From the NCBI RefSeq assembly GCF_006517815.1, contig NZ_CP041198.1:3472001-3536000 (forward strand): a DNA stretch of 64,000 nucleotides, in the 5' to 3' direction. The number at the start of each line of letters is the position of its first letter. Within the stretch, counting starts at the first letter, position 1. The notes beneath the pieces were generated by a model that was given only the letters and a program-made list of their open reading frames with translations, searched no databases and was not told the DNA's origin. The translations under genes were made by a program, and so were the position numbers. Below, piece by piece: positions 1 to 64,000 of the stretch. The DNA is from Pseudarthrobacter sp. NIBRBAC000502770 (GTDB taxonomy: Bacteria; Actinomycetota; Actinomycetes; Actinomycetales; Micrococcaceae).

Positions 1-164
1 CCCTGTTCGCGGTGGTGGTGACGTCCTCGCTGCCCACCGCGCAGAATGTGTTCGTAGCCGCCAGCCGGTACCAGACCGGGCTTACCGTCGCCAAGGACAC
101 CGTGCTCATCACCACCGTGGTGGCGGTGCCGGCGATGATCGGCGTGGCACTGCTGCTGGCCTGA
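1..164 (+). CDS. AEC (auxin efflux carrier) family permease, C-terminal fragment
   Basis: The window opens inside this gene; about 53 C-terminal codons remain before TGA at 162-164. The visible residues include LPTAQNVFVAASRY, which matches the conserved near-terminal segment of the AEC family (usually [SM]PTAQN.[FY]V.A..Y), followed by a final hydrophobic helix ending in ALLLA. AEC proteins are membrane carriers for organic anions such as malonate, malate or auxin-like acids; the substrate cannot be read from this fragment. The gene lies 38 bp upstream of a co-directional flavin amine oxidase, so the two may share a transcript. The family is fairly certain from the motif; the function is not. 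Confidence 0.75.
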   Translation, partial: LFAVVVTSSLPTAQNVFVAASRYQTGLTVAKDTVLITTVVAVPAMIGVALLLA

Positions 165-202
165 GCGCCGGCCAACCGACATAACTGCAGCTTGGAGGGC
201 TG

Positions 203-1336
203 ATGAATACTGTGCTGGACACCGTCGTGATCGGCGGCGGGGCCATGGGCTCTGCGGCCGCGTGGGCACTGTCCCGCCGCGGCCGGCAGGTGACGCTGGT
301 GGAACAATTCGGCCCAGGCCACAAGATCGGCGCCTCCCACGGTGCTACCCGGAACCTCAACCCTGGCTACCACCAGCCCGACTACGTGGCCATGCTGGCA
401 GAGGGGCTCGCCCTGTGGGACGAGCTGGAGCAGGACGGCGGCGTGCAGCTGCTGGCGCGCACCGGCGTGGTGGCCCATGGTCCCGGCGGCGACCTCCCCA
501 AGGTTGCCGAGGCCCTCACCGAGGCCGGCATCCGCGCCGAATTCCTGGACCCTGCCGAGGCCGGCGGGCGCTGGCGCGGCATCCGCTTCGACCAGCAGGT
601 CCTGCATATGCCCGACGGCGGCCAGCTCAACCCGGAGGCGGCGCTGCCCGCCTTCCAGCGTCTCGCCTCCGCCCGCGGCGCCGAGATCCGGCACCATACC
701 AAGGTGGTGGACTTCGAGGTGTTCGACGATGGCGTGCGGCTGGGCCTTGAATCCGCTGCGGGCACGGAAGTGGTCACCGCAGCCCAGGCCGTCGTGACCG
801 CCGGCGGCTGGACGGAAAAGCTGCTGGCCAGGGTTGCGGGCACGGGCGCCGCAGCGTTGCGGATCCCGAAGCTGAGGGTGACGCAGGAGCAGCCGGCGCA
901 TTTCCGGGTGGCGGACCCCGGCGCGGTGTGGCCCGGCTTCAACCACTATCCCGGCCCGGATTACCAGGGCTGGCACTCCCCCGTGTACGGCATGCAGACC
1001 CCCGGCGAAGGCATCAAGGCCGGCTGGCACGGGGTGGGCCCGGTGGTGGACCCGGACCACCGCGATTTTCTGCCCGAACCAACGCAGCTGGCAGCGCTGC
1101 AGGAGTACGCACGGCAGTGGCTGCCCGGCGTGGACCCTGATTCGTTCGAGGCCATCAGCTGCACGTACACCACCACCCCGGACGAGGACTTCATTTTGGA
1201 CCGGGTGGGGCCGGTGGTGATCGGCGCGGGCTTCTCCGGCCATGGCTTCAAGTTCACCCCGGTGGTGGGGCGGATCCTGGCCGACCTTGCCACCGGGACC
1301 CGGCCAGCGCCGTCGATCTTCCGGGCGTCCCGCTAG
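203..1336 (+). CDS. FAD-dependent amine oxidase, monomeric sarcosine oxidase / N-methyl-L-tryptophan oxidase type
   Basis: This 377-residue protein has the length of monomeric sarcosine oxidases (SoxA/SolA). It begins with a Rossmann dinucleotide motif (VVIGGGAMGSAAAWALSRRG, residues about 7-26). The segment ASHGATRNLNPGY corresponds to the flavin-contacting SHG.TR..R region, but the usual RIFR.AY reads RNLNPGY. The C-terminus has GAGFSGHGFKFTPVVG, the DAO-family FAD-binding end; MSOX enzymes carry a Cys attaching the flavin (usually HGFKF..C region), which is not obvious here. Expected reaction: oxidation of a secondary N-methyl amine to aldehyde, amine and H2O2. The ATG follows GGAGG by 6 nt. 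It converges with the MFS gene. Substrate uncertain. Confidence 0.8.
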   Translation: MNTVLDTVVIGGGAMGSAAAWALSRRGRQVTLVEQFGPGHKIGASHGATRNLNPGYHQPDYVAMLAEGLALWDELEQDGGVQLLARTGVVAHGPGGDLPKVAEALTEAGIRAEFLDPAEAGGRWRGIRFDQQVLHMPDGGQLNPEAALPAFQRLASARGAEIRHHTKVVDFEVFDDGVRLGLESAAGTEVVTAAQAVVTAGGWTEKLLARVAGTGAAALRIPKLRVTQEQPAHFRVADPGAVWPGFNHYPGPDYQGWHSPVYGMQTPGEGIKAGWHGVGPVVDPDHRDFLPEPTQLAALQEYARQWLPGVDPDSFEAISCTYTTTPDEDFILDRVGPVVIGAGFSGHGFKFTPVVGRILADLATGTRPAPSIFRASR

Positions 1337-1397
1337 CGGCGCTGCCACCCAGGGCGGGCGGCGCCGCCGGGCTGGCGTGCCGGTCTGGCGGGATTCC

Positions 1398-2864
1398 CTA
1401 GTCCGGGCTGCCGTCCGCGTTGGTGGGCACTGGCTCCGCGCCGGAATTGCCGTTGTCCTCGGCCTTGACCGCCGGCATGGACAGCACCGCTGCCACCGTG
1501 AGGAGGCCGGCCACGAGCGCGGCCAGGAACACGGCACCCGAAGCGCTGATTACCGTGGCGGGGTCGGCCTCCCCACCGCTGCTGCCGCCGTAAATGGAGT
1601 TGGCCACGGCGCCGAACACGGCCACGCCCAGGGCACTGCCGATGGACCGGGCGAACATGTTGGTGCTGGTCACCACGCCGCGTTCGTGCCAGGGAACGCT
1701 GGACTGGGCGGAAATCAGCGTGGGGGTGGCCAGCAGGCCCAGGCCAAGACCGACGACGAAGCAGCTGACCGCGATCAGCGCCACGTTGGGCGACGACGCC
1801 GTCAGCGACAGGATCAGCAGCCCCGCCACGGCGATGGCAATGCCGATCAGGGCGGTGGACTTGAACCCGATCCGCAGGTAGAACTTCCCGGCCTGCGAGG
1901 CGCTGAGCGGCCAGCCGAGGGTCAGGGCTGCAAGCGCCAGGCCGGCCACGAGCGGCGAGGAGGACAGGGCGCCTTCGAGGAAGGTGGGCACGTAGGAGGT
2001 CAGGCCGATCATCATCGCGCCGACGCCGAAGGACACCAGCGCTGTGGTGGCCAGCAGGCGCCGGGACACCACCCAGGCCGGGAGGATGGGCTCCGCCGCC
2101 CGCCGCTCCACCAGGAGGTAGGCCACCAGCAGCACCGCCCCGACGACGAAGACGCCAATGCTGATGGGCGAATTCCAGGCCCACGCCTGGCCGCCCTGCA
2201 GCGCACCGAGGATGAGCAGGCCGAGCGATCCGGCCAGGAGGACGGCGCCGGCGTAGTCCACCTTGTGCCTCTTCCGTTCCACATTCTCGTGCAGGGTACG
2301 GACCAGCATCCAGCCGGCCAGCAGGCAGAGCGGCACGTTGACCAGGAAGATGCCGCGCCATATGCCGAGGGCGGAGAAGACGCCGCCCAGGCTGGGGCCC
2401 ACCACGGACGAGATGGCCCAGACACTGGCCAGGTAGCCCTGGACCTTGGCACGCTCCTGCAGGGTGTAGATGTCCCCGGCGATGGTCACGGCCACGGGCA
2501 GCACCGCGCCGGCGCCGAGTCCCTGCAGGGCCCGAAAAGCGATCAGGGAGGGCATGCTCCACGCCACGCCGCAGAGCACCGAGCCCAGCAGGAACAGGCC
2601 GATGCCGGTGAGGATGATCGGTTTGCGGCCGGCCATGTCGGAGAGCGTGCCGTAGATGGGGACGGACACCGCCTGCGCCAGCAGGTATGCGGAGAAAAGC
2701 CATGGGAAGGATGCGAAGCCGCCCACGTCCCGGACGATCGACGGGACGGCCGTGGCCACGATGGTGGAGTCGATGGCCACGAGTCCCGTGGACAGCATCA
2801 GGGCGATGAGGATGGGGCCGCGGTCGGACCGGAACCCTACTCCCTGGGCGCGGGCGGTCGTCAT
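1398..2864 (-). CDS. MFS drug exporter, DHA2 (EmrB/QacA-like) family
   Basis: The 488-residue product is a multi-span membrane protein of the 14-TM DHA2 type. Near the N-terminus it has the family motif LVAIDSTIVATAVPSIVRD (roughly residues 20-38) and, after TM2, the MFS motif A region GTLSDMAGRKPIILTG. Further hydrophobic helices follow to a hydrophilic tail rich in Asn, Gly and Asp. Such proteins export drugs or metabolites using the proton gradient. The start was placed at the ATG of MTTARAQG because the family N-terminus begins shortly after it; an upstream ATG would add 34 residues of unlikely composition. It lies 64 bp downstream of the trehalase-like gene and co-directional with it. 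Substrate unknown. Confidence 0.85.
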   Translation of the reverse strand: MTTARAQGVGFRSDRGPILIALMLSTGLVAIDSTIVATAVPSIVRDVGGFASFPWLFSAYLLAQAVSVPIYGTLSDMAGRKPIILTGIGLFLLGSVLCGVAWSMPSLIAFRALQGLGAGAVLPVAVTIAGDIYTLQERAKVQGYLASVWAISSVVGPSLGGVFSALGIWRGIFLVNVPLCLLAGWMLVRTLHENVERKRHKVDYAGAVLLAGSLGLLILGALQGGQAWAWNSPISIGVFVVGAVLLVAYLLVERRAAEPILPAWVVSRRLLATTALVSFGVGAMMIGLTSYVPTFLEGALSSSPLVAGLALAALTLGWPLSASQAGKFYLRIGFKSTALIGIAIAVAGLLILSLTASSPNVALIAVSCFVVGLGLGLLATPTLISAQSSVPWHERGVVTSTNMFARSIGSALGVAVFGAVANSIYGGSSGGEADPATVISASGAVFLAALVAGLLTVAAVLSMPAVKAEDNGNSGAEPVPTNADGSPD

Positions 2865-2928
2865 CAGTCTCGTTTCAGTAAGGTGGATCCCTGTTACCTC
2901 CACTCTACGTACCCACGACGGGAGCCGA

Positions 2929-5559
2929 CTATCTCCTGTCCTGGTGTTCGTCCAGCAGCCGGGCACAGCGGATGAAGCCCAGGTGTGAGTAGGCCTGCGG
3001 ATGGTTGCCCAGGTGGGTCTCGGTGCCGGGGTCGTATTCCTCGGGGAGCAGCCCGGTGGGGCCGAAAAGGTTCACCAGCTGGTCAAACAGGTCCCAGGCT
3101 TCATCGATGCGGCCGACGGCCACGTACGCCTCGATCAGCCAGGTGGTGCAGATGTGGAACCCGCCCTCCAGGCCCGGCAGCCCGTCGTCGTACCTGTAGC
3201 GGAAGACCGTTGGACCCACCCGCAGCTCCCGCTCCACGGCGGTGACGGTGTCCAGGAAGCGCTGGTCCGTGACGTCCAGCAGGCCGGAGAGGCCGATGTG
3301 CAGGACGGCGGCATCCAGGTCCGGGCTGTCGTAGGCAACAGTGTAGGACTTCGCGGACTCGTCCCAGCCCTCCCGGAGCACTTCCGCACGGATCGTGGCT
3401 GCCGCCGGCGCCCAGGCCGGGTCCGGCTCCCGGCCGTGCCGCGCCGCGGTCCGCAGCGCGCGGTCCAGGGTCACCCAGCACATCACCTTTGAATACACGT
3501 GATGCCGTGCCGCCCGCCGGGCTTCCCAGATCCCGTGGTCCGGTTCATGCCAGCGGGCCAGGACCGCCGAGGCCATCTGGTTCATCAGCTCCCAGTGGTC
3601 GTCGGCGAGCGCGTCCTCGCGTTCACTCAGCGAGTGGATAAGTTCGGCCACCGGCCCAAAGACGTCCAGCTGGACCTGGTGATCCGCCGCATTGCCGATC
3701 CGCACCGGACGGGATCCCGCGTACCCCGGCAGGCTGTCGACGACGGCTTCCGTGGACAGCGGCGCGCCCGTAACCGAGTACAGGGGGTGCAGCCATTCGG
3801 GGCCCGGTGCGTGTTCGAGGATCCGGCCCAGCCAGCCCAGGAATCCGGCCGCCTCCGCCGTGGAGCCCAGGTCCACCAGCGCATTCACGGTCATGGAGGC
3901 ATCCCGCAGCCAGCAGTACCGGTAATCCCAGTTCCTGGTCCCGCCGATTCCCTCGGGCAGGGAAGTGGTGGGGGCCGCGAGTACGGCGCCCGTGGGTTCA
4001 TGCACCAGGGCGCGGAGCACCAGCGCCGACCGCCGTACCAGCGAGGGCTTAACCGATGGCAGGGAAAGGTTCTGCACCCACTGCCGGGCATGGAGCGCCA
4101 CCCGGGCCCGCCGTTCCGTCTCCCCGCCGGGGTCCGCGGACTGCGGCTCGGTGTCCCCGCAGCGGAGGTTGAGCACCACGGGCCCGTCCTGGAGGTTCAC
4201 GGACGCCGTTGCCGTGGCATGGCGGCCGTCCGAGGTGATGCTGAACGCGGCGCCCGGCGCGAACAGGATGATGGGCTCCGAGGTGCCCAGCACGTGCAGT
4301 TCCCCGCCCCGCGCCTCCATGCTGAACGGGGCGTTGGCGTAGTCAGGCCGCGGAGCAAATGTGATCCTGGCTGCGCCGTGGCCCGTCAGCACCCGGACCA
4401 GGCTGGTGATGCCTTCCGGTGCAGGCTCCAGGTAGTCGGTGACCGTGACGTCCGCCCAGCGGGTTTCGACAATCATGGTGCTGTCCACGTAGCGCTGCCC
4501 CAGCACCTGGGAGGCTTTGACCGGTTCCACCGAGAAGTGCCCGGCGGCATCGCCGCCCAAAATGTGGGCGAACAGGGAACCGGAGTCCGGCAGCGGGTGG
4601 CTCATCCAGCAGATCTTCGCGTCGGGCGTCAGCAGCGCGGTGGAGGACCCGTTGCCGATCATCGAGTGGCGTTCAAGGCCCACCGCGTCCTCCCCGAACA
4701 GCCACGCCCGCCGCAGTTCGAAGAGGAACGCCAAGACGCGGGCGAAGGATTGGGGGTCGCGGAGGCGGTGCGGGGCTGCCGTCTCGCCCTGGCCCACGTG
4801 CAGGCCGAGGTCGGGCCCGCGCAGGGTGGCAATGGCCAGTTCGTCGCTGGCGGCGTCCCCCGCGAACATCGCCGCGCTGGCCCCCAGCCGGGACCTGAGG
4901 GTTTCCAATGCCTCGCCCTTGGACGGTTCCACCACGGACAGGTCCAGCACGGAGCCGTCCACGATGAAGAACAGCCCGTGGGCAGCAGCGATCTGCCGGG
5001 AAATTTCCGTCACGGTGGCCACCACGTCCGGCCGGGCCGGCCGGGTGTGCACCGAAACTGCCACCGGTTTGCGTTCGATCCAGATGCCCTCGTGGAAGCC
5101 GACGGCCTCGTTGAGGGCGGCATTGACCTTTTGCAGGACGGACTCGGTGGCCAGGGTCTGCGCGTGGGCGAACCCCATGTCCGCTTCGGCGCCGTGCGAA
5201 CCGATGAGGTGCACCTCCGCGGGCAGCCGTGACACCGCTGCCAGGTCACGCAGTGAGCGGCCCGAGATGATCGCCGCATGGGTATTGGGCAGCGCTGCCA
5301 GCGCACGAAGCGCAATGGCCGCGCTGCCCAGCGGGAGCGTCTCGGTGGAAATGCCTTCGGCGTCGCACAGCGTTCCGCCGTAATTGCAGGCCACCAGGAG
5401 GCTGGGGACGCGGGCCAGCACCTTGAGTTCCGTGAGCAGGGCGGGGGTCAGCCCGTTGTCCGCCGCATCGGACTGGATGAAGGCGCGCAGCATGTCCAGC
5501 GGAAGGGACCGTGTGAGCAGCGCGGAATCCGCCACGCTCTGGTTCAATGGCGTCGGCAT
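2929..5559 (-). CDS. Trehalose-phosphatase-like HAD domain fused to GH15 trehalase/glucoamylase domain
   Basis: The 876-residue protein has two modules. Residues about 45-275 resemble OtsB: they keep IISGRSL and the GSHGAE segment, but the catalytic HAD motif I (DxDGT) reads N-Y-G-G-T at residues 59-63 and motif IV reads GDAASDE at 234-240 instead of GDDxTDE. Residues about 290-865 are a GH15 hydrolase with GIGGTRNWDYRYCWLRDAS and the C-terminal acid segment LLPEEYDP. Actinobacterial GH15 enzymes of this type hydrolyse trehalose. The phosphatase module is therefore probably non-catalytic, perhaps sensing or structural, while GH15 looks intact. The ATG at 5559 has AAAGGGG 6 nt upstream. The fusion itself is seen directly; loss of phosphatase activity is inferred. 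Confidence 0.85.
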   Translation of the reverse strand: MPTPLNQSVADSALLTRSLPLDMLRAFIQSDAADNGLTPALLTELKVLARVPSLLVACNYGGTLCDAEGISTETLPLGSAAIALRALAALPNTHAAIISGRSLRDLAAVSRLPAEVHLIGSHGAEADMGFAHAQTLATESVLQKVNAALNEAVGFHEGIWIERKPVAVSVHTRPARPDVVATVTEISRQIAAAHGLFFIVDGSVLDLSVVEPSKGEALETLRSRLGASAAMFAGDAASDELAIATLRGPDLGLHVGQGETAAPHRLRDPQSFARVLAFLFELRRAWLFGEDAVGLERHSMIGNGSSTALLTPDAKICWMSHPLPDSGSLFAHILGGDAAGHFSVEPVKASQVLGQRYVDSTMIVETRWADVTVTDYLEPAPEGITSLVRVLTGHGAARITFAPRPDYANAPFSMEARGGELHVLGTSEPIILFAPGAAFSITSDGRHATATASVNLQDGPVVLNLRCGDTEPQSADPGGETERRARVALHARQWVQNLSLPSVKPSLVRRSALVLRALVHEPTGAVLAAPTTSLPEGIGGTRNWDYRYCWLRDASMTVNALVDLGSTAEAAGFLGWLGRILEHAPGPEWLHPLYSVTGAPLSTEAVVDSLPGYAGSRPVRIGNAADHQVQLDVFGPVAELIHSLSEREDALADDHWELMNQMASAVLARWHEPDHGIWEARRAARHHVYSKVMCWVTLDRALRTAARHGREPDPAWAPAAATIRAEVLREGWDESAKSYTVAYDSPDLDAAVLHIGLSGLLDVTDQRFLDTVTAVERELRVGPTVFRYRYDDGLPGLEGGFHICTTWLIEAYVAVGRIDEAWDLFDQLVNLFGPTGLLPEEYDPGTETHLGNHPQAYSHLGFIRCARLLDEHQDRR

Positions 5560-5630
5560 CCAAAACCCCTTTGAGGCAGGGCCAGGCCGGGAACACAGCC
5601 GCACGGACGGTCCGCGGGCTACCGGTTGGC

Positions 5631-5661
5631 GCCCCGGGGTTCCGGGTGGATGACCCGGGGC
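5631..5661. terminator. GC-rich hairpin in the gap between two minus-strand genes
   Basis: An 8-bp perfect stem (GCCCCGGG / CCCGGGGC) encloses a 15-nt loop. It lies about 115 bp downstream of the luciferase-like gene on the minus strand and in the leader side of the trehalase-like gene. There is no clear T-run, so a termination role is only possible. Confidence 0.3.
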
Positions 5662-5777
5662 ACATCCCATCCTCAGCCCGGGCAGTTACCCCCGGAAGTC
5701 CCCTTCATTGCGTATGTGTAAAAGTCCGACCGGCCGAGTGGCGTTGCATGTTGCGCACCGCCGGCAAACCACAGCGG

Positions 5778-6770
5778 CTACACCCGGACCAGCCCGGCCG
5801 CCTCGGCCAGGAGTTCCACGGACCGGAGGCGTGCCTCGGTGCCCGGGCTCTGGTGCGCCACGATGAGTTCGTCGGCGTCGGCGTGCTTACCGAAGCTGTC
5901 CAGGTAATCGATGACGGCGTCGGGCGTCCCCACCGCGGAGTACGTCATCATTTGTGCCATGTGCTGTCCCTGGGGCGAGTCCAGGATCATGTCAGCTTCG
6001 TCGTCGGTGAACTCGCGGGTGCCCCCACCGAAGAACAGGGAGACGCGGGCCCGCTTGGTGGCCTGGAACATGGCCTGCGCTTCGGAGGCGGAGTCGGCGG
6101 CGATCACGTTGACGCCGGCAATCACGTGCGGGGCGTCCAACTGGGCGGACGGCTTGAACTCGCGCCGGTAGATGGCCACCGCGTCCTGCAGCGCGGCGGG
6201 TGCGAAATGCGAGGCGAACGCGTACGGGAGGCCAAGCTGGGCGGCCAGGCGCGCGCCGAACAGGGACGACCCCAGGATGTACAGCGGCACGTTGGTCCCC
6301 TTGCCCGGGGTGGCCTCGACGCCCTCGATGCGGGTGGGGCCGGTCAGGTAGCCCTGCAGTTCAAGGACGTCCTGCGGGAAGCTGTCCGCGGACATCGGGT
6401 CCCGGCGCAGCGCCCGCATGGTGTTCTGGTCACTGCCCGGGGCCCGGCCCAGGCCCAGGTCGATCCGTCCGGGGTGCAGCGTTTCCAGGGTGCCGAACTG
6501 CTCTGCGATGGTCAGCGGGGAATGGTTGGGCAGCATGACGCCGCCGGCGCCCAGCCGGATGCTTTCGGTGTGCGCCGCCACGTGGGCGATCAGCACGCTG
6601 GTGGCGGAGGAGGCGATGGAGGACATGTTGTGGTGCTCGGCGTACCAGACGCGCCGGTAGCCCAGCTTCTCGGCGTCCTGCGCCATGGCCACGCTGCCTG
6701 CGAAACTCTCCGCCGCCGTCTGGCCTTTGCCGATGGTTGCCAGGTCAAGGATGGAGAGGGGAAGAGTCAC
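5778..6770 (-). CDS. LLM class flavin-dependent oxidoreductase (MsnO8-like)
   Basis: The product is a bacterial luciferase-fold (TIM barrel) oxidoreductase of about 330 residues. Recognisable segments are [18 protein letters not shown] at the start, [41 protein letters not shown] and the C-terminal [10 protein letters not shown]. These fit the group named MsnO8 or luciferase-like, which uses FMNH2 and O2 or acts as an F420/FMN reductase; the substrate cannot be assigned. I chose the GTG at 6770 because family members begin a few residues before LSILDL and GAAAGG lies about 12 nt upstream; an ATG at 6839 in frame would add 23 residues. It is divergent from the aldo/keto reductase. Confidence 0.8.
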
Positions 6771-6910
6771 GTCAGGTGCCGGCCTTTCAAAATGTTTCGT
6801 AGGGGGTGCCGGCCGGATGGCGGCGGGCACGTGATGCATAACGACGGCGGGCCCCGCCTTATTTCTGTGAGCTGGGGAATACTCAGCATACTGATGAGGT
6901 TGCCGCCCCT

Positions 6911-7783
6911 ATGAGCCATGATTCAACGAAGCAGCTGGAACTGTCCGCAACGATCGACCTCAAGGACCTGGGAACCGTGCACCGGCTGGGTTTTGGTGCC
7001 ATGCGCATTGTGGGTGACGGCGTCTGGGGTGAGCCCGCAGACCGGCAGGCCGCCGTGGCCGTGGTGCGCCGCGCCGTCGAACTCGGCGTGGATTTCATTG
7101 ACACCGCCGACTCGTACGGCCCCAACATCAGCGAGGAAATCATTGCCGAGGCCCTCCACCCCTACAAGGAGGGGCTGAAGATCGCCACCAAGGTGGGCTT
7201 CACACGCACGGGGCCCAACAAATGGGTTCCCGTTGGCCGGCCGGAATACCTGCGCCAGCAGACGGAACTGAGCCTGCGCAAGCTGAAGGTGGACACGCTG
7301 GACCTGCTGCAGCTGCACCGCATCGATCCCAAGGTGGACGCCGAGGAGCAGTTCGGCGTGCTGCGTGAGCTCCAGGACGAAGGCAAGGTCCGTGCCCTGG
7401 GACTGTCCCAGGTAGGCGTGGCGGAACTCGAAGCCGCCGGAAAGCACTTCACGGTGTCCACCGTCCAGAACCGCTATAACCTGACGGACCGCAGCTCTGA
7501 GGACGTGCTGCGCTACTCCGAGGAGAACGGAATCGGCTTCATCCCGTGGGCGCCGATCTCCGCCGGCGAGCTCGCCCGGCCCGGCGGACCGCTGGATGAG
7601 GCCGCCAAGCGCCTTGGCGCCACCACCTCCCAGGTGGCCCTGGCCTGGCTGCTGCGCCGCTCCCCCGTGATGATGCCCATCCCCGGCACCGGCTCCGTGC
7701 AGCACCTCGAAGAGAACATGGCCGCTGCAGGCATCACGCTCGATGACGATACGTACGCGGAGCTTGAAGCGGCCGGCAAGTAG
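6911..7783 (+). CDS. Aldo/keto reductase
   Basis: The 290-residue protein is an NADPH-dependent (alpha/beta)8 reductase. The catalytic tetrad is visible: Asp and Tyr in [11 protein letters not shown] (about residues 54-62), Lys in KIATKVGF (about 91-94) and His in LLQLHRID (about 137). The C-terminal cofactor segment [15 protein letters not shown] is also present. Family members reduce aldehydes or ketones to alcohols; members near this type are often linked to aldehyde detoxification. It lies 24 bp upstream of a PfpI-type gene on the same strand, which suggests one stress-related transcript. Physiological substrate unknown. Confidence 0.88.
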
Positions 7784-7807
7784 AGCATCAGAGACAGGAG
7801 AAACACC

Positions 7808-8506
7808 ATGGCAAACATTTTGATGGTCGTCTCGGCCGCGGATTCCCTCACCATGAAGGACGGCAGCGAGCACCCCACCGGCTACTGGGCAGAGGAACTG
7901 GTGGTGGCCCACCAGACCCTGACGCAGGCCGGCAACACCGTCCACATCGCAACCCCCGGCGGCCGGAAGCCCACCGTGGACCAAGTCAGCCTGGCTGCCG
8001 AATCGGCCGGTGGCGAGGACCGGGCACAGGGCTTCCGGGACTACCTGGAAAAGATCGACGGCGAGCTGGCGCACCCGCTGGTGCTGGCCGACGTCGACGC
8101 CGCAGCGTATGACGCCGTGGTGATGCCCGGCGGCCACGGCCCCATGGCGGACCTCTACCAGGACGCCGACCTGGGACGCCTGCTGGTGTCAGCCAACAGG
8201 GACGGCAAGATCATTGCGCCGTTCTGCCACGGTCCGGCGGGACTGCTGAGTGCAACGGACGACGACGGCGGGTTCGCGTTCAAGGGCCGGCGTTTGACGG
8301 TCTTCACCAACGAGGAGGAGCTGGGCGGCGGGACCGGGGAGAACACCCCGTGGCTGGTGGAGGATGCGCTGAAGGAGAAGGGCGCGGTGATCGAAAACGG
8401 TGCCGCCTGGTCCTCCAACGTGGTCCGCGACGGCAACCTCATCACCGGGCAGAACCCGCAGTCCAGCGAGGACGTGGCCAAGGAAGTCCTGGCTGCACTG
8501 AGCTAG
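7808..8506 (+). CDS. DJ-1/PfpI family protein, type 1 glutamine amidotransferase-like
   Basis: The 232-residue protein has the DJ-1/PfpI fold. The nucleophile elbow reads FCHGPAGLL (Cys near residue 140), preceded by the acidic-loop region VMPGGHGPMADL. The length and the N-terminal SAADSLTMKDGSEHPTGYW match the Hsp31/YDR533c-like subgroup, whose members act as glyoxalase III, deglycase-like or chaperone proteins. The ATG is preceded by an AGGAG 6 nt away. It follows the aldo/keto reductase closely, so a carbonyl-stress operon is plausible. Which activity this member has cannot be decided from sequence alone. Confidence 0.85.
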   Translation: MANILMVVSAADSLTMKDGSEHPTGYWAEELVVAHQTLTQAGNTVHIATPGGRKPTVDQVSLAAESAGGEDRAQGFRDYLEKIDGELAHPLVLADVDAAAYDAVVMPGGHGPMADLYQDADLGRLLVSANRDGKIIAPFCHGPAGLLSATDDDGGFAFKGRRLTVFTNEEELGGGTGENTPWLVEDALKEKGAVIENGAAWSSNVVRDGNLITGQNPQSSEDVAKEVLAALS

Positions 8507-8532
8507 TTCAGCAAGCACAAACGGCCATAAAA

Positions 8533-8565
8533 GAGGGGACCAGTTCGCAATGAGCTGGTCCCCTC
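8533..8565. terminator. Bidirectional terminator hairpin between convergent genes
   Basis: An 11-bp perfect stem (GAGGGGACCAG with its complement at 8555-8565) has an 11-nt loop. It sits between the convergent PfpI-type gene (ends 8506) and the coiled-coil gene (ends 8612), the expected place for a shared terminator. Confidence 0.7.
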
Positions 8566-8611
8566 CTTGCGGCGCGCGTCATTGGGCGCCGGCCTTCAGA
8601 CGACCCCCTGG

Positions 8612-10945
8612 TCAGACGGCGCAGCCCCCGTTCCCGATCGTGGGATCGATGGCCATGATCTGCTTCTGGATGTCCGCCAGTTGGGTTTGCAGGCTGGCTA
8701 CCAGGAGTTTCTGCACCTTGATCGGATCCGCGTAGTTCCCCTTCTTGGCTTGGAGGGCCCGAAGAGTGTCCTGGGCAGCGGTAACCTGGGCGTCCACCGT
8801 GCTCAGCTGGCTTTGGAGGGCTGCGAGGTTTGCTTCCGCCGCGCTGATCTCCCCGTTGAGACTGCTGAGCTGGTCCAGTAAAGGCTTGACCCGGCCCTGC
8901 AGGTCAAGAACGTTGGCTTCGGCTTCGGCGATCTGGGCATTGAGCGACGAAATCCGGGCCACCAGGTCGTCCCCGATCTTGTTGAGCGATGCGATCTCCG
9001 CCGTTTTGGTGCCAACCGCGGTGTTTGCGGCGTCCAGGGTGGCCTGCAGTGCCGGAAGCTGAGCCTGAAGCGCTGAAATCTCAGCGTTCTTGCCGTCCAC
9101 CGCGCCGTTGGCCGCCGCCAGAACATCCTTTGCCTGGGTCAAGGTGCCATTCAACCCGTCGAGGATTGCCCGCTGGTCTGTGATGGCCTGTTGGGCCTGC
9201 GCCACGTTTTCGGTGAGGGTGGGCAGGGCCGCTTCGAGGCCCGCCACCACCTGCTGCTGGGCCGTCACCGCGTCAGCAGCATCCTTCGCTGCCTGCTCCA
9301 GGGCCGGAAGCTGGCCCTGCAGGGTGGTGAGCTCCCCCTGTTTGGTGGTGACAGCCGCGTTGGCTTGGTTCACGGCATCCTGGAGTGCCGGCACCTGGGC
9401 CTTAAGGGTGGCAATGTCGTTCTGTTTTGCCGTCACCGCTGCATTCGCTGCATCCAGTGCTGCCTGCAGCGGCGCAGCGTTCTGCTGCAGGGTGCTGCTT
9501 TCCTGCTGCTTGGCCAGCAGCTGGGAGTTCAGGCTGTCCACCTGCTTTTGGAGGGTAGCCAGGTCGCCCTGAAGGCCGGAGATGGTGGCGCTCTTATCGG
9601 CGATCTGGCTGTTCACGCCATTCAACTGGACCTGGAGGCCATCGCGTTGGGCCTGGAGAGTTCGTTTCTTGATGGAATTTCCATTGATGGCGGCAATTTG
9701 ACTGTCCAGGTCAGCGATCTGCCTCGTGAGATCGGCCTGCTGTGTCTGCAGTGCAGTCAGGTCGTTCTGGGCTTGGGCCAGCTCGGTCTGCTTCGAGGCG
9801 ATCTGGCTGTTCACCGTGGCAATCTGGCCCTGGAGGCTGGTGATGCCGGCATTAACCGCGGCAATCTTGGCGGTGTTGTCGCTGACAGCCTTTGCTGCGG
9901 CCGCCGCATTGGTCTGGAGGGTCTGCAGGTCCGTCTGGGCTTTGGCGATCTCGGCGTTCTTGGCATCGAGGGCCGCCTTGGCAGTGGTGGCTGTGGACTG
10001 CAGGGTAGTGAGCTCGGCCTGTGCCGTCGCGATCTGGTCCTTTTTGCCGGTGACGGCAGCGTTGGCGGCTGCAGCGGTTTCCTGCAGCCCGGCCAGTGTC
10101 GCCTTCGCAGTATCCACCTTGTCCTGTTGGGCCTGCAGCTCTGCTGCCGCAGTGTTTCCGGCTGCCACCAGCGCGTTCAGCTGGGTTTCGGCGTTGGCGA
10201 CGGCCTGCTGCGCATCATCCACGGCAGCGGCGGCCTGCAGCGCCTGCGCGGCCAGGGCTGTCAACTGATCCTGGGCCTGCTGGATCTGGATTTCCTTGGT
10301 GGCCAGGTCAGAGGCTGCCTGGTCCGCGGCCTGCTGCAGCGCGGAGAGCTCCGTCTGGGCGGCTGCGATGGCCTGGCTGTTGGCCACCAGGGCTGCTGCC
10401 ACCTGGTCGGCCTGGGCCTGAAGGTCCGCGGAGGCGGCCTTTGCAGTTGCCAGTTCCTCCTGCAGCGGTGCCAGCTGGCTCTCCACGTCTGCCTTCTTGC
10501 CCTGAAGGTCGGTGATGGCCGTTTTCGCCGCCGCTACCTGCGTGGTGAGGCCTTCCTGCTCAGCGGTCACCCTGTCCAGTTCTGCCTGCGCTGCCGTTGC
10601 CTGGCTGTCCAGCTGCGTCTCCTGGGCAGCGAGGTCAGCCAGCGCCTTCTCCGCGTCGGCTTTCTGCGCTGCCAAGGCATCCGCCTGGGCCTGCAGTTTG
10701 GCCTTGTCGGCCTGCAAGGCAGCGATCGCGTCTGCGTTCTTCTTGGCGGCTGCCTTAAGAAGGTTCTCCTGGACGGCGCCACGGTGCGCCAGCTGGTTGA
10801 CCACGCCGTTGCACATGCCGGTGGTGGAGGTTGTAGCGGCAACGGCAGGCTGGACCAGAACCATGCTGGTGGTGAGCAGCCCGGGCAGGACAACGGCGGC
10901 GGCCAGGCTCCGGGAAAGGGGGGACTTGGACGGGGAAGTGCGCAT
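8612..10945 (-). CDS. Large secreted coiled-coil protein, unknown function
   Basis: The 777-residue product starts with a cleavable signal peptide (basic start MRTSPSKS, hydrophobic core AAAVVLPGLLTTSMVLVQPAVA, likely cut after AVA). From about residue 60 to 765 it is almost entirely Ala/Gln/Leu-rich heptad sequence with no Pro-rich breaks, i.e. one very long coiled coil built from related degenerate segments such as LQAQ, ITSLQGQIATV, LNSQL and IASLN. Only two cysteines are evident, one just after the signal peptide (MCNGV) and one at the extreme C-terminus (NGGCAV). No catalytic domain is seen. The ATG has AGGAG 6 nt upstream. A cell-surface spacer or scaffold is possible; no family recognised. 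Confidence 0.8.
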   Translation of the reverse strand: MRTSPSKSPLSRSLAAAVVLPGLLTTSMVLVQPAVAATTSTTGMCNGVVNQLAHRGAVQENLLKAAAKKNADAIAALQADKAKLQAQADALAAQKADAEKALADLAAQETQLDSQATAAQAELDRVTAEQEGLTTQVAAAKTAITDLQGKKADVESQLAPLQEELATAKAASADLQAQADQVAAALVANSQAIAAAQTELSALQQAADQAASDLATKEIQIQQAQDQLTALAAQALQAAAAVDDAQQAVANAETQLNALVAAGNTAAAELQAQQDKVDTAKATLAGLQETAAAANAAVTGKKDQIATAQAELTTLQSTATTAKAALDAKNAEIAKAQTDLQTLQTNAAAAAKAVSDNTAKIAAVNAGITSLQGQIATVNSQIASKQTELAQAQNDLTALQTQQADLTRQIADLDSQIAAINGNSIKKRTLQAQRDGLQVQLNGVNSQIADKSATISGLQGDLATLQKQVDSLNSQLLAKQQESSTLQQNAAPLQAALDAANAAVTAKQNDIATLKAQVPALQDAVNQANAAVTTKQGELTTLQGQLPALEQAAKDAADAVTAQQQVVAGLEAALPTLTENVAQAQQAITDQRAILDGLNGTLTQAKDVLAAANGAVDGKNAEISALQAQLPALQATLDAANTAVGTKTAEIASLNKIGDDLVARISSLNAQIAEAEANVLDLQGRVKPLLDQLSSLNGEISAAEANLAALQSQLSTVDAQVTAAQDTLRALQAKKGNYADPIKVQKLLVASLQTQLADIQKQIMAIDPTIGNGGCAV

Positions 10946-11269
10946 GCGAGCTCCTGTTGAGACCATTGCGGCGGCCAACTCTGGCCGCCTCATGGCCCAA
11001 CCGTAGAGTCCGCCATCGGCGGAGAACACGCGTAGTCACCACCTGTCTTTTCCGGCCGGGTACTCGTTTTCTGATGGATCCGTGACGCGCCATGGGGGGT
11101 AGTGGCCCGGGCCGGGGTGAATATGACTGCCGCGGTCCTCCGGTTAACCGCCGTTACTCCCTGTATCCCCGGGTTTCGCGGCCTTTGATTCCACCGCGGA
11201 GGCTGCCGGATAGTGGCCTGCAACGCGCACATCCCGCTGCATCTTCCACCCTCGTTCCAAGGAGGAACC
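10946..11269. other. Divergent intergenic region
   Basis: This 324-bp gap separates the coiled-coil gene (minus) and the binding lipoprotein gene (plus). It contains a perfect 8-bp hairpin (GGCGGCCA / TGGCCGCC) at 10970-10989 in the probable leader of the coiled-coil mRNA, and a perfect 10-bp palindrome CGGTTAACCG at 11141-11150 that could be an operator. No gene was seen in it. Confidence 0.5.
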
Positions 11270-12247
11270 ATGGCCATCACCACCAGGCCGGCCGCCGTCG
11301 TGGCCCTTACCGTTTCAGCACTGCTGGGACTGTCTGCCTGCTCTGACCCCGGCGCTTCGGCGGCGACAGTACCGTCGTCGTCGGCCACCAGCTCTGCCGG
11401 CAAGACCTTCAACCTGTCCCCGGAGCAGGACCGCTTCAAAGTCTCTGCCGACCCCGCCGCTGCCGCCCTGGTGCCGGAGGCCATCAAAGCGGACGGCAAG
11501 CTGACCGTAGTGACCACCGGCGGGGCGGCGCCGCTCAGCCTGTTCGCCACGGACAACAGGACCCTGATTGGCAGCGAGGTGGACATCGCCTACGCGGTGG
11601 GCGAGGCGCTGGGCCTGGACGTGGAGGTCCTTCCCGTGGCGTGGGCAGAGTGGCCGCTGGGCGTGGAGTCTGCCAAGTACGAGGCCGTGCTTTCCAACGT
11701 GACCGTCACCGAGGCGCGGAAGGAGAAGTTCGATTTCGCCACCTACCGCAATGACCTGCTGGGCTTCTACGCCAAGAGCGATTCCGGCATCGGTGAAATC
11801 AAGGAAGCCAAGGACGTGGCCGGCAAGAGGATCATCGTGGGCTCCGGCACCAACCAGGAAGCCATCCTGGTGCGCTGGGACGAGGAGAACAAGAAGAACG
11901 GCCTGGCGCCGGTCCAGTTCCAGTATTACGACGACGACTCCGCCTCGAGCCTGGCCCTTCAGTCAGGACGTGCGGACCTGACGTTCGGCCCCAACGCGGC
12001 TGCCGCCTACAAGGCAGCGCAGGACGGAAAGACGAAGCAGGTGGGCACATTGAACGGCGGCTGGCCGCTGACGGCACAGATCGCCTTCACCACCAAGAAG
12101 GGCAACGGCCTGGCGGTGGCCGCCCAGGCTGCGCTGAACCACCTGATCGAGGACGGCACCTACGCGAAAATCCTGGACCGCTGGGGCCTCTCCTCCGAGG
12201 CCATCCAGAAGTCCGAGCTGAACCCGGCGGGCCTGCCCAAGAAATAA
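11270..12247 (+). CDS. Polar amino acid-type ABC transporter substrate-binding lipoprotein (orphan)
   Basis: The 325-residue protein has a lipoprotein signal (lipobox LSAC, near residues 21-24) and a periplasmic-binding protein type 3 fold: DGKLTVVTTG, LIGSEVDIAYAVGEALGLDVEV, EAVLSNVTVTEARKEKFDF and VGSGTNQEAIL. Such proteins deliver polar amino acids or their derivatives to an ABC permease outside the membrane. No permease or ATPase gene is adjacent, so it probably serves a transporter elsewhere. It is a clear paralogue of the binding protein at 54355-55413 and shares its unusual GSGTNQE block. GGAGG lies 5 nt before the chosen ATG; a strong terminator follows. Confidence 0.88.
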   Translation: MAITTRPAAVVALTVSALLGLSACSDPGASAATVPSSSATSSAGKTFNLSPEQDRFKVSADPAAAALVPEAIKADGKLTVVTTGGAAPLSLFATDNRTLIGSEVDIAYAVGEALGLDVEVLPVAWAEWPLGVESAKYEAVLSNVTVTEARKEKFDFATYRNDLLGFYAKSDSGIGEIKEAKDVAGKRIIVGSGTNQEAILVRWDEENKKNGLAPVQFQYYDDDSASSLALQSGRADLTFGPNAAAAYKAAQDGKTKQVGTLNGGWPLTAQIAFTTKKGNGLAVAAQAALNHLIEDGTYAKILDRWGLSSEAIQKSELNPAGLPKK

Positions 12248-12266
12248 GGCAGCCTGCCGACGAAGG

Positions 12267-12310
12267 AATCCCCGCCCTGCCGGCAGCAGGGCGGGGATTC
12301 TTCTGTTTGA
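12267..12310 (+). terminator. Rho-independent terminator
   Basis: A perfect 14-bp stem (AATCCCCGCCCTGC paired with 12286-12299) with a 5-nt loop is followed by TTCTTCTGTTT. It ends the binding-lipoprotein transcript before the TetR gene. Confidence 0.9.
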
Positions 12311-12350
12311 GTGCGGATCCGCGAAAGTGCGCTCCCGGCCGGTTAGGCAA

Positions 12351-12362
12351 TAGTCTGGCCAG
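12351..12362 (+). promoter_or_regulatory. Putative -10 box for a leaderless TetR transcript
   Basis: TAGTCT at 12351-12356 lies exactly 6 nt before the ATG, and no ribosome binding site is visible. This spacing predicts that transcription begins at the start codon. No convincing -35 box was seen. Confidence 0.45.
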
Positions 12363-12989
12363 ATGGGGACCAGTGCCGTTAACTCCGGCGAACAAGTGGA
12401 CAGGCAGACGCGCATACTCGAGGCGGCCATGGACCTGCTGTCCCGGCACGGCATTTCCGGAGTGAGCATGCGGTCCGTGGCGCGGGAAGCCGGCGTGGCG
12501 CTGGGCCTGGTCAACTACTACTACGACGACAAAACCACCCTGATCCGGGCAGCCCTGCGCCGGGTGGATGAGCATGACCTTCTGCTCGTCGCCCCCGATC
12601 CGTCCACTCCCCCGGATGAACAGCTGCGCAAGGCCCTGCGGCGGGTTGCCGGCGCCGACCTGCTGACCACGCGCTACCTGTCCCTGCGCCTCCACCTTTG
12701 GGCCCTCGCCCAGGCCGACGAGGACTACGCCCAGATCAACGCCGCCGCCTTCGACCGCTACATCGACGGGCTCGCAGCACTGGTATCCAGCGCCAGGCCA
12801 GGGCTCTCCTGGGAGGCATGCCGGGAGCGCGCATCGGACATCGTGGTCATCCAGAACGGCATGTGGCTGACCGCACTGCTCGGGGTGGACAAGGCCTCCA
12901 TCCAGCGGAGCATCGCACGCACGGAGCAGATCGCGTTCGCACCGGTTCCGGACGAAAACGCCGGCGGTCAGGTTACCTTCCTGCCCTGA
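12363..12989 (+). CDS. TetR/AcrR family regulator, BetI-like
   Basis: The 208-residue protein has an N-terminal helix-turn-helix of TetR type at about residues 15-62 (RILEAAMDLLSRHG, VSMRSVAREAGVALGLVNYYYDDKTTLI). The LGLVNYYY stretch is close to the corresponding helix of BetI, the choline-responsive repressor. The C-terminal part is helical and would bind the ligand. It precedes betB, betA and an APC permease on the same strand, and two perfect palindromes lie just after it, so it most likely represses the choline genes. The start lacks a ribosome binding site and is probably leaderless. The regulated genes are inferred from position. Confidence 0.85.
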   Translation: MGTSAVNSGEQVDRQTRILEAAMDLLSRHGISGVSMRSVAREAGVALGLVNYYYDDKTTLIRAALRRVDEHDLLLVAPDPSTPPDEQLRKALRRVAGADLLTTRYLSLRLHLWALAQADEDYAQINAAAFDRYIDGLAALVSSARPGLSWEACRERASDIVVIQNGMWLTALLGVDKASIQRSIARTEQIAFAPVPDENAGGQVTFLP

Positions 12990-13028
12990 AAACCCGCTTC
13001 AGGGGCAACAGTAGCGGCGCAAGAAGCA

Positions 13029-13044
13029 TTGAACAAGTGTTCAA
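13029..13044. promoter_or_regulatory. Operator palindrome O1 upstream of betB
   Basis: TTGAACAAGTGTTCAA is a perfect inverted repeat (7-bp arms, 2-bp centre). It lies 24 bp centre-to-centre from an almost identical second palindrome. It probably binds the TetR/BetI-like protein encoded just upstream. Confidence 0.8.
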
Positions 13045-13052
13045 GAAATCTA

Positions 13053-13068
13053 TTGAACACCTGTTCAA
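13053..13068. promoter_or_regulatory. Operator palindrome O2 overlapping the betB -35 box
   Basis: TTGAACACCTGTTCAA is a second perfect inverted repeat with the same 7-bp arms as O1. Its first six bases form a good -35 box (TTGAAC). A further half-site (TTGAACT) follows at 13070-13076. Binding here would block the polymerase. Confidence 0.8.
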
Positions 13069-13089
13069 CTTGAACTACTGTCCTTCCTA
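13053..13089 (+). promoter_or_regulatory. betB promoter, probably leaderless
   Basis: A -35 box TTGAAC (13053-13058), a 17-bp spacer and a -10 box TACTGT (13076-13081) place the transcription start 7-8 nt downstream, at the A of the betB ATG (13089). There is no ribosome binding site before that ATG, so a leaderless mRNA is predicted. The -35 is inside operator O2. Confidence 0.6.
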
Positions 13090-14627
13090 TGACTTACGCC
13101 ACACAGGCCCAGGAAGCCGCCCCGAGCACCGAAACCAAGACAGCCGCCACCCTGTTCATCAACGGCAAATGGGAACCGGCAGCCTCCGGCGCCGTCCGTG
13201 AAATCCGCAACCCCGCAGACGGCGAGCTGGTGGCCACCGTCTCGGAAGCGGGCCGGGAGGACGCCGAACGCGCCATCGCAGCGGCCCGCGCCGCCTTCGA
13301 CTCCGGCGTCTGGTCCAGCGTCCCGGCACCGGAGCGGGGCGCCTTCCTCCTGAAGGTCGCCGCCGGACTGCGGGAGCGACGGGAAAAGTTTGCCCGCGCG
13401 GAATCGCTGGACACCGGCAAGCGGATGGTGGAAAGCCGCATCGACATGGACGACATCGCCGCCTGCTTCGAATACTTCGGCAGGCTCGCCGGGCAGCAGG
13501 CGGGCCGAATGGTGGACGCCGGGAACGCCGACGTCGTCAGCAGGATCGTCTACGAACCCGTGGGCGTCTGCGGGCTCATCACGCCGTGGAACTATCCCCT
13601 GCTCCAGGCGGCGTGGAAGATCGCCCCCGCCCTGGCCGCCGGCTGCACCTTCGTCCTCAAGCCCTCCGAACTGACGCCCTCCACCAGCATCCTGGCCATG
13701 CAGCTGCTGCAGGACCTCGGCCTGCCGGACGGCGTGGCGAACCTCGTCACCGGTGCCGGCGCCCAGGCGGGCGCCCCGCTCTCGGAACATCCCGACGTCG
13801 ATCTTGTCTCCTTCACCGGCGGCTTGGAAACCGGCAAGCGCATCGCCGCGGCCGCCGCCGCCACCGTCAAGAAGGTGGCGCTGGAGCTCGGCGGCAAGAA
13901 CCCCAACGTGGTGTTCGCCGACGCGGACTTCGACGCCGCCGTCGACAACGCCCTGAACGGCGCGTTCGTCCACTCCGGGCAGGTCTGCTCGGCCGGCGCC
14001 CGGCTGCTGGTGGAGGAATCCATCGCCGAACGCTTCGTGGACGAACTGGTCCGCCGCGCAGAGGGCATCCGGCTCGGCGGCCCCTTCGACGACGACGCCG
14101 AAACCGGCCCCCTGATCTCCGCCGCCCACCGGGACAAGGTGGACGCCTACGTCCAGCGGGGAATCCAGGAGGGCGCGCGGCTCCGCACCGGCGGCGCCGC
14201 ACCTTCCGGGGAGAAGTACGACGGCGGTTTCTACTACCAGCCGACCATCCTGGACCAGGTGCAGCGCGGCATGTCCGTGGTCACCGACGAGGCGTTCGGC
14301 CCGGTGGTCACGGTGGAAACGTTCCGCACCGAGGACGAAGCAGTGGCCACCGCCAACGACACGATCTATGGCCTGGCCGGCGCCGTCTGGACCCAGGATG
14401 CCGGCAAGGCGCAGCGCGTGGCCTCCCGGCTGCGGCACGGCACGATCTGGATCAACGACTACCACCCCTACCTCCCCCAGGCCGAGTGGGGCGGCTTCGG
14501 CCAGTCCGGCGTCGGCCGCGAGCTGGGCCCCACCGGCCTGGCCGAGTACCAGGAAGCCAAGCACATCTACCAGAACACCAGCCCGCAGGTGACCGGCTGG
14601 TTTGCTGACCACGGCAAGGAGAACTAG
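13089..14627 (+). CDS. betB: Betaine aldehyde dehydrogenase
   Basis: The 512-residue enzyme is an NAD(P)+-dependent aldehyde dehydrogenase that oxidises betaine aldehyde to glycine betaine in the cytosol, the second step of choline oxidation. The catalytic Glu lies in ALELGGKNP (about residue 266) and the nucleophile Cys in SGQVCSAG (about 300). The N-terminus LFINGKWEPAASG and the segment ITPWNYPLLQ are typical. It is followed without a gap by betA and preceded by the BetI-like regulator. The assignment to betaine aldehyde rather than another aldehyde rests mainly on this neighbourhood. The ATG has no Shine-Dalgarno but sits 7 nt after a -10 box. Confidence 0.88.
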   Translation: MTYATQAQEAAPSTETKTAATLFINGKWEPAASGAVREIRNPADGELVATVSEAGREDAERAIAAARAAFDSGVWSSVPAPERGAFLLKVAAGLRERREKFARAESLDTGKRMVESRIDMDDIAACFEYFGRLAGQQAGRMVDAGNADVVSRIVYEPVGVCGLITPWNYPLLQAAWKIAPALAAGCTFVLKPSELTPSTSILAMQLLQDLGLPDGVANLVTGAGAQAGAPLSEHPDVDLVSFTGGLETGKRIAAAAAATVKKVALELGGKNPNVVFADADFDAAVDNALNGAFVHSGQVCSAGARLLVEESIAERFVDELVRRAEGIRLGGPFDDDAETGPLISAAHRDKVDAYVQRGIQEGARLRTGGAAPSGEKYDGGFYYQPTILDQVQRGMSVVTDEAFGPVVTVETFRTEDEAVATANDTIYGLAGAVWTQDAGKAQRVASRLRHGTIWINDYHPYLPQAEWGGFGQSGVGRELGPTGLAEYQEAKHIYQNTSPQVTGWFADHGKEN

Positions 14628-16268
14628 ATGCACTACGACAACATCGAGGACGTGACCGAACGCGGGTTCGACTACGTCGTTATCGGCGGCGGGTCCGCGG
14701 GAGCGGCGGTGGCCGCACGGCTGAGCGAGGATCCGGACGTGACCGTGGCCCTCGTGGAGGCCGGCCCGGACGACCGCAATATCCCGGAGATCCTGCAGCT
14801 GGACCGCTGGATGGAACTGCTGGAATCCGGCTACGACTGGGACTACCCCATCGAACCGCAGGAAAACGGCAACTCCTTCATGCGCCACGCCCGCGCCAAG
14901 GTGATGGGCGGCTGCTCCAGCCACAACTCCTGCATCGCCTTTTGGGCACCGCGCGAGGACCTGGACGAATGGGAGTCCAAGTACGGCGCCACCGGCTGGA
15001 ACGCCGCCAACGCCTGGCCGCTGTACAAGCGGCTGGAAACCAATGAAGATGCCGGCCCCGACGCAACGCACCACGGCGACTCCGGCCCCGTGCACCTGAT
15101 GAACGTGCCCCCGGCGGATCCTGCCGGCGTCGCACTTCTGGACGCCTGCGAGCAGTCGGGCATCCCGCGGGCGAAGTTCAACACCGGCACAACCGTGGTC
15201 AACGGCGCCAACTTCTTCCAGATCAACCGCCGCGCGGACGGCACCCGCTCCTCCAGCTCTGTCTCCTACATCCACCCCATCATCGACCGGCCCAACTTCA
15301 CCCTGCTGACCGGCCTGCGCGCCCGCCAGCTCGTGTTCGATGCGGACAAGCGCTGCACCGGCGTGGACGTGGTCGACGGAGCATTCGGCCGCACGCACCG
15401 GCTTACCGCACACCAGGAAGTCGTCGTGTCCACCGGCGCCATCGACTCCCCCAAGCTGCTCATGCTCTCCGGCATCGGCCCCGCAGCACACCTGGCCCAG
15501 CACGGCATCGAGGTGCTGGTGGACTCCCCCGGCGTGGGCGAGAACCTGCAGGACCACCCGGAAGGCGTGGTGCAGTTCGAGGCCAGGCAGCCTATGGTGC
15601 AGACCTCCACCCAGTGGTGGGAGATCGGCATCTTCACCCCCACCGAGGACGGCCTGGACCGCCCCGACCTGATGATGCACTACGGCTCCGTCCCGTTCGA
15701 CATGAACACGCTGCGGCACGGCTACCCCACCACGGAGAACGGCTTCAGCCTCACCCCCAACGTCACCCACGCCCGCTCCCGCGGGACGGTCCGGCTGCGC
15801 AGCCGCGACTTCCGCGACAAGCCGATGGTGGATCCGCGCTACTTCACGGACCCGGAAGGCCATGATATGCGCGTCATGGTGGCCGGCATCCGCAAGGCCC
15901 GCGAGATCGCCGCCCAGCCCGCCATGGCGGAATGGACCGGCCGCGAGCTCTCGCCCGGCGTTGAGGCCCAGACCGACGAGGAACTGCAGGACTACATCCG
16001 CAAGACCCACAACACCGTCTACCACCCGGTGGGCACCGTCCGCCTGGGGCCAGCCGACGACGACATGTCGCCGCTGGATCCGGAGCTGCGGGTCAAGGGT
16101 GTCACCAGCCTCCGGGTGGCCGATGCGTCCGTCATGCCTGAACACGTCACCGTCAATCCCAACATCACCGTCATGATGATCGGCGAGCGCTGTGCCGACC
16201 TGATCAAGGCGGACTACGCCGGCGCCGACGCCCTGGAAAAGAAGGAGCTCACCACGTCCCTCGCCTGA
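14628..16268 (+). CDS. betA: Choline dehydrogenase, GMC oxidoreductase family
   Basis: The 546-residue GMC flavoenzyme begins with the FAD motif VVIGGGSAGAAVAARLSEDP (about residues 17-36). It contains the GMC signatures RAKVMGGCSSHNS (about 87-99) and GAIDSPKLLMLSGIGP (about 272-287). The C-terminal catalytic His is in YHPVGTVRLG (about 464-473), with VNPNITVMMIGER after it. It would oxidise choline to betaine aldehyde. Its ATG directly follows the betB stop codon, with AAGGAG upstream, so both are made from one message. Other GMC alcohol oxidases look similar, but the betB neighbour strongly favours choline. Confidence 0.9.
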   Translation: MHYDNIEDVTERGFDYVVIGGGSAGAAVAARLSEDPDVTVALVEAGPDDRNIPEILQLDRWMELLESGYDWDYPIEPQENGNSFMRHARAKVMGGCSSHNSCIAFWAPREDLDEWESKYGATGWNAANAWPLYKRLETNEDAGPDATHHGDSGPVHLMNVPPADPAGVALLDACEQSGIPRAKFNTGTTVVNGANFFQINRRADGTRSSSSVSYIHPIIDRPNFTLLTGLRARQLVFDADKRCTGVDVVDGAFGRTHRLTAHQEVVVSTGAIDSPKLLMLSGIGPAAHLAQHGIEVLVDSPGVGENLQDHPEGVVQFEARQPMVQTSTQWWEIGIFTPTEDGLDRPDLMMHYGSVPFDMNTLRHGYPTTENGFSLTPNVTHARSRGTVRLRSRDFRDKPMVDPRYFTDPEGHDMRVMVAGIRKAREIAAQPAMAEWTGRELSPGVEAQTDEELQDYIRKTHNTVYHPVGTVRLGPADDDMSPLDPELRVKGVTSLRVADASVMPEHVTVNPNITVMMIGERCADLIKADYAGADALEKKELTTSLA

Positions 16269-16380
16269 GCGGCGGGTCAAAAGGGGCAGCGCTCCCAACA
16301 GCGCGGCCCCCGCAGAACATTATTCCGCCGCACCCCAGGGCGGCCGTTCCCTTCGTGCTTTTCTGATCTAGGAGTCCATA

Positions 16381-17988
16381 TTGGAACCCAGCAAGAGTAT
16401 TGATTCAAGCGGCATGGATGAATTTGGCTACACCCAGACCCTCGACCGGAGCATCGGCAAGTTCGCCAGCTTCGCCGCCGGTGTCAGCTACATCTCCATC
16501 CTCACCGGTGTTTTCCAACTGTTCTACTTCGGCTTTTCCATGGCCGGCCCGGCGTACGCCTGGTCCTGGCCCATCGTGTTCGTCGGGCAGCTGATGGTGG
16601 CCCTCTGTTTCGCCGAGCTGGCCGGCCGCTACCCGGTTGCGGGCTCGGTCTACAACTGGGCCAAGCGGCTGTCCTCAGGAACCTCGTCCTGGCTGGCCGG
16701 CTGGCTGCTGCTGCTGTCCTCCATCATGGCGCTGGGCTCCGTGGCCCTGGCCCTGCAGATCACGCTCCCCCAGCTCTGGGAGGGCTTCCAGTTCGTCGGC
16801 GACGGCACGGGCCCCTATGACTTCGCGATGAACGGGGTGGTGCTGGCCACCATCATGATCACCATCTCCACCCTCATCAACGCGTTCGGCGTGAAGCTGA
16901 TGACCCGGATCAACAGCATCGGCGTCTTCGTGGAGCTCATCGCCGCCGTGCTGCTGATCCTCGCACTGGCCTGGCACGTGGTCCGCGGGCCGGAGGTCTT
17001 CTTCCAGACCAACGGCTTCGGCGAGGGCAAGGACCTGGGCTTCTTCGGCGTTTTCCTGATCGGCGCCATGGCCTCCGGCTACGTCATGTACGGCTTCGAC
17101 ACCGCCAGCTCCCTGGGCGAGGAAACCAAGGATCCCAAGAAGACCGCGCCCAAGGCCATCCTGCGCTCCGTCACGGCATCATTCCTGCTGGGCGGGGGGA
17201 TCCTGTTGTTCGGCATCCTGGCTGCACCGGACCTCACGGACCCGCAGATCGGCTCACCCGACGGCGGCCTGCAGCACATCGTGCTCTCCGTCCTAGGCGG
17301 CCCCTTCGGCAAGGCCTTCCTGGCCTGCATCGTGGTGGCCGTGGTGGTCTGCACCCTGGCCGTCCACGCCGCCGCCATCCGGATGATGTTCGCCATGGCC
17401 CGTGACAACAACCTGCCCTTCAGCCGGCAGCTGGGCAAGGTGGACCCGGTCCGCCGGACCCCCACGGTGGCAGCGATCGTCATCGGCGTCCTGGCGGTCA
17501 TCCCGCTGCTGGTCAACGTGATGCAGCCGGCCATCTTCACCATCCTGTCCAGCATCAGCATCGTGCTGATCTACCTGTCCTACCTCCTGGTCACGGTTCC
17601 CCTGCTCCGCAATCGGATCCTGAAGAAGTGGCCGCTGGTCGCGGGCGGTTCCGAGCCCGGGTTCAGCATGGGCAAATGGGGGCTACCCGTGAACATCCTG
17701 GCCGTCCTGTGGGGCGCCGCCATGACGGTGAACCTGGTCTGGCCCCGCCCGGAGATCTACAACTCGGTGCCGCCGTTCGAGTGGTACCTGCAGTGGGGCG
17801 GCGTGATCTTCGTGGCCGCGGTGGTGGTTGGAGGGACCCTGCTCTACCGGCTGAAGATCCGCCACCAGACCGGCGTGCTGGCCGAACACGCCGCGGCGGT
17901 CTCCGCCCACCCGTCGTCCAACGACCCCCGCTACGACGCTCCCGGGGAAACGGTGCCGGCCAACGCGGCCATGGCAACCGAAAGCTAG
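16381..17988 (+). CDS. APC family permease, probable choline importer
   Basis: The 535-residue membrane protein belongs to the amino acid-polyamine-organocation superfamily, with about 12 predicted helices from [18 protein letters not shown] to [19 protein letters not shown]. Typical is [28 protein letters not shown] around residues 236-263. It starts with TTG; AGGAG lies 6 nt upstream, and no better start exists before the conserved [12 protein letters not shown]-terminus. It lies 112 bp after betA on the same strand, so it most likely imports choline or a related quaternary amine. Substrate is inferred from context only. A hairpin terminator follows. Confidence 0.82.
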
Positions 17989-18005
17989 CAGCATCAAGAC
18001 AGAAC

Positions 18006-18046
18006 GGCCGACGACGGCGCCCACCCGGGTGCCGTCGTCGGCCTTT
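18006..18046 (+). terminator. Rho-independent terminator after the choline locus
   Basis: A perfect 13-bp stem (GGCCGACGACGGC with 18031-18043) and a 12-nt loop are followed by a short TTT. It closes the bet operon. Confidence 0.8.
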
Positions 18047-18137
18047 GCGCGGGGCCCGGCGCGCGCCGGGCAGAGACGTTGCGTCACACAAGGCGACAGC
18101 CTCCGGTTCCCGGCCCGGCACGCCCTACCCTTGACAG

Positions 18138-18695
18138 GTGACATTGACGAAGACCCGCACCGCCGCCGCGAGCTCCCTCGCCGCCGCCGGCCTCCTGCTG
18201 ACCCTTGCCGCCTGCTCCACGCCGGCCGCCACCCAGTCCGCTCCCTCCGCATCCGCTTCCCCCTCGGCATCGGCGAGCGCCTCTGCCTCCGCCGGGCCCT
18301 GCACCGGGGTGAAGGTAGTGGTGGATTCCGCCTCCCTGAAGCAGTCCGCCGCCGACACCGCCGCCTGCGTGCCCGCGGACGGGCCCACCCTGGCATCGGA
18401 CGTGCTGGGCAAGGCCAATGTGAAGATCGAGGGCACCGCCAAGTACCCCACGAGCTTCGCGTGCCGCGTCAACGGCGTGCCCGCTGCCGACTTCGACATC
18501 AAGCACAAGGGCGGCACCACCCGCGAAGCGTGCGATGACAAAAACACGGTCTCTTATTGGGCCCTCTGGGTGAAGCCCGCCGCCGGCACATGGGCCTACG
18601 CGCAGGAAGGCCTGGACACCCTCAAGCTCAGCCCCGGCGAGAGCCTTGAACTGCTCTACACCGTGGACAACGAACCGGCTGCACCCGCGTCATGA
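18138..18695 (+). CDS. DUF4430-like (transcobalamin-type) lipoprotein
   Basis: The 185-residue product has a lipoprotein signal (lipobox LAAC about residues 22-25), then a Ser/Ala/Pro linker to about residue 55, then a small globular domain. The end of that domain (YWALWVKPAAGTWAYAQEGL and LSPGESLELLYT) resembles the DUF4430 domain of transcobalamin-like binding proteins. The TGA overlaps the ATG of the fused ECF transporter (ATGA), so it likely serves as the extracytoplasmic binding partner of that transporter. The GTG start has no ribosome binding site and lies 6 nt after TACCCT, suggesting a leaderless message. The ligand, possibly cobalamin, is inferred. Confidence 0.75.
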   Translation: MTLTKTRTAAASSLAAAGLLLTLAACSTPAATQSAPSASASPSASASASASAGPCTGVKVVVDSASLKQSAADTAACVPADGPTLASDVLGKANVKIEGTAKYPTSFACRVNGVPAADFDIKHKGGTTREACDDKNTVSYWALWVKPAAGTWAYAQEGLDTLKLSPGESLELLYTVDNEPAAPAS

Positions 18696-21541
18696 CCTTC
18701 CGGCCCGCGCCGTTGCGCGCAGCAGCGGTTCTCGCTGCTGTGTTCATTGCGGCGCGGGTCCTCTACCGGGTCCTCTTTAACGGGGCGGGCATCGGGGCGC
18801 CGCTCCTGCTGGCCCTGCCGCCGCTGCGGCTTCCGGCTCCGTACGCCCACGTGGTGTTCCTGGGCCCGGTCACGGCGCCCGGTCTCTGGCAGGCGGTCCT
18901 GTCCGCGCTGCCCATCGCACTCACCATCCTGGGCTTCGGCCTGCTCAATGCGTGGGTGGATGTGTCCCGCGGCTTCGTCCGGTTGGCCCGGGGCGGCCCG
19001 CTGCAGGGCGTGGCCCGGATGCTGGTGGTGGCGTGGGCGGCGCTCCCGGCGCTGGCCGACGCGGTGGCCTCGGTTCGGTTGGCCTTCCGGTTGCGGGGCG
19101 AACGCTTTGGGCCGCGGGCCTTGGTGCCCGTCCTGGAGCGTACCCTCGAACATGCGGGCCGGGTTGCGGCGGCCCTGGAGCTGCGCGGCTTCGCTGGCCG
19201 GCCCGTACCGCCACCGGCCTCCGGAAGCGATGCGCCGCTGGTGGTCCGGGACGCGCTGTTCCGGGTGGGCGGGGCGCAGGTGCACGCGGCCGGGTTCACG
19301 CCCGCCGGCGGATCCCTCACCGTGATCACCGGGCCAACGGGGTCCGGCAAGTCCACCGTCCTGCGCGGCATCGCGGGGTTGCTCTCCCACGTCGACGGCG
19401 GTGCCATCACCGGCACGGTGCAGGTGGCCGGCGTCGACCGCACTGCCGCCCCGCCGCGGGACACCGCGCGCCTGATCGGCGTGGTCCTGCAGAATCCCCG
19501 CGCCGCCTTTGCCAGCACACGGGTCCGGGACGAGATTGGCCTGGCCCTGGAGCTGCGTGGCGTGGGCCGGCCGGCCGCCAAGGCCAGGGTGCTGGAGGTG
19601 GCGGAACGGATCGGGGTTTCGGCGCTGTTGGATCGGGATCCCAGCACCCTCTCGGCGGGCGAGGCAACTCTGGTGGCCATCGCCGCCGCCGTCGTGGACC
19701 ATCCCGCCCTGCTCCTGGTGGACGAGCCGCTGGCCGACCTGGACTCCACCGCCCGCAGCCGCGTCACTGCCGTGCTCGGCAGCCTTGCGCACCACTCCGG
19801 CGTGTGCGTGATCGTGGCGGAGCACCGGGCGGAAGCGCTGGTCCCCGTCGCCGATTCCTGGTGGTCACTTGAGAATGGCGCGCTGGTGCCCGGCGCGGCC
19901 CCAACGCCCGCGCCCCCGCGTCCCCTTGTTGGTCCAGCCACGGAGCCGCCGGCCTCCGCGCCCGTGCTGGCGGCCGTAAACCTGGCCGTGCACCGCGGCG
20001 GCACGCCCGTGGTGCGCGAGGCTTCCCTGGCCCTGCACCCCGGCGAAATCGTGGCGCTGGTGGGCCCGAACGGTGCCGGGAAGTCCTCCCTCCTGGTGGC
20101 GCTGGCCCTCGGCGAGGGGACCAGCGGTGCAAGGACGGACGGCGGCGGCCGGGTGGCGTTGGTGCCGGACGCCTCGGACGACCTCTTCACCAGGGACACC
20201 GTCGCCGGTGAGTTGCGGGCGGCGGAGCGGCGCCTGGCGCGCAAGAAACACGGCGCGGCGGTTGCTGCCGGTGCCGCGGCGGCACGCGTTGCCCGGCTGC
20301 GGGGAGACGTTCATATTCCGGTCGGGAACGGGCATCCGCGGGACCTCTCCGCCGGCGAGCGCAGGATCCTGGCCATCGCCGTGCAGACCATGGACAGCCC
20401 CGGGGTGCTGCTGATTGACGAGCCCACGCGCGGACTCGATCCGGCCGCACGCGGAGCGGTGGCGAATGCCCTGCGCACGGCGGCAGAGGATGGCGCGGCG
20501 GTCCTGATCGCCACCCACGATCTGGAGTTTGCGCACCGGATTGGGGCCCGGATCCTGCCGATGCGGGACGGGGTGGCGCCGGCCGCCGTGACAGCCGTGC
20601 CGGACGAGCCAGTAGATTTCGCCGCTGCCGTTCTCGCGGCGCAACCCCTGGCCCCGGCCGGGGCCGCCGAGCGCCGGCCTGACCTGCCTGCCGCGAAGCC
20701 GGCCCGCCGCCCCCGGATGCCGCGGGGCGCCGAGCTGGCCGTCCTGGCGGCAGCAAACCTGGTGGCCCTGGCGGCGTTCTGCTGGCCGCTGCTGGCCGCG
20801 GCGCTGCCGCAGGATGCCGCTGCTGCCACCCCATACGCTGCCCTGGCCATCGCACCCCTGGCAGCGGCCGCCGTCGTGGTGTCCCTGGACGGCTCGGTCC
20901 GTTCAGCACACACCGTGGCGATGCTCGGCGTCCTCGCCGCGGTAGGTTCCGCGGTCCGGGTGGCGAGTACCGGCGTCGGCGGCGTGGAGGCCGTGTTCAT
21001 CCTGCTGGTCCTGGCGGGCCGGGCGTTCGGTCCGCGGTTTGGCCTGCTCCTCGGCGCCGCCACCATCGCCGTTTCCAGCGTGCTGTGGGGCGGGATCGGG
21101 CCGTGGACGCCATTCCAGATGTTCGCCTGCGCCTGGGTGGGTGCGGGAGCCGGGCTGCTCCCCCGCCGGGTGCGCGGCAGGGCGGAGCTGTGGATGCTTG
21201 CCGGGTACGGCGTGGTGGCGTCCTATGTGTTCGGCCTGCTGCTCAACCTGTGGTTCTGGCCCTTCGCGGTGGGCAGCGGCACGGGGATTTCCTATGTGCC
21301 GGGCGCACCGCTGGGGACCAACCTCAGCAGCTTCCTGCTCTACTCACTGCTGACGTCGACGGCGGGCTGGGACACCCTGCGGGCCGTCACCACGGTCATC
21401 GGCATCGCCGTGGTGGGGCGGGCTGTCCTGGCCTCGCTCCGGCGGGTGAAGCCGGTGGCCGGCGCCGCTTCGGGCGCGGACGGCCGGGCCGCCAGCGTGC
21501 CGTCCCCAGACGCCCGGGACAGGCGCCAGCTCACACCTTGA
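18692..21541 (+). CDS. Single-chain ECF-type ABC transporter (T, two ATPases and S fused)
   Basis: The 949-residue protein carries all ECF modules. Residues about 1-175 resemble a shortened T (CbiQ/EcfT) unit ending in AALELRGFAGR, like the coupling AxARGF motif. ATPase 1 (about 180-410) has Walker A GPTGSGKST near 213, LSAGEA and LLLVDEPLADLDS. ATPase 2 (about 425-660) has GPNGAGKSS near 456, LSAGERRILAIA and VLLIDEPTRGLDP. Residues about 680-925 are a hydrophobic S-type (substrate capture) module. ECF transporters import vitamins across the membrane. It overlaps the preceding lipoprotein gene by 4 nt. Cobalamin is the favoured substrate, from the lipoprotein and nearby metH; thiamine or other vitamins remain possible. 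Confidence 0.85.
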   Translation: MTFRPAPLRAAAVLAAVFIAARVLYRVLFNGAGIGAPLLLALPPLRLPAPYAHVVFLGPVTAPGLWQAVLSALPIALTILGFGLLNAWVDVSRGFVRLARGGPLQGVARMLVVAWAALPALADAVASVRLAFRLRGERFGPRALVPVLERTLEHAGRVAAALELRGFAGRPVPPPASGSDAPLVVRDALFRVGGAQVHAAGFTPAGGSLTVITGPTGSGKSTVLRGIAGLLSHVDGGAITGTVQVAGVDRTAAPPRDTARLIGVVLQNPRAAFASTRVRDEIGLALELRGVGRPAAKARVLEVAERIGVSALLDRDPSTLSAGEATLVAIAAAVVDHPALLLVDEPLADLDSTARSRVTAVLGSLAHHSGVCVIVAEHRAEALVPVADSWWSLENGALVPGAAPTPAPPRPLVGPATEPPASAPVLAAVNLAVHRGGTPVVREASLALHPGEIVALVGPNGAGKSSLLVALALGEGTSGARTDGGGRVALVPDASDDLFTRDTVAGELRAAERRLARKKHGAAVAAGAAAARVARLRGDVHIPVGNGHPRDLSAGERRILAIAVQTMDSPGVLLIDEPTRGLDPAARGAVANALRTAAEDGAAVLIATHDLEFAHRIGARILPMRDGVAPAAVTAVPDEPVDFAAAVLAAQPLAPAGAAERRPDLPAAKPARRPRMPRGAELAVLAAANLVALAAFCWPLLAAALPQDAAAATPYAALAIAPLAAAAVVVSLDGSVRSAHTVAMLGVLAAVGSAVRVASTGVGGVEAVFILLVLAGRAFGPRFGLLLGAATIAVSSVLWGGIGPWTPFQMFACAWVGAGAGLLPRRVRGRAELWMLAGYGVVASYVFGLLLNLWFWPFAVGSGTGISYVPGAPLGTNLSSFLLYSLLTSTAGWDTLRAVTTVIGIAVVGRAVLASLRRVKPVAGAASGADGRAASVPSPDARDRRQLTP

Positions 21542-21901
21542 CGCAGACAGGTTGCCTCCAGCCAACGAATTTGTGACACTGTTGTCCTCTGTTCCCCAGT
21601 GTTAGGCAATGTTTTGACGGGCATTTCAGGTTTCGCGACGCAATCCGCGCGCTGACACTTCCCTGATGCCCCAAGGGCCGGCAAGTTCAGCGCTTCACCC
21701 GCTGAAACCACCCGGAGCCCGATGCCGATCCACGGCTTTCTCCCTGCACTGATTTCCTGCCCCGCAGCATACGCCTGCCCATTCCCCGGGGAGCCGTGGC
21801 CGCCCACCGCCACGTCCCGTCCACCTTAGGACCCCCGCCTTACGGACCTGACCTTGGCGAACCGCGGCCCAGCCGCCCAACATTCCTGTTTTGGGAGCAC
21901 C
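21542..21901 (+). other. Long leader region before the ABC-F gene
   Basis: This 360-bp gap carries no conserved gene. It holds a possible 35-codon leader ORF (21722-21829, listed separately). The rest contains a TTGACG (-35-like) at 21614-21619 without a convincing -10. ABC-F resistance genes often use such long, attenuator-bearing leaders. Confidence 0.4.
21722..21829 (+). CDS. Possible leader peptide (35 codons) upstream of ABC-F gene
   Basis: ATG at 21722 opens a frame of 35 residues ending TAG at 21827-21829, 72 nt before the ABC-F start. It begins MPIHGFLPALIS and is rich in Pro and Cys towards its end. No strong ribosome binding site is seen. In actinobacteria ABC-F and other ribosome-protection genes may be controlled by stalling on such leader peptides, so its position is suggestive; it may equally be a chance ORF. 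Confidence 0.3.
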   Translation: MPIHGFLPALISCPAAYACPFPGEPWPPTATSRPP

Positions 21902-23521
21902 ATGCCTGCAATAAAAAATCCATCCATTGTCCTCACGGACGTGCATTTCCGGTGGCCGGACGGCTCGCCGGCGTTGTCCGGGATCTCCGGCAGCTTCGGG
22001 CCCGGGAAAACCGGGCTCGTCGGAACGAATGGCTCCGGAAAGTCCACGCTGCTGCGACTCGTGGCGGGGACCCTCACACCGACGGCCGGCAGCATCACCA
22101 CGGGAGCCGCCGTCGGCTACCTTCCACAGACCCTGACGCTGCACGACGATGCCACCCTGATGGAGCTGCTCGGGATCAAGGACAAAGTCAGTGCCCTGCG
22201 GGCTATCGAATCCGGCGACGCAGCGGTGGAGCACTTCGATGTGCTGGGCGACGACTGGGACATCGAGGCCCGCGCGGAGGAGGCGCTGGAGGGGATCGGC
22301 CTTACCGGCGTCGGACTGGACCGGCGCGTGGGCGAACTGTCCGGCGGGGAAGCCATGCTGGCCGCCATCTCCGGGCTCCGGATCCGGCGCACCCCCATCA
22401 CTTTGCTGGACGAACCGACGAACAACCTGGACCGCCGGGCACGCTCGGCCCTCGGACGCATGCTGGCTGACTGGCCGGGCAGCCTGGTGGTGGTCAGCCA
22501 CGATCTGGCACTGCTGGAACTCATGGGCAGCACGGCCGAACTGTACGAGGGAGGGCTCACGGTGTTCGGCGGCCCCTACAGCGAGTTTCAGGCGTACCTG
22601 GACAGCCAGCAAGCCGCAGCCGCGCAGGCAACCCGTGCCGCTGAGCAACTGGTGAAGAAGGAAAAGCGGCAAAAGCAGGAGGCCGAATCGAAGCTCGCCC
22701 AGAGGGCCAGGACGGGCCAGGCAAGCTACGACAATAAGAAGGGATCCAAGATCCTGATGAACCAGCGGGCCTCTGATGCCCAGGTCTCAGCCGGACGAAT
22801 GCGTTCCGGCATGGACGCCAAAGTGCAGGCCGCGCAAGCGGCCCTGGACGCCGCAGCAGCGAGGGTGCGGGACCAGGAGCGGATATCCCTGAACCTTCCC
22901 GACCCGGACGTTCCGCGCGGCCGGCGGATCGCGGAACTGCGGGGCACCAACCGGTCCTTCGTGGTGCAGGGCCCGGAGAAGGTGGCCATCACCGGACCCA
23001 ACGGCGCCGGCAAGACCACACTGCTGGAACGCTTGATGGGCGGTGTCCCGTGCATCGAGGGCCAAGCCGGTGGAAGCCTGCTGACGGACCGCGCGGGCTA
23101 CCTGCGTCAACGCCTCGACGGGCTGCGGGAACAGGCAACAACCCTCGAAAACGTGCAGGACGCCGCGCCGGACGTGCCTGCGGGCGATATCCGCAACCAA
23201 CTGGCCCGGTTCCTCCTCCGCGGCGACAGCGTGAACCGGCCAGTGCACACGCTCTCGGGCGGTGAGCGGTTCAGGGTTTCCCTGGCCCGGCTGCTTTTCG
23301 CCGACCCGCCGCCTCAAGTCTTGATCCTGGATGAGCCAACCAACAACCTGGACATCCGGAGCGTTGACCAGCTGGTGGAGTCCCTCGGGGCCTACGGCGG
23401 CGCCGTCATCGTGGTCAGCCACGATGACGGCTTCCTGGACCGGTTGGACCTGGACCTCATCCTCGGCATGGGACGCGACGGGTCGTTGACGGAGCTGGCC
23501 TCGCTGCCTGGCACGGAATGA
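21902..23521 (+). CDS. ABC-F family ATPase (ribosome-associated, possible antibiotic resistance)
   Basis: The 539-residue cytosolic protein has two ABC ATPase domains and no membrane segment. Domain 1 has Walker [12 protein letters not shown] near residue 40, LSGGEAML near 146 and TLLDEPTNNLD. A charged helical linker (KKEKRQKQEAESKLAQRA and following, about 245-330) joins it to domain 2 (GPNGAGKTTLL near 363, LSGGERFRVSL near 453, LILDEPTNNLD). ABC-F proteins bind the ribosomal E site and either rescue translation or displace antibiotics from the peptidyl-transferase centre. The linker type was not matched to a named resistance class. I chose the ATG of MPAIKNPS because GGGAGC precedes it. 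Confidence 0.88.
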   Translation: MPAIKNPSIVLTDVHFRWPDGSPALSGISGSFGPGKTGLVGTNGSGKSTLLRLVAGTLTPTAGSITTGAAVGYLPQTLTLHDDATLMELLGIKDKVSALRAIESGDAAVEHFDVLGDDWDIEARAEEALEGIGLTGVGLDRRVGELSGGEAMLAAISGLRIRRTPITLLDEPTNNLDRRARSALGRMLADWPGSLVVVSHDLALLELMGSTAELYEGGLTVFGGPYSEFQAYLDSQQAAAAQATRAAEQLVKKEKRQKQEAESKLAQRARTGQASYDNKKGSKILMNQRASDAQVSAGRMRSGMDAKVQAAQAALDAAAARVRDQERISLNLPDPDVPRGRRIAELRGTNRSFVVQGPEKVAITGPNGAGKTTLLERLMGGVPCIEGQAGGSLLTDRAGYLRQRLDGLREQATTLENVQDAAPDVPAGDIRNQLARFLLRGDSVNRPVHTLSGGERFRVSLARLLFADPPPQVLILDEPTNNLDIRSVDQLVESLGAYGGAVIVVSHDDGFLDRLDLDLILGMGRDGSLTELASLPGTE

Positions 23522-23528
23522 CAAGAGC

Positions 23529-23565
23529 CCGGCGCCGGCAGCGCGGTCCCCACGGCCGGCGCCGG
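23529..23565. terminator. GC-rich hairpin next to the duplicated metH end
   Basis: A perfect 11-bp stem (CCGGCGCCGGC with 23555-23565) lies just after the ABC-F stop and abuts the distal copy of the metH 3' end. It may be the shared terminator of ABC-F and, before the insertion described elsewhere, of metH. Confidence 0.6.
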
Positions 23566-23592
23566 CTCACACCTTGAAGTACTTGGCCTCCG
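23566..23592. repeat. 27-bp direct repeat, distal copy of the metH 3' end
   Basis: These 27 bases are identical to 24191-24217, which encode the last eight codons and stop of metH (EAKYFKV-stop, read on the minus strand). The sequences diverge immediately on both sides. The two copies flank 598 bp. Confidence 0.85.
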
Positions 23593-23748
23593 TCTACCTA
23601 CTCCCACCGCAGGTAAATGCCTTCGCCGGATTCGCGTACCTGCCACCCGGGTGCCCGTTGGTCCCGTGGCCGTACCGTGGAGGGAGACGTTGCTGCGCCC
23701 CTACGCGCCGGGGTGAAGCGGCAAGATATTTGAAGGAGACCGGCCAGC

Positions 23749-24354
23749 ATGACCCCTCGCGAAGCACCAACCTACGAGCCGAGGCACTACCAAGCCGGAT
23801 GGCGGTTGAAGCCGCGCCCGTGGCCTGTTGGCCCCAGCGAGAGCTACGGCAAAGTGGACTTTGACGACAGCGAGGGAAAGACCGTCCTCACCCTCTACAT
23901 CCAGCGCGCGCCCGAAGAAGGTTACGTCCTCCACGTCGAGCACTTAGGCGCGCCGTTACGGGTGGACGGCACGCTCCTTCGCCTGAGCCCGGTTCCCACC
24001 GTGAACAGGCAGGCCGCGGACTACCGCCGGATTTCCGCGGCACGTACGGCTGCCGCGAAGGCCGAGGCCGAGCTCGAAGCAGCAGTCAGCGCCGCGCGCG
24101 CGAAGGGCGACTCGTGGGGGGGGTTATCGGTGCCGCCCTCGGCACATCCGCCCGAGCTGCCCGGGAGCGGTTCGGACACCACTAAGCCAACTCACACCTT
24201 GAAGTACTTGGCCTCCGGGTGGTGGAACACGAACGCGTCGGTGGACTGCTCGGGGTGCAGCATCAGCTCGTCGCTCAGGATGACGCCCATGCGCTCGGGC
24301 TTCAACAGCTCGGTGACCTTGCGGCGGTCCTCCATGTCAGGGCAGGCGGGGTAG
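23749..24354 (+). CDS. Hypothetical protein in the segment inserted at the metH 3' end
   Basis: This 201-residue frame matches no family I recognise. Residues 1-90 look like a normal protein (HYQAGWRLKPRPWPVGP, KVDFDDSEGKTVLTLYIQ, YVLHVEHLGAPLRV), followed by a short Ala/Glu-rich helix (AARTAAAKAEAELEAAVSAAR). AAGGAG lies about 12 nt before the ATG. From about residue 148 (THTLKYLAS) the frame enters the metH repeat and then runs antisense through metH, so the last 50 or so residues are probably not part of the ancestral protein. The gene lies wholly within the segment bounded by the two 27-bp repeats except for that tail. Function unknown. Confidence 0.5.
   Translation: MTPREAPTYEPRHYQAGWRLKPRPWPVGPSESYGKVDFDDSEGKTVLTLYIQRAPEEGYVLHVEHLGAPLRVDGTLLRLSPVPTVNRQAADYRRISAARTAAAKAEAELEAAVSAARAKGDSWGGLSVPPSAHPPELPGSGSDTTKPTHTLKYLASGWWNTNASVDCSGCSISSSLRMTPMRSGFNSSVTLRRSSMSGQAG
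24191..24217. repeat. 27-bp direct repeat, proximal copy at the end of metH
   Basis: This copy forms the true 3' end of metH (stop codon at 24192-24194, minus strand). It matches 23566-23592 exactly. Confidence 0.85.
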
Positions 24355-27300
24355 CCCAGCGAGAACCGGGCACCGCGGTAGTCCAGCTTGAAGTACCCTG
24401 CTGTGTCCTTGGGCTCCTCGGACGCGAAGCCGAGCTCCTTGCGGATGCGGGCGTGCCAGAACTCGGCCAGCGCCTCGGTGAGCTGCATGACCAGGCCGTT
24501 GAGTTCGTAGTAGTCGCGATACTGGTTTGCCGCGAACATCTTGGACGTGAACTCTTCGATCCTGGAGCCGGCGGTGACCAGCTGGACCGGCAGCACGTCG
24601 ATCTGGCCGGACTCGCGGGACTTCACGAAGTCGGCGAGGCACAGGTGCCGGTCGCGGCGCTGCCGTGGGAAGTCGAACCGCAGGCGGTCGGTGCCGATCG
24701 GGCCGCCTGAACCACCGTCCGGGGCAAGCAGACCTGCCTGGCCCAGGACGCCGTCGGGATCCTCTCCGTGGTGCAGCACCACCACCTGCTCACCCTCCGA
24801 GACCACGGGGAAGTAGCCGTAGGCGACGGACGCATCGAGCATGCCTTCGCCCAGGATGCGGTCCAGCCAGTAGCGCAGGCGCGGCCGGCCCTCGCGTTCC
24901 ACGAGTTCCTCGTAGGAGGCGCCGTCCTCGCCGCGGCCGGGCTTGAGGCCCCACTGGCCCATGAAGGTGGCACGCTCGTCGAGGAACGCGGAGTAGTCGT
25001 GGAGCGAGACGCCGCGGACGATCCTGGTGCCCCAGAACGGCGGCACGGGGACGGGGTTGTCGGTGGCGACGTCGGAGCGGCCGGGCATGGCCTCCGGCTC
25101 GGTGATGGTGAACTTCGCCCCGCCCTTGTGGATGCGCTTCTTCAACGGCGGCAGGCCGACGTCGTCCGGTGATTCACCGCGGGCCACGCGGACCAGTGGT
25201 TCCATGAGGGACAGGCCCTCGAAGGCGTCCTTGGCGTAGCGGACCACGCCGTCGAACTGCTCCGCCAGGTCCTGCTCCACGTAGGCGCGGGTGAGTGCCG
25301 CGCCGCCCAGGATGACCGGCCATTTCTTGGCCAGGCCGCGGGACTGCAGCTCGGCGAGGTTTTCCTTCATCACCACGGTGGACTTGACCAGCAGGCCGGA
25401 CATGCCGATCACGTCGGCGTTGTGCTGCTCGGCTGCGGCGATGATCTCGGCGATGCCCTGCTTGATGCCGATGTTGATGACCTTGTAGCCGTTGTTGGTG
25501 AGGATGATGTCCACCAGGTTCTTGCCGATGTCGTGCACGTCGCCGCGCACGGTGGCGATCACCATGGTCCCCTTGCCGGAGGAGTCCGACTTCTCCATGT
25601 GCGGTTCGAGCAGCGCGACGGCGTTCTTCATCACCTCGGCGGACTGCAGCACGAACGGCAGCTGCATTTCGCCGGCGCCGAAGCGTTCGCCCACCACCTT
25701 CATGCCCTCGAGCAGGTGGTCGTTGATGATGCCCAGCGGGGTCATGCCTTCGCTGCGGGCCAGGTCCAGGTCTGCTTCGAGGCCCTTGCCTTCGCCGTCG
25801 ATGATGCGCCGTTCCAGCCGCGCGCCGGTGGGCAGGGCCGCGAGTTCGGCGGCGCGCTGGTCCTTGAGCGCTGCGGTGTCGACGCCGGCGAACATGTCCA
25901 GCATTATGGCCAGGGGGTCGTAGGTGGTGTTGCCGTCGGCGTCGTATTCGCGGCGGTCCCAGACGAGGTCCAGGGCCACCTTGCGCTGCTCATCGGGGAG
26001 GGAGGCGAGCGGGACGATCTTGGCGGCGTCGATGATGCCGCTGGTCAGGCCGGCCTGGACGGCCTCGTGCAGGAACACGGAGTTCAGGACGATGCGCGCG
26101 GCGGGGTTCAGGCCGAAGGAGACGTTGGAGACGCCGAGGGTGGTGTTGATGCCGGGGTATTTGGCGGTGATCTGGCGGATGGCCTCGATGGTTTCGATGC
26201 CGTCGCGGCGGGTTTCCTCCTGGCCGGTGGCGACGGGGAAGGTGAGGCAGTCGACGATGATGTCCTCGACCCGCATGCCCCAGTCGCCCACCAGGGCGTC
26301 GACGAGGCGGGAGGCGATGGCCACCTTGCCTTCGGTGGTGCGGGCCTGGCCTTCTTCGTTGATGGTCAGGGCGATGACGGCGGTGCCGTGTTCCTTGACC
26401 AGGGGCATGATGCGGGCGAAGCGGCTGTTGGGGCCGTCGCCGTCCTCGTAGTTGACGGAGTTGACCACGGGGCGGCCGCCGATGAGTTCCAGGCCGGCCT
26501 GCAGGACGGGCGGTTCGGTGGAGTCGATGACCAGCGGGAGGGTGGAGGCGGACGCGAAGCGGGAGACGATTTCCTTGACGTCCGCGACGCCGTCGCGGCC
26601 CACGTAGTCGACGCAGACGTCCAGCAGGTGTGCGCCGACGCGGATCTGTTCGCGGGCGATGTCCACGCAGTCGTCCCAGCGCTCCTCGAGCATGGCCTGG
26701 CGGAAGGCTTTGGAGCCGTTGGCGTTGGTTCGCTCACCGATAGCCAGGTACGCGGATTCCTGGTCAAAGTTCACGTGCTGGTAGAGGGAGGCGACGCCGG
26801 CCTCGCGCTCGGTGGGGATTCGCGCCGGTGCTGTTTTGTCCCCTGCCGCGGCCACGGCTTTGGTGCGGAAGGGCGCCAAACGTTCGACGACGGCGGCCAT
26901 GTGCTCCGGCGTCGTACCGCAGCAGCCGCCCACCAGGCCCAGGCCGAATTCGCGCACGAACTGCTCGTGCGCGGTGGCGAGTTCGGTGGGGGTGAGCGGG
27001 TAGTGTGCACCGTTGGCGCCGAGGATGGGCAGGCCGGCGTTGGGCATGCAGGCGATGGCGACGGAGGACTGCTTGGCGAGGTGGCGGAGGTGCTCGCTCA
27101 TCTCGTCCGGGCCGGTGGCGCAGTTCAGGCCGATGGCGTCGACGCCGAGCGGTTCCAGGGCGGTAAGCGCGGCGCCGATTTCGGAGCCCATGAGCATGGT
27201 GCCGGTGGTCTCGACCGTCACCTCAACGAAGATGGGGAGGCGGACGCCCTTGGAGACGATGGCCTGCTTGCAGCCGTTGACCGCGGCCTTAGTCTGCAGG

Positions 27301-27839
27301 AGGTCCTGGCTGGTTTCGATGAGGAAGGCGTCCGCGCCGCCGTCGATGAGGCCCTCTGCCTGGAGGGCGAAGGTCTGCTTGAGGTAGTCGTAGCTGGTGT
27401 GGCCCAGGCTGGGGAGCTTGGTGCCGGGGCCCATGGAGCCGAGGACCCAGCGCATGCGGCCGTCTGTTTCCTCTGCAGCTTCGGCCCGTTCGCGCGCGAT
27501 CCTGGCGCCCTTTTGTGCGAGCTCGGCGATGCGGTCATCGATGCCGTAGTCGGAGAGGTTGGACCAGTTGGCGCCGAAGGTATTGGTTTCGACCGCGTCG
27601 ATGCCCGTGGCGAAGTAGGCGTCATGGATATCCGCAATGACGTCCGGACGGGTGTCGTTGAGGATCTCGTTGCAGCCTTCCAGGTTCTGGAAGTCCGTTT
27701 CGAGCGAGAGGTCCCGGCCTTGCAGCATGGTGCCCATGGCGCCGTCGGCAATGACCACCCGCTGGTTCACGGCGTCCAGGAGTTCCTGGGCACGGGCGGG
27801 GCGGGGGACGGACTCGATGTCCAGTGCGAAACGAGGCAT
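24192..27839 (-). CDS. metH: Cobalamin-dependent methionine synthase
   Basis: The 1215-residue cytosolic enzyme transfers the methyl group of 5-methyl-tetrahydrofolate to homocysteine through methylcobalamin. Modules in order: homocysteine domain (about 10-330, zinc ligands in LNCATGPDE and GGCCGTTPEH), pterin domain (about 350-630, GERTNANGSKAFR), cap and B12 domain (about 660-890, with DVHDIGKN near 766 whose His binds cobalt), and the AdoMet reactivation domain (about 920-1215, with GYPACPD). All modules are complete. The ATG lacks a ribosome binding site; TAACCT lies 5 nt upstream, so the message may be leaderless. No cobalamin riboswitch was seen upstream. An ECF importer, possibly for cobalamin, lies 2.7 kb away. 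Confidence 0.97.
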   Translation of the reverse strand: MPRFALDIESVPRPARAQELLDAVNQRVVIADGAMGTMLQGRDLSLETDFQNLEGCNEILNDTRPDVIADIHDAYFATGIDAVETNTFGANWSNLSDYGIDDRIAELAQKGARIARERAEAAEETDGRMRWVLGSMGPGTKLPSLGHTSYDYLKQTFALQAEGLIDGGADAFLIETSQDLLQTKAAVNGCKQAIVSKGVRLPIFVEVTVETTGTMLMGSEIGAALTALEPLGVDAIGLNCATGPDEMSEHLRHLAKQSSVAIACMPNAGLPILGANGAHYPLTPTELATAHEQFVREFGLGLVGGCCGTTPEHMAAVVERLAPFRTKAVAAAGDKTAPARIPTEREAGVASLYQHVNFDQESAYLAIGERTNANGSKAFRQAMLEERWDDCVDIAREQIRVGAHLLDVCVDYVGRDGVADVKEIVSRFASASTLPLVIDSTEPPVLQAGLELIGGRPVVNSVNYEDGDGPNSRFARIMPLVKEHGTAVIALTINEEGQARTTEGKVAIASRLVDALVGDWGMRVEDIIVDCLTFPVATGQEETRRDGIETIEAIRQITAKYPGINTTLGVSNVSFGLNPAARIVLNSVFLHEAVQAGLTSGIIDAAKIVPLASLPDEQRKVALDLVWDRREYDADGNTTYDPLAIMLDMFAGVDTAALKDQRAAELAALPTGARLERRIIDGEGKGLEADLDLARSEGMTPLGIINDHLLEGMKVVGERFGAGEMQLPFVLQSAEVMKNAVALLEPHMEKSDSSGKGTMVIATVRGDVHDIGKNLVDIILTNNGYKVINIGIKQGIAEIIAAAEQHNADVIGMSGLLVKSTVVMKENLAELQSRGLAKKWPVILGGAALTRAYVEQDLAEQFDGVVRYAKDAFEGLSLMEPLVRVARGESPDDVGLPPLKKRIHKGGAKFTITEPEAMPGRSDVATDNPVPVPPFWGTRIVRGVSLHDYSAFLDERATFMGQWGLKPGRGEDGASYEELVEREGRPRLRYWLDRILGEGMLDASVAYGYFPVVSEGEQVVVLHHGEDPDGVLGQAGLLAPDGGSGGPIGTDRLRFDFPRQRRDRHLCLADFVKSRESGQIDVLPVQLVTAGSRIEEFTSKMFAANQYRDYYELNGLVMQLTEALAEFWHARIRKELGFASEEPKDTAGYFKLDYRGARFSLGYPACPDMEDRRKVTELLKPERMGVILSDELMLHPEQSTDAFVFHHPEAKYFKV

Positions 27840-28141
27840 TTAATCAGGTTACGTGTGGGGGCGCCAACGTTGCGCTGTGTGTCCGGATGCTACGGCAGCT
27901 GGGGCAGCCTGGATGTGACGACGGTATTCGCACATCAACACGTCTCCACATCCCAGTAGTCGACGGCTTGGACTCTAGTCGTGATGCACTTTTCGCAAGG
28001 CGAACTCCACGAAAGCGGTAATAGATCGAAGATCTCTTTTGCTAACCTCCGCCCGGCCCGGGAGCCGTTCCGCGGTTATAGGACTACCGCATATAATCAA
28101 GGCACAGTAGATGAACTAAGCAACTACATTCAAGGGGAAAT
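27840..28141. other. Intergenic boundary between metH and the lower-GC island
   Basis: This 302-bp gap separates metH (minus) from a small membrane gene (plus). Base composition changes here: from about 27960 A/T-rich stretches appear (for example GCATATAATCAAGGC near 28090, which contains a good -10-like TATAAT at 28092-28097). No gene was seen in it. It is the likely left edge of the acquired island. Confidence 0.5.
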
Positions 28142-28564
28142 GTGGACTTTACACCGTTTATGGCTGGCGCTCCGGCGGCGCTGGCTACAGTCGCCGGTTT
28201 TGCCGCAATTATTGTCGCTTTGGGAATTTTCTTCGAAGCTATTGGCACTGCGGAGGAAAAAGCAGCTTCCCAGCCAGTCCTCAAGCAAATGCGTACGATA
28301 GCAATGGCGTTTAAAGCGTTCGGAGGCTTGGCAGCCCTTTTTGCGGCAACTCTCGCGTTGGCTTCCGCCGACCAGTTGAAACCCTACGGATGGCCAATTG
28401 CGATCACTCTGCTAGCAATAATCGTGTTCTTATGTGTAGTCATCTTGATCGCCGCCCGACGCGTCGCGGACCTAGGTCCCGCTAACATCACGACCACCAG
28501 TCCCGTCAATTGCGAAATCTGCGGGCACTCCGTGGCAACTATTCATACAATAGCGACACACTAA
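28142..28564 (+). CDS. Small three-helix membrane protein, unknown function
   Basis: The 140-residue protein has three hydrophobic segments (about residues 8-35, 53-76 and 84-107) and a C-terminal cytosolic or external tail ending with CEICGH, a Cys-X2-Cys pair that could bind metal. The GTG start has AAGGGG 5 nt upstream. Codon use has many A- or T-ending codons, unlike metH and other neighbours, which fits recent acquisition. It lies at the left edge of a small island with a nuclease-like protein and a kinase. In defence systems small membrane proteins of this size often act as effectors, but nothing in the sequence proves that here. Confidence 0.6.
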   Translation: MDFTPFMAGAPAALATVAGFAAIIVALGIFFEAIGTAEEKAASQPVLKQMRTIAMAFKAFGGLAALFAATLALASADQLKPYGWPIAITLLAIIVFLCVVILIAARRVADLGPANITTTSPVNCEICGHSVATIHTIATH

Positions 28565-28866
28565 CGCAGAGTTGCGAGGTATTCGCAGGGTACCTTCGGC
28601 ACTTTGGTTGCCGTCATTTTGAGTCATTCGAGCGTCTCCGAACAAGGCAGCCTAGGGAACGCGACGGACCTTCGGGAATCGATGACGGAACCCCCTACTC
28701 TTTGAACCTGAACCTCGACGCGCGCCCCTGTCTCCGTCTACGCCCCACCACGACCGTGCAGCGACAGCATAAGCTCAGCGCTCAGGTGCCATAGGCTTGT
28801 GCCGCAACCCTATGAAATCGAGCTGAGCATTGTTCATAACAACCCAGAATCTGGCAGAATTATAGT
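28565..28866. other. Gene-free stretch inside the island
   Basis: This 302-bp gap between two plus-strand genes has low GC and no frame that looks coding. CAGAAT at 28855-28860 lies 6 nt before the next GTG and could be its -10 box. Nothing else was recognised. Confidence 0.4.
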
Positions 28867-29661
28867 GTGACCGAAGTACACGTACATCGAACGACACGCT
28901 CACGTGCCGGACGCCGGTTCATAGCCGTGCAAGAAGCGGAGCTCTATCCCGTCGCAATTGAGGCTGCAAGGCGCCTACCGGGGTCATCGGCAGGCGGCGT
29001 ACTTGTTGTTCCGGAAATGTCAGGCCCCCTTGGCGTCCCCGATTTTCTAGCTATCGTCGGCGGACGCCGCGCTCTGGAAAGGCGCCTAGACTCAGGGATA
29101 CCACCACTACTCAACGAAATGGACTGCAGTATTATCGCGGCCCTGTATCCGTCGCGACCAAAATCCTTAGAACGCTTGACCCTGGAACTCGGGTTACCAG
29201 AGGAGTACACCAGAACGCGAATTCTTGGACTTAAAAAAAGGGGCGCGGTGCTGCCGACGCCTTCAGGAAAATTCGTGAGGCATGAGGCACTTAGTAGTTC
29301 CGGTACCTTGTACGCCATCGAGACAAAAGTCCGCGATTGGCAGCAAGGATTACGTCAGGCGCGCGGTTACCGAACCTGGGTCACTAACTACGTCTTAATT
29401 TTTGGTCCGCTCGGACCACAGAGTACTGAATCCATAAAAGCTGAGGTCACTGCTGACGGAGCGGGACTTATTGTTGACGGGAAATGGCAGCATAGACCCT
29501 CTTCCCGGAAATTACGACCCCAAAAAGCACTATTGGGATTCGAGCACCTGGTGGCTTCGCTCGAAAATTACCAACCCTCTCCCCGGATAAACAATTCCAC
29601 GCCATCCAGCAATGGGGCAACCCAAGAAGTCCCACCCGCAGCGCAGCCCGATATCCTTTGA
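28867..29661 (+). CDS. Winged-helix protein with PD-(D/E)XK-like nuclease domain, unknown
   Basis: The 264-residue protein has no recognised family name. Around residues 95-140 (SLERLTLELGLPEEYTRTRI, LKKRGAV) it looks like a winged helix-turn-helix. Residues about 150-185 (YAIETKVRDWQQGLRQARGY, then YVLIFG) match the core of restriction-endonuclease-like folds, with E-T-K as the ExK motif and the following helix rich in conserved Q and Y; GVPDF near residue 56 could supply the PD acid. A DNA-cleaving or DNA-binding role is therefore plausible. The GTG has no ribosome binding site. Its last 94 bp overlap the convergent gene at 29568. Codon use is atypical for the window. Confidence 0.6.
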   Translation: MTEVHVHRTTRSRAGRRFIAVQEAELYPVAIEAARRLPGSSAGGVLVVPEMSGPLGVPDFLAIVGGRRALERRLDSGIPPLLNEMDCSIIAALYPSRPKSLERLTLELGLPEEYTRTRILGLKKRGAVLPTPSGKFVRHEALSSSGTLYAIETKVRDWQQGLRQARGYRTWVTNYVLIFGPLGPQSTESIKAEVTADGAGLIVDGKWQHRPSSRKLRPQKALLGFEHLVASLENYQPSPRINNSTPSSNGATQEVPPAAQPDIL

Positions 29662-30722
29662 GCCTCAGGCCACTCCTTCAAGGCGTCCGAATACCACGCC
29701 TGCAATTGACGAACTCTTGCCTCGCCTGATAGCTGGTTTAAGTTCTCAACCGCTTCCGCTAGGACACGAATATGGTGTTGAAAAGCTTCTCCAGGCGTAT
29801 CGATAAAGTGACCAGGCGTAAGTCGCTGGGCTAGTGCTTGATCCTGATCTAGGAGAACGTTGTACTCGTTAGTCGACATTGCACCAAATAGGCCCCCCAA
29901 GGTGGGGCGTTTGTACCAAGAGCCAAAATCGCTCCCGTTGAGCGGCCTCGCGACATAATCTGTGTAAGAACAAACGCGCTGTCGAATGTCGCCCCCGGAA
30001 CCGATGGTCTTTGCACCTGCAGCTACGCCTGGTAGCCCAGCAAAATCGCCGTGGCCAATGATGACAGGGCGATCTTGGCTCAAGGCGAACACGGTGCGCA
30101 TCATTCCGGCTATTTCTTCGCCATGAGCCGCCACCGGGATCGTCGATTGCGGACGAACGACTGAGACCATCCACCCTGCGGGTTCAAGTTGATCCAAGAC
30201 ACCGATGTGGGCGTCAAGGTCAGCTCCAGAAGCCCAAAACTGCGAGTCACCCACTATGGAAAGCCACACGTCACGGCTTCCCGCTTCACTCCGCGCTACT
30301 TCTGCGAGGTCAATGGCCTGCAGGCTCTTCTGGCTCTGGGAGCTGTGCAGCAAGACTGTCGGGCCGAGAAGGGGCACTCCGAGCTGGTCCTGGATGTTAA
30401 AGACCCGACGCACGTGCTCTCGCTGGTCCGCGGCGGTTTCCAATCGGTTTCGGTCTCCGGACCACAGGTCCCATTCGTCATAATAACGAAAATCCCCCGC
30501 TTGCGGCATTTGCAGGGCGTGCGTGGTGGGATCAAACCAAAACTCACCGCCAGCCTTCCGAATTCTGTCCGCTATTCGTGTCGCATCAATCTTGTAACTG
30601 TTGCCAGTTTTTGGGGAGCTGAACGGCGACAGTATAGCCCCGGCAGCGGTCCCTCGCTTCAAGCCGGTTGTAGTCCATCCCGCCAAAGTATTCCGCGCGG
30701 TGTCTTGTATGAGAACGCTCAT
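29568..30722 (-). CDS. Unknown protein coupled to a protein kinase gene
   Basis: The 384-residue soluble protein matches no family I can name. Alternating strands and helices (LGVPLLGPTVLLHSS, DVWLSIVGDSQFW, PVIIGHGDFAGLPGVAAGA, TIGSGGDIRQRV) suggest a TIM-barrel-like fold with a Gly-rich phosphate-binding loop, somewhat like tRNA-guanine transglycosylases, but key residues could not be assigned. Its ATG overlaps the TGA of the kinase gene (ATGA at 30719-30722), so the two are translated together and probably work together. It ends 94 bp inside the convergent nuclease-like gene. It may be a substrate or effector of the kinase; this is inference. Confidence 0.6.
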   Translation of the reverse strand: MSVLIQDTARNTLAGWTTTGLKRGTAAGAILSPFSSPKTGNSYKIDATRIADRIRKAGGEFWFDPTTHALQMPQAGDFRYYDEWDLWSGDRNRLETAADQREHVRRVFNIQDQLGVPLLGPTVLLHSSQSQKSLQAIDLAEVARSEAGSRDVWLSIVGDSQFWASGADLDAHIGVLDQLEPAGWMVSVVRPQSTIPVAAHGEEIAGMMRTVFALSQDRPVIIGHGDFAGLPGVAAGAKTIGSGGDIRQRVCSYTDYVARPLNGSDFGSWYKRPTLGGLFGAMSTNEYNVLLDQDQALAQRLTPGHFIDTPGEAFQHHIRVLAEAVENLNQLSGEARVRQLQAWYSDALKEWPEAQRISGCAAGGTSWVAPLLDGVELFIRGEGW

Positions 30723-31552
30723 TTCGTTCCCTCCAGAGCTACTCGCAGGGCATCTCCATTTCGGTATCTACGGGCAGGCTGGGGGTGCAGAGCTCTTTCA
30801 ATAACAGCCAACAGTTCTGCCGGATAATCCGAACGCACCTGGGCTAGGGGAGTGTAGTGCCCGGCGCTAAGCCTTGTGATGTACTCCGCATCGTCCCCCT
30901 TGTACGGATACGGTGCGAATCCCGTCGCGGCAAAGTACATCAACTGACCCACGGCAAAGACATCTGAGGCAGCAGTAGGGCCCGTATACGCCTGTAAGTG
31001 CTCGGGCGTCATGAAGCCACGAGTCCCCGGCTGCCCTCCGACGGTCAGTCCGGTACGAAGGGTGTGCTTAGCGAATCCGGGGTCCATCACCTTGTACGTC
31101 CCATCCGCGAGCCTTCGGACATTGCTGGCACTCAGGTCCCTGTGGACCACCTGCTGCAAATGTAGGGCAGAAAGCCCGGCGGATACGGCTATGCCCATCT
31201 CCCGGACCTCGGCTGCCGGCCAAGGTCCACCGAGGAAGTCGCTTAGGTCGCCCCCATCCAGAAACTCCTCCATCCAAGCTGCTCCGCGCACGGGGTTGCC
31301 AAGCTCAGTTAGGGGCGAAACGACCTTGACGACATTGGCGTGCTCGGTTCCGGCCAGAAGCGCGACTTCCCTTCGCGCGCGCTCAAGAGCATTTGGCTCG
31401 GCCGCCGGAATTTCGACTAGTTTGAGTACCCGGGAAACGCCCTCGTGATCCACCAGATGCACAGTTTTTTGGCCTCCGGCCTTGAGGTCTCGAATCAAAG
31501 TTATTCCGAGCTCATCGAGTGCCAGCTTGAGCAGCGCCGCTTCATTCCCCAT
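30719..31552 (-). CDS. Hanks-type serine/threonine protein kinase, soluble
   Basis: The 277-residue protein is a single kinase domain without membrane segment. Visible are the ATP-binding Lys in RVLKLVEI, the helix C Glu in ERARREVALL, the catalytic loop HRDLSASN (near residue 134), the metal-binding loop as DPG rather than DFG (VMDPGFAKH), an activation segment with GTRGFMTPEHL in place of APE, and SDVFAVGQLMYFAATG. Catalytic residues are present, so it should be active. I chose the ATG at 31552 because TAGGA lies 8 nt upstream; in-frame ATGs up to 31657 are possible. Coupled to the next gene by ATGA overlap. It lacks the PASTA or TM parts of housekeeping actinobacterial kinases. Confidence 0.8.
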   Translation of the reverse strand: MGNEAALLKLALDELGITLIRDLKAGGQKTVHLVDHEGVSRVLKLVEIPAAEPNALERARREVALLAGTEHANVVKVVSPLTELGNPVRGAAWMEEFLDGGDLSDFLGGPWPAAEVREMGIAVSAGLSALHLQQVVHRDLSASNVRRLADGTYKVMDPGFAKHTLRTGLTVGGQPGTRGFMTPEHLQAYTGPTAASDVFAVGQLMYFAATGFAPYPYKGDDAEYITRLSAGHYTPLAQVRSDYPAELLAVIERALHPQPARRYRNGDALRVALEGTK

Positions 31553-31562
31553 GGACGGAATC

Positions 31563-31808
31563 CTAATCGACGGAGGCGAACAAACCGGAATCATGTTTCG
31601 ACCGGTGCGCTGTTTCAGCCTCGGACCCCGAAGCAGCAAACTCATTAAGCCGAGCATACGAACGGTCCACGTACGTCGCCCGCACGCGAGGTTGTCCTGG
31701 ACGGTCTCGCCAAACAGTAATGGGTTCCATCCGCAAGCGCAGGTCGTGCCGGGTCATGTTGGTGCTACCCACGCCGTCCAGCGTGATCTTGCTCGTACCC
31801 GCGTGCAC
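31563..31808 (-). CDS. Possible small protein (81 residues) upstream of the kinase
   Basis: A GTG-started frame of 81 residues ends at TAG 31563-31565, just 10 nt before the preferred kinase ATG; the TAG is part of the kinase's ribosome binding site (TAGGA). The product is basic and polar (TRHDLRLRMEPITVWRDRPG). No ribosome binding site was found for the GTG. The tight spacing argues for a real first gene of the kinase operon, but a chance frame is not excluded. Confidence 0.3.
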   Translation of the reverse strand: MHAGTSKITLDGVGSTNMTRHDLRLRMEPITVWRDRPGQPRVRATYVDRSYARLNEFAASGSEAETAHRSKHDSGLFASVD

Positions 31809-31959
31809 TCAACAAGAGCCATTGTCTAGTCCGGTTCCACCACAAACCCGAGGTTAGAAATCAGCGACTTGTCCGGCGATTATGCGAAGGTTACGCTTCA
31901 AATAAAAGCCTGCCGCGCTGACCGCACGGCCGCTGACGATGACGCAAAGGGTTGCATCC

Positions 31960-33012
31960 CTACCGCAACGACCCCGACCCCTCACCCGGAGCCCAACCCA
32001 GAGCCGGCCCCAATTTGCCCGCGATATCGGTAAGGATCTGGACGTAGTCCTCGTGGTCGAAGCTGAACGGAAGCGCGAACGCCACCTCATCCACTTCCTG
32101 GAAACCGGCGTGGGAGTACAGCTTCTCCGCGATCTCCTCGCTGGTGCCGATGAGGTCGGCGGCAAACATCATGCCCCTCGGCCCCTGCGGAGAAGCGGTG
32201 CGCGGCGTGCGTTCGTCGACGTACCGCTGGTACTTCTCCCGCTGGGTCGGAGTCGCCGAGTCGGTCGGAATCACCACCAACCCCTGCGAGACCCGCGCCT
32301 GAACATGCCCGGCAGCAGCAGCCGCTTCCCGGAACGCCCGGATCTGCGACTGCTGGACCAAGGCGAAGTCCGGTTCCTGGTCCTTGCCGGGGAAGATCAC
32401 GCTGCTGGAGAGCAGATTGAAGCCATTGGCCCCGGCCCATATCGCTGACTTCGTACTCCCGGCTCCGTACCAAAGGCGCTCACGCAGCCCCGGTGAATGC
32501 GGCTCCACGCGGTTGGAGAACTCCTCCACCACGCCGTGCTTGCCGGAAAATTCCCGCACCGGCTCACCCGCCACCAGCCGCGCAAACCGCTCCACGCGGG
32601 CGTAGCTGAAATCCTCCACGTCCGCCGTATCCGGGTACAGCTCATGCTTCACGGTGTCGTACTGCATCGGCTCCCCAACGCTTACGCCTGGGTTGATGCG
32701 TCCACCGGCGAGCAGGTCCACTGTGGCCAGGTCCTCGGCCAGGCGCAGAGGGTTTTCCCAGCCCAGCGGCGTCACCGCAGTGCCCAGTTCAATCCGCGAG
32801 GTCCGTTGGCTCGCCGCCGCCATCACCGCGACAGGAGAAGAGATGCCGAACTGCAGGTGCCGGTGGCGCAGCCAGGCACTGTCGAACCCCAGTCGCTCCC
32901 CCAGTTCGATGATTTCCAGCGTGGATTCATGGCCCGCAGCCGGATTGGCGGGATCAAAGAGGCCAATAGTGAGGAATCCCAGCTTGCGCAGGGGACGGTC
33001 GGGGTGCGGCAT
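31960..33012 (-). CDS. LLM class flavin-dependent oxidoreductase
   Basis: The 350-residue luciferase-fold protein has segments typical of alkanal monooxygenase-like members: LGFLTIGLFDP at the start, ERLGFDSAWLRHRHLQFG, IELGTAVTPLGWENPLRLAEDLATVDLLAGGRINPGV, and the C-terminal DLIGTSEEIAEKLYSH. The group uses reduced flavin and oxygen; the substrate is unknown. GAAGGA lies 7 nt before the ATG. GC content and codon use return to the genomic norm here, so this gene marks the right-hand side of the island. It is divergent from an alpha/beta hydrolase gene. Confidence 0.8.
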   Translation of the reverse strand: MPHPDRPLRKLGFLTIGLFDPANPAAGHESTLEIIELGERLGFDSAWLRHRHLQFGISSPVAVMAAASQRTSRIELGTAVTPLGWENPLRLAEDLATVDLLAGGRINPGVSVGEPMQYDTVKHELYPDTADVEDFSYARVERFARLVAGEPVREFSGKHGVVEEFSNRVEPHSPGLRERLWYGAGSTKSAIWAGANGFNLLSSSVIFPGKDQEPDFALVQQSQIRAFREAAAAAGHVQARVSQGLVVIPTDSATPTQREKYQRYVDERTPRTASPQGPRGMMFAADLIGTSEEIAEKLYSHAGFQEVDEVAFALPFSFDHEDYVQILTDIAGKLGPALGWAPGEGSGSLR

Positions 33013-33154
33013 CGGCTTCCTTCAAAGCGGCGGACGGGGCTGGTTTCAGACTAGGCGGAAGCCCCTTAAATGAACCAGCAAGCATTGACGCACATGACGG
33101 CCTTGTGGTTAGGCTCACCACGGGCAGGCGACGGCGCCGCCACAGGAGGAATAC

Positions 33155-34099
33155 ATGTCACTGCAGGAAATCGAATTCACGTCCGCCAACGGCCGCGACA
33201 CCATCCAGGCCTGGGTCTACGAACCCATCGGCCAACCCAAGGCCATCGTGCAGCTGATCCACGGGCTCGGCGAGCACTCCCGCCGCTACCTCCACCTCAT
33301 CTCCACCCTGGTGGACGCGGGATTCATCGTGGTGGCAGGCGACCACTCCGGGCACGGACGCACGGCGATGCAGCAGGGCACCTGGGGCGACGCCGGCGAG
33401 GACGCCGCCAGCGTGGTGGTCGCGGACGAGGTCACCCTCCAGGCCAAAGCCAGGGAGGCACTCCCCCCGCTCCCGTACGTGGTGTTCGGCCACAGCTGGG
33501 GCTCCATGATCGCCCGCGGCATGGCCGTGGACCCACGGACCCAGCTTTCCGGCCTGATCCTCTGCGGCATCGCCGCCCAGATGCGGGGCATCGAGAAAAG
33601 AATCAACCGTCCCGAACTTGCCGGGCTTGCCTCCGGCGAGAGTGCGGCGGAGCCCGCGCCTGAGGAACTGGTGGGCCAGTTGTTCGACGGCTTCCTGGGC
33701 CGCCTCGGCGAAAACGCCGGCCCCACCGCCTGGGTGGCGCTGGACGCCGACGTCGTCGCCGACCACGGGAGGGACCCCTTCAACAACTTCGGCGCACCGC
33801 TCAGCGCCCGTTTCCTGCAGGGCTTCGTTGACCTCTACGATCAGGTCACCTCGGACGACTGGTACAAACAGCTCCCCGCCGACCTCCCCGTGCTGATCCT
33901 CGCCGGCGACCAGGACCCCGTGACCAACTACGGCGAAGGCGCCTACCACGTGGCCAACCGCCTGGCGGATTCGGGCCACGCGGACGTCCGCACCCGCGTC
34001 TTCCCCGGCGTCCGGCATGAAGTGCACAACGAACCCACCACCCGCGCAGAGACAGAGCGCGAGACGGTCGAGTTCATCCAGCGGGTAGCCGGCAGCTGA
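33155..34099 (+). CDS. Alpha/beta hydrolase, monoacylglycerol lipase-like (serine aminopeptidase S33)
   Basis: The 314-residue hydrolase has the oxyanion strand VQLIHGLGEHSRRY (about residues 31-44), the nucleophile elbow GHSWGS (Ser near 114), an acid in LAGDQDPVTNYG (about 250) and a final His in RHEVHNE (about 289). The HGLGEHSRRY motif is characteristic of the Hydrolase_4/monoglyceride lipase group, which cleaves short acylglycerols or esters. AGGAGG lies 6 nt before the ATG. No signal peptide, so it acts in the cytosol. A palindromic repeat element follows its stop and may end the transcript. Confidence 0.87.
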   Translation: MSLQEIEFTSANGRDTIQAWVYEPIGQPKAIVQLIHGLGEHSRRYLHLISTLVDAGFIVVAGDHSGHGRTAMQQGTWGDAGEDAASVVVADEVTLQAKAREALPPLPYVVFGHSWGSMIARGMAVDPRTQLSGLILCGIAAQMRGIEKRINRPELAGLASGESAAEPAPEELVGQLFDGFLGRLGENAGPTAWVALDADVVADHGRDPFNNFGAPLSARFLQGFVDLYDQVTSDDWYKQLPADLPVLILAGDQDPVTNYGEGAYHVANRLADSGHADVRTRVFPGVRHEVHNEPTTRAETERETVEFIQRVAGS

Positions 34100-34124
34100 C
34101 GGCCCCGGAGAAAAGCGCGCCGCT

Positions 34125-34185
34125 GGAAGGTTCGACGGCGGCACTCACCCGCCGCCGTCGTCGAACCTCCCAGCAAAACCAGCCG
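34125..34185. repeat. Palindromic intergenic repeat, copy A
   Basis: The element starts GGAAGGTTCGACGGCGGC and its arms (34128-34142 and 34151-34168) pair with one 3-nt bulge; it continues with CCAGCAAAACCAGCC. Related sequences occur at 37433, 47109 and 50979. Here it lies between convergent genes (hydrolase and SRPBCC), where its hairpin could end both transcripts. Confidence 0.75.
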
Positions 34186-34191
34186 GTCACG

Positions 34192-34761
34192 TCAGGTGTG
34201 CGTAGCTTTCTGCTGCCAGCGGGACAGGCGTGCGAACGTGGGGCCAGCCGGCGGCGGGATTTTGACTGGGTTGGCGCCCGGCCGCCGTCGGCGCAGTTCC
34301 AGCGCCAGCGCCTCCTGTCCGCGCGCCATCGCCCACCGGTGGTTCGCGGCAAAAGCCGGCTTGAGCAGCCAGCCCAGCCGCCGCAGCAACGGTTTCGCCG
34401 CACTGACCCGCCAGTCATAGGTGACCACCGTTTCAGGCCCGTCCTGCTCGAACGTCCAGCGTCCCGTGCCGTTGAGGTCGCCCCGCGCGGACAGCGCGAA
34501 ACCCTGCTCCGTCACGGGCTCCGTGAGGGTGAGCTGCCACTTGAGCGTGTAGGGCAGCCAGCCTTTGGTGTGGAGGAAGAACGCCTTGCCTGTGCCGTCC
34601 GGATTGCCCGTATCCCGGGGCTCGACGTCCAGATACACCGATGGCCACCAGCGCGGAAGCGTGCCGGCATCGCCCAGGACGTCCACCACCTCCCGTGGTG
34701 TCCCGGCCACGCGCCAGACGGTCAGGAACTCATAGTCGGTGCTGCTTTTCGAATCGCCCAT
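34192..34761 (-). CDS. SRPBCC (START-like) family protein
   Basis: The 189-residue protein fits the polyketide cyclase/dehydrase or START-like fold: WRVAGTPREVVDVLGDAGTLPRWWPSVY near the N-terminus, then strands such as YTLKWQLTLTEPV, GTGRWTFEQDGPETVVTYDWRV, and a long C-terminal helix. Such proteins bind hydrophobic ligands in a deep cavity; many have no known reaction. GGAGG lies 5 nt before the ATG at 34761; an upstream ATG (34824) is less likely. It converges with the hydrolase gene and lies downstream of the polysaccharide deacetylase gene by 83 bp. Ligand unknown. Confidence 0.75.
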   Translation of the reverse strand: MGDSKSSTDYEFLTVWRVAGTPREVVDVLGDAGTLPRWWPSVYLDVEPRDTGNPDGTGKAFFLHTKGWLPYTLKWQLTLTEPVTEQGFALSARGDLNGTGRWTFEQDGPETVVTYDWRVSAAKPLLRRLGWLLKPAFAANHRWAMARGQEALALELRRRRPGANPVKIPPPAGPTFARLSRWQQKATHT

Positions 34762-34844
34762 GGCTGCCTCCGCGGCGAGGATGAATAGGCGGCCCACAGT
34801 ACTCACGCCGTTGTTTGTGGTCAACGGGCGCCGCGCCTCGATGA

Positions 34845-36317
34845 CTACGGCCGCGCCGGCCGGGACCGGTAAACGTGCCCGGGCAGCAGCGGAATCCCCT
34901 CGAAGAGCTGGGGGACGGACACCAGCTTGTAGCCCTGCCCCTGCAAGCCCGCAATCAGCTCCTGCTGCCCGGATATTGTCGACGGCTGGACGTCATGCAT
35001 GAGCACCATCGCGCCGGGCGTGACCTCCTTCAGCACCTTGGGCACGAAGGCCGCCGGATTCTTGCTCTGCCAGTCCAGCGAGTCCACTGCCCAGATCATC
35101 AATGGTTTGCCCACTGCTGCCTGGACCGCTGCATCGGCCGCGCCGTACGGCGGACGCATCATGCTGGGAGTGGAACCCGTGGCGGCCAGGATCGCGGCAT
35201 CCGTCCGGTCCATCTCTTTCCTGATCGCGGGCGGTGACAGCTTGGTCAGGTAGGGGTGGCTGAAGGTGTGGTTGCCGATTGCGTACCCGGCCTCGGCAAC
35301 CTGCCTGGCGGTGGCCGGGTTGGCGGTGGTGTTGGACCCGGTCATGAAGAACGTGGCCTGCGCGTCGTTGGCCTTCAGGATGTCCAGTAACTGGGGCGTG
35401 GTGCGGGGGTCGGGCCCGTCGTCGTAGGTCAGTGCAGCGCACGGGACAATATCGCAGTTCACATGCCTGTGGGCCGGGGCGCTGGCCGGGCGCGGTGCTG
35501 CGGCGGCGTTCAGCTGCCCCAGCACCTGGCGGCCGTAATCGCTGAGGGCAGCCGCCGTGTCCGCGGCATTCATCGTGGCCGTCACCTCCCGGCCGGGCAT
35601 GCCGGGCTGCCCTGCGGAGACGGTCAGTTCGCCTTCCGGACTGAGGACAAGGTCGGTCGGGATTCCTTGAGGGGCGCGGGCGGCGATGTCGGCAGGGATG
35701 CCCGCCGCGCGTGCCTGGATGGCGGGGATGGCGTCAGGCCTCAGCAGGTCGGTGCCGCTCCGGACCGCGCCGGAGGCCAGGTCGATATAAACGGTGGCGG
35801 CCGCCATCGCACTGACTCCCTCCGGCCCGGCGTCCGACACTCTTTGACGGACCACAAGCACATTGCCCTTGGCCTGGACGGGTTTGGCCGAGATGACCAT
35901 TTCCCGGCCCTGGTGCTGGCCGGCGTTCAGTGCCATCGCGGGCCGGTAGCGGCCACCCGCCGGAGCCGCCGCATCCAGGAGTCCCAGCAGCCACGAGTCG
36001 ATGTGGGCGTTGAAGGCGGGCAGCCCGTCAACGTAGGTCCAGGACGCATGGACGTGGTGGTTTCCCACCTGGGCCGTCAAGGCCATCGGGTACCCGCCCG
36101 GGACAGCGGCCGGCTGATCCAGCACGTCCGACAATGGCGGTGGCATCGGCACCACCCGCGGCTGGCTGGAAACCCGGTCATGGGGCTGCAGCAGGGAAGG
36201 GGACACCGCACTGCCAGCACCGCTGGCCAGCACCGCCGCGGCGCAGAGCGAGGCAACGAGCAAACGCAGGCAGGCAACAGCCACGCTCCCGCGGGTGCGC
36301 CCCATACCCAGCCCCAT
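34845..36317 (-). CDS. Secreted polysaccharide deacetylase (NodB domain)
   Basis: The 490-residue protein has an N-terminal export signal (LRLLVASLCAAAVLASGAGSA). A middle part (about 60-270, VHASWTYVDGLPAFNAHID) resembles the RsiV/DUF3298-like accessory domain found before NodB domains. The carbohydrate esterase 4 domain (about 285-480) contains TYDDGPD (catalytic Asp and metal Asp), GNHTFSHPY (metal His pair), RPPYGAAD and LMHDVQPST. It would deacetylate cell-wall glycans such as peptidoglycan outside the membrane. GAGGAG lies about 11 nt upstream of the ATG; a second ATG at codon 5 is possible. Confidence 0.88.
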   Translation of the reverse strand: MGLGMGRTRGSVAVACLRLLVASLCAAAVLASGAGSAVSPSLLQPHDRVSSQPRVVPMPPPLSDVLDQPAAVPGGYPMALTAQVGNHHVHASWTYVDGLPAFNAHIDSWLLGLLDAAAPAGGRYRPAMALNAGQHQGREMVISAKPVQAKGNVLVVRQRVSDAGPEGVSAMAAATVYIDLASGAVRSGTDLLRPDAIPAIQARAAGIPADIAARAPQGIPTDLVLSPEGELTVSAGQPGMPGREVTATMNAADTAAALSDYGRQVLGQLNAAAAPRPASAPAHRHVNCDIVPCAALTYDDGPDPRTTPQLLDILKANDAQATFFMTGSNTTANPATARQVAEAGYAIGNHTFSHPYLTKLSPPAIRKEMDRTDAAILAATGSTPSMMRPPYGAADAAVQAAVGKPLMIWAVDSLDWQSKNPAAFVPKVLKEVTPGAMVLMHDVQPSTISGQQELIAGLQGQGYKLVSVPQLFEGIPLLPGHVYRSRPARP

Positions 36318-36420
36318 CGATCCGCACGCTCCTCAGGTGTTGACCTCTCGATTGTCCCTTACTACCAGGCCCACATGACGAAACCGGAGGCAGTGGCTCG
36401 GAACGGGGAGCTGCGGCAGC

Positions 36421-37338
36421 CTAGATTGTCACGTTGAGCCCGGCCGTGTAGCCAGCAGCAGCGGACCCGGTCATCGTTGCCAGCTGGTAGATGCCGCCGT
36501 CGTTCCCGAACACGTTGTCCGACTTGAGCGTTGTGCGGGTCATGTTCGCGACGCTGCGCTCGTACCCGGGGGTGGCGTACACGTCGTCGCAGGCCGCCTG
36601 CGGCAGCGCGATCTGGGAGACGGCCAGGACCTGCCCGGCAGCCGTTGCATTGTTCATGGACTCGAACACCTCGAAATGGATGTGCGGCCAGCGCCCGGAG
36701 TAGGCGGCCGGGAAGATCGACGTGAAGGTGACCTGCCCGTTGGCATCGGCTTCCTGCACACCGCGCAGGTAGTTTTCGTTCTTCAGGCTCGAGTCGTACA
36801 TCGAGTATTTCCCGTCCCGGTCACAGTGCCACGCGTACACCGCGGCGCCGGCCATCGGGGCGCAGCCGTTGGCGTTGTCCAGGAGGGTCAGCGTGAACGT
36901 CAGCGGAATGCCCTCGGCCTTCGCTGAAGCTGTACCGAAGCTGGAGGTGATGTCCTTCCGCACCACCCCGGACGCCTCCAGGACGTTCGGCCCGTTGGAC
37001 CCATCGCCAGGATAGGGGCCCGCCGTTTCCTGCGGAATTTCCACCCCGCACTCGGCGATGGCCCGCGTCAACGTTGGCGTGCCGGTGCCGGCGTCCGGGG
37101 CCGTGGCAGACGCTGCGGACGTGGTGGCTGCCGCCGTCGTGGTTGTTGACGGCGAGGTGGAACCCGTGTTTCCGGCCGGTGAGCACGCGGCGAGCGCGGC
37201 CACCGCACCGCCCGCGCCCAGGAACAGTCCCAGGGACCTGCGGCTCACCAGGGTGTTCAGGTCAAACTCCAGCCCCCGGTCATGGTCGGGGTGCGGCTGG
37301 TCAAGGTCGGGCTGGCGGGGTGCGCGTGAAGTGCTCAT
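36421..37338 (-). CDS. Intradiol ring-cleavage dioxygenase-like exported protein
   Basis: The 305-residue protein is a 3,4-dioxygenase-fold protein with an N-terminal Tat-like lipoprotein signal (RRSLGLFLGAGGAVAALAAC, about residues 32-51) and a Ser/Thr linker. The catalytic domain (about 95-305) shows TAGPYPGDGSNGPNVLE, YAWHCDRDGKYSMYD and the iron-binding HIHFEVF near residue 217. In the family Fe(III) is held by two Tyr and two His, all of which have candidates here. Secreted members of this kind occur in actinobacteria and their substrates are mostly unknown. The ATG at 37338 lacks a ribosome binding site. Upstream in-frame extension runs through a repeat and is unlikely. Confidence 0.82.
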   Translation of the reverse strand: MSTSRAPRQPDLDQPHPDHDRGLEFDLNTLVSRRSLGLFLGAGGAVAALAACSPAGNTGSTSPSTTTTAAATTSAASATAPDAGTGTPTLTRAIAECGVEIPQETAGPYPGDGSNGPNVLEASGVVRKDITSSFGTASAKAEGIPLTFTLTLLDNANGCAPMAGAAVYAWHCDRDGKYSMYDSSLKNENYLRGVQEADANGQVTFTSIFPAAYSGRWPHIHFEVFESMNNATAAGQVLAVSQIALPQAACDDVYATPGYERSVANMTRTTLKSDNVFGNDGGIYQLATMTGSAAAGYTAGLNVTI

Positions 37339-37432
37339 GATGCAAGGAAACCGCACCAGGCTATGCCGTGGGCCGGTTGCTGCTGTGCCGATGCTGTGCG
37401 TTCGGACGGAGCTTCTTGCACGGCCGGCCGGG

Positions 37433-37508
37433 GGAAGGTACGACGGCGGCACCCGCCCGCCGCCGTCGTCGTCCCTTCCAGCGAAGCCGGCCCGGCGCAT
37501 AAGGCGCC
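37433..37508. repeat. Palindromic intergenic repeat, copy B
   Basis: It starts GGAAGGTACGACGGCGGC and continues through a matching arm (GCCGCCGTCGTCGTCCC), CCAGCGAAGCCGGCC and GGCGCATAAGGCGCC. The last part is also seen, slightly changed, at the end of copy D. Confidence 0.75.
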
Positions 37509-37511
37509 GGA

Positions 37512-37552
37512 AAAGCGAGGCGGGGCAGGCCCATTGGAGCCTGCCCCGCCTC
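37512..37552 (-). terminator. Rho-independent terminator of the GntR gene
   Basis: A perfect 14-bp stem (GAGGCGGGGCAGGC at 37517-37530 with 37539-37552) has an 8-nt loop; on the minus strand it is followed by CGCTTTTCC. It lies about 100 bp beyond the GntR stop codon. Confidence 0.8.
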
Positions 37553-37650
37553 TTTGCACCGGCCGATGCCCTGCGCCCGACTTTCGGGTTTCCTGTTGCG
37601 ATGGAGTATGCAGGAACATCTGCCGGCGGGTCTGGTGCGGACGCTGCGGC

Positions 37651-38286
37651 CTAGAGCGTCCTGGGATCCTCGGCGTACATCTTCAGCCGGATGTTCAAGG
37701 CGTCGGACATGTGGCGGGCGGCGATCTCACCCGCACGCCCGGAGTCGCCGTCCCCGATGGCGGCCAGCAGCTCGGCGTAGTCCGCCAGCACCACCGGCCA
37801 CCGTCCCGGGTAGGTCAGGGTGGTGAGGGTGTACCGGCGCACCTGCTGGTCAAGGCGTTCCAGCAGTCCGATCAGCGACGGGCTGTGCGTGGCGTGCCAC
37901 AGCTGGGCGTGGAAGGCGCGGTTGGTTTCGGCGAGCGCCCGGCCGTCACTGGGATCCAGCTGCTGCATCTGCGTCAGCAGCCCCGTGAGCAGCTGGCGGT
38001 CCAGGGCCGTTGCCTTGACGGCAGCCTTGGCGGCGGCTGCCTGCTCCAGGATGATCCTCGACTCGTAAATGTCGATGATCTCCTCGGCCGAATGCGTGCG
38101 GACCACCACCGCCTTGCCGCGCCGCTCCACCAGCCCGTCCTGCTCCAGCCGCTGCAGCGCCTCCCGCACCGGGGTCCGGGATGCCCCGTAACGCTCGGTG
38201 AGCTTGGCCTCCGTGAGGGGCTCGTCAGGCGCAAACACACTCGCGAGGACATCCTCGCGGAGCCGCTGGTGGATGGTACTGGCCAC
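37651..38286 (-). CDS. GntR family regulator, FCD (FadR) subfamily
   Basis: The 211-residue regulator has an N-terminal winged helix (IHQRLREDVLASVFAPDEPL, ASRTPVREALQRLEQDGLV, about residues 5-60) and an FCD ligand domain (about 75-205) with metal-binding type residues in RAFHAQLWHATHS and ARHMSDALN. FCD regulators usually respond to organic acids. The GTG start has GAGGAA 5 nt upstream. It lies 41 bp downstream of the tricarballylate dehydrogenase-like gene, on the same strand, so it probably controls this locus. A second FCD regulator lies on the other side of that gene. Confidence 0.88.
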   Translation of the reverse strand: MASTIHQRLREDVLASVFAPDEPLTEAKLTERYGASRTPVREALQRLEQDGLVERRGKAVVVRTHSAEEIIDIYESRIILEQAAAAKAAVKATALDRQLLTGLLTQMQQLDPSDGRALAETNRAFHAQLWHATHSPSLIGLLERLDQQVRRYTLTTLTYPGRWPVVLADYAELLAAIGDGDSGRAGEIAARHMSDALNIRLKMYAEDPRTL

Positions 38287-38327
38287 TTTTTCCTCTTTTC
38301 CGTTGCTGGTGGGGGCTGCTGGGTTGC

Positions 38328-39788
38328 CTAGGCGATGGAGCCGGCGCGGCGGCCGAAGACGGCGCCCGCCGCAAGCCCGGAGCCGCCGGGGTAGTTTCCA
38401 CTGAACAGTCCGCCCAGCGCTTCCCCGCAGGCATACAGCCCTTCGAGCGGCTCCGCGTCTTCGGTGAGCACGCGGCCCCAGGTGTCCGTCTTGAGGCCAC
38501 CGAAGGTGAAGGTGATGCCGCAGGTCACCGGGAAAGCGTAGAACGGGCCGGTGGCGGTGCTGCGGGCCCAGTTACTCTTCGGCGGCTGGGTGTCGGCCCG
38601 GCGTCCGTCCTTGACGTTGGGGTCGAAGGGCGAGCTGCCGGTGATCGAAGCGTTGAAGTTGTGCACCGTCTCCTCCAAGCCTTCCGGGCTGATGCCGGCT
38701 TTCTGCGCCAACTCGGCGAGGGTTGGAGCGGTGACCACCGAGACGCCCGGCATGTCGTACTCCTCGGCGCGCAGCATGGGGCGGGACGAAGCGTCGAAGA
38801 TCTGGAAGGCGGCCGAGCCCGGCTGGGCAAGGATGTCCCGGCCGTACTTCGCGTAGGTGTAGTTCCTGTAGTCGGCGCCCTCGTCCACGAACCGCTTCCC
38901 GTCGCTGTTCACCACGATGCCCAGCGGGTACCCGCCGCGGGTGAGCTGGTTGGTGAGTTCCAGGTTGCCCTCGTTCTCCGGGTGCCAGGCGTCCCAGGCG
39001 ACGCTGTGGCAGGTGGACCAGTCGCCGCCCCTGGCCGCGCCGGCGTCCAATGCGGCGAGGATCATCTCTCCCGTGTTGCCCGGCGTACCGCGTACCTTCG
39101 CGTTCTGCCAGCCCTCCCCCAGGTGCCGGCGGCGCAGTTCAGGTGATGCTTCAAAACCTCCCGAGGCGAGGATGACCGACTCGGCCCGGAGCTCACCTTC
39201 TCCGGATGAGCTGCGGTACCGGACCCCGCGCACCCGGCCGTCCTCCTGGATCAGTCCGGTGGCTGCGCAGTCGTAGATGACCTCAACGCCCATCCGCTCA
39301 GCAGCTGCGCGGTGGTCGGCCATCAGCCCCTTGCCGCCGCCCACATTGCCCACGTGCAGTCCGCCCCAGAACAGGTACCCGCCGTCCTGGGTCCGGTACG
39401 CCTGGCGTTCGTACATCAGGCGGTATTTGAGTCCCATGCCCTGAAGCCAGCGCAGGGTCGGGTTGCTTTCGCGGACCAGGACCGCGGAGAGTTCGGGGTC
39501 GTTGCGCCCCTCGGAGACCTTGGACAGATCGGCAAGGTATTCGGCGGCGGTGTAGGCGGGGACCTCGCTGGCGGCGTGCCGCTCATCAGGTTCCACGAAC
39601 TCGATGAGTTCCTGGAGCCCGTCATGGGAGATACGCGTAGCACCGGCCGTGTAGAAGCTGTTGCCTCCCGAGGAGGCCTCCTGCGCCTTTTCCAGCAGGA
39701 CAACTTTGCGGCCACGCTCGGCGGCTGCAAGTGCTGCCGCAAATCCGGCGTTGCCGCCGCCCACTACCAAAACGTCGCTCTTGATCAT
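38328..39788 (-). CDS. tcuA: FAD-dependent tricarballylate dehydrogenase-like flavoprotein
   Basis: The 486-residue flavoprotein is of the fumarate reductase/succinate dehydrogenase type: SDVLVVGGGNAGFAAALAAAERG (FAD site, about 4-26), SSGGNSFYTAG, GGYLFWGGLHVGN, ILASGGFEASPELRR and the end GGLFSGNYPGGSGLAAG. The SGGNS.YTAGA..  pattern is shared with TcuA, which oxidises tricarballylate to cis-aconitate in Salmonella. Two tandem ATGs fit AGGAG; I took the second (spacing 7). No TcuB electron-transfer partner is adjacent. Neighbouring PrpF isomerases and transporters support a tricarboxylate substrate, though other 3-ketosteroid or fumarate-type substrates are not excluded. Confidence 0.75.
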   Translation of the reverse strand: MIKSDVLVVGGGNAGFAAALAAAERGRKVVLLEKAQEASSGGNSFYTAGATRISHDGLQELIEFVEPDERHAASEVPAYTAAEYLADLSKVSEGRNDPELSAVLVRESNPTLRWLQGMGLKYRLMYERQAYRTQDGGYLFWGGLHVGNVGGGKGLMADHRAAAERMGVEVIYDCAATGLIQEDGRVRGVRYRSSSGEGELRAESVILASGGFEASPELRRRHLGEGWQNAKVRGTPGNTGEMILAALDAGAARGGDWSTCHSVAWDAWHPENEGNLELTNQLTRGGYPLGIVVNSDGKRFVDEGADYRNYTYAKYGRDILAQPGSAAFQIFDASSRPMLRAEEYDMPGVSVVTAPTLAELAQKAGISPEGLEETVHNFNASITGSSPFDPNVKDGRRADTQPPKSNWARSTATGPFYAFPVTCGITFTFGGLKTDTWGRVLTEDAEPLEGLYACGEALGGLFSGNYPGGSGLAAGAVFGRRAGSIA

Positions 39789-39821
39789 CATCAGTCTCCT
39801 CAGCTCCATCGCTGTACACGA

Positions 39822-39831
39822 TTGTATACAT
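39822..39831. promoter_or_regulatory. Candidate GntR/FCD operator upstream of tcuA
   Basis: TTGTATACAT contains the perfect palindrome TGTATACA (39823-39830). FCD-type GntR regulators commonly bind T.GTATAC.A. It lies about 35 bp before the tcuA start, close to where a promoter would be; a second short palindrome, TGTACA, lies at 39813-39818. Confidence 0.6.
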
Positions 39832-39898
39832 AAGTATGCCGTCGCATGCAATAGCGCATTTGGGGGCGTTGAGACGGGGTTGTGCCGGAATCAGGCCG

Positions 39899-40567
39899 TT
39901 ACGCCAGGCGGGGGCTGCTGATTTCCTGGGCGTCGATGTACATCTGGATGCGAATGTTCTTTGCTTCGTCCATATGGGCGCTGGCGATGCGGCCGGCCTC
40001 CTCCGCGTTCCGGGCACGGATGGCCACCAGCAGCTCCTCGTGTTCCTTCAGCACGCGGTCCCAGCGCTCCTTGGTGGAGAGCGTGGTGCCCGGGTAGCGG
40101 ATGAAGTGGACCAGGATCCGGTCGAGCAGGTCAAGGAGGGCGGCGCTGTGGCTGGCGGCCCAGATGCGCTCATGGAAGGTGCGGTTGGCGGCGGCCAGTT
40201 CAGCCGGAGTGGCGGCCTCAAAATCAAGGGTGACCATGGCCTGGTGCGCGCGGTCGATCAGCATCAGGTCCATGTCCGTGTGCCGGAGAGCAGCAGTTTT
40301 AGCCGCCGCCTCCTCCAGGAAGGTCCGCACCTCATAGAGGTCCAGCATCTCCTCCGGGCGATACTCCCGCACCTGCATGCGTGAACCGTAGCGCTCCACG
40401 AGCCCCTCGGTTTCGAGGCGCCGCAACGCTTCCCTGATGGGCGTCCGGGAGACGTTGTACTTCTTGGCCAGGGCGCTTTCGACGAGCTGGGCACGGGGAG
40501 GCAGCTCCTGCGAGATGATGGCGTTCCTGATCATCAGGTAGGGGCTTGTCTCTGGTTGCGACGCCAC
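39899..40567 (-). CDS. GntR family regulator, FCD subfamily
   Basis: The 222-residue regulator resembles the one at 37651 in layout. Its winged helix (about residues 8-68) has SRTPIREALRRLETEGLVERYG; its FCD domain (about 78-215) has FHERIWAASHSAALLDLLDRI and SAHMDEAKNIRIQM. The GTG at 40567 was chosen since GGAGG lies 6 nt upstream; ATGs further upstream would add unlike sequence. It is 110 bp upstream of tcuA on the same strand and divergent from prpF, so it is well placed to control both through palindromes in the flanking gaps. Confidence 0.85.
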   Translation of the reverse strand: MASQPETSPYLMIRNAIISQELPPRAQLVESALAKKYNVSRTPIREALRRLETEGLVERYGSRMQVREYRPEEMLDLYEVRTFLEEAAAKTAALRHTDMDLMLIDRAHQAMVTLDFEAATPAELAAANRTFHERIWAASHSAALLDLLDRILVHFIRYPGTTLSTKERWDRVLKEHEELLVAIRARNAEEAGRIASAHMDEAKNIRIQMYIDAQEISSPRLA

Positions 40568-40886
40568 GGGCGGCCTCCGGTCTTCATGGAAACAAGCGGC
40601 AGGACGCGCCGGCGCCATACCTTTAGCCGCAATTCTAACGCACTGCATACCGTTTGGGCGCGCTGTGAACACCGTGCCGATTTTCCGCACACCATCTCGC
40701 CCCGCAAGGCACCAAGGCTGCCGTGTCGGTATTCATATTCAAATGACTGTTGCTTAAGTCATATCAACGGTATACCGTTTGTGACCAACGCCATACAGCA
40801 CAGCAATTACCGGATTCCGGTTTGCTCAGCTTTGAACATTTATCCGGCGACTGCACACGGCAGCGCGGGGTATTTCAGGAGAACCA
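40568..40886. promoter_or_regulatory. Divergent control region between GntR gene and prpF
   Basis: This 319-bp gap contains a perfect 14-bp palindrome AACGGTATACCGTT at 40766-40779 and a 10-bp direct repeat ATACCGTTTG at 40647-40656 and 40772-40781. The central GTATAC is the FCD-regulator core, so these are probable operators for a GntR protein. The region is visibly richer in A/T than its surroundings. No gene was seen in it. Confidence 0.6.
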
Positions 40887-41978
40887 ATGACGCTTCTATT
40901 CAGGGAAGAGCCGCAGGCCGGCACCCTCCCGGTCACCCCGGTACCGGCCACCCTCGTCCGTGGCGGCACCAGCAAGTGCTGGATATTCCGTGACGAGGAC
41001 CTTCCGGCTGACGCCCTGGAGACGGACCGTCTCCTCATCCGCACCTTCGGCTCGCCGGACCTCCGCCAGATCGACGGAGTGGGGGGCGCCTCGTCCACCA
41101 CCAGCAAGGCGATCACTGTGGCGGGCACCGACCCGGACGGAACGGTCCGCTACCGGTTCGCCCAGGTGGCCATCGACAAGCCGGCCGTGGAGTGGGCCAG
41201 CAACTGCGGCAACTGCGCCACAGCGCTGGGCCTGTACGCGCTCCACGCCGGACTGGTCGCTCCCACCGGGGAAGTCACCCGGGTCCCCATCCTGAACACC
41301 GTGACCGGGCTTCGCCTCGTTTGCGAAATCCCCACACCCGAGGCGCAGGTGCCGGCCTACGGCGGGCGGCGCCTCGACGGCCAGCACTACCCCGGCGTCC
41401 CCATCGACGTCATCTTCCAGAAGTCCTCCTGGTCCAGCTACGGAGCACAGTTCCCCACGGGCAACGCCATCGATGACATCGAGGTCGACGGGCGCAGCTT
41501 CCAGGCAACACTGATCGACGCCGGAGCCCCGGCGGCGCTCTTCGACGCACAGGACCTGGGGCTGGACGCCACCGGCAGCGAGGAGGACTTGGAGGCACTG
41601 GTCCGGATCGCCCCTCAGCTGCGCGCAGCGGCCGCCCGTCTGATGGGCCTTCCGCAGGACCTCACATCCATTCCGAAGGTTGGCATCGTGGGACCTCCGC
41701 CCGCAGGCGCAACCGGCGTCTCGGCCCGAATGATCTCGATGACCGCACTGCACCCCGCCATCGGCCTCACCAGCGCGGTCGCCGTCGCGGCCGCCTCGGG
41801 CACACCAGGCAGCGTGGTGCAGCGCAGCGTGGTTCCGGCGGCGGAGGCCGGACTCTTTATCCACCTGCTGAAAGGCAAGACGGCGCTGGCATTGGATGCA
41901 GCCGATCCCGCCGAAGTCTCCTTTCAACGCTCGGCCCGCGTCATCAGCGAAAGCACCATCCTGGTGCCCAGTGACTGA
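40887..41978 (+). CDS. PrpF family isomerase (aconitate / methylaconitate type)
   Basis: The 363-residue enzyme is of the PrpF fold (two diaminopimelate epimerase-like halves). Signature blocks are LVRGGTSKCWIF (residues 18-29), IDGVGGASSTTSKAI, NCGNCATALGLYA and SARMISMTALHPAIGLTSAVAVAAA. PrpF catalyses cis-trans or double-bond isomerisation of 2-methylaconitate and binds trans-aconitate; relatives are oxalomesaconate tautomerases. Here the tcuA-like gene suggests an aconitate-type substrate. AGGAG lies 6 nt before the ATG. It opens a plus-strand operon with an ABC importer. Exact substrate not proven. A paralogue is at 48169-49311. Confidence 0.85.
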   Translation: MTLLFREEPQAGTLPVTPVPATLVRGGTSKCWIFRDEDLPADALETDRLLIRTFGSPDLRQIDGVGGASSTTSKAITVAGTDPDGTVRYRFAQVAIDKPAVEWASNCGNCATALGLYALHAGLVAPTGEVTRVPILNTVTGLRLVCEIPTPEAQVPAYGGRRLDGQHYPGVPIDVIFQKSSWSSYGAQFPTGNAIDDIEVDGRSFQATLIDAGAPAALFDAQDLGLDATGSEEDLEALVRIAPQLRAAAARLMGLPQDLTSIPKVGIVGPPPAGATGVSARMISMTALHPAIGLTSAVAVAAASGTPGSVVQRSVVPAAEAGLFIHLLKGKTALALDAADPAEVSFQRSARVISESTILVPSD

Positions 41979-42017
41979 AGAAACCCCTACCGGAAAAACC
42001 CAGCCAAGGAATCAGCC

Positions 42018-43115
42018 ATGAAAATCAGCATTCAAAACCTGCAGCTGAAGTACGGAAGCTTCACTGCCATCGAAAACCTCAACCTCGACATTGAAGACGG
42101 CGAGGCCCTGGTCCTCCTGGGCCAGTCCGGTTGCGGCAAGACCAGCACCATGCGCTGCATCGCCGGCCTGGAAGAGCCCACCTCGGGGCGGATCATCATC
42201 GACGACGTGGTGGTGTTCGACTCCGAAAAAGGCATCAACCTGCCCCCGAACAAGCGCAACGTCGGCATGGTCTTCCAGTCCTACGCGGTATGGCCGCACA
42301 TGACGGTGGCCCAGAACGTTGCCTACTCCCTCAAGCAGAAGAAGCTTTCCAAGAACGAAATCGATGAGCGGGTCATGGAGGCCCTCACGCTGGTGGGCCT
42401 GGAGCCCTACGCCGACCGCGGCGCCAGCCTGCTCAGCGGCGGCCAGATGCAGCGCGTGGCCCTGGCACGCAGCCTGGTCATGCGGCCGAGCGTGCTCATG
42501 CTCGACGAACCGCTCTCCAACCTTGACGCCCGCCTGCGTGACCGGCTCCGGGTTGAACTGCGTGAAATCCAGCTCCAGCTGGGGCTCACCTGCGTGTACG
42601 TCACCCACGACCAGCACGAAGCCTTCGCCCTGGCAGACCGCATCGCCCTGCTCCAGGGCGGCCGGATTGTGCAGATGGGAGCCCCGCAGCACATGTACGA
42701 GGCACCCGCCAGCGCGTCAATCGCCCACTTCCTCGGTGTTTCCAACATCATGGACTGCACCCCGGAGGGCACCGCCGCCGGGTCCACCACCGCACGCATC
42801 ACCAACAGCGAGCTCACGGTCCAGTCGGCGCAGCAGGCCGGCGATGCCGGCACATCCCCCAAGGTGTGCATCCGGGCCGAGGACCTGCAGATCACCGCCA
42901 TGCCCACCGAACACCCCAACTCATGGCCGGGGACAGTACGCGTGGCAGGGTTCCAGGGGAACGACATCCGGTACGCCGTCCAGCTGGAATCCGGGCCCGA
43001 ACTGGACGCACTGGGCGGACTTCGCCGCGGCGAACAGCACAAAGTGGGAGACCGCGTGTGGGTGACCGTCAACCCCCGCGAAGTCCAGATCCTCCCGGCT
43101 GAGGTCCTCGCATGA
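42018..43115 (+). CDS. ABC importer ATP-binding protein, Fe3+/spermidine (FbpC/PotA) type
   Basis: The 365-residue ATPase has Walker A GQSGCGKTS (near residue 35), Q-loop FQSYAVWPHM, signature LLSGGQMQRVALA (near 137), Walker B VLMLDEPLSNLD and the switch His in VTHDQHEA. The C-terminal 120 residues form a TOBE-type regulatory domain. It energises uptake by the double permease encoded next; its stop overlaps that gene's start by 4 nt (ATGA). This importer class handles ferric iron, polyamines, aminoethylphosphonate, sugar phosphates or carboxylates. Context points to a tricarboxylate, possibly as a metal complex, but that is inference. Confidence 0.9.
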   Translation: MKISIQNLQLKYGSFTAIENLNLDIEDGEALVLLGQSGCGKTSTMRCIAGLEEPTSGRIIIDDVVVFDSEKGINLPPNKRNVGMVFQSYAVWPHMTVAQNVAYSLKQKKLSKNEIDERVMEALTLVGLEPYADRGASLLSGGQMQRVALARSLVMRPSVLMLDEPLSNLDARLRDRLRVELREIQLQLGLTCVYVTHDQHEAFALADRIALLQGGRIVQMGAPQHMYEAPASASIAHFLGVSNIMDCTPEGTAAGSTTARITNSELTVQSAQQAGDAGTSPKVCIRAEDLQITAMPTEHPNSWPGTVRVAGFQGNDIRYAVQLESGPELDALGGLRRGEQHKVGDRVWVTVNPREVQILPAEVLA

Positions 43116-44896
43116 GCCTCAAGACCACCGAGGCGGCCACCCGCGCCGACGCCCGCCTCGCACCCATGCCGGCGCCCCGGGACTACCGTGCAGCCCGGAC
43201 CCTTTCGGGCCTCCGGAAGAACACGCCGGGCCTGATCGTCCTGGTCATCCTTGGTGTCCTCATCGTCCTCCCCCTTGCCCTGGTGTTGCTGGCCGCGTTC
43301 TCGGACAGTGTTCCCCGGCCGGGCAGCATCTCCCTGGGCGGCCTGACGCTGTCCAACCTGGCCCTGCTGGCCACGCCGGAAGCACTCGGGGCCCTGGTCA
43401 ACTCACTCATGGTCGGCGCCGGCTCGGCGCTCATCGCCCTCCTGATCGGCGCCTTCCTGGCCTTCGTGTGTGCCCGCTCCGATGCGCCGTGGCGGAAGTT
43501 CATCTTCTTCATCGGCATGGCGCCGATGTTCATCCCCGCACTGGTGGGTGCCCTGGCCTGGTCGCTCCTGTGCTCGCCCAGCGCCGGCTACATCAACATC
43601 TTCCTCCGTGACCTGGGCATTGACGCCGCCATCAACATCTACAGCCTCCCGGGCCTGGTGTTCGTGCTGGGAATCTTCTACGCCCCGTACGCCTTCCTGC
43701 TGCTGCACAGCTCACTGTCCATGATGAACGCCGACCTCGAAGAGGCCGCCACCGTCCACGGGGCGCCCCTGCGCACCATGCTGCGGACCGTCACCCTGCC
43801 CCTGGCCCTTCCCGCCATCCTGGGCTCCGCCGTCCTGGTCTTCGCCTTGACCATGGAGAACTTCCCGGTGGCCCAGGTCATCGGCAACCCCGCCGGCGTG
43901 GACACGCTGCCCACCTACATCTACCGCCTCATGAGCGCCACGCCCGCCAAGAGCAACCAGGCGGCGAGTGTCGCCGTGATCCTGACCGTTGCGCTGATGG
44001 CCGTGACCCTCATCCAGCAGCGCATCATCAACAAGCGCAAGTTCACCACCATGACCGGCAAGGGCAACCGTCCCCGCCAGGTGCCGCTGCGCAAGATGCG
44101 CTGGCCCTTCACGATCATCGCCTTGGCCTACTTCGCGGTGTCCGTCGTCCTGCCGATGCTGGCCCTGCTGGCCGCTTCGATGCAGGCCACCCCGTTCGTG
44201 TCCTCGATGTCGCAGCTGCTCGAAGCCAACTCCCTTAGCTTCGCGAAGCTGATCGAGGTCCTGGGATCCAACGACTTCCAGCTCGCCCTGAAGAACAGTG
44301 TCCTGGTGGCCCTGATCGCAGCCTTCGCCGGCACCACCCTCAGCTTCATCGCCTCCTACATCCGGTACCGCACCAAGTCCAAGGTGGGGCGGCTGATTGA
44401 ACTGGTGGCCATGACCCCCCTTGCCGTCCCCGCCATCGTGATGGGCATCGGACTGCTCTGGACCTGGCTGCTGCTGCCGCTGCCCATCTACGGCACCCTG
44501 GCGATCCTCGCCGTCGCCTGCGTGGCCGTGTTCATGCCGCAGGGCTACCGCGGCGTCTCCGCGTCAATGCTCCAGATGGACCAGGACCTCGAGGACAGCG
44601 CCGTGATGCTCGGCGCCGGGCGCACCAGGTCCGTCCTGGACGTGACCCTGCCCCTGATGCGGGTGGGCATCATGTCCTCGTTCCTGCTGTTCCTCATGCT
44701 CTCCATGCGTGAGCTCAGCGCCTCCATCTTCCTCTTCACCTCGAACACCCGGATCCTGTCCATCCTCGTGTTCGACAACTTCGACAACGGCCAGAGCCAG
44801 GCAGCTGCCGCCGTCAGCGTCCTGTACTGCCTCGTCATCGGAATCCTCGCCGTCATCGCCCAAAAAGTCGGCGGCGAACGCAAGACCAAGAACTGA
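43112..44896 (+). CDS. ABC importer permease, fused double unit of Fe3+ type
   Basis: The 594-residue protein has two consecutive ABC inner-membrane (MetI-like) domains with about 12 helices. Each half bears an EAA-type loop that contacts the ATPase: DLEEAATVHGAPLRTMLRTVTLPLALPAI (about 210-238) and DLEDSAVMLGAGRTRSVLDVTLPLMRVGI (about 491-519). Such fusions are usual for FbpB-type iron or phosphonate importers. It overlaps the ATPase gene by 4 nt and precedes the binding-protein gene by 32 nt, so the three form one transporter. Confidence 0.9.
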   Translation: MSLKTTEAATRADARLAPMPAPRDYRAARTLSGLRKNTPGLIVLVILGVLIVLPLALVLLAAFSDSVPRPGSISLGGLTLSNLALLATPEALGALVNSLMVGAGSALIALLIGAFLAFVCARSDAPWRKFIFFIGMAPMFIPALVGALAWSLLCSPSAGYINIFLRDLGIDAAINIYSLPGLVFVLGIFYAPYAFLLLHSSLSMMNADLEEAATVHGAPLRTMLRTVTLPLALPAILGSAVLVFALTMENFPVAQVIGNPAGVDTLPTYIYRLMSATPAKSNQAASVAVILTVALMAVTLIQQRIINKRKFTTMTGKGNRPRQVPLRKMRWPFTIIALAYFAVSVVLPMLALLAASMQATPFVSSMSQLLEANSLSFAKLIEVLGSNDFQLALKNSVLVALIAAFAGTTLSFIASYIRYRTKSKVGRLIELVAMTPLAVPAIVMGIGLLWTWLLLPLPIYGTLAILAVACVAVFMPQGYRGVSASMLQMDQDLEDSAVMLGAGRTRSVLDVTLPLMRVGIMSSFLLFLMLSMRELSASIFLFTSNTRILSILVFDNFDNGQSQAAAAVSVLYCLVIGILAVIAQKVGGERKTKN

Positions 44897-44928
44897 CCTC
44901 ACACCCACCTTTGAAAGGGACACCCTCA

Positions 44929-46047
44929 ATGAAGTTAGCGTCCAAACTCCCCGCCCTCACCGCCGCCGGAGTGCTCCTGGCCCTCAGCCTGACCGGCTGT
45001 GGAAGCGCCGCCCAGAGTGCCGGCGTAGTCACTGCCACCGCAGCCGTGAACACCGACAACGGACTGGTGATCAATGGCGAATCCATCGCGGACAAGGACA
45101 TCTATGAGAAGGCCAAGACCCAGACCCTGTCCCTCTACTCCGGCTACACCGATTCCTCGGAAAGCGCGCTGGTGGACGCCTTCACCAAGGACACCGGCAT
45201 CAAGGTCAACGTTGTCCGGCTCACCCCGAACAAACTGTCCGAACGCGTTCTCTCCGAGCAGGGTGCCGGCAAGCTCAGCGCCGATGTCATCCGCACGTCC
45301 GACTACCGGATTGCCAAGTCCATGGAGGATGCCAAGGTCTGGAAGGCCTATGACGTCCCCGGCGCCTCCGCACTCAAGGACGTCTCCGTGGACGGCGGCC
45401 AGTTCACCCGCATGTTCAACTCCGTCTACACCCTGGGCTACAACACCCAGCTGGTGAAGGAAGCCGACGCCCCCAAGTCATGGGCGGATGCCGTCGGCGG
45501 CAAGTGGCAGGGCAAGCTGGGCATCGTCCAGGGCGGCTCGGGCGGCAGCACCGCTGCGCTGAACCGGTTCATGGAAACCAAGATGGGCGGCGACTACTTC
45601 GCCAAGTACGCTGCGCAGAAGCCCAAGATCTACGACTCCCTGGGCGCTGAAGCCACGGCCCTGGCCCGCGGCGAAGTGGCCGTGGGCACGGTCACCATCA
45701 GCGGCACCAACATCTCGGCCGTCCAGGACAAGGCTCCGGTCAAGTTCATCGTCCCCGAGGAAGGACTCGTCTCGTACGACTACTACCTGGGCATGACGGG
45801 CACCGCCACGAACGTGGAAGCCGCGAAGGTCTTCATGAACTACAACCTTTCCAAGCAGGGCCAGCAGGTCTTCGCGCAGATCGGTGAATACCCGGTCCGC
45901 ACCGACGTGGCACCGCCCACCATCATGGGCGTAACCCTCCCCGCCGTCGATTCCGGCAAGGTCTACCGCATGCAGAACAGCGACGCCACCACTTACGGCA
46001 AGGACGACCTGGCCAAGTGGAACCAGGTGTTCGGCTACACCAAGTAA
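44929..46047 (+). CDS. ABC importer substrate-binding lipoprotein, family 1 / Fe3+ type
   Basis: The 372-residue protein has a lipoprotein signal (LALSLTGCGSA; Cys near residue 24) and the bilobal fold of the ferric/aminoethylphosphonate-type binding proteins: LSLYSGYTDSSESALVDAFTKDTGIKV, VRLTPNKLSERVLSEQGAGKLSADVI, SWADAVGGKWQGKLGI, and the end TYGKDDLAKWNQVF. It captures the ligand outside the membrane for the preceding permease. AAAGGGA lies 8 nt before the ATG. A very strong terminator follows, which ends the prpF-ABC operon. Ligand unknown; a tricarboxylate is inferred from neighbours. Confidence 0.88.
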   Translation: MKLASKLPALTAAGVLLALSLTGCGSAAQSAGVVTATAAVNTDNGLVINGESIADKDIYEKAKTQTLSLYSGYTDSSESALVDAFTKDTGIKVNVVRLTPNKLSERVLSEQGAGKLSADVIRTSDYRIAKSMEDAKVWKAYDVPGASALKDVSVDGGQFTRMFNSVYTLGYNTQLVKEADAPKSWADAVGGKWQGKLGIVQGGSGGSTAALNRFMETKMGGDYFAKYAAQKPKIYDSLGAEATALARGEVAVGTVTISGTNISAVQDKAPVKFIVPEEGLVSYDYYLGMTGTATNVEAAKVFMNYNLSKQGQQVFAQIGEYPVRTDVAPPTIMGVTLPAVDSGKVYRMQNSDATTYGKDDLAKWNQVFGYTK

Positions 46048-46061
46048 CCCCGAAATCCCGC

Positions 46062-46100
46062 GCCTGGGGACCCGGCCTCCGCCGGGTCCCCAGGCTTTTT
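46062..46100 (+). terminator. Rho-independent terminator after the ABC importer operon
   Basis: A perfect 15-bp stem (GCCTGGGGACCCGGC with 46081-46095), a 4-nt loop and a run of five T make this the clearest terminator in the window. Confidence 0.95.
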
Positions 46101-46128
46101 CGTTCCACACCATCCACCAGGAGGCCCC

Positions 46129-47094
46129 GTGACCGCCGCCCCGGACATTTCGATGCCCCGGAACACCACGTCCCTGCTGGTCCTCCAGGACGGCAGCACC
46201 GTCGTCGAACTCGGCGACACCACCCGCGCCAGCTACATCGCCTCCGTCCGCAAAAGCCTGCTCTCGATCCTTTTCGGCATCCAGGTGCACGCCGGCACGG
46301 TCAGCCTCGACGCCACACTCGATGAGCTCGGTGTTGATGATGTGGGCGGCCTGCTGCCCATCGAGCGGACGGCGCGGCTCCGTGACCTCCTGACCTCGCG
46401 CTCGGGGGTCTACCATCCGCCGTCCAGCCCGGGCAGTGACGAGGATGCTTTCCCTGCACGTGGCACAAAGGCGCCCGGGCAATATTTCGTCTACAACAAC
46501 TGGGATTTCAACGCCGCGGGCGCCATCTTCGAGAAGGCCAGCGGCCTGACCGTCTTCGAAGCGTTCCAGAAACACCTGGCCGGTCCGCTGGGGTTCGACG
46601 ACTACGACCCCACACGCCAGCGCATGCTCGGGGACACCCGAAAGTCCGCCTTCCCTGCCTACCATTTCTTCCTCTCCGCCCGGGACCTGGCCAAGATCGG
46701 GATGCTGATGGCAGCCGGCGGCCAGTGGGAGGGACGGCAGCTTGTCCCCCGGGAGTGGGCCACGGACAGCGTGGCCACCCATGTCAGGCGCGCAGACATG
46801 GCGCCGTCCACCGGTTTTGGCACCTGCGACTACGGCTATCTGTGGTGGCTCCCCCGGGAATCCGGCCCGCAGTGGCAGGGGGCGTTCCTGGCCGCGGGCA
46901 ACTACGGCCAGTTCCTGCTGGTCCTGCCGGCGATCGGGAGCGTCATTGCGCACCGGCGCTTCGTCAGCGACAGCTTCGCCGTCGCCCGGAACACCCCCAC
47001 GGCAGCTGCCTCGACGGCAGGCCCCGCTCCGGTGACCCACGCCGACTTCATGGACCTTGCCCGGGCTCTGGTTGCCGGGCCCCTGGCCCGGTAG
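46129..47094 (+). CDS. Serine hydrolase of beta-lactamase class C fold, cytosolic
   Basis: The 321-residue protein has the penicillin-recognising fold. The SxxK motif is SVRK (Ser near residue 39), the YxN motif is YNN (near 122) in KAPGQYFVYNNWDFNAAG, and ARDLAKIGMLMAAGG follows. No signal peptide is evident, unlike true beta-lactamases; related cytosolic enzymes are esterases or amidases. The GTG has AGGAGG 6 nt upstream. It lies just after the importer terminator and within the tricarboxylate locus, so it may hydrolyse an ester or amide precursor of the substrate; this is a guess. Confidence 0.78.
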   Translation: MTAAPDISMPRNTTSLLVLQDGSTVVELGDTTRASYIASVRKSLLSILFGIQVHAGTVSLDATLDELGVDDVGGLLPIERTARLRDLLTSRSGVYHPPSSPGSDEDAFPARGTKAPGQYFVYNNWDFNAAGAIFEKASGLTVFEAFQKHLAGPLGFDDYDPTRQRMLGDTRKSAFPAYHFFLSARDLAKIGMLMAAGGQWEGRQLVPREWATDSVATHVRRADMAPSTGFGTCDYGYLWWLPRESGPQWQGAFLAAGNYGQFLLVLPAIGSVIAHRRFVSDSFAVARNTPTAAASTAGPAPVTHADFMDLARALVAGPLAR

Positions 47095-47105
47095 GCGTCA
47101 GGAAA

Positions 47106-47130
47106 GGCACCGTACGACGGCGGCACCCTC
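47106..47130. repeat. Half copy of the palindromic intergenic repeat (copy C)
   Basis: Only the left arm (GTACGACGGCGGCACCC) is present; the matching right arm is missing. It lies between the convergent hydrolase and LysR genes, the same type of site as copy A. Confidence 0.5.
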
Positions 47131-47134
47131 CTTG

Positions 47135-48040
47135 TCAGGAAGCCGCGCCCTTGGCGATGGACCGGAACACCTTGGTGGCCTGCTGCGCGGCGGGGCTGAG
47201 CCGCCGGTTTGCCAGGTGGGCCAGGAGGATCCGGCGCTTCGGGGACCCGGCGAGCGGGACCGCCACGACGTCGGGGCGCAGGGCCGTCAGGGCCAGCCTG
47301 GGTGCCAGGGCGATCCCGATGCCGGCCGCCACCATGCCCTGTGTCTCCTGGTAATCGTTGGCGGCGAAGGCGATCCGCGGTTCGAACCCGGCGTCGCGGC
47401 ATACCCGGCTGAGGACGTCGGCCACGGGGTGCTCGTCGCGCACCACCCATTCCTGGTCGCTCAATGCGCCGATGCGGACCGAGCCCAGTTTCGCAATGGG
47501 GTGCTCCCGCGGGACCAGCAGCACTGTTGGATCGTTGGTCAGCCTGACCAGGGCGAGGTCGGGGTCCTCGATCTGCTGCCAGGGATAGTCCCACAGCAGG
47601 GTCAGTTCGATTTCCCGCCGCCGCAGCCGTTCCAGCAGGCCGTCCCGGCGGGCGCTGACAACCGTCACTGCCACCTCGGGGTGGCGGGCGCGGAACGCCA
47701 GCACCACGTCGGGCATCAGGGAGGCTCCGCCGGTGGGAAAGGTTCCAAGCCGGAGCTGGCCGCGCCGAAGGCCCGCGAACTCCCCCATTTCGGCGCGGGC
47801 AGCTTCCACGGTCCTGTCGATGTCGTCGGCGTAGTGCAGCAGGGCGTGCCCCGCCTCGGTCAGGACCACGCCCCGGGGATGGCGCTCGATGAGGACCACG
47901 CCCATCTCCTGCTCGAGTTTGGCTATCTGCTGCGACACCGCCGAGGTGGTGAAGGAAAGGGCGGCAGCAGCAGAGGTCAGGGAGCCGGAACGGCCCACCT
48001 CGCGGAGCACGTGGAGCCGGTGGAGGTCGAGGATTGCCAT
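47135..48040 (-). CDS. LysR family transcriptional regulator
   Basis: The 301-residue protein has the LysR helix-turn-helix at residues 1-65 (LDLHRLHVLREVGRSGSLTSAAAAL, SFTTSAVSQQIAKLEQEMGVVL) and an effector-binding domain to the end (LRLGTFPTGGASLMPDVV, VGIGIALAPRLAL region as GIGIALAP). It is divergent from the second prpF gene with 128 bp between, the classic arrangement for a LysR protein and its target. TAAACT lies 6 nt before the ATG without a ribosome binding site, so its own message may be leaderless. The co-inducer is likely a metabolite of this pathway. Confidence 0.9.
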   Translation of the reverse strand: MAILDLHRLHVLREVGRSGSLTSAAAALSFTTSAVSQQIAKLEQEMGVVLIERHPRGVVLTEAGHALLHYADDIDRTVEAARAEMGEFAGLRRGQLRLGTFPTGGASLMPDVVLAFRARHPEVAVTVVSARRDGLLERLRRREIELTLLWDYPWQQIEDPDLALVRLTNDPTVLLVPREHPIAKLGSVRIGALSDQEWVVRDEHPVADVLSRVCRDAGFEPRIAFAANDYQETQGMVAAGIGIALAPRLALTALRPDVVAVPLAGSPKRRILLAHLANRRLSPAAQQATKVFRSIAKGAAS

Positions 48041-48122
48041 GCACTGAGTTTAGCAAAAGTAGATAGTCGTCCATTTATTTGCGATTGTGCTGAAGGCTCC
48101 CATCCCGGATCGTAGAAGTACA

Positions 48123-48145
48123 AGGTGCTGTGAAGTAGAGCACCT
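48123..48145. promoter_or_regulatory. Candidate LysR operator upstream of the second prpF
   Basis: AGGTGCT and AGCACCT form a 7-bp inverted repeat spaced by 9 nt, 24 bp before the GTG of the prpF paralogue. The size suits a LysR dimer site; it could also form an mRNA hairpin. Confidence 0.45.
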
Positions 48146-48168
48146 GCAAGTTACGAGGGAGAAATACA

Positions 48169-49311
48169 GTGGGACTCAAAGGACATTGGTACCGGGGCGG
48201 CACCAGCAAGTGCTGGCTCTTCGATGCCAGGGACGTGGCCCTCCACGCCCCCACCCGCGAGGAAATCCCCGCACTGCTGTCAGCCGCATTCGGCGCAGCG
48301 GACGCGCGGCAGCTGGACGGCGTCGGGGGCGGAACGTCCACCACGTCCAAGGCTGCGGTCATCTGGGCAACCCCTGGTGCCGAGGCAGACCTCGACTACC
48401 TTTTCGCCCAGGTGGGGATCGGTGACCCCACCGTTGAGCTGGGTTCCAACTGCGGCAACTGCGCCACCGCCATTGCCCTGTTCGCAGTCCAGACGGGCAT
48501 CGTTCCCGCCCGGGACGGCATGACCAAGGTCCGCATGCGCCACGTCACTTCCGGTGCCGTGCTGAGCGGATCGGTTCCCACCCCGGGCGGACACATTCCC
48601 AAGTCCGGCCTGGCCCGGGTTCCGGGCAGCAGCGCCGCCGGTGTTCCTGTCAGCCTCTCGTTCCATGGCCCCTGGGGCCAGAACACCGGTGCACTCCTGC
48701 CTACCGGCAACACGGTGGACGAGCTCCAGGTCAACGGCCGGACCCTGGCCGCCACGATGGTGGACGCCGGCGCCCCTGCCGTGCTCCTGGCAGCCGACCA
48801 GGCCGGCGTCGATCTTTCCTCAATGACTGGCAACCTCACCGCCCAGCTGCCGGACCTCATCGCGGCACGGGCATCAGCCGGCCTCATCATGGGGCTGCGG
48901 AAGCCTGAGGATCCGCCGCAGAACGCCGTCCCGAAAGTCGGGGTGGTGGCTCCTGCAGGCGACTACACCGCCGCGGACGGAACAACCATCACCGCCGGCA
49001 GCCACGACGTGCGGGTGCGGATGCTGTCCATGCTGGCACCCCACCCGGCCATCGGCCTGACCTCAGCCGTGGCAGTTGCCCTGGCATCCTCGCTGCAGTC
49101 ATCGGTCGTAGCCAACGCAGCAGGCCAATCACCATCCACCGGCACCGGAACTCCCCGCTTGCTGCGGGTCGGGACGCCCGCCGGCGTGATCACCGCCGAA
49201 ATCATCACCGATGACACCGGCAACGTCAGCGAAGTGGCCCTCCACCGGGCAGCCCGCCACATCGCCACCGCAGATATCGACGTGGCCCTGGCCGCCGAGC
49301 TGTCTGCCTAA
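48169..49311 (+). CDS. PrpF family isomerase, second copy
   Basis: The 380-residue protein is a paralogue of the one at 40887 with the same blocks: WYRGGTSKCWLF (residues 7-18), LDGVGGGTSTTSKAAV, NCGNCATAIALFA and MLSMLAPHPAIGLTSAVAVALA. It would isomerise an aconitate-like or oxalomesaconate-like acid; the two copies may act on different isomers or different substrates. The GTG has GAGGGAG 8 nt upstream. It is followed after 56 nt by a dicarboxylate symporter gene, so uptake and isomerisation are probably co-expressed under the divergent LysR regulator. Confidence 0.85.
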   Translation: MGLKGHWYRGGTSKCWLFDARDVALHAPTREEIPALLSAAFGAADARQLDGVGGGTSTTSKAAVIWATPGAEADLDYLFAQVGIGDPTVELGSNCGNCATAIALFAVQTGIVPARDGMTKVRMRHVTSGAVLSGSVPTPGGHIPKSGLARVPGSSAAGVPVSLSFHGPWGQNTGALLPTGNTVDELQVNGRTLAATMVDAGAPAVLLAADQAGVDLSSMTGNLTAQLPDLIAARASAGLIMGLRKPEDPPQNAVPKVGVVAPAGDYTAADGTTITAGSHDVRVRMLSMLAPHPAIGLTSAVAVALASSLQSSVVANAAGQSPSTGTGTPRLLRVGTPAGVITAEIITDDTGNVSEVALHRAARHIATADIDVALAAELSA

Positions 49312-49367
49312 CACCCCTATCTCTTTGCCCCATCATTAAGGGGCCGCACCAACCAGGAAGTTGTTCA

Positions 49368-50678
49368 ATGAAGATCAAATCCATCCTCGGACACCTGTAT
49401 GTCCAGGTACTCATCGGAGTCGCCCTCGGCGTCGTTGTAGGCGCACTGTGGCCGGACCTCGGCTCGTCCCTGAAGCCCATCGGCGACGGATTCGTGAAAC
49501 TCGTGAAGTTCATGATCGCCCCCATCGTGTTCTGCACCATCGTCGGAGGCATCACCTCCCTGCGGGACACCAGGAAGGTGGGGCCCACCCTGATCCGTTC
49601 GCTGGGCCTCTTCTACGCACTGACCGCACTCGCCCTGGCCCTGGGCCTGGCCGCGGTGACGCTGTTCCAGCCCGGCGCCGGGATGCACATCGATCCCGCG
49701 CACCTGGACTCTTCGGTGGCGCAGAAGTACACCACGCAGCTGCCCAGCAGCAACCCCGTGGACTTCATCCTCAGCATCATCCCCACCACCTTCGTGGGCG
49801 CCTTCGCGGACGGTGAAGTCCTGCCCGTGCTGGTCATTGCACTGCTGTGCGGCTTCGCCTTCAGCAAGCTCGGCGCACCGGGCCAGCTGGCGCTGAACGT
49901 GGTCAACAGCTTCAACAAGCTGCTCTTCATCATGTTCGGCTACATCATGAAGGTGGCTCCGCTGGGAGCCTTTGGGGCCATGGCCTTCACCGTTGGCAAG
50001 TACGGCGCCCACTCCATCGGAAACCTCGGCATGCTGATCCTTGCCTTCTACGCCGCCTGCATCGTCTTCGTGGTGGTGGGCCTGGGCATCCTGGCCAAGG
50101 TGACCGGCTTCAGCCTCTGGCAGATCCTGCGCTACTTCAAGGATGAGTTCCTGATCGTCCTGGCCACGTCCTCCAGCGAACCGGTCCTGCCGCGCCTGCT
50201 GTCCAAGCTTGAAAGGATCGGCTGCGACCGCAGCGTTGTGGGGCTCGTGGTCCCCACCGGCTACTCCTTCAACCTGACCGGAACGGCCATCTACCTCACC
50301 CTCGCCTCCATGTTCATCGCCCAGGCCTGCGACATCCACCTCAGCTGGGGCCAGATCCTGCTGATGCTCGGCATGATGCTGCTGACCTCCAAGGGTGCGG
50401 CCGGCGTCACGGGCAGTGGTTTCGTGGCCCTGGTGGCAACCCTGACGGTCATGCCCACCCTGCCGGTGGCCGGCGTGGCCCTCATCGTTGGCATCGACCG
50501 TTTCATGAGCGAGGCCCGTGCCCTCACCAGCACGGTTTGCAACATCGTCTCCTGCGTGGCAATCGCCAAGTGGCAGGGCGAGCTGGACATGGGCAAGCTC
50601 CGCTCCGAACTCCAGGCGGGCTTCGTGCCCACCGAGGCGGAGAAGGTCCAGCTGGCCGAACCGGCCCTGGCCCACTAA
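49368..50678 (+). CDS. dctA: C4-dicarboxylate/cation symporter, DctA type
   Basis: The 436-residue protein belongs to the dicarboxylate/amino acid:cation (DAACS) family. It has eight or so hydrophobic helices plus the hairpin-loop motifs ATSSSEPVLPRLLSKLERIG (about 265-284) and PTGYSFNLTGTAIYLTLASMFIAQA (about 295-319), with SKGAAGVTGSGFVALVATL in the last part. DctA members import succinate, fumarate, malate or related acids with cations. It follows prpF and shares its context, so aconitate or other polycarboxylates may also be carried. A terminator follows. Confidence 0.92.
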   Translation: MKIKSILGHLYVQVLIGVALGVVVGALWPDLGSSLKPIGDGFVKLVKFMIAPIVFCTIVGGITSLRDTRKVGPTLIRSLGLFYALTALALALGLAAVTLFQPGAGMHIDPAHLDSSVAQKYTTQLPSSNPVDFILSIIPTTFVGAFADGEVLPVLVIALLCGFAFSKLGAPGQLALNVVNSFNKLLFIMFGYIMKVAPLGAFGAMAFTVGKYGAHSIGNLGMLILAFYAACIVFVVVGLGILAKVTGFSLWQILRYFKDEFLIVLATSSSEPVLPRLLSKLERIGCDRSVVGLVVPTGYSFNLTGTAIYLTLASMFIAQACDIHLSWGQILLMLGMMLLTSKGAAGVTGSGFVALVATLTVMPTLPVAGVALIVGIDRFMSEARALTSTVCNIVSCVAIAKWQGELDMGKLRSELQAGFVPTEAEKVQLAEPALAH

Positions 50679-50704
50679 CCGGCCGGCAGGCCACCACCCC
50701 CAGT

Positions 50705-50742
50705 GTTTGCCCGGGATCCCAGCAGGGGTCCCGGGCAAACCC
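50705..50742 (+). terminator. Rho-independent terminator after dctA
   Basis: A 16-bp stem with one G-T pair (GTTTGCCCGGGATCCC with 50725-50740) and a 4-nt loop lies 27 bp after the dctA stop. The following T-run is weak. Confidence 0.8.
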
Positions 50743-50786
50743 TTGCAAGGGGGACTACTTCACAACCCCTACGGAAAGGACCCGGA

Positions 50787-50873
50787 ATGAGTGAGCGCCA
50801 AACGGAGCAGGAAACGTCAGAAGACTGCGACGCCGGCACGTGCTTCTACTGCCAGAGCCCGGAAACCGACTAG
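50787..50873 (+). CDS. Cys-rich small protein, 28 residues
   Basis: A short frame starts ATG at 50787 (GGAAAGGA 6 nt upstream) and ends TAG at 50871-50873. The product is acidic and hydrophilic with DCDAGTCFYC, i.e. three cysteines spaced C-X4-C-X2-C. It starts 45 bp after a terminator and thus needs its own promoter. It could be a small metal-binding or redox protein, or a leader/precursor peptide. Being downstream-convergent to a probable sulfur operon may be significant. Nothing longer overlaps it on this strand. Function unknown. Confidence 0.45.
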   Translation: MSERQTEQETSEDCDAGTCFYCQSPETD

Positions 50874-50978
50874 GTCCCAAGGAGAGGCGGGGCGGCCGGC
50901 CTACAGCCACTGCTCCCACACCGTCAGCTGGAGGGTGACGGTCCCGGGCGAACCAGCCCCCACAGCACCAGCCCCCAC

Positions 50979-51090
50979 GGAAGGTTCGACGGCGGCACCC
51001 GCCGTGCCGCCGTCGTCGTCCCGTCCGGCAAAACCAGCCTTCCCGGCAATGCCGGCCCAGGCGGCAAAACCTGCCCGGCGCATCAGGCGC
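50979..51090. repeat. Palindromic intergenic repeat, extended copy D
   Basis: It begins GGAAGGTTCGACGGCGGC, has the opposite arm GCCGCCGTCGTCGTCCC, then GGCAAAACCAGCC twice in variant form (51027 and 51063 regions) and ends GGCGCATCAGGCGC as in copy B. Its end overlaps the stop codon of the monooxygenase gene on the minus strand. Confidence 0.7.
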
Positions 51091-52456
51091 GGACCGCCTC
51101 AACAGCCCCGTCAGGCAAGCGCACCGGCGTTTCCAGCCCGAGGTGCTCGCGGAGGGTGCTGCCCCGGTATTCAGTGGGGTACACGCCGCGTTCCTGGAGT
51201 TCGGGGACCAGGTGGTTCACGATGTCGTCCAGGCCGGTGGGGATCAGCCACGGGGAAATGTTGAACCCGTCCACCGCGCCCACCCGCGCATACTCCGTCA
51301 GCTGGTCTGCCACCGCGGTATAGGAGCCGGTGAAGGTGGAATCGACCCGCGCCGTCTTCGAGGTGACGAACTGCCGGATGGACAGCCCCTTGTCCTTGGC
51401 CTCAGCCCGCCACTGGTCCGCCAGCTGCCGGGCCTTGGCGCCGTGGAAACCGCTGCCGCGGGTTTCAGACGTTTCCTCCACCACCGGATCGATCTCCGGC
51501 AGCGGGCCGTCCGGATCGTAGGAGGACAGCTCGCGGCCCCAGAACTGCTCCAGGTAGGCGATGGCCTGCTGCGGGCCGATCTGCAGGCTCCGCACCCACG
51601 CCTTCTTCTCGGCGGCTTCGGCGGCAGTGGGCGCCAGGATGAACTCACTGGCCGGCATGATTTGGACGGCATTGGCGCCACGGCCGGCGGCCACGGACCG
51701 CTCCACCAGGTCCTTCCGGAACTCCACGGCGTCGTCGAACTTGGGGTGGGCCGAGAAGATCACGTCCGCCTGCCGCGCGGCGAAGTTGCGGCCCTCCGGC
51801 GAATCCCCGGCCTGGAACAGCACCGGCCGGTACTGCGCACTGCGCGGCAGCCGGGGCGTGACGTCCACGGTGTAATGCTGCCCGTGGTGCACCACACGGC
51901 GGGCGGGACCGTCCGGCGTCTCCCAGGAATCCCAGATGCGCTTGGCCGTCTCCACGAAGGCCTCGGCGTGCTTGTACCGGTCGGCGTGGTCCAGGTAGCC
52001 GCCGCGGCGGAAGTTCGCTCCGGTCCAGGCGTTGTCAGTGGTCACGATGTTCCACGCCGCACGGCCGCCCGATATCAGGTCCAGTGAGGCGAGCCGGTGC
52101 GCCAAATCGGCGGGATCGTTGTAGGTGGTGTTCTGGGTGGCCACCAGGCCGATGTTCTTCGTCACCGACGCCAGGGCGGCGAGCATGGTCTGCGCATCCG
52201 GCCTGCCCACCACGTCCAGCGCGTGCGGGCGGCCCAGATGCTCCCGCAGGCGCAGCCCCTCGCCCAGGAAGAACGCGGCGAACAGGCCCCGCTCCGCCGT
52301 CTGGGCGATGCGGCGGAACGATTCGAAGTCCGTCTGGGAGCCCGATTCGGCGGCCTTCCAGATGGTGCCGGAGTTCACGCCCTGGAAGAAGACGCCGAAC
52401 TGGATCTGGCCGCTTGGCGTGAAGGCCTCGGATTTGGCACGGGTGTGCTGTGTCAT
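51083..52456 (-). CDS. NtaA/SnaA/DszA-type FMNH2-dependent monooxygenase
   Basis: The 457-residue protein is a long luciferase-fold monooxygenase of the NtaA/DmoA group: IQFGVFFQGVNSGTIWK at the N-terminus, FFLGEGLRLREHLG, NTTYNDPADLAHRLASLDLISGGRAAWNIVTTDN, VLFQAGDSPEGRNFAARQADVIF and the end FNISPWLIPTGLDDIVNHLVPELQERG. This group includes DszA, SnaA, dimethylsulfide monooxygenase and YtnJ and uses reduced FMN from a partner reductase. GGGAAAA precedes the ATG. It is the last gene of a six-gene minus-strand operon that includes an importer. A sulfur-containing substrate is inferred. Confidence 0.88.
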   Translation of the reverse strand: MTQHTRAKSEAFTPSGQIQFGVFFQGVNSGTIWKAAESGSQTDFESFRRIAQTAERGLFAAFFLGEGLRLREHLGRPHALDVVGRPDAQTMLAALASVTKNIGLVATQNTTYNDPADLAHRLASLDLISGGRAAWNIVTTDNAWTGANFRRGGYLDHADRYKHAEAFVETAKRIWDSWETPDGPARRVVHHGQHYTVDVTPRLPRSAQYRPVLFQAGDSPEGRNFAARQADVIFSAHPKFDDAVEFRKDLVERSVAAGRGANAVQIMPASEFILAPTAAEAAEKKAWVRSLQIGPQQAIAYLEQFWGRELSSYDPDGPLPEIDPVVEETSETRGSGFHGAKARQLADQWRAEAKDKGLSIRQFVTSKTARVDSTFTGSYTAVADQLTEYARVGAVDGFNISPWLIPTGLDDIVNHLVPELQERGVYPTEYRGSTLREHLGLETPVRLPDGAVEAVRA

Positions 52457-52466
52457 GGTTTTTCCC

Positions 52467-53525
52467 TTACTTTCCGGTGCCGGCTGCCGCGGCGGAGACG
52501 GTTGCATAGCGGCTGGCCGGGCGCTCCAGGCCCAGCAGGTCGCGGAAGGTGCCGTCCTGCACCACCGGGCGGAGGACTCCGCGGCTGCGCAGTTCCGGAA
52601 GGACCAGCCGGCCCAGCTCCTCGAGATCGACAAAAAGCGACGCCGGGTGCAGCCGCACGCCGTCGGCCGCCCTTAAAAGGTCGGACAGGAAGTCGGTGAG
52701 ACCGGCTGCGGAACCTGCAAAAGCCGCCCGGCCGCCGTCGAACGCTGCATCCCTCGCAGCCGCAGCCTGCCCGCGGGCGTCCAGGACGACGTCGAGCTCG
52801 GCGATCACGGCAACGGACGCCCCCACCCGGGCCCGGACGTCGCGGACCTCGGCGGCCAGCAGTTCCGCTGCGGGCGCAGTCACCAGCACGGCATCCACTG
52901 CGTCCGCCGGAACTTCTCCGAGCAGGGACGCGGGAACCAGTACCGGCAACTGCCCCTGGAGCGGCCGCGGAATGATGGATGGCCCCTTGACGGAATAGCC
53001 CGCGCCGGAAAAATCGGCAGGCGTCTGGAAATCGACATAGTGCAGCTTGTCCACGTCGATGTACCGGCCGGTGGCAACATCGCGGATCACGGCGTCGTCC
53101 TCCCAGGAATCCCACAGGCGGCGGGACACCTCGATGGATGCGGCCGCTTCCTGCCCCAGCGCCTCGCCGGCAACGGAAGCACGGCCGACGGCGGCAGCCG
53201 CCCCAGGTGCGTCGGCGGCGGTGGCGATCCACCCGGCCCGGCCGCCGGACACGTAGTCCAGGCTGGCCAGCTGGGTGGAGACGTGGAAGGGCTCGGTGTA
53301 GACGGTGTCCACCTCCGGGACCAGCGCAATGGTGTGCGTCACCGGCCCGGCGAAGGCCGCCCGCTGCAGCGCGTTGGCGCGGCCCGGAGCGGGTGCGTCG
53401 GTGAAGGTTGCTGCATGGAAGCCCGCGGACTCTGCTGCCAGCACGGCCCGGGTGAGGTGCGCGCCGTCCCAGCCGGCGCCGTCGAGCTCGATCGCCAGGA
53501 AGCCCGGCTTTTCAAAGGTACTCAC
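52467..53525 (-). CDS. LLM class flavin-dependent monooxygenase
   Basis: The 352-residue protein is a second, more divergent luciferase-family member: LAIELDGAGWDGAHLTRAVLAAESAGFHAATFTD, TEPFHVSTQLASLDYVSGGRAGWI and LRDLLGLERP-like C-terminus (FRDLLGLERPASRY), resembling the tail of the neighbouring enzyme. It is somewhat short for the DszA group. Its GTG start overlaps the stop codon of the DUF1684 gene (GTGA), so translation is coupled. It probably acts with the other monooxygenase on the imported compound or on a derivative. Confidence 0.8.
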   Translation of the reverse strand: MSTFEKPGFLAIELDGAGWDGAHLTRAVLAAESAGFHAATFTDAPAPGRANALQRAAFAGPVTHTIALVPEVDTVYTEPFHVSTQLASLDYVSGGRAGWIATAADAPGAAAAVGRASVAGEALGQEAAASIEVSRRLWDSWEDDAVIRDVATGRYIDVDKLHYVDFQTPADFSGAGYSVKGPSIIPRPLQGQLPVLVPASLLGEVPADAVDAVLVTAPAAELLAAEVRDVRARVGASVAVIAELDVVLDARGQAAAARDAAFDGGRAAFAGSAAGLTDFLSDLLRAADGVRLHPASLFVDLEELGRLVLPELRSRGVLRPVVQDGTFRDLLGLERPASRYATVSAAAAGTGK

Positions 53526-54358
53526 TGCTGGTCCTGACGTTCGTAGGGAGTCTTTTCGCCGGCTTCGATGGCCACGGGAAGCCGGTTTTCGGCCGGCGGC
53601 AGCGGGCAGGTGGCCAGGTCCGTGTAGGCGCACGGCAGGTTCACGGCCCGGTTGAAGTCCAGCACCACGGACCCGTCCGCGGCGGGCACCACCGAAAGGG
53701 AGCGGTTGGCCGCGTAGGTGGTCTTGCCGGAGGTCTGGTCGGTGAACAGCACGGACAGGGAGCCGGGCGCGTGGCCGTTGAACGCGGTCAGCGCCAGCTC
53801 CTGGCCGGCCAGCTTGAAGCGGATCTCGCCGGGTGCCTCGTAGACATGCTGGATGCCTTCCACGGCTGCACCCACGGTGGTGGGCCGCGGCGCCTCGAAC
53901 GGCACGAAGGTCCCGCGGACGGCGTACGCAGCATCCGGGGAGTAGGCGGGCGTGCCCTGGTAGGCCTGCAACAGCGGGTTTTCGGGGTGACGCGGCCGCA
54001 CGATGTACTCGCCGCCCCGCTTGGCCAGTTCAATGACGGTCTCGCCGGACACCAGGTTGATGCCGCCGCGTTCTTCAACGGGGCCAAACTCCAGCGACGC
54101 GCCGGCTTCCGTGTTCAGCTCCGTGCCGTCCTGCTGCAGGCTGTCACCCGGTTCCAAAAGGACGCGGACAACGTCGGCCGCCACGCTCCAGGTGCCCGGG
54201 GCGCCTTCCAGCCGGGTGGGTTCGCTGCCCAGCCAGTGCAGGTGGGTCACCGCCAGGAAGCCGTGCGGGTGGGCGCGCTGCTGTTCGTGGGCGGCGTGCC
54301 ATTCCTGCCAGTCGGCGTCGAAGGACTCGAGGGCGGTTTCCGTGCGTACTGCGTTCAT
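53522..54358 (-). CDS. DUF1684 domain-containing protein
   Basis: The 278-residue protein contains the conserved DUF1684 features: a start helix (WQEWHAAHEQQRAHPHGFLAVTHLHWL), GINLVSGETVIELAKRGGEYIVRPRHPENPLL, and the C-terminal VLDFNRAVNLPCAYTDLATCPLPPAENRLPVAIEAGE. The family is small and cytosolic and its function is unknown; the invariant end NPPCAYT..ATCPLPP.EN.L is seen here with Asn-Leu-Pro. ATG overlaps the stop of the binding-protein gene (ATGA) and its own stop overlaps the next GTG, so it is deeply embedded in the operon. A role in metabolism of the imported compound is likely. Confidence 0.88.
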   Translation of the reverse strand: MNAVRTETALESFDADWQEWHAAHEQQRAHPHGFLAVTHLHWLGSEPTRLEGAPGTWSVAADVVRVLLEPGDSLQQDGTELNTEAGASLEFGPVEERGGINLVSGETVIELAKRGGEYIVRPRHPENPLLQAYQGTPAYSPDAAYAVRGTFVPFEAPRPTTVGAAVEGIQHVYEAPGEIRFKLAGQELALTAFNGHAPGSLSVLFTDQTSGKTTYAANRSLSVVPAADGSVVLDFNRAVNLPCAYTDLATCPLPPAENRLPVAIEAGEKTPYERQDQQ

Positions 54359-55413
54359 GATGCCTTCCCCGCCTGTGACGGAGCGGCCGTGGCGGTTGCC
54401 GGCGTGGCCGCGAAGTTTTCCGCTGTGATGGTCTTGGATTCCGGCAGGGCTTCCTCTGACAGGCCCCAGCGTTCCAGGACCTTCCCGTAGGAGCCGTCCC
54501 CGATGACCTCGTTGAGGGCCTCGGAAATCACCGGCGCCAGCCCGTTGCCGCGCAGCGTGGTGGCGGCCACCAGGGTCTCGGACGGCCAACCGGCGTTGAC
54601 CTTGCCCACCACTTTCAGGTCGTCCCGGGTGTTTTCCCGGTACACGGTGGAGGGGTACGGCGCGATGTTCAGGTCCGTCCGGCCGGAGGAGAGCGCCAGG
54701 ATGGTGTCGGCGTCGGAGGAGTAGTACTGCAGCGTGGCCGGGGCCTTGCCTTTGGCCTCCAGCTCCTTGTTCCAGGCCAGCAGGATCTTCTCCTGGTTGG
54801 TTCCGGAGCCCACGGAGACCTTCAGGCCGGAGATGTCGTCCGCGCCCTTGATGTCATAGGTGGCGGACTTCTTCGCCTCGAACCCCATGTACGCGGCCCG
54901 GTAGCTGGCAAAGTCGAACAGCTTCACCCGGTCCTTGTTCACGCCCACGTTGGAGAAGACGGCCTCGAAGTCGCCGGACTGGGTCTTCAGCGGCCAGTTC
55001 TCCCAGGACGTGACCTGCACGTCCAGCTCCAGGCCCAGCTTGTCCGCCACCAGCTGCGCGACGTCCAGCTCGGAGCCGATCGGCGTCTTGTCGTCCGTTG
55101 CGTGGAAGGACAGCGGGATGGAACCGGCCGTCGTGGCCACCGTCAGCTTGCCGTCCTTGCTGATCAGCGCGGGAACCTTGGCGGCGAGCGCCGCGTCCTT
55201 CTCCGCGCGGATCCGCTGCTGGTCCGGGGAGGTGTTGTAGACCACGCCGTTTCGGGCCGCCGTCGCCTGCGCCCCTCCGGTGGGGTTGCCGGCGGCGGAG
55301 GCGCCGGGGTCCGCGCAGCCGGCGAGCGCGGCTGAACCAAGGAGTGCCGTGCCGAGGAGTACGACGGCGGGACGCGCCGCGAGGGCGCGGCGGCGGCTGG
55401 TGGGGAAAGCCAT
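54355..55413 (-). CDS. Polar amino acid-type ABC transporter substrate-binding lipoprotein
   Basis: The 352-residue protein has a lipoprotein signal (LGSAALAGCADPG, Cys near residue 32) and a type 3 binding fold: DGKLTVATTAGSIPLSFHATDDKTPIGSELDVAQLVADKLGLEL, EAVFSNVGVNKDRVKLFDF and VGSGTNQEKILLAW. It is a paralogue of 11270-12247. It feeds the permease and ATPase encoded 9 nt and further upstream. Likely ligands are sulfur-containing or modified amino acids such as cystine, judged by context and by similarity to cystine-type binding proteins. AAGGAA lies 5 nt before the ATG. Confidence 0.9.
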   Translation of the reverse strand: MAFPTSRRRALAARPAVVLLGTALLGSAALAGCADPGASAAGNPTGGAQATAARNGVVYNTSPDQQRIRAEKDAALAAKVPALISKDGKLTVATTAGSIPLSFHATDDKTPIGSELDVAQLVADKLGLELDVQVTSWENWPLKTQSGDFEAVFSNVGVNKDRVKLFDFASYRAAYMGFEAKKSATYDIKGADDISGLKVSVGSGTNQEKILLAWNKELEAKGKAPATLQYYSSDADTILALSSGRTDLNIAPYPSTVYRENTRDDLKVVGKVNAGWPSETLVAATTLRGNGLAPVISEALNEVIGDGSYGKVLERWGLSEEALPESKTITAENFAATPATATAAPSQAGKAS

Positions 55414-55422
55414 GGGAGTTCC

Positions 55423-56232
55423 TTAGATGTTGAAGGCCGGTTCAAGCACCTTGGAGAAGAAGCTCCGGGTGCGCGGTTCCTGGGGGTTGCTGAAGATGTC
55501 CTGCGGGGTGCCCTGTTCCACGATCTGGCCTTGGTCCATGAACACCACGGTGTCCGCCACGTCGCGGGCGAAGCCCATCTCGTGGGTGACGATAATCAGC
55601 GTGGTGCCGGACTTGGCGAGTTCACGGATGACGTCCAGGACCTCGTTCACCAGTTCGGGGTCCAGGGCGGAGGTGGGCTCGTCGAACAGCAGGATCTTGG
55701 GGTCCAGGGCCAGCGCGCGGGCAATCGCCACGCGCTGCTGCTGGCCGCCGGAGAGCTGGCGCGGGTAGGCGTCAGCCCGGTCCTTGAGGCCCACCCGGTC
55801 CAGCAGTTCCAGGCCGCGGCGGCGGGCTTCCGCCTTGGAGCGGCCCTGCGCCACCACCGGCGCTTCCGCCACGTTCTCCAGCGCGGTCAGGTGCGGGAAC
55901 AGGTTGAAGTTCTGGAACACCATGCCAATGTCGGTGCGCTGTTTCAGGATCTCCTTTTCCCGCAGTTCGTGCAGCCGGTCGCCGCGGACTTCGTAGCCCA
56001 CCAGCCGGCCGTCGATGGTGATGTGGCCGCCGTCCACCTTCTCCAGGTGGTTGATGGTGCGCAGCAGGGTGGACTTGCCGGATCCGGAGGGGCCCACGAT
56101 CACGGCTACTCCCCCGGGTTCCACGGTGAGGCTGACGCCTTTGAGGACTTCCGTGGGGCCGAAGGATTTGCGGACGCCGGTGATCTCCACCAGGCCGCGG
56201 GTGGCAGTGGGGGCGGTAAGGGTCTCAGTCAT
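55423..56232 (-). CDS. Polar amino acid ABC transporter ATPase (GlnQ/HisP type)
   Basis: The 269-residue ATPase has Walker [10 protein letters not shown] (near residue 46), Q-loop [10 protein letters not shown], signature [16 protein letters not shown] (near 157), Walker [15 protein letters not shown] and [13 protein letters not shown] with the switch His. This is the standard sequence of polar amino acid importers. Its ATG overlaps the stop of the permease gene by one base (TGATG), so both are co-translated. The binding protein follows after 9 nt. Confidence 0.95.
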
Positions 56233-57258
56233 CAGAAGTTCCTCCGGGTGGGGACTGCCGCGTGGGTGGCGAAGAATTTGCGGGCCTTCTGCAGGGGCGT
56301 CAGCGGCAGGTTCCGCACCGCGCCCTTGGAGTAGTGCCGTTCGATGTAGTACTGGAAGACGCTCAGCACGGAGGTGATCACGATGTACCAGAGCGTGGCC
56401 ACCAGCAGCAGCGGCAGGACCTGCTGCGTGCGGTTGTAGATGACCTGCACCGTGTAGAACAGCTCGGAGTAGGCCAGGACGTAGACGATCGAGGTGCCCT
56501 TGACCAGGCCGATGATCTCGTTGAACGCGGTGGGCAGGATGGCGCGCATGGCCTGCGGCAGGACGATCCGGGTGGAACGGCGCCAGGCCGGGATGCCCAG
56601 GGCGGCCGCGGCTTCCAGCTGGCCCTGGTCCACGGACAGGATGCCGCCGCGGATGATCTCCGCCGAGTACGCCGCCTGGTTCAGGGTCAACCCCAGCACT
56701 GCTGCCGCGAACTGGCTGATCAGTGTGGTGGTCTGGACCTCGAAGAAGCGGACATCGGTGAACGGGATCCCTAAGCTGATCTTCTCGTACAGGTAGCCCA
56801 GGTTGTACCAAAGAAGCATCTGGACCAGCAGCGGCGTGGACCGGAAGATCCAGGAGAAGGTCCAGGACACCGAGACCAGCAGCGGCGATGCGGACAGCCG
56901 CATCAGCGCCAGGATGAAGCCCAGCACGAACCCCAGGATGCCGGAGATGGCGGTCAGCTTCAGCGTTTCCACCAGCCCGTTGACCACCGACTGGGCGGTG
57001 AACCACTGCGCCACCACGCCCCACTCCCAGCGCGGGTTGGTGGCCAGGGACCACGCCACCGCCAGGACGCCGAGCGCGACGACGGCAGTCCCCACCCAGC
57101 GCCACGGATGCTTTGCTGCCACCACCCGGTAGGACGAGTAGTCCGGGGCCTTCCGGGCGGCCGCCCCATCTTCGGGCCGCCGGGTTTTCGGTGGCGTTTC
57201 CGCCGGCGGTGCCGGCTGGCTGTTGTGACTGCGCCACGGTCGTTGCTGCTGAACTCAT
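56232..57258 (-). pseudogene. Polar amino acid ABC permease (HisM type), apparently frameshifted near the N-terminus
   Basis: From 57125 (GTG) to 56232 there is a 297-residue permease with about five helices and the EAA loop [27 protein letters not shown]. The upstream start looks like ATG 57258 (GAGGTGG 4 nt before it) reading [20 protein letters not shown]; that frame goes wrong after about residue 28, and the correct continuation ([21 protein letters not shown]) lies in the +1 frame. A single extra base near 57170-57185 (run AACCCGGCGGCCCG) would explain it. No ribosome binding site serves GTG 57125. It may be a sequencing error, a real mutation or an unusual start; the transmembrane body is intact, so I call the gene possibly functional. 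Confidence 0.6.
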
Positions 57259-57537
57259 GTGCCACCTCGCTTCTCGTCGTGGGATCCGGATGGGCGTTGC
57301 CCCGGGTGGGACCGTTCGGCCCCTTGCTGGCTGCAAATCTAGGACCGGCCGGAACGGCCCAGCAAGGCGGCAGGTTGCAATAGTTCACGGGGCTTCGTAC
57401 GGCGTCATGAGTCGATTCTTTGCGTCCCGTAACGCGCCGTGACGCGGAGTTAACGGCCGTGACCAGGCGCTCGACCGCCGTCGTCACGGCTGCCTAGCAT
57501 GGGCACTCAATCCCAGCCCCCACTGTCAGGAGCATCC
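57259..57537. promoter_or_regulatory. Divergent promoter region with GCCGTGAC repeats
   Basis: GCCGTGAC occurs at 57436-57443 and 57456-57463 (20 bp apart) and inverted at 57483-57490. On the plus strand TCGACC (57471-57476), an 18-bp spacer and TAGCAT (57495-57500) form a plausible promoter overlapped by these repeats. On the minus strand TAGATT (57341-57336) may be the -10 of the importer operon. Together they suggest one regulator for both directions. Confidence 0.5.
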
Positions 57538-59475
57538 ATGCCAGCCACCATCCCGGCCATCGTCTTCATTGGCGGCGGACCGCGCACGGCCGGTGTGCTG
57601 GAACGGATAGCGGCCAACCGGCCTGACGTCTTCGCGGGCCCGCTGCAGATCCATGTGGTGGAACCGCACGTCCCCGGTTCGGGCCGGATCTGGCGGTACG
57701 ACCAGGACCCCGGCCTCCTGCTGAACTCCATGGCGGAGGACATCACCATGTTCACGGACGAGTCGGTGGACTGCGCCGGCCCCGCCGCCCCCGGCCCCGG
57801 TTTGGCCGAGTGGGCCGCAGGCGTCCTGGATGCCACCATCATCGACGTGCCGGACTTCCCGCAGCAGCTGTGGGACCAGCTCCGCGCGCTGACGGGCAGC
57901 ACCTTCCCCACCCGCCGGCTGCAGAGCCAGTACCTGGAGTGGTTCTTCCGCCGGGCCGCCAAGTCGCTGGGCCGCAGCGTGGCGGTGCACCGGACCACCG
58001 CCCTCGGCATTGCCGCTGTGGATGGCGGCCATGAGGTGGAGCTGGCCAATGGCCGGACGCTGCACGCAGACATTGTCGTCACCGCCCTGGGGCACACTGA
58101 CTCCCGCCCGGACGCCGTCTCCGCCGGGTTCGCGGACTTCGCCGCCCGGCACGGCGGCTACCACGCGGCACCCAGCTACACCACCGACGTCGACTACTCC
58201 CCCATCGCCGCCGGGCAGGACGTGATCGTCGCCGGGATGGGCCTGGCGTTTGTTGACCTGCTGGTCCTGCTCATGGAGGGGCGCGGCGGCAGGTTCCAGG
58301 AAACGGACGACGGCGGGCTGCGCTACCTTCCGTCCGGACGGGAACCACGGCTGTGGGCAGGGTCGCGCCGTGGGGTTCCGTACCACTCCAAGATTTCCGC
58401 ACCCCTGCGCGGCCAGGCTCCAGGGCCGCTGCGGTTCTTCACTGCTGGTGCCGTGGACGCCCTCCTGGACGCCCACGGCGAACTGGACTTCCGGCAGCAC
58501 CTCTGGCCGCTCATTGCCAAGGAAGCAGGCTACTGCTACTACCGCGAACTCCTCACGGGCAGCCCGGAACGCGCGGCCATGGAATGGGAAGTGTTTGCCG
58601 CCCGTTATGCCGGGGTGGACTGGTACAGCGGCGAGCGCACGGACCTCGTGGCGGCTGCCGTGCCGGACCCGGGCCTGCACCTGGACCTGGAGCGGCTGGA
58701 CCGTCCCTTCGACGGTGTCCACTTTGCCGGCCACCAGGAGCTGCAGGACGCCGTGGCCGGGTATATAGAGAACGATCTCTCTTTACGGGACGGCCCGGAC
58801 CATCCGGAAACCCTGGCCCTGTTCCTGGCCCTGCTGCACGTGTACATGGAGGTGGGACGCGTGGTTCCGGCGGAACGCCTCAATGCCCGCTCGCAGCAGG
58901 TCATTCACGGCTGGTGGCACGGCTTTTTCAGCTTCGTGGATTCCGGTCCGCCGCCGCACAGGCTGCGCCAGATGCTGGCGCTGCACCGCGCCGGGGTGCT
59001 GCAGTTCCTTGGCCCCGGCCTGGAGGTATCCGCCGACGACGCCAGCGGGCTCTTTGTTGCTTCCTCCACGCAGTCGGGGGTGACCGTCACGGCCGCGGCC
59101 CTGATTGAGGCGCGGTTGCCGTCCACGTCCGTGGCCCGCTCGCTCAACCCGGTACTTTCTTCGCTGTATGACGGCGGCCTGGGCAGCGAACAGCAGCTGC
59201 TGACCTCGGACGGCATCCACTCCACCGGGAAGCTGCTGGTCTCTCCCGGGCACCACCTGGTGGACGCGGACGGCCGGGCGCAGGCAACCCTCTTCGGCGT
59301 CGGGCCGGGAACCTCCGGCTGGGGCGCCGGCGCCTTCGCCAGGCCCAACACCAACGCGGCGCCCTTCCGCGAGAACGATGCCCTGGCCCGGACCGTCCTC
59401 GGGGTTGCCCGGGACATCGCCTCCCAGGTGTCCGCCACAATGAGTCCAGAACCAGCCGCCGCCGGAAAGAACTAG
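57538..59475 (+). CDS. FAD/NAD(P)-binding protein, large
   Basis: The 645-residue protein starts with the dinucleotide motif AIVFIGGGPRTAGVLERIA (about residues 6-24) and the second block HVVEPHVPGSGRIWRYDQDPGLLLNSMAEDITMFT, which defines the NAD_binding_9 (FAD-NAD(P)) group. ATPPTRRLQSQYLEWFF-like sequence (TFPTRRLQSQYLEWFFRRA) and VVTALGHTD follow, with a long less-conserved C-terminal half. Members resemble N-hydroxylating or pyridine-dependent flavin oxidoreductases; their reactions are largely unknown. AGGAG lies 5 nt before the ATG. It is divergent from the importer/monooxygenase operon and followed by a GNAT gene, so it may supply a redox step for the same compound. Confidence 0.85.
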   Translation: MPATIPAIVFIGGGPRTAGVLERIAANRPDVFAGPLQIHVVEPHVPGSGRIWRYDQDPGLLLNSMAEDITMFTDESVDCAGPAAPGPGLAEWAAGVLDATIIDVPDFPQQLWDQLRALTGSTFPTRRLQSQYLEWFFRRAAKSLGRSVAVHRTTALGIAAVDGGHEVELANGRTLHADIVVTALGHTDSRPDAVSAGFADFAARHGGYHAAPSYTTDVDYSPIAAGQDVIVAGMGLAFVDLLVLLMEGRGGRFQETDDGGLRYLPSGREPRLWAGSRRGVPYHSKISAPLRGQAPGPLRFFTAGAVDALLDAHGELDFRQHLWPLIAKEAGYCYYRELLTGSPERAAMEWEVFAARYAGVDWYSGERTDLVAAAVPDPGLHLDLERLDRPFDGVHFAGHQELQDAVAGYIENDLSLRDGPDHPETLALFLALLHVYMEVGRVVPAERLNARSQQVIHGWWHGFFSFVDSGPPPHRLRQMLALHRAGVLQFLGPGLEVSADDASGLFVASSTQSGVTVTAAALIEARLPSTSVARSLNPVLSSLYDGGLGSEQQLLTSDGIHSTGKLLVSPGHHLVDADGRAQATLFGVGPGTSGWGAGAFARPNTNAAPFRENDALARTVLGVARDIASQVSATMSPEPAAAGKN

Positions 59476-59479
59476 CACC

Positions 59480-60010
59480 ATGACCGCAGAGTCCGATCTC
59501 AAGCCCCGCCCCCTCGATCCCGCCAGGCTGTCGGTCCTCAGCCTTCCCATGCACGATCCGCGGGTCCGGCCGCTCCTGGACGAGCTCGCCGTCGAATATG
59601 ACACCCGCTACGGGGACCTGTTTGGCCGCGGGGCCGCGGCAGAGGAACTGAACCGCTACCCGGCGGCCGAATTCGAGGGCCCGCACGGCGCCCTGCTGGT
59701 GATCCAGGAAGACGGCGAGTCAATCGCCGGCGGCGCGTTCCGCCGGTACGACCCCGCCACGGCGGAACTGAAGCGGATCTGGACGCACTCGGCACACCGC
59801 CGTCGTGGGCTGGCACGCCTGGTGCTCGCCGAACTCGAGGCGCTGGCCGCCGCCCGCGGCTACACCAGGCTGTACCTCACCACCGGTCCACGGCAGCCGG
59901 AGGCCAAGCACCTCTACCTGAACACCGGCTACCAGGCGCAGTTCGATCTCGACGCCGACCCGGAAACCATCGGGCCGCTGGCCTTCACCAAGGACCTGCC
60001 GAAAATTTGA
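59480..60010 (+). CDS. GNAT family N-acetyltransferase
   Basis: The 176-residue protein has the GNAT core, with the acetyl-CoA loop RIWTHSAHRRRGLARLVLAELEALAAARGYTRLYLTTG (about residues 95-132), where RRRGLA is the Q/RxxGxG/A motif, and the ending LYLNTGYQAQFDLDADP. It starts 4 nt after the flavoprotein stop, so the two are co-transcribed. In the ytm/snd sulfur operons a GNAT enzyme acetylates an alkylated cysteine before oxygenation; a like role here is an inference from neighbours. Other small-molecule or antibiotic acetyl transfer cannot be excluded. Confidence 0.88.
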   Translation: MTAESDLKPRPLDPARLSVLSLPMHDPRVRPLLDELAVEYDTRYGDLFGRGAAAEELNRYPAAEFEGPHGALLVIQEDGESIAGGAFRRYDPATAELKRIWTHSAHRRRGLARLVLAELEALAAARGYTRLYLTTGPRQPEAKHLYLNTGYQAQFDLDADPETIGPLAFTKDLPKI

Positions 60011-60045
60011 GTGCCCGGCCTGCCCGCCAGATGGGGTGACGCCGC

Positions 60046-60057
60046 TAAGCTGGCGCC
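60046..60057 (+). promoter_or_regulatory. Putative -10 box of a leaderless herA-like transcript
   Basis: TAAGCT at 60046-60051 lies 6 nt before the ATG at 60058 and there is no ribosome binding site. No -35 box was recognised. Confidence 0.4.
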
Positions 60058-61830
60058 ATGGCCACGAAAACCACAGCAGAGAAGCTTGCCACCATCCAGC
60101 AGGGCTACACGCTGGAAGGCGCCACCATCGAGTTGGGAGCCGCCATCATCGACGGCGAACTCCACAAGGACGCGCCGGTGCGGCTGCCGCTGGCCATGAT
60201 GAACCGGCACGGGCTGGTGGCCGGGGCTACCGGTACCGGCAAAACCGTCACGCTGCACATGATGGCCGAGCAGCTGTCCACGGCAGGCGTGCCCGTGTTC
60301 CTGGCCGACATCAAAGGTGACCTTTCCGGCCTGGCGACGGCCGCCGTCGGCAGCGACAAATTGAAGGCCCGCACGGACAGCATCGGCCAGCCGTGGCAGG
60401 GTAAGACGTTCCCCGTGGAATTCCTCGCGCTGGGCGGCGACGGCAACGGCGTCCCGGTCCGCGCCACGGTGACCTCCTTCGGTCCCGTCCTGCTTTCGCG
60501 CATCATGGAGCTGAATGACACGCAGGAATCCAGCCTTCAGCTGGTCTTCTACTTCGCGGACAAGAACGGCCTGGAGCTGAAAGACCTCAAGGACCTCCGC
60601 GCGGTCATCCAGTTCCTCACCTCGGACGAGGGCAAGGACAAGCTGGAGGAACTCGGCGGCCTGTCCAAGGCAACCGCAGGCGTGATCCTGCGGGAGATCG
60701 TGAACCTGGAGGCGCAGGGGCTGGAGAAGTTCTTCGGTGAGCCGGAATTCGATACGGCCGAGCTGCTGCGCACCGCCCCCGACGGCCGCGGCGTGGTCAC
60801 CTGCCTGGAACTGCCCACCCTGCAGACCAAGCCCATGCTGTTCTCCACCTTCCTGATGTGGCTGCTGGCAGACCTGTTCGAGGACCTTCCCGAGGCCGGC
60901 GACCTGGACAAACCCAAGCTCGTGTTCTTCCTCGACGAAGCACACCTGCTGTTCAACGGGGCCTCCAAAGCCTTCCTGGACGCCATCACCACCACCGTCC
61001 GGCTGATCCGGTCCAAGGGTGTGGGCATCTTCTTCGTCACGCAGACGCCAAAGGATGTCCCCGCCGACGTCCTGGGCCAGCTGGCAAACCGGGTCCAGCA
61101 CGCCCTGCGCGCCTTCACCCCGGAGGACGCCAAAGCGCTCAAGGCCACGGTCTCCACGTTCCCGGTCAGCGACTACGACCTGGAAGAGACGCTGACGTCC
61201 GCGGGCATCGGCGAGGCCGTCATCACCGTCATGAACGAGAAGGGTGCACCCACCCCGGTGGCCCTCACCCGGCTGCGCGCCCCTGAATCCGTCATGGGTC
61301 CCAGCGAGGAAGCGCTGGTCCGGAGCACGGTGGCCGGCTCCGCCCTGCTCGGGAAGTACGGGACCACCGTGGACAACCCCTCCGCCTACGAGAAGCTCAC
61401 CGGCAAAGCCGCAGCCCCCACGGGCCCGGCGGTCCCCGGGCCTGCTGCCGGCACACCTGCCCCGGGTGCACCTTCAACTCCGGGCACGTACGACGTGGAC
61501 GCCGAGGCCCGCCGGATCGAGGAAGAAATCCTGGGCCGGCCCAGCAGCAGGCCAGCCCAGGCCCCGGAACCGCAATACAGCGAGCCCCAATTCGACGAAG
61601 CCCGGGACCCTGGGCCGCGCCAGTCCCGGGCCAAAGCGCCCCGGACGCGCCAACCGCAGCCAAGCCAGCCGGAGCCACAAGCCGGCGGCATGATGGGCGA
61701 CCTTGGCGGCGTACTCGGCGGTGCCCTGGGCGGGGGGCTGAAGAGCATGGCGCGGTCCGTGGGCACGCAGCTGGGACGCGAACTGCTCCGCGGCGTGTTC
61801 GGAACGTCGTCCCGGCGCCGGCGCCGCTAA
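60058..61830 (+). CDS. HerA-like ATPase, DUF853/YjgR type
   Basis: The 590-residue protein is a P-loop ATPase of the HerA/FtsK group. It has GLVAGATGTGKTVTLHMMAEQL (Walker A near residue 57), FLADIKGDLSGLA, LVFFLDEAHLLF (Walker B near 289) and the arginine-type segment GIFFVTQTPKDVPADVLGQLANRVQHALRAFTPEDAKAL. From about residue 450 a Pro/Ala/Gln-rich, probably disordered stretch leads to a Gly/basic C-terminus (SRRRRR) likely to bind nucleic acid. The length exceeds E. coli YjgR mainly through this tail. A DNA-translocation role is presumed; the pathway is unknown. Confidence 0.88.
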   Translation: MATKTTAEKLATIQQGYTLEGATIELGAAIIDGELHKDAPVRLPLAMMNRHGLVAGATGTGKTVTLHMMAEQLSTAGVPVFLADIKGDLSGLATAAVGSDKLKARTDSIGQPWQGKTFPVEFLALGGDGNGVPVRATVTSFGPVLLSRIMELNDTQESSLQLVFYFADKNGLELKDLKDLRAVIQFLTSDEGKDKLEELGGLSKATAGVILREIVNLEAQGLEKFFGEPEFDTAELLRTAPDGRGVVTCLELPTLQTKPMLFSTFLMWLLADLFEDLPEAGDLDKPKLVFFLDEAHLLFNGASKAFLDAITTTVRLIRSKGVGIFFVTQTPKDVPADVLGQLANRVQHALRAFTPEDAKALKATVSTFPVSDYDLEETLTSAGIGEAVITVMNEKGAPTPVALTRLRAPESVMGPSEEALVRSTVAGSALLGKYGTTVDNPSAYEKLTGKAAAPTGPAVPGPAAGTPAPGAPSTPGTYDVDAEARRIEEEILGRPSSRPAQAPEPQYSEPQFDEARDPGPRQSRAKAPRTRQPQPSQPEPQAGGMMGDLGGVLGGALGGGLKSMARSVGTQLGRELLRGVFGTSSRRRRR

Positions 61831-61979
61831 CCCCGCCACCGGGGCCGCCGGAGGCAGGGTCCAAGGCGCTGGTGGGCGTTGTTCCGGCGCCCCGCCGTCG
61901 GGAGTTAACGGGTGCTGCCCGCCAGATTAGGGGGACACCAACTTTAGTGTGCGTCCGCACTGACGTTACTGTGTAGAAC

Positions 61980-62978
61980 GTGCAGATGAGTCAAGCGTTG
62001 GTGAGGATCGCGGCCGGGTGGCTGCTGGGCCTCATGCTTGCCATCGCCGGAGCCGTGGTGGCCATCAATGTCGTGAACAATACCGTGGCCAGTCCGCAGC
62101 AGCCCGTCAGGGAATACCTGGACGCGCTGAAGAGCGGCGACGGCGGGCGTGCGCTGGGGATCCTGCGGGCGGCTGTCCCGCCCAGCAACGCCGCCATGCT
62201 GGATGGGCCAGGGCTGCAGACCTCCGCGTCCCGCGTCACGAATGTGGATATCGGCGATCCCGAGGAACGTCCGGGGAACCAGGTCATGGTCCCGATGGAA
62301 TACACCATCGACGGCAGCCGGCTGCACACGGAGTTCCTGCTGCAGAAGACCGGTACCGAGTGGCTGTTCTTCAACACCTGGGCATTCGTCCCGTCCCGCC
62401 TGCCCACCGTCGATATCACCGTGGTCAACGGCAACGAGGCGGTGCTGAACGGCGTCCCGGTGAACATGCCCAACGGCCGCAATTCCTTCGCGGTCTTCTA
62501 CCCGGGCGAGTACGAGGCCTCCCTCAACGGGCAGTACTTCTCGGCTCCCGCCACCCGGGCCACGGTCACCGCCAAGGACGCGCCCGTGGCGCCACTGAAC
62601 CTGCTGACCCAGGCCACGGACAAGCTGAAGAACGATGTCGCGGCCAAAATCAGGGAATTCCTGGACGGCTGCGCGGCCCAGGCCGTCAAGGAACAGAAGC
62701 TCCAGCCGGACTGCCCCTTCTACTACGCCAGCAACAACCGGGTCCAGGACGGCACCATCAAGTGGACCGTCACCGAATACCCGGGCGTCTCGGTGGAACC
62801 CTTCGACGGCCGGTGGGTGGTGTCCCCGCTGGACGGCAAGGCCAAGGTCGAAGCGCTCCAGCAGAACTCCTTCACCGGCGCCTGGTACCCGCTGGACGCC
62901 GAGGTGGACTTCAGCTTCACCACCCGCCTCGACGTGGCCGGTGACACGGTCAAGGTCACCCCGCAGCTGAGCTTCTAG
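61980..62978 (+). CDS. Membrane-anchored extracytoplasmic protein, unknown
   Basis: The 332-residue protein has one N-terminal hydrophobic helix (residues about 8-34, ALVRIAAGWLLGLMLAIAGAVVAI) without a clear cleavage site, then a long extracytoplasmic part. That part includes a DUF4878-like start (PVREYLDALKSGDGGRALGIL), a repeated beta-rich region (GSRLHTEFLLQKTGTEWLFFNTWAF; LNGVPVNMPNGRNSFAVFYPGEY) and a last domain with the disulfide-like pair C..C (DGCAAQ and DCPFYY). The GTG start has no ribosome binding site and lies 7 nt after TACTGT, so it is probably leaderless. Similar actinobacterial proteins exist but have no function known to me. Confidence 0.75.
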   Translation: MQMSQALVRIAAGWLLGLMLAIAGAVVAINVVNNTVASPQQPVREYLDALKSGDGGRALGILRAAVPPSNAAMLDGPGLQTSASRVTNVDIGDPEERPGNQVMVPMEYTIDGSRLHTEFLLQKTGTEWLFFNTWAFVPSRLPTVDITVVNGNEAVLNGVPVNMPNGRNSFAVFYPGEYEASLNGQYFSAPATRATVTAKDAPVAPLNLLTQATDKLKNDVAAKIREFLDGCAAQAVKEQKLQPDCPFYYASNNRVQDGTIKWTVTEYPGVSVEPFDGRWVVSPLDGKAKVEALQQNSFTGAWYPLDAEVDFSFTTRLDVAGDTVKVTPQLSF

Positions 62979-63031
62979 CCCCCTCCCCTACCCGCCGCGT
63001 CACACCAGGCACGCTTTCAGCAGTGGCGCAG

Positions 63032-63062
63032 GACGCAGCCCCTGAGTTCGCGGGGTTGCGTC
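63032..63062. terminator. Candidate shared terminator hairpin
   Basis: An 11-bp stem with one G-T pair (GACGCAGCCCC with 63052-63062) and a 9-nt loop lies between the convergent membrane-anchored protein and DUF559 genes. Confidence 0.5.
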
Positions 63063-63108
63063 GGCGCAAGGAACGCAAAAACCTGCTCCGCGTGACGCCG
63101 CAGGCAAG

Positions 63109-63927
63109 TTAGCGCCGCCGCTGCAGGACAGCCAGCACCTGCTCCACCATCGCCTGCGGCCCGTACACCACGTCGACGTAGTAGTAGCGGAGGGCTGTAT
63201 ATCCCTGGAGGACCGACTCATTGTTTCGGCGATGATCCTTTTGAACCTGTTTCCACTCCGCGTGGTGCCTCCCGTCCAGTTCAACGACCGGCCATCCGTC
63301 CAGCAACAGATCCACATACCCCACCCGCTCCAGGTACACCTGCGGCTGCACCTGGATTCCCGCTTGCCGGAAGTATGTGCGTGCCAGCGTCTCGAGGAGG
63401 GAATCCGCCCCGCTATCCACCCAGTCCAGGACCGCATTGGTCTTTTCGTTGCGTTTTCCCGGCAAGCGCCGGCGCAGGAAATCAACAGTCATGTCGCCGC
63501 GGGTTACGGCGCACTCCACCATAACCAGCGATCCCGCGAAAGACAGGCATCGAAGCGCGTGGATCAGCACATCAGCCAGGGCGGCCACAGGCTGGACCCG
63601 GGAGGGTGGCAGCAGGAGCCCGGAATGATGGATTGCATCCCCACCGACCGCCTCCTGCCGGCGGTGGTAGACGTGGCGTTTTCCGTCCGAGGGCAGCGAC
63701 CACAGGCTATATGCAGTCGCAGCGCTGGAACACGTCAACAACTCCCGGTTTTGGAGCACGGCAACCAAGTCCGGAGGCGCCGTCGGAAGCGCATACAGGC
63801 CCCGGTCCGGTTGCAGGACCCCCGCCCGTACCGCCCTCCTGAGGGCGGCGTCATCCACTCCCAGCCTGGCCAGGGCGGGTCTCCGTGCGGCTCCGCCGCA
63901 GACTTCCAAGGCTCTGAGGGCATCCAC
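63109..63927 (-). CDS. DUF559 (Vsr-like) protein with AbiEi-type winged helix
   Basis: The 272-residue protein has an N-terminal winged-helix resembling AbiEi antitoxins (PALARLGVDDAALRRAVRAGVLQPDRGLYAL, about residues 16-48) and a C-terminal DUF559 endonuclease-like domain (about 190-270) with YVDLLLDGWPVVELDGRHHAEW and LRYYYVDVVYGPQ. The D...E.DG core is that of Vsr-type nucleases. Such proteins are frequent as solitary genes in actinobacteria; their function is unknown and no AbiEii toxin is adjacent in the window. The GTG at 63927 is the only in-frame start near the conserved N-terminus. The last 73 bases of the window show no clear gene. Confidence 0.82.
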   Translation of the reverse strand: MDALRALEVCGGAARRPALARLGVDDAALRRAVRAGVLQPDRGLYALPTAPPDLVAVLQNRELLTCSSAATAYSLWSLPSDGKRHVYHRRQEAVGGDAIHHSGLLLPPSRVQPVAALADVLIHALRCLSFAGSLVMVECAVTRGDMTVDFLRRRLPGKRNEKTNAVLDWVDSGADSLLETLARTYFRQAGIQVQPQVYLERVGYVDLLLDGWPVVELDGRHHAEWKQVQKDHRRNNESVLQGYTALRYYYVDVVYGPQAMVEQVLAVLQRRR

Positions 63928-64000
63928 CCGGCCATGGTGCCCCGCTTCTGAGAGCCGCCCATACCCCGCCGCCGCCCTATGTGGACAGCGGAGGATCTGG

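Follow-up and report, generated by a model that had tools for sequence, protein, structure and literature searches.

The window, which is the whole analysed stretch of 64,000 nucleotides of the Pseudarthrobacter sp. NIBRBAC000502770 chromosome (contig NZ_CP041198.1, positions 3,472,001 to 3,536,000), carries between metH and a flavin oxidoreductase gene a short block of four genes, laid out as follows:

24192-27839, minus strand: metH, which flanks the slot
27900..31987, no strand: variable slot from metH to the oxidoreductase gene, with differing defence-like cargo in five related genomes
28142..28564, plus strand: three-segment membrane protein with a CEIC tail, 140 aa, slot cargo outside the module
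28867..29661, plus strand: PD-(D/E)XK-like nuclease, 264 aa, with D59 separated from E152-x-K154 by an inserted winged helix (residues 82-144)
29568..29661, no strand: convergent 3'-end overlap of the TGT-fold and nuclease genes, 94 bp
29568..30722, minus strand: TIM-barrel protein of predicted tRNA-guanine transglycosylase (TGT) fold, 384 aa, translationally coupled to the kinase
30719..31552, minus strand: gene of a Ser/Thr protein kinase of 277 aa, counted from the ATG at 31552
31960-33012, minus strand: flavin oxidoreductase gene, the other flank of the slot

Positions 27960-31850 have a GC content of 0.566, compared with 0.670 for the whole window; in 106 further stretches of 3.9 kb taken from it, the mean is 0.677 and the minimum 0.648. 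GC at third codon positions ranges in the block from 0.517 (nuclease) through 0.553 (membrane protein) and 0.582 (TGT-fold protein) to 0.626 (kinase), so that all four genes lie below the minimum of 0.655 found among 36 long genes outside it, whose mean is 0.846. The low-GC island that an earlier note had described, and for which it had suggested a comparison of GC3 with the window mean, is confirmed by these values. The compact convergent arrangement beside metH is also borne out, since the kinase and barrel genes share 4 bp (30719-30722) and the barrel and nuclease genes converge over the 94 bp listed above. The descriptions that the note gave of the gene products, which were a three-TM protein with a CxxC motif, a winged helix joined to a PD-(D/E)XK-like domain, and a coupled kinase and alpha/beta protein, hold as well; the last was called unknown, and it is indeed an alpha/beta protein, whose predicted structure is a TIM barrel that most resembles those of tRNA-guanine transglycosylases.

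The occurrence of these genes was followed in 38 loci, part of them found via the nuclease and part via the barrel, which fall into 24 of type A, 4 of type B and 10 of type C. Type A is the type of the window; type B comprises the genomes G662 and G340 together with a Kineococcus plasmid and one of Arthrobacter FB24; type C comprises G335, plasmids of Natribaculum and Polaromonas, G459, G552 and five viral contigs. The nuclease and TGT-fold genes are found together in 38 of 38 loci and the kinase gene in 37, the remaining locus (L022) being on a contig that starts within the barrel gene. These neighbourhood counts rest on the 38 loci, and most of the 122 and 1345 protein matches obtained lie outside them. 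A pattern-based search across genome contigs that started from the barrel alignment recovered 22 loci; they include loci of Serinicoccus, Clavibacter, Nocardioides, Brachybacterium, Streptomyces and Microbacterium and one of a Chloroflexi MAG. The nuclease gene is convergent behind the barrel gene in 22/22 of them and the kinase gene stands before it in 21/22. From the opposite side, the nuclease profile matched 41 of 396 genomes of the phylum, most of them over the winged helix alone, and in all six matches that were followed (G000, G492, G662, G340, G335 and G459) a kinase and a barrel gene adjoin; G662, G340 and G335 are divergent relatives, each with an adjoining kinase and barrel-like gene.

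The gene order of type C is nuclease, kinase, barrel, all in the same direction. By the gene starts set in the analysis, 23 of 29 modules have the 4-bp overlap between kinase and barrel genes, and 23 of 27 convergent modules have the 3' overlap of barrel and nuclease genes. Pairwise distances in 21 type A modules are correlated between kinase and barrel (0.92), barrel and nuclease (0.86) and kinase and nuclease (0.82), values that still include species relatedness and that none of 2000 permutations reached. The kinase, TGT-fold and nuclease genes occur jointly as one three-gene module, and homologues of the three in unrelated contexts, which would have spoken against a single system, were not seen in these loci. 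The proposal that all four genes of the block form one system is supported for these three and fails for the membrane protein gene.

Conservation of residues was assessed in 37 aligned modules, which include the near-duplicates L005, L006 and L007 (barrels 93-97% identical) and L117 and L119 (99%). The nuclease residues D59, E152, K154 and Q164 are kept in 37/37, and together with the predicted fold they give the D...ExK arrangement on the common core of the PD-(D/E)XK superfamily; the nuclease frames called in L125 (169 aa) and L127 (147 aa) are short but contain the motif residues. PaqCI and SPO1766 have PD-(D/E)XK-type folds, from which the module nuclease differs by having its winged helix inside the nuclease domain. 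A Z-DNA-binding role of this winged helix was considered and dropped: Zalpha domains did not stand out in score from many domains of the MarR and Lrp kinds, and inspection by eye showed none of the Zalpha signature residues in it.

The window kinase matches PF00069 with E=3.9e-24. Its longest frame starts at 31657 and would encode 312 aa, while type A homologues measure 276-309 aa with one exception of 383 aa, so the ATG at 31552 is taken as the start. The helix-C Glu, the HRD motif, the Asn, the D-x-G motif and the activation-loop Thr (T170) are kept in 37/37 aligned complete modules and the Lys in 36/37, so that the motifs of an active Ser/Thr kinase (Lys, Glu, HRD, Asn and D-x-G) are present; the window kinase has DPG in place of DFG. 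PD-T4-6 and other defence kinases of PADLOC have the kinase domain in common with it (best match E=1.5e-33), but these matches are generic to the kinase fold, and the module kinase is distinguished by its two fixed partners.

The barrel protein is, in its predicted structure, closest in fold to tRNA-guanine transglycosylases and has the features of the TGT fold, at an identity of 8-12% among the matches listed. PF01702 was absent at E<=1 for the window barrel and for those of L060, L061 and L062, and hhalign of types A and C against a two-sequence TGT alignment gave no sequence link. The types are related to each other by profile comparison, with E=3.2e-8 and 95% probability over 332 columns for A and C, and E=3.7e-9 and 96% for B and C; the direct comparison of A and B is weak (E=2.8e-4, probability 41%), and the type A profile does not detect the barrels of G662, G340 and G335. 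P33 and G243 are present in 37/37 modules, H316 in 35/37 and D64, the Asp of strand 3, in 34/37. Type A1 has an Asp on both strand 3 and strand 8 in 41/41 sequences, a pair that was located by strand order and local motifs rather than by superposition on a TGT, and conservation of the strand-8 Asp does not extend to the Dietzia type A copy or to types B and C. The two may correspond to the catalytic Asp pair of TGT, with the strand-8 Asp placed at the nucleophile. A CxCxxC motif is found in type B (4/4), in none of 41 type A and in none of 27 type C sequences; CxCxxC...H is the zinc site of TGT, and types A and C lack the cysteines of the tRNA-guanine transglycosylases of PF01702, to which they also have no significant profile match. 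The type C profile gave 1345 matches among the candidates scored, and no Pfam domain of any kind appears in the 120 matches listed.

The module is rare and scattered. A full-length barrel match is found in 2 of 295 genomes of the family, which are the window genome and G145, the latter on the contig of locus L019 from Arthrobacter sp. 260 of the same family. In samples of the phylum, the type A barrel is found in 2 of 396 genomes and type C in 3 of 392. One further match of the TGT-fold search, G239 (E=4.4e-6), covers 118 residues of a frame that resembles an SGNH-type esterase by eye, and it was not counted.

Several copies are mobile. The Dietzia copy lies on a mobilizable plasmid with adjoining mer genes, and others are on a Kineococcus plasmid, a conjugative Arthrobacter plasmid, a Polaromonas plasmid and an archaeal plasmid of Natribaculum. 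The search with the type C alignment found five viral contigs that carry this type (L116 to L120), of which L118, L119 and L120 were checked for phage genes: L118 has clear baseplate genes, L119 has a weak tape-measure match, and four genes scanned of L120 had no PHROG match. No type A barrel was found in the phage records or viral contigs searched; the single type C sequence of L062 as query gave no match in the viral contigs, and the L062 nuclease gave none in plasmids. Its carriers found so far are Actinomycetota and a Chloroflexi MAG, plasmids of a betaproteobacterium and of a haloarchaeon, and viral contigs.

The slot between metH and the oxidoreductase gene holds other genes in related genomes. 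Of 40 other genomes of the genus, 23 have an oxidoreductase orthologue, at 83-95% identity, and eight relatives were fetched; in five of them metH is on the expected side at a distance of 2.2-7.2 kb and delimits the slot, while in L090, L093 and L096 it is absent from the fetched stretch, which makes these uninformative on the slot. The five slots have a GC of 0.51-0.57. A scan of 10 genes picked by eye in them found at least one PADLOC match at 1e-5, a threshold that here has no control, in 5/5, and two matches in all pass 1e-30, which are HEC-04 (8e-204) and one PD-Lambda-5-like protein (2e-31). One ATPase of the cargo has a TIR domain (TIR_2 2.5e-9; PDC-S59 1e-19). An SMC-like ATPase (Ppl 8.7e-25) is accompanied by a HATPase protein and an APH/TCAD9 protein, and an ORC/CDC6-like ATPase by a HEPN protein and a PDC-S60-like protein (5e-14); the cargo also includes a second PD-Lambda-5-like protein (3.5e-17).

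The surroundings of the module in other genomes also contain genes of defence type. In the flanks of 19 type A loci (103 genes), 14 PADLOC models were matched at 1e-30, against one model among the 109 genes of 18 control stretches from carrier genomes; the signal is modest, as several of the 14 models may match one gene. The models include DrmC, DrmD, PDC-S28, AbiD, an RmuC-type protein and HKD+Snf2, and the same flanks carry resolvases, relaxases and transposases, for which there is no control set. In G335 the type C copy has a PglXI methylase (1441 bits) on one side and a BrxHI/HII helicase (1473 bits) on the other, and so sits inside a BREX operon. Genes further out in G335 appear PglZ- and BrxC-like by eye.

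Among the named systems that were compared, the module as a gene set matches none. PADLOC-DB 2.0.0 has no model that matches the barrel or nuclease at E<=1 for the window or at E<=0.001 for L060, L061 and L062, and of its Dpd models none is listed for either protein. According to PMC12839542, TGT homologues occur in Dpd and BRC systems and in Dpd are paired with nucleases. Dpd thus resembles the module in having a TGT homologue next to a nuclease, and differs from it because the module is a three-gene set with a kinase and without DpdB and DpdC; the window barrel, compared with DpdA, has no PF01702 match, and its strand-8 Asp varies among module types. BRC (BREX-related capture) likewise has a TGT homologue in a predicted defence locus, but none of its HerA/FtsK, PglZ, STAND NTPase and GNAT components is found among the three genes. 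BREX of type 2, in which PglW is a kinase plus NERD nuclease, also brings kinase and nuclease into one defence context; the module differs in having them as separate proteins with a TGT-fold partner, and in the window slot there is no BREX core gene, no frame beyond the four genes being long enough for PglZ, BrxC or PglX. The kinase-TGT-nuclease combination was not described in the literature searched, which excluded supplements, a separate preprint library and most subscription papers. All parts have known folds and defence is a known kind of function; what is likely undescribed is the gene combination.

A defence function of the module is very likely. The joint occurrence and coupling of the genes, the conserved motifs, the mobile carriage, the copy embedded in BREX and the defence-like cargo of the slot argue for it, as do the correlated distances of the three proteins, the profile links between barrel types, the rare and scattered occurrence in the family and the excess of PADLOC matches in type A flanks over the control. 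What the earlier note had proposed, an undescribed candidate system for defence that includes a kinase and a nuclease of PD-(D/E)XK-like type, is supported as a candidate. The module is probably directed against phages or, more widely, against invaders: the kinase and the predicted barrel would serve as sensor and switch, and would in this way license the predicted winged-helix nuclease to cut DNA. Points against this reading are that the type A barrel has no match in the phage records and viral contigs searched, that the flank signal is modest, that barrel types A and B are weakly linked in direct comparison and that no sequence link to TGT was found. The order of these events can be proposed only tentatively: the barrel may bind a nucleic acid or nucleobase linked to infection, the kinase might then phosphorylate the nuclease or lift its inhibition via the inserted winged helix, and the nuclease would degrade the DNA of the invader or of the cell.

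Among the alternatives, an addiction module similar to toxin-antitoxin pairs survives best and is nevertheless unlikely. The nuclease would be a toxin held by the kinase and the TGT-fold protein, the module would persist on plasmids and prophages because cells that lose it would be killed, and defence would be at most a side effect. The carriage on plasmids and viral contigs agrees with this, and the convergent overlap of nuclease and barrel genes could silence the nuclease; however, the chromosomal copy occupies a slot shared with other defence-like genes, a type C copy is inside a BREX operon, and the catalytic motif of the kinase is kept, which a mere antitoxin would not need. Addiction and defence roles often overlap.

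Restriction-modification of the Dpd kind, in which the TGT-fold protein would mark host DNA with a 7-deazaguanine and the nuclease would attack DNA that lacks this mark, is improbable. The predicted fold, the known pairing of TGT homologue and nuclease and the two Asp of type A would fit it, but the gene content of the carriers and the strand-8 Asp speak against it. Full-length QueC (PF06508) is found in 1 of 23 carrier genomes, several of them incomplete MAGs, and this is G300; PF06508 scores above the cut-off in 10 of 24 handles, which are 23 genomes as G145 and G313 are one genome with identical coordinates, the nine other matches being partial, one of which spans positions 1-177 of 210. 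A PF01702 TGT is found in 6 of the 23. This argues against the barrel as a writer of 7-deazaguanine fed by the cell and, with the strand-8 Asp that is not kept across types, favours the reading that the barrel binds a base rather than exchanging it and that the kinase, coupled to it by translation, licenses the nuclease.

A regulatory or RNA-modification operon with no defence role, in which the winged-helix protein would regulate and the barrel modify tRNA or a nucleotide, is more improbable still: single nuclease relatives are annotated as transcriptional regulators in their sources and the barrel fold is that of tRNA enzymes, but a regulator has no need of the invariant nuclease signature, and the scattered, mobile occurrence and defence-type surroundings also oppose it. 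The membrane protein, which combines three hydrophobic segments with a CEIC motif (residues 124-127), shares the low-GC slot and weakly matches KwaA (E=0.0036), but it was rejected as a module part and can hardly be the effector of the same system, because none of the 22 barrel-search loci has a relative of it and, of the 41 genomes searched in the genus, the window genome alone has its gene.

If the three-gene module is defensive, it would be a new immune module that joins a phosphorylation switch to a base-handling fold and a nuclease, and it would supply a function for the large, so far hypothetical protein family that the type C profile matches. For the genus, the metH slot is a practical place to seek more systems. 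The module also raises the question whether a TGT barrel can sense rather than write modified bases. A more specific and rather doubtful possibility is an undescribed immune system, widespread in bacteria and archaea, whose nucleobase sensor is a converted TGT that unlocks, through the kinase, a nuclease with its active-site domain split by a winged helix; it might read modified bases, such as the 7-deazaguanines that some phages put in their DNA, or altered tRNA. If this were true, immunity would have recruited a family of base-writing enzymes to read the bases that they write.

The interval between metH and the flavin oxidoreductase gene (window 27900-31987), which is the slot that holds the candidate defence module, looks like a defence hotspot of the genus, and in five relatives (L089, L091, L092, L094 and L095) it contains defence-like gene sets, all five different. 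The cargo of two of them is as follows:

L095:4299-9673, two PD-Lambda-5 A-like proteins within one slot
L091:5888-10115, a three-gene set that encodes an SMC-like ATPase, a protein with a HATPase domain and a third one that combines a receiver-like part with an APH/TCAD9 part

The short frames that adjoin the PD-Lambda-5 A-like proteins of L095 resemble a DNA adenine methylase by eye. The trio of L091 is possibly a further undescribed system.

Close to the oxidoreductase end of the slot, a stretch of 111 bp (window 31778-31888) is 71% alike in the relative genome G177, despite the different cargo there, and it is perhaps a piece of the slot's edge. The membrane protein with the CEIC tail (window 28142-28564), which gives a weak match to KwaA, is found in only one of the 41 genomes of the genus, its own, and is cargo of the slot.

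Copies of the module are also carried by plasmids, where the following features were listed:

L070:7434-8195, module nuclease of a Kineococcus plasmid, annotated in the source as a BadM/Rrf2 family regulator
L071:7846-8679, module nuclease of Arthrobacter FB24, absent from the PLSDB gene table
L069:2-4021, frame of 1339 aa upstream of the archaeal module copy; judged by eye, the frame resembles a restriction-methylation enzyme of type IIG or one similar to PglX
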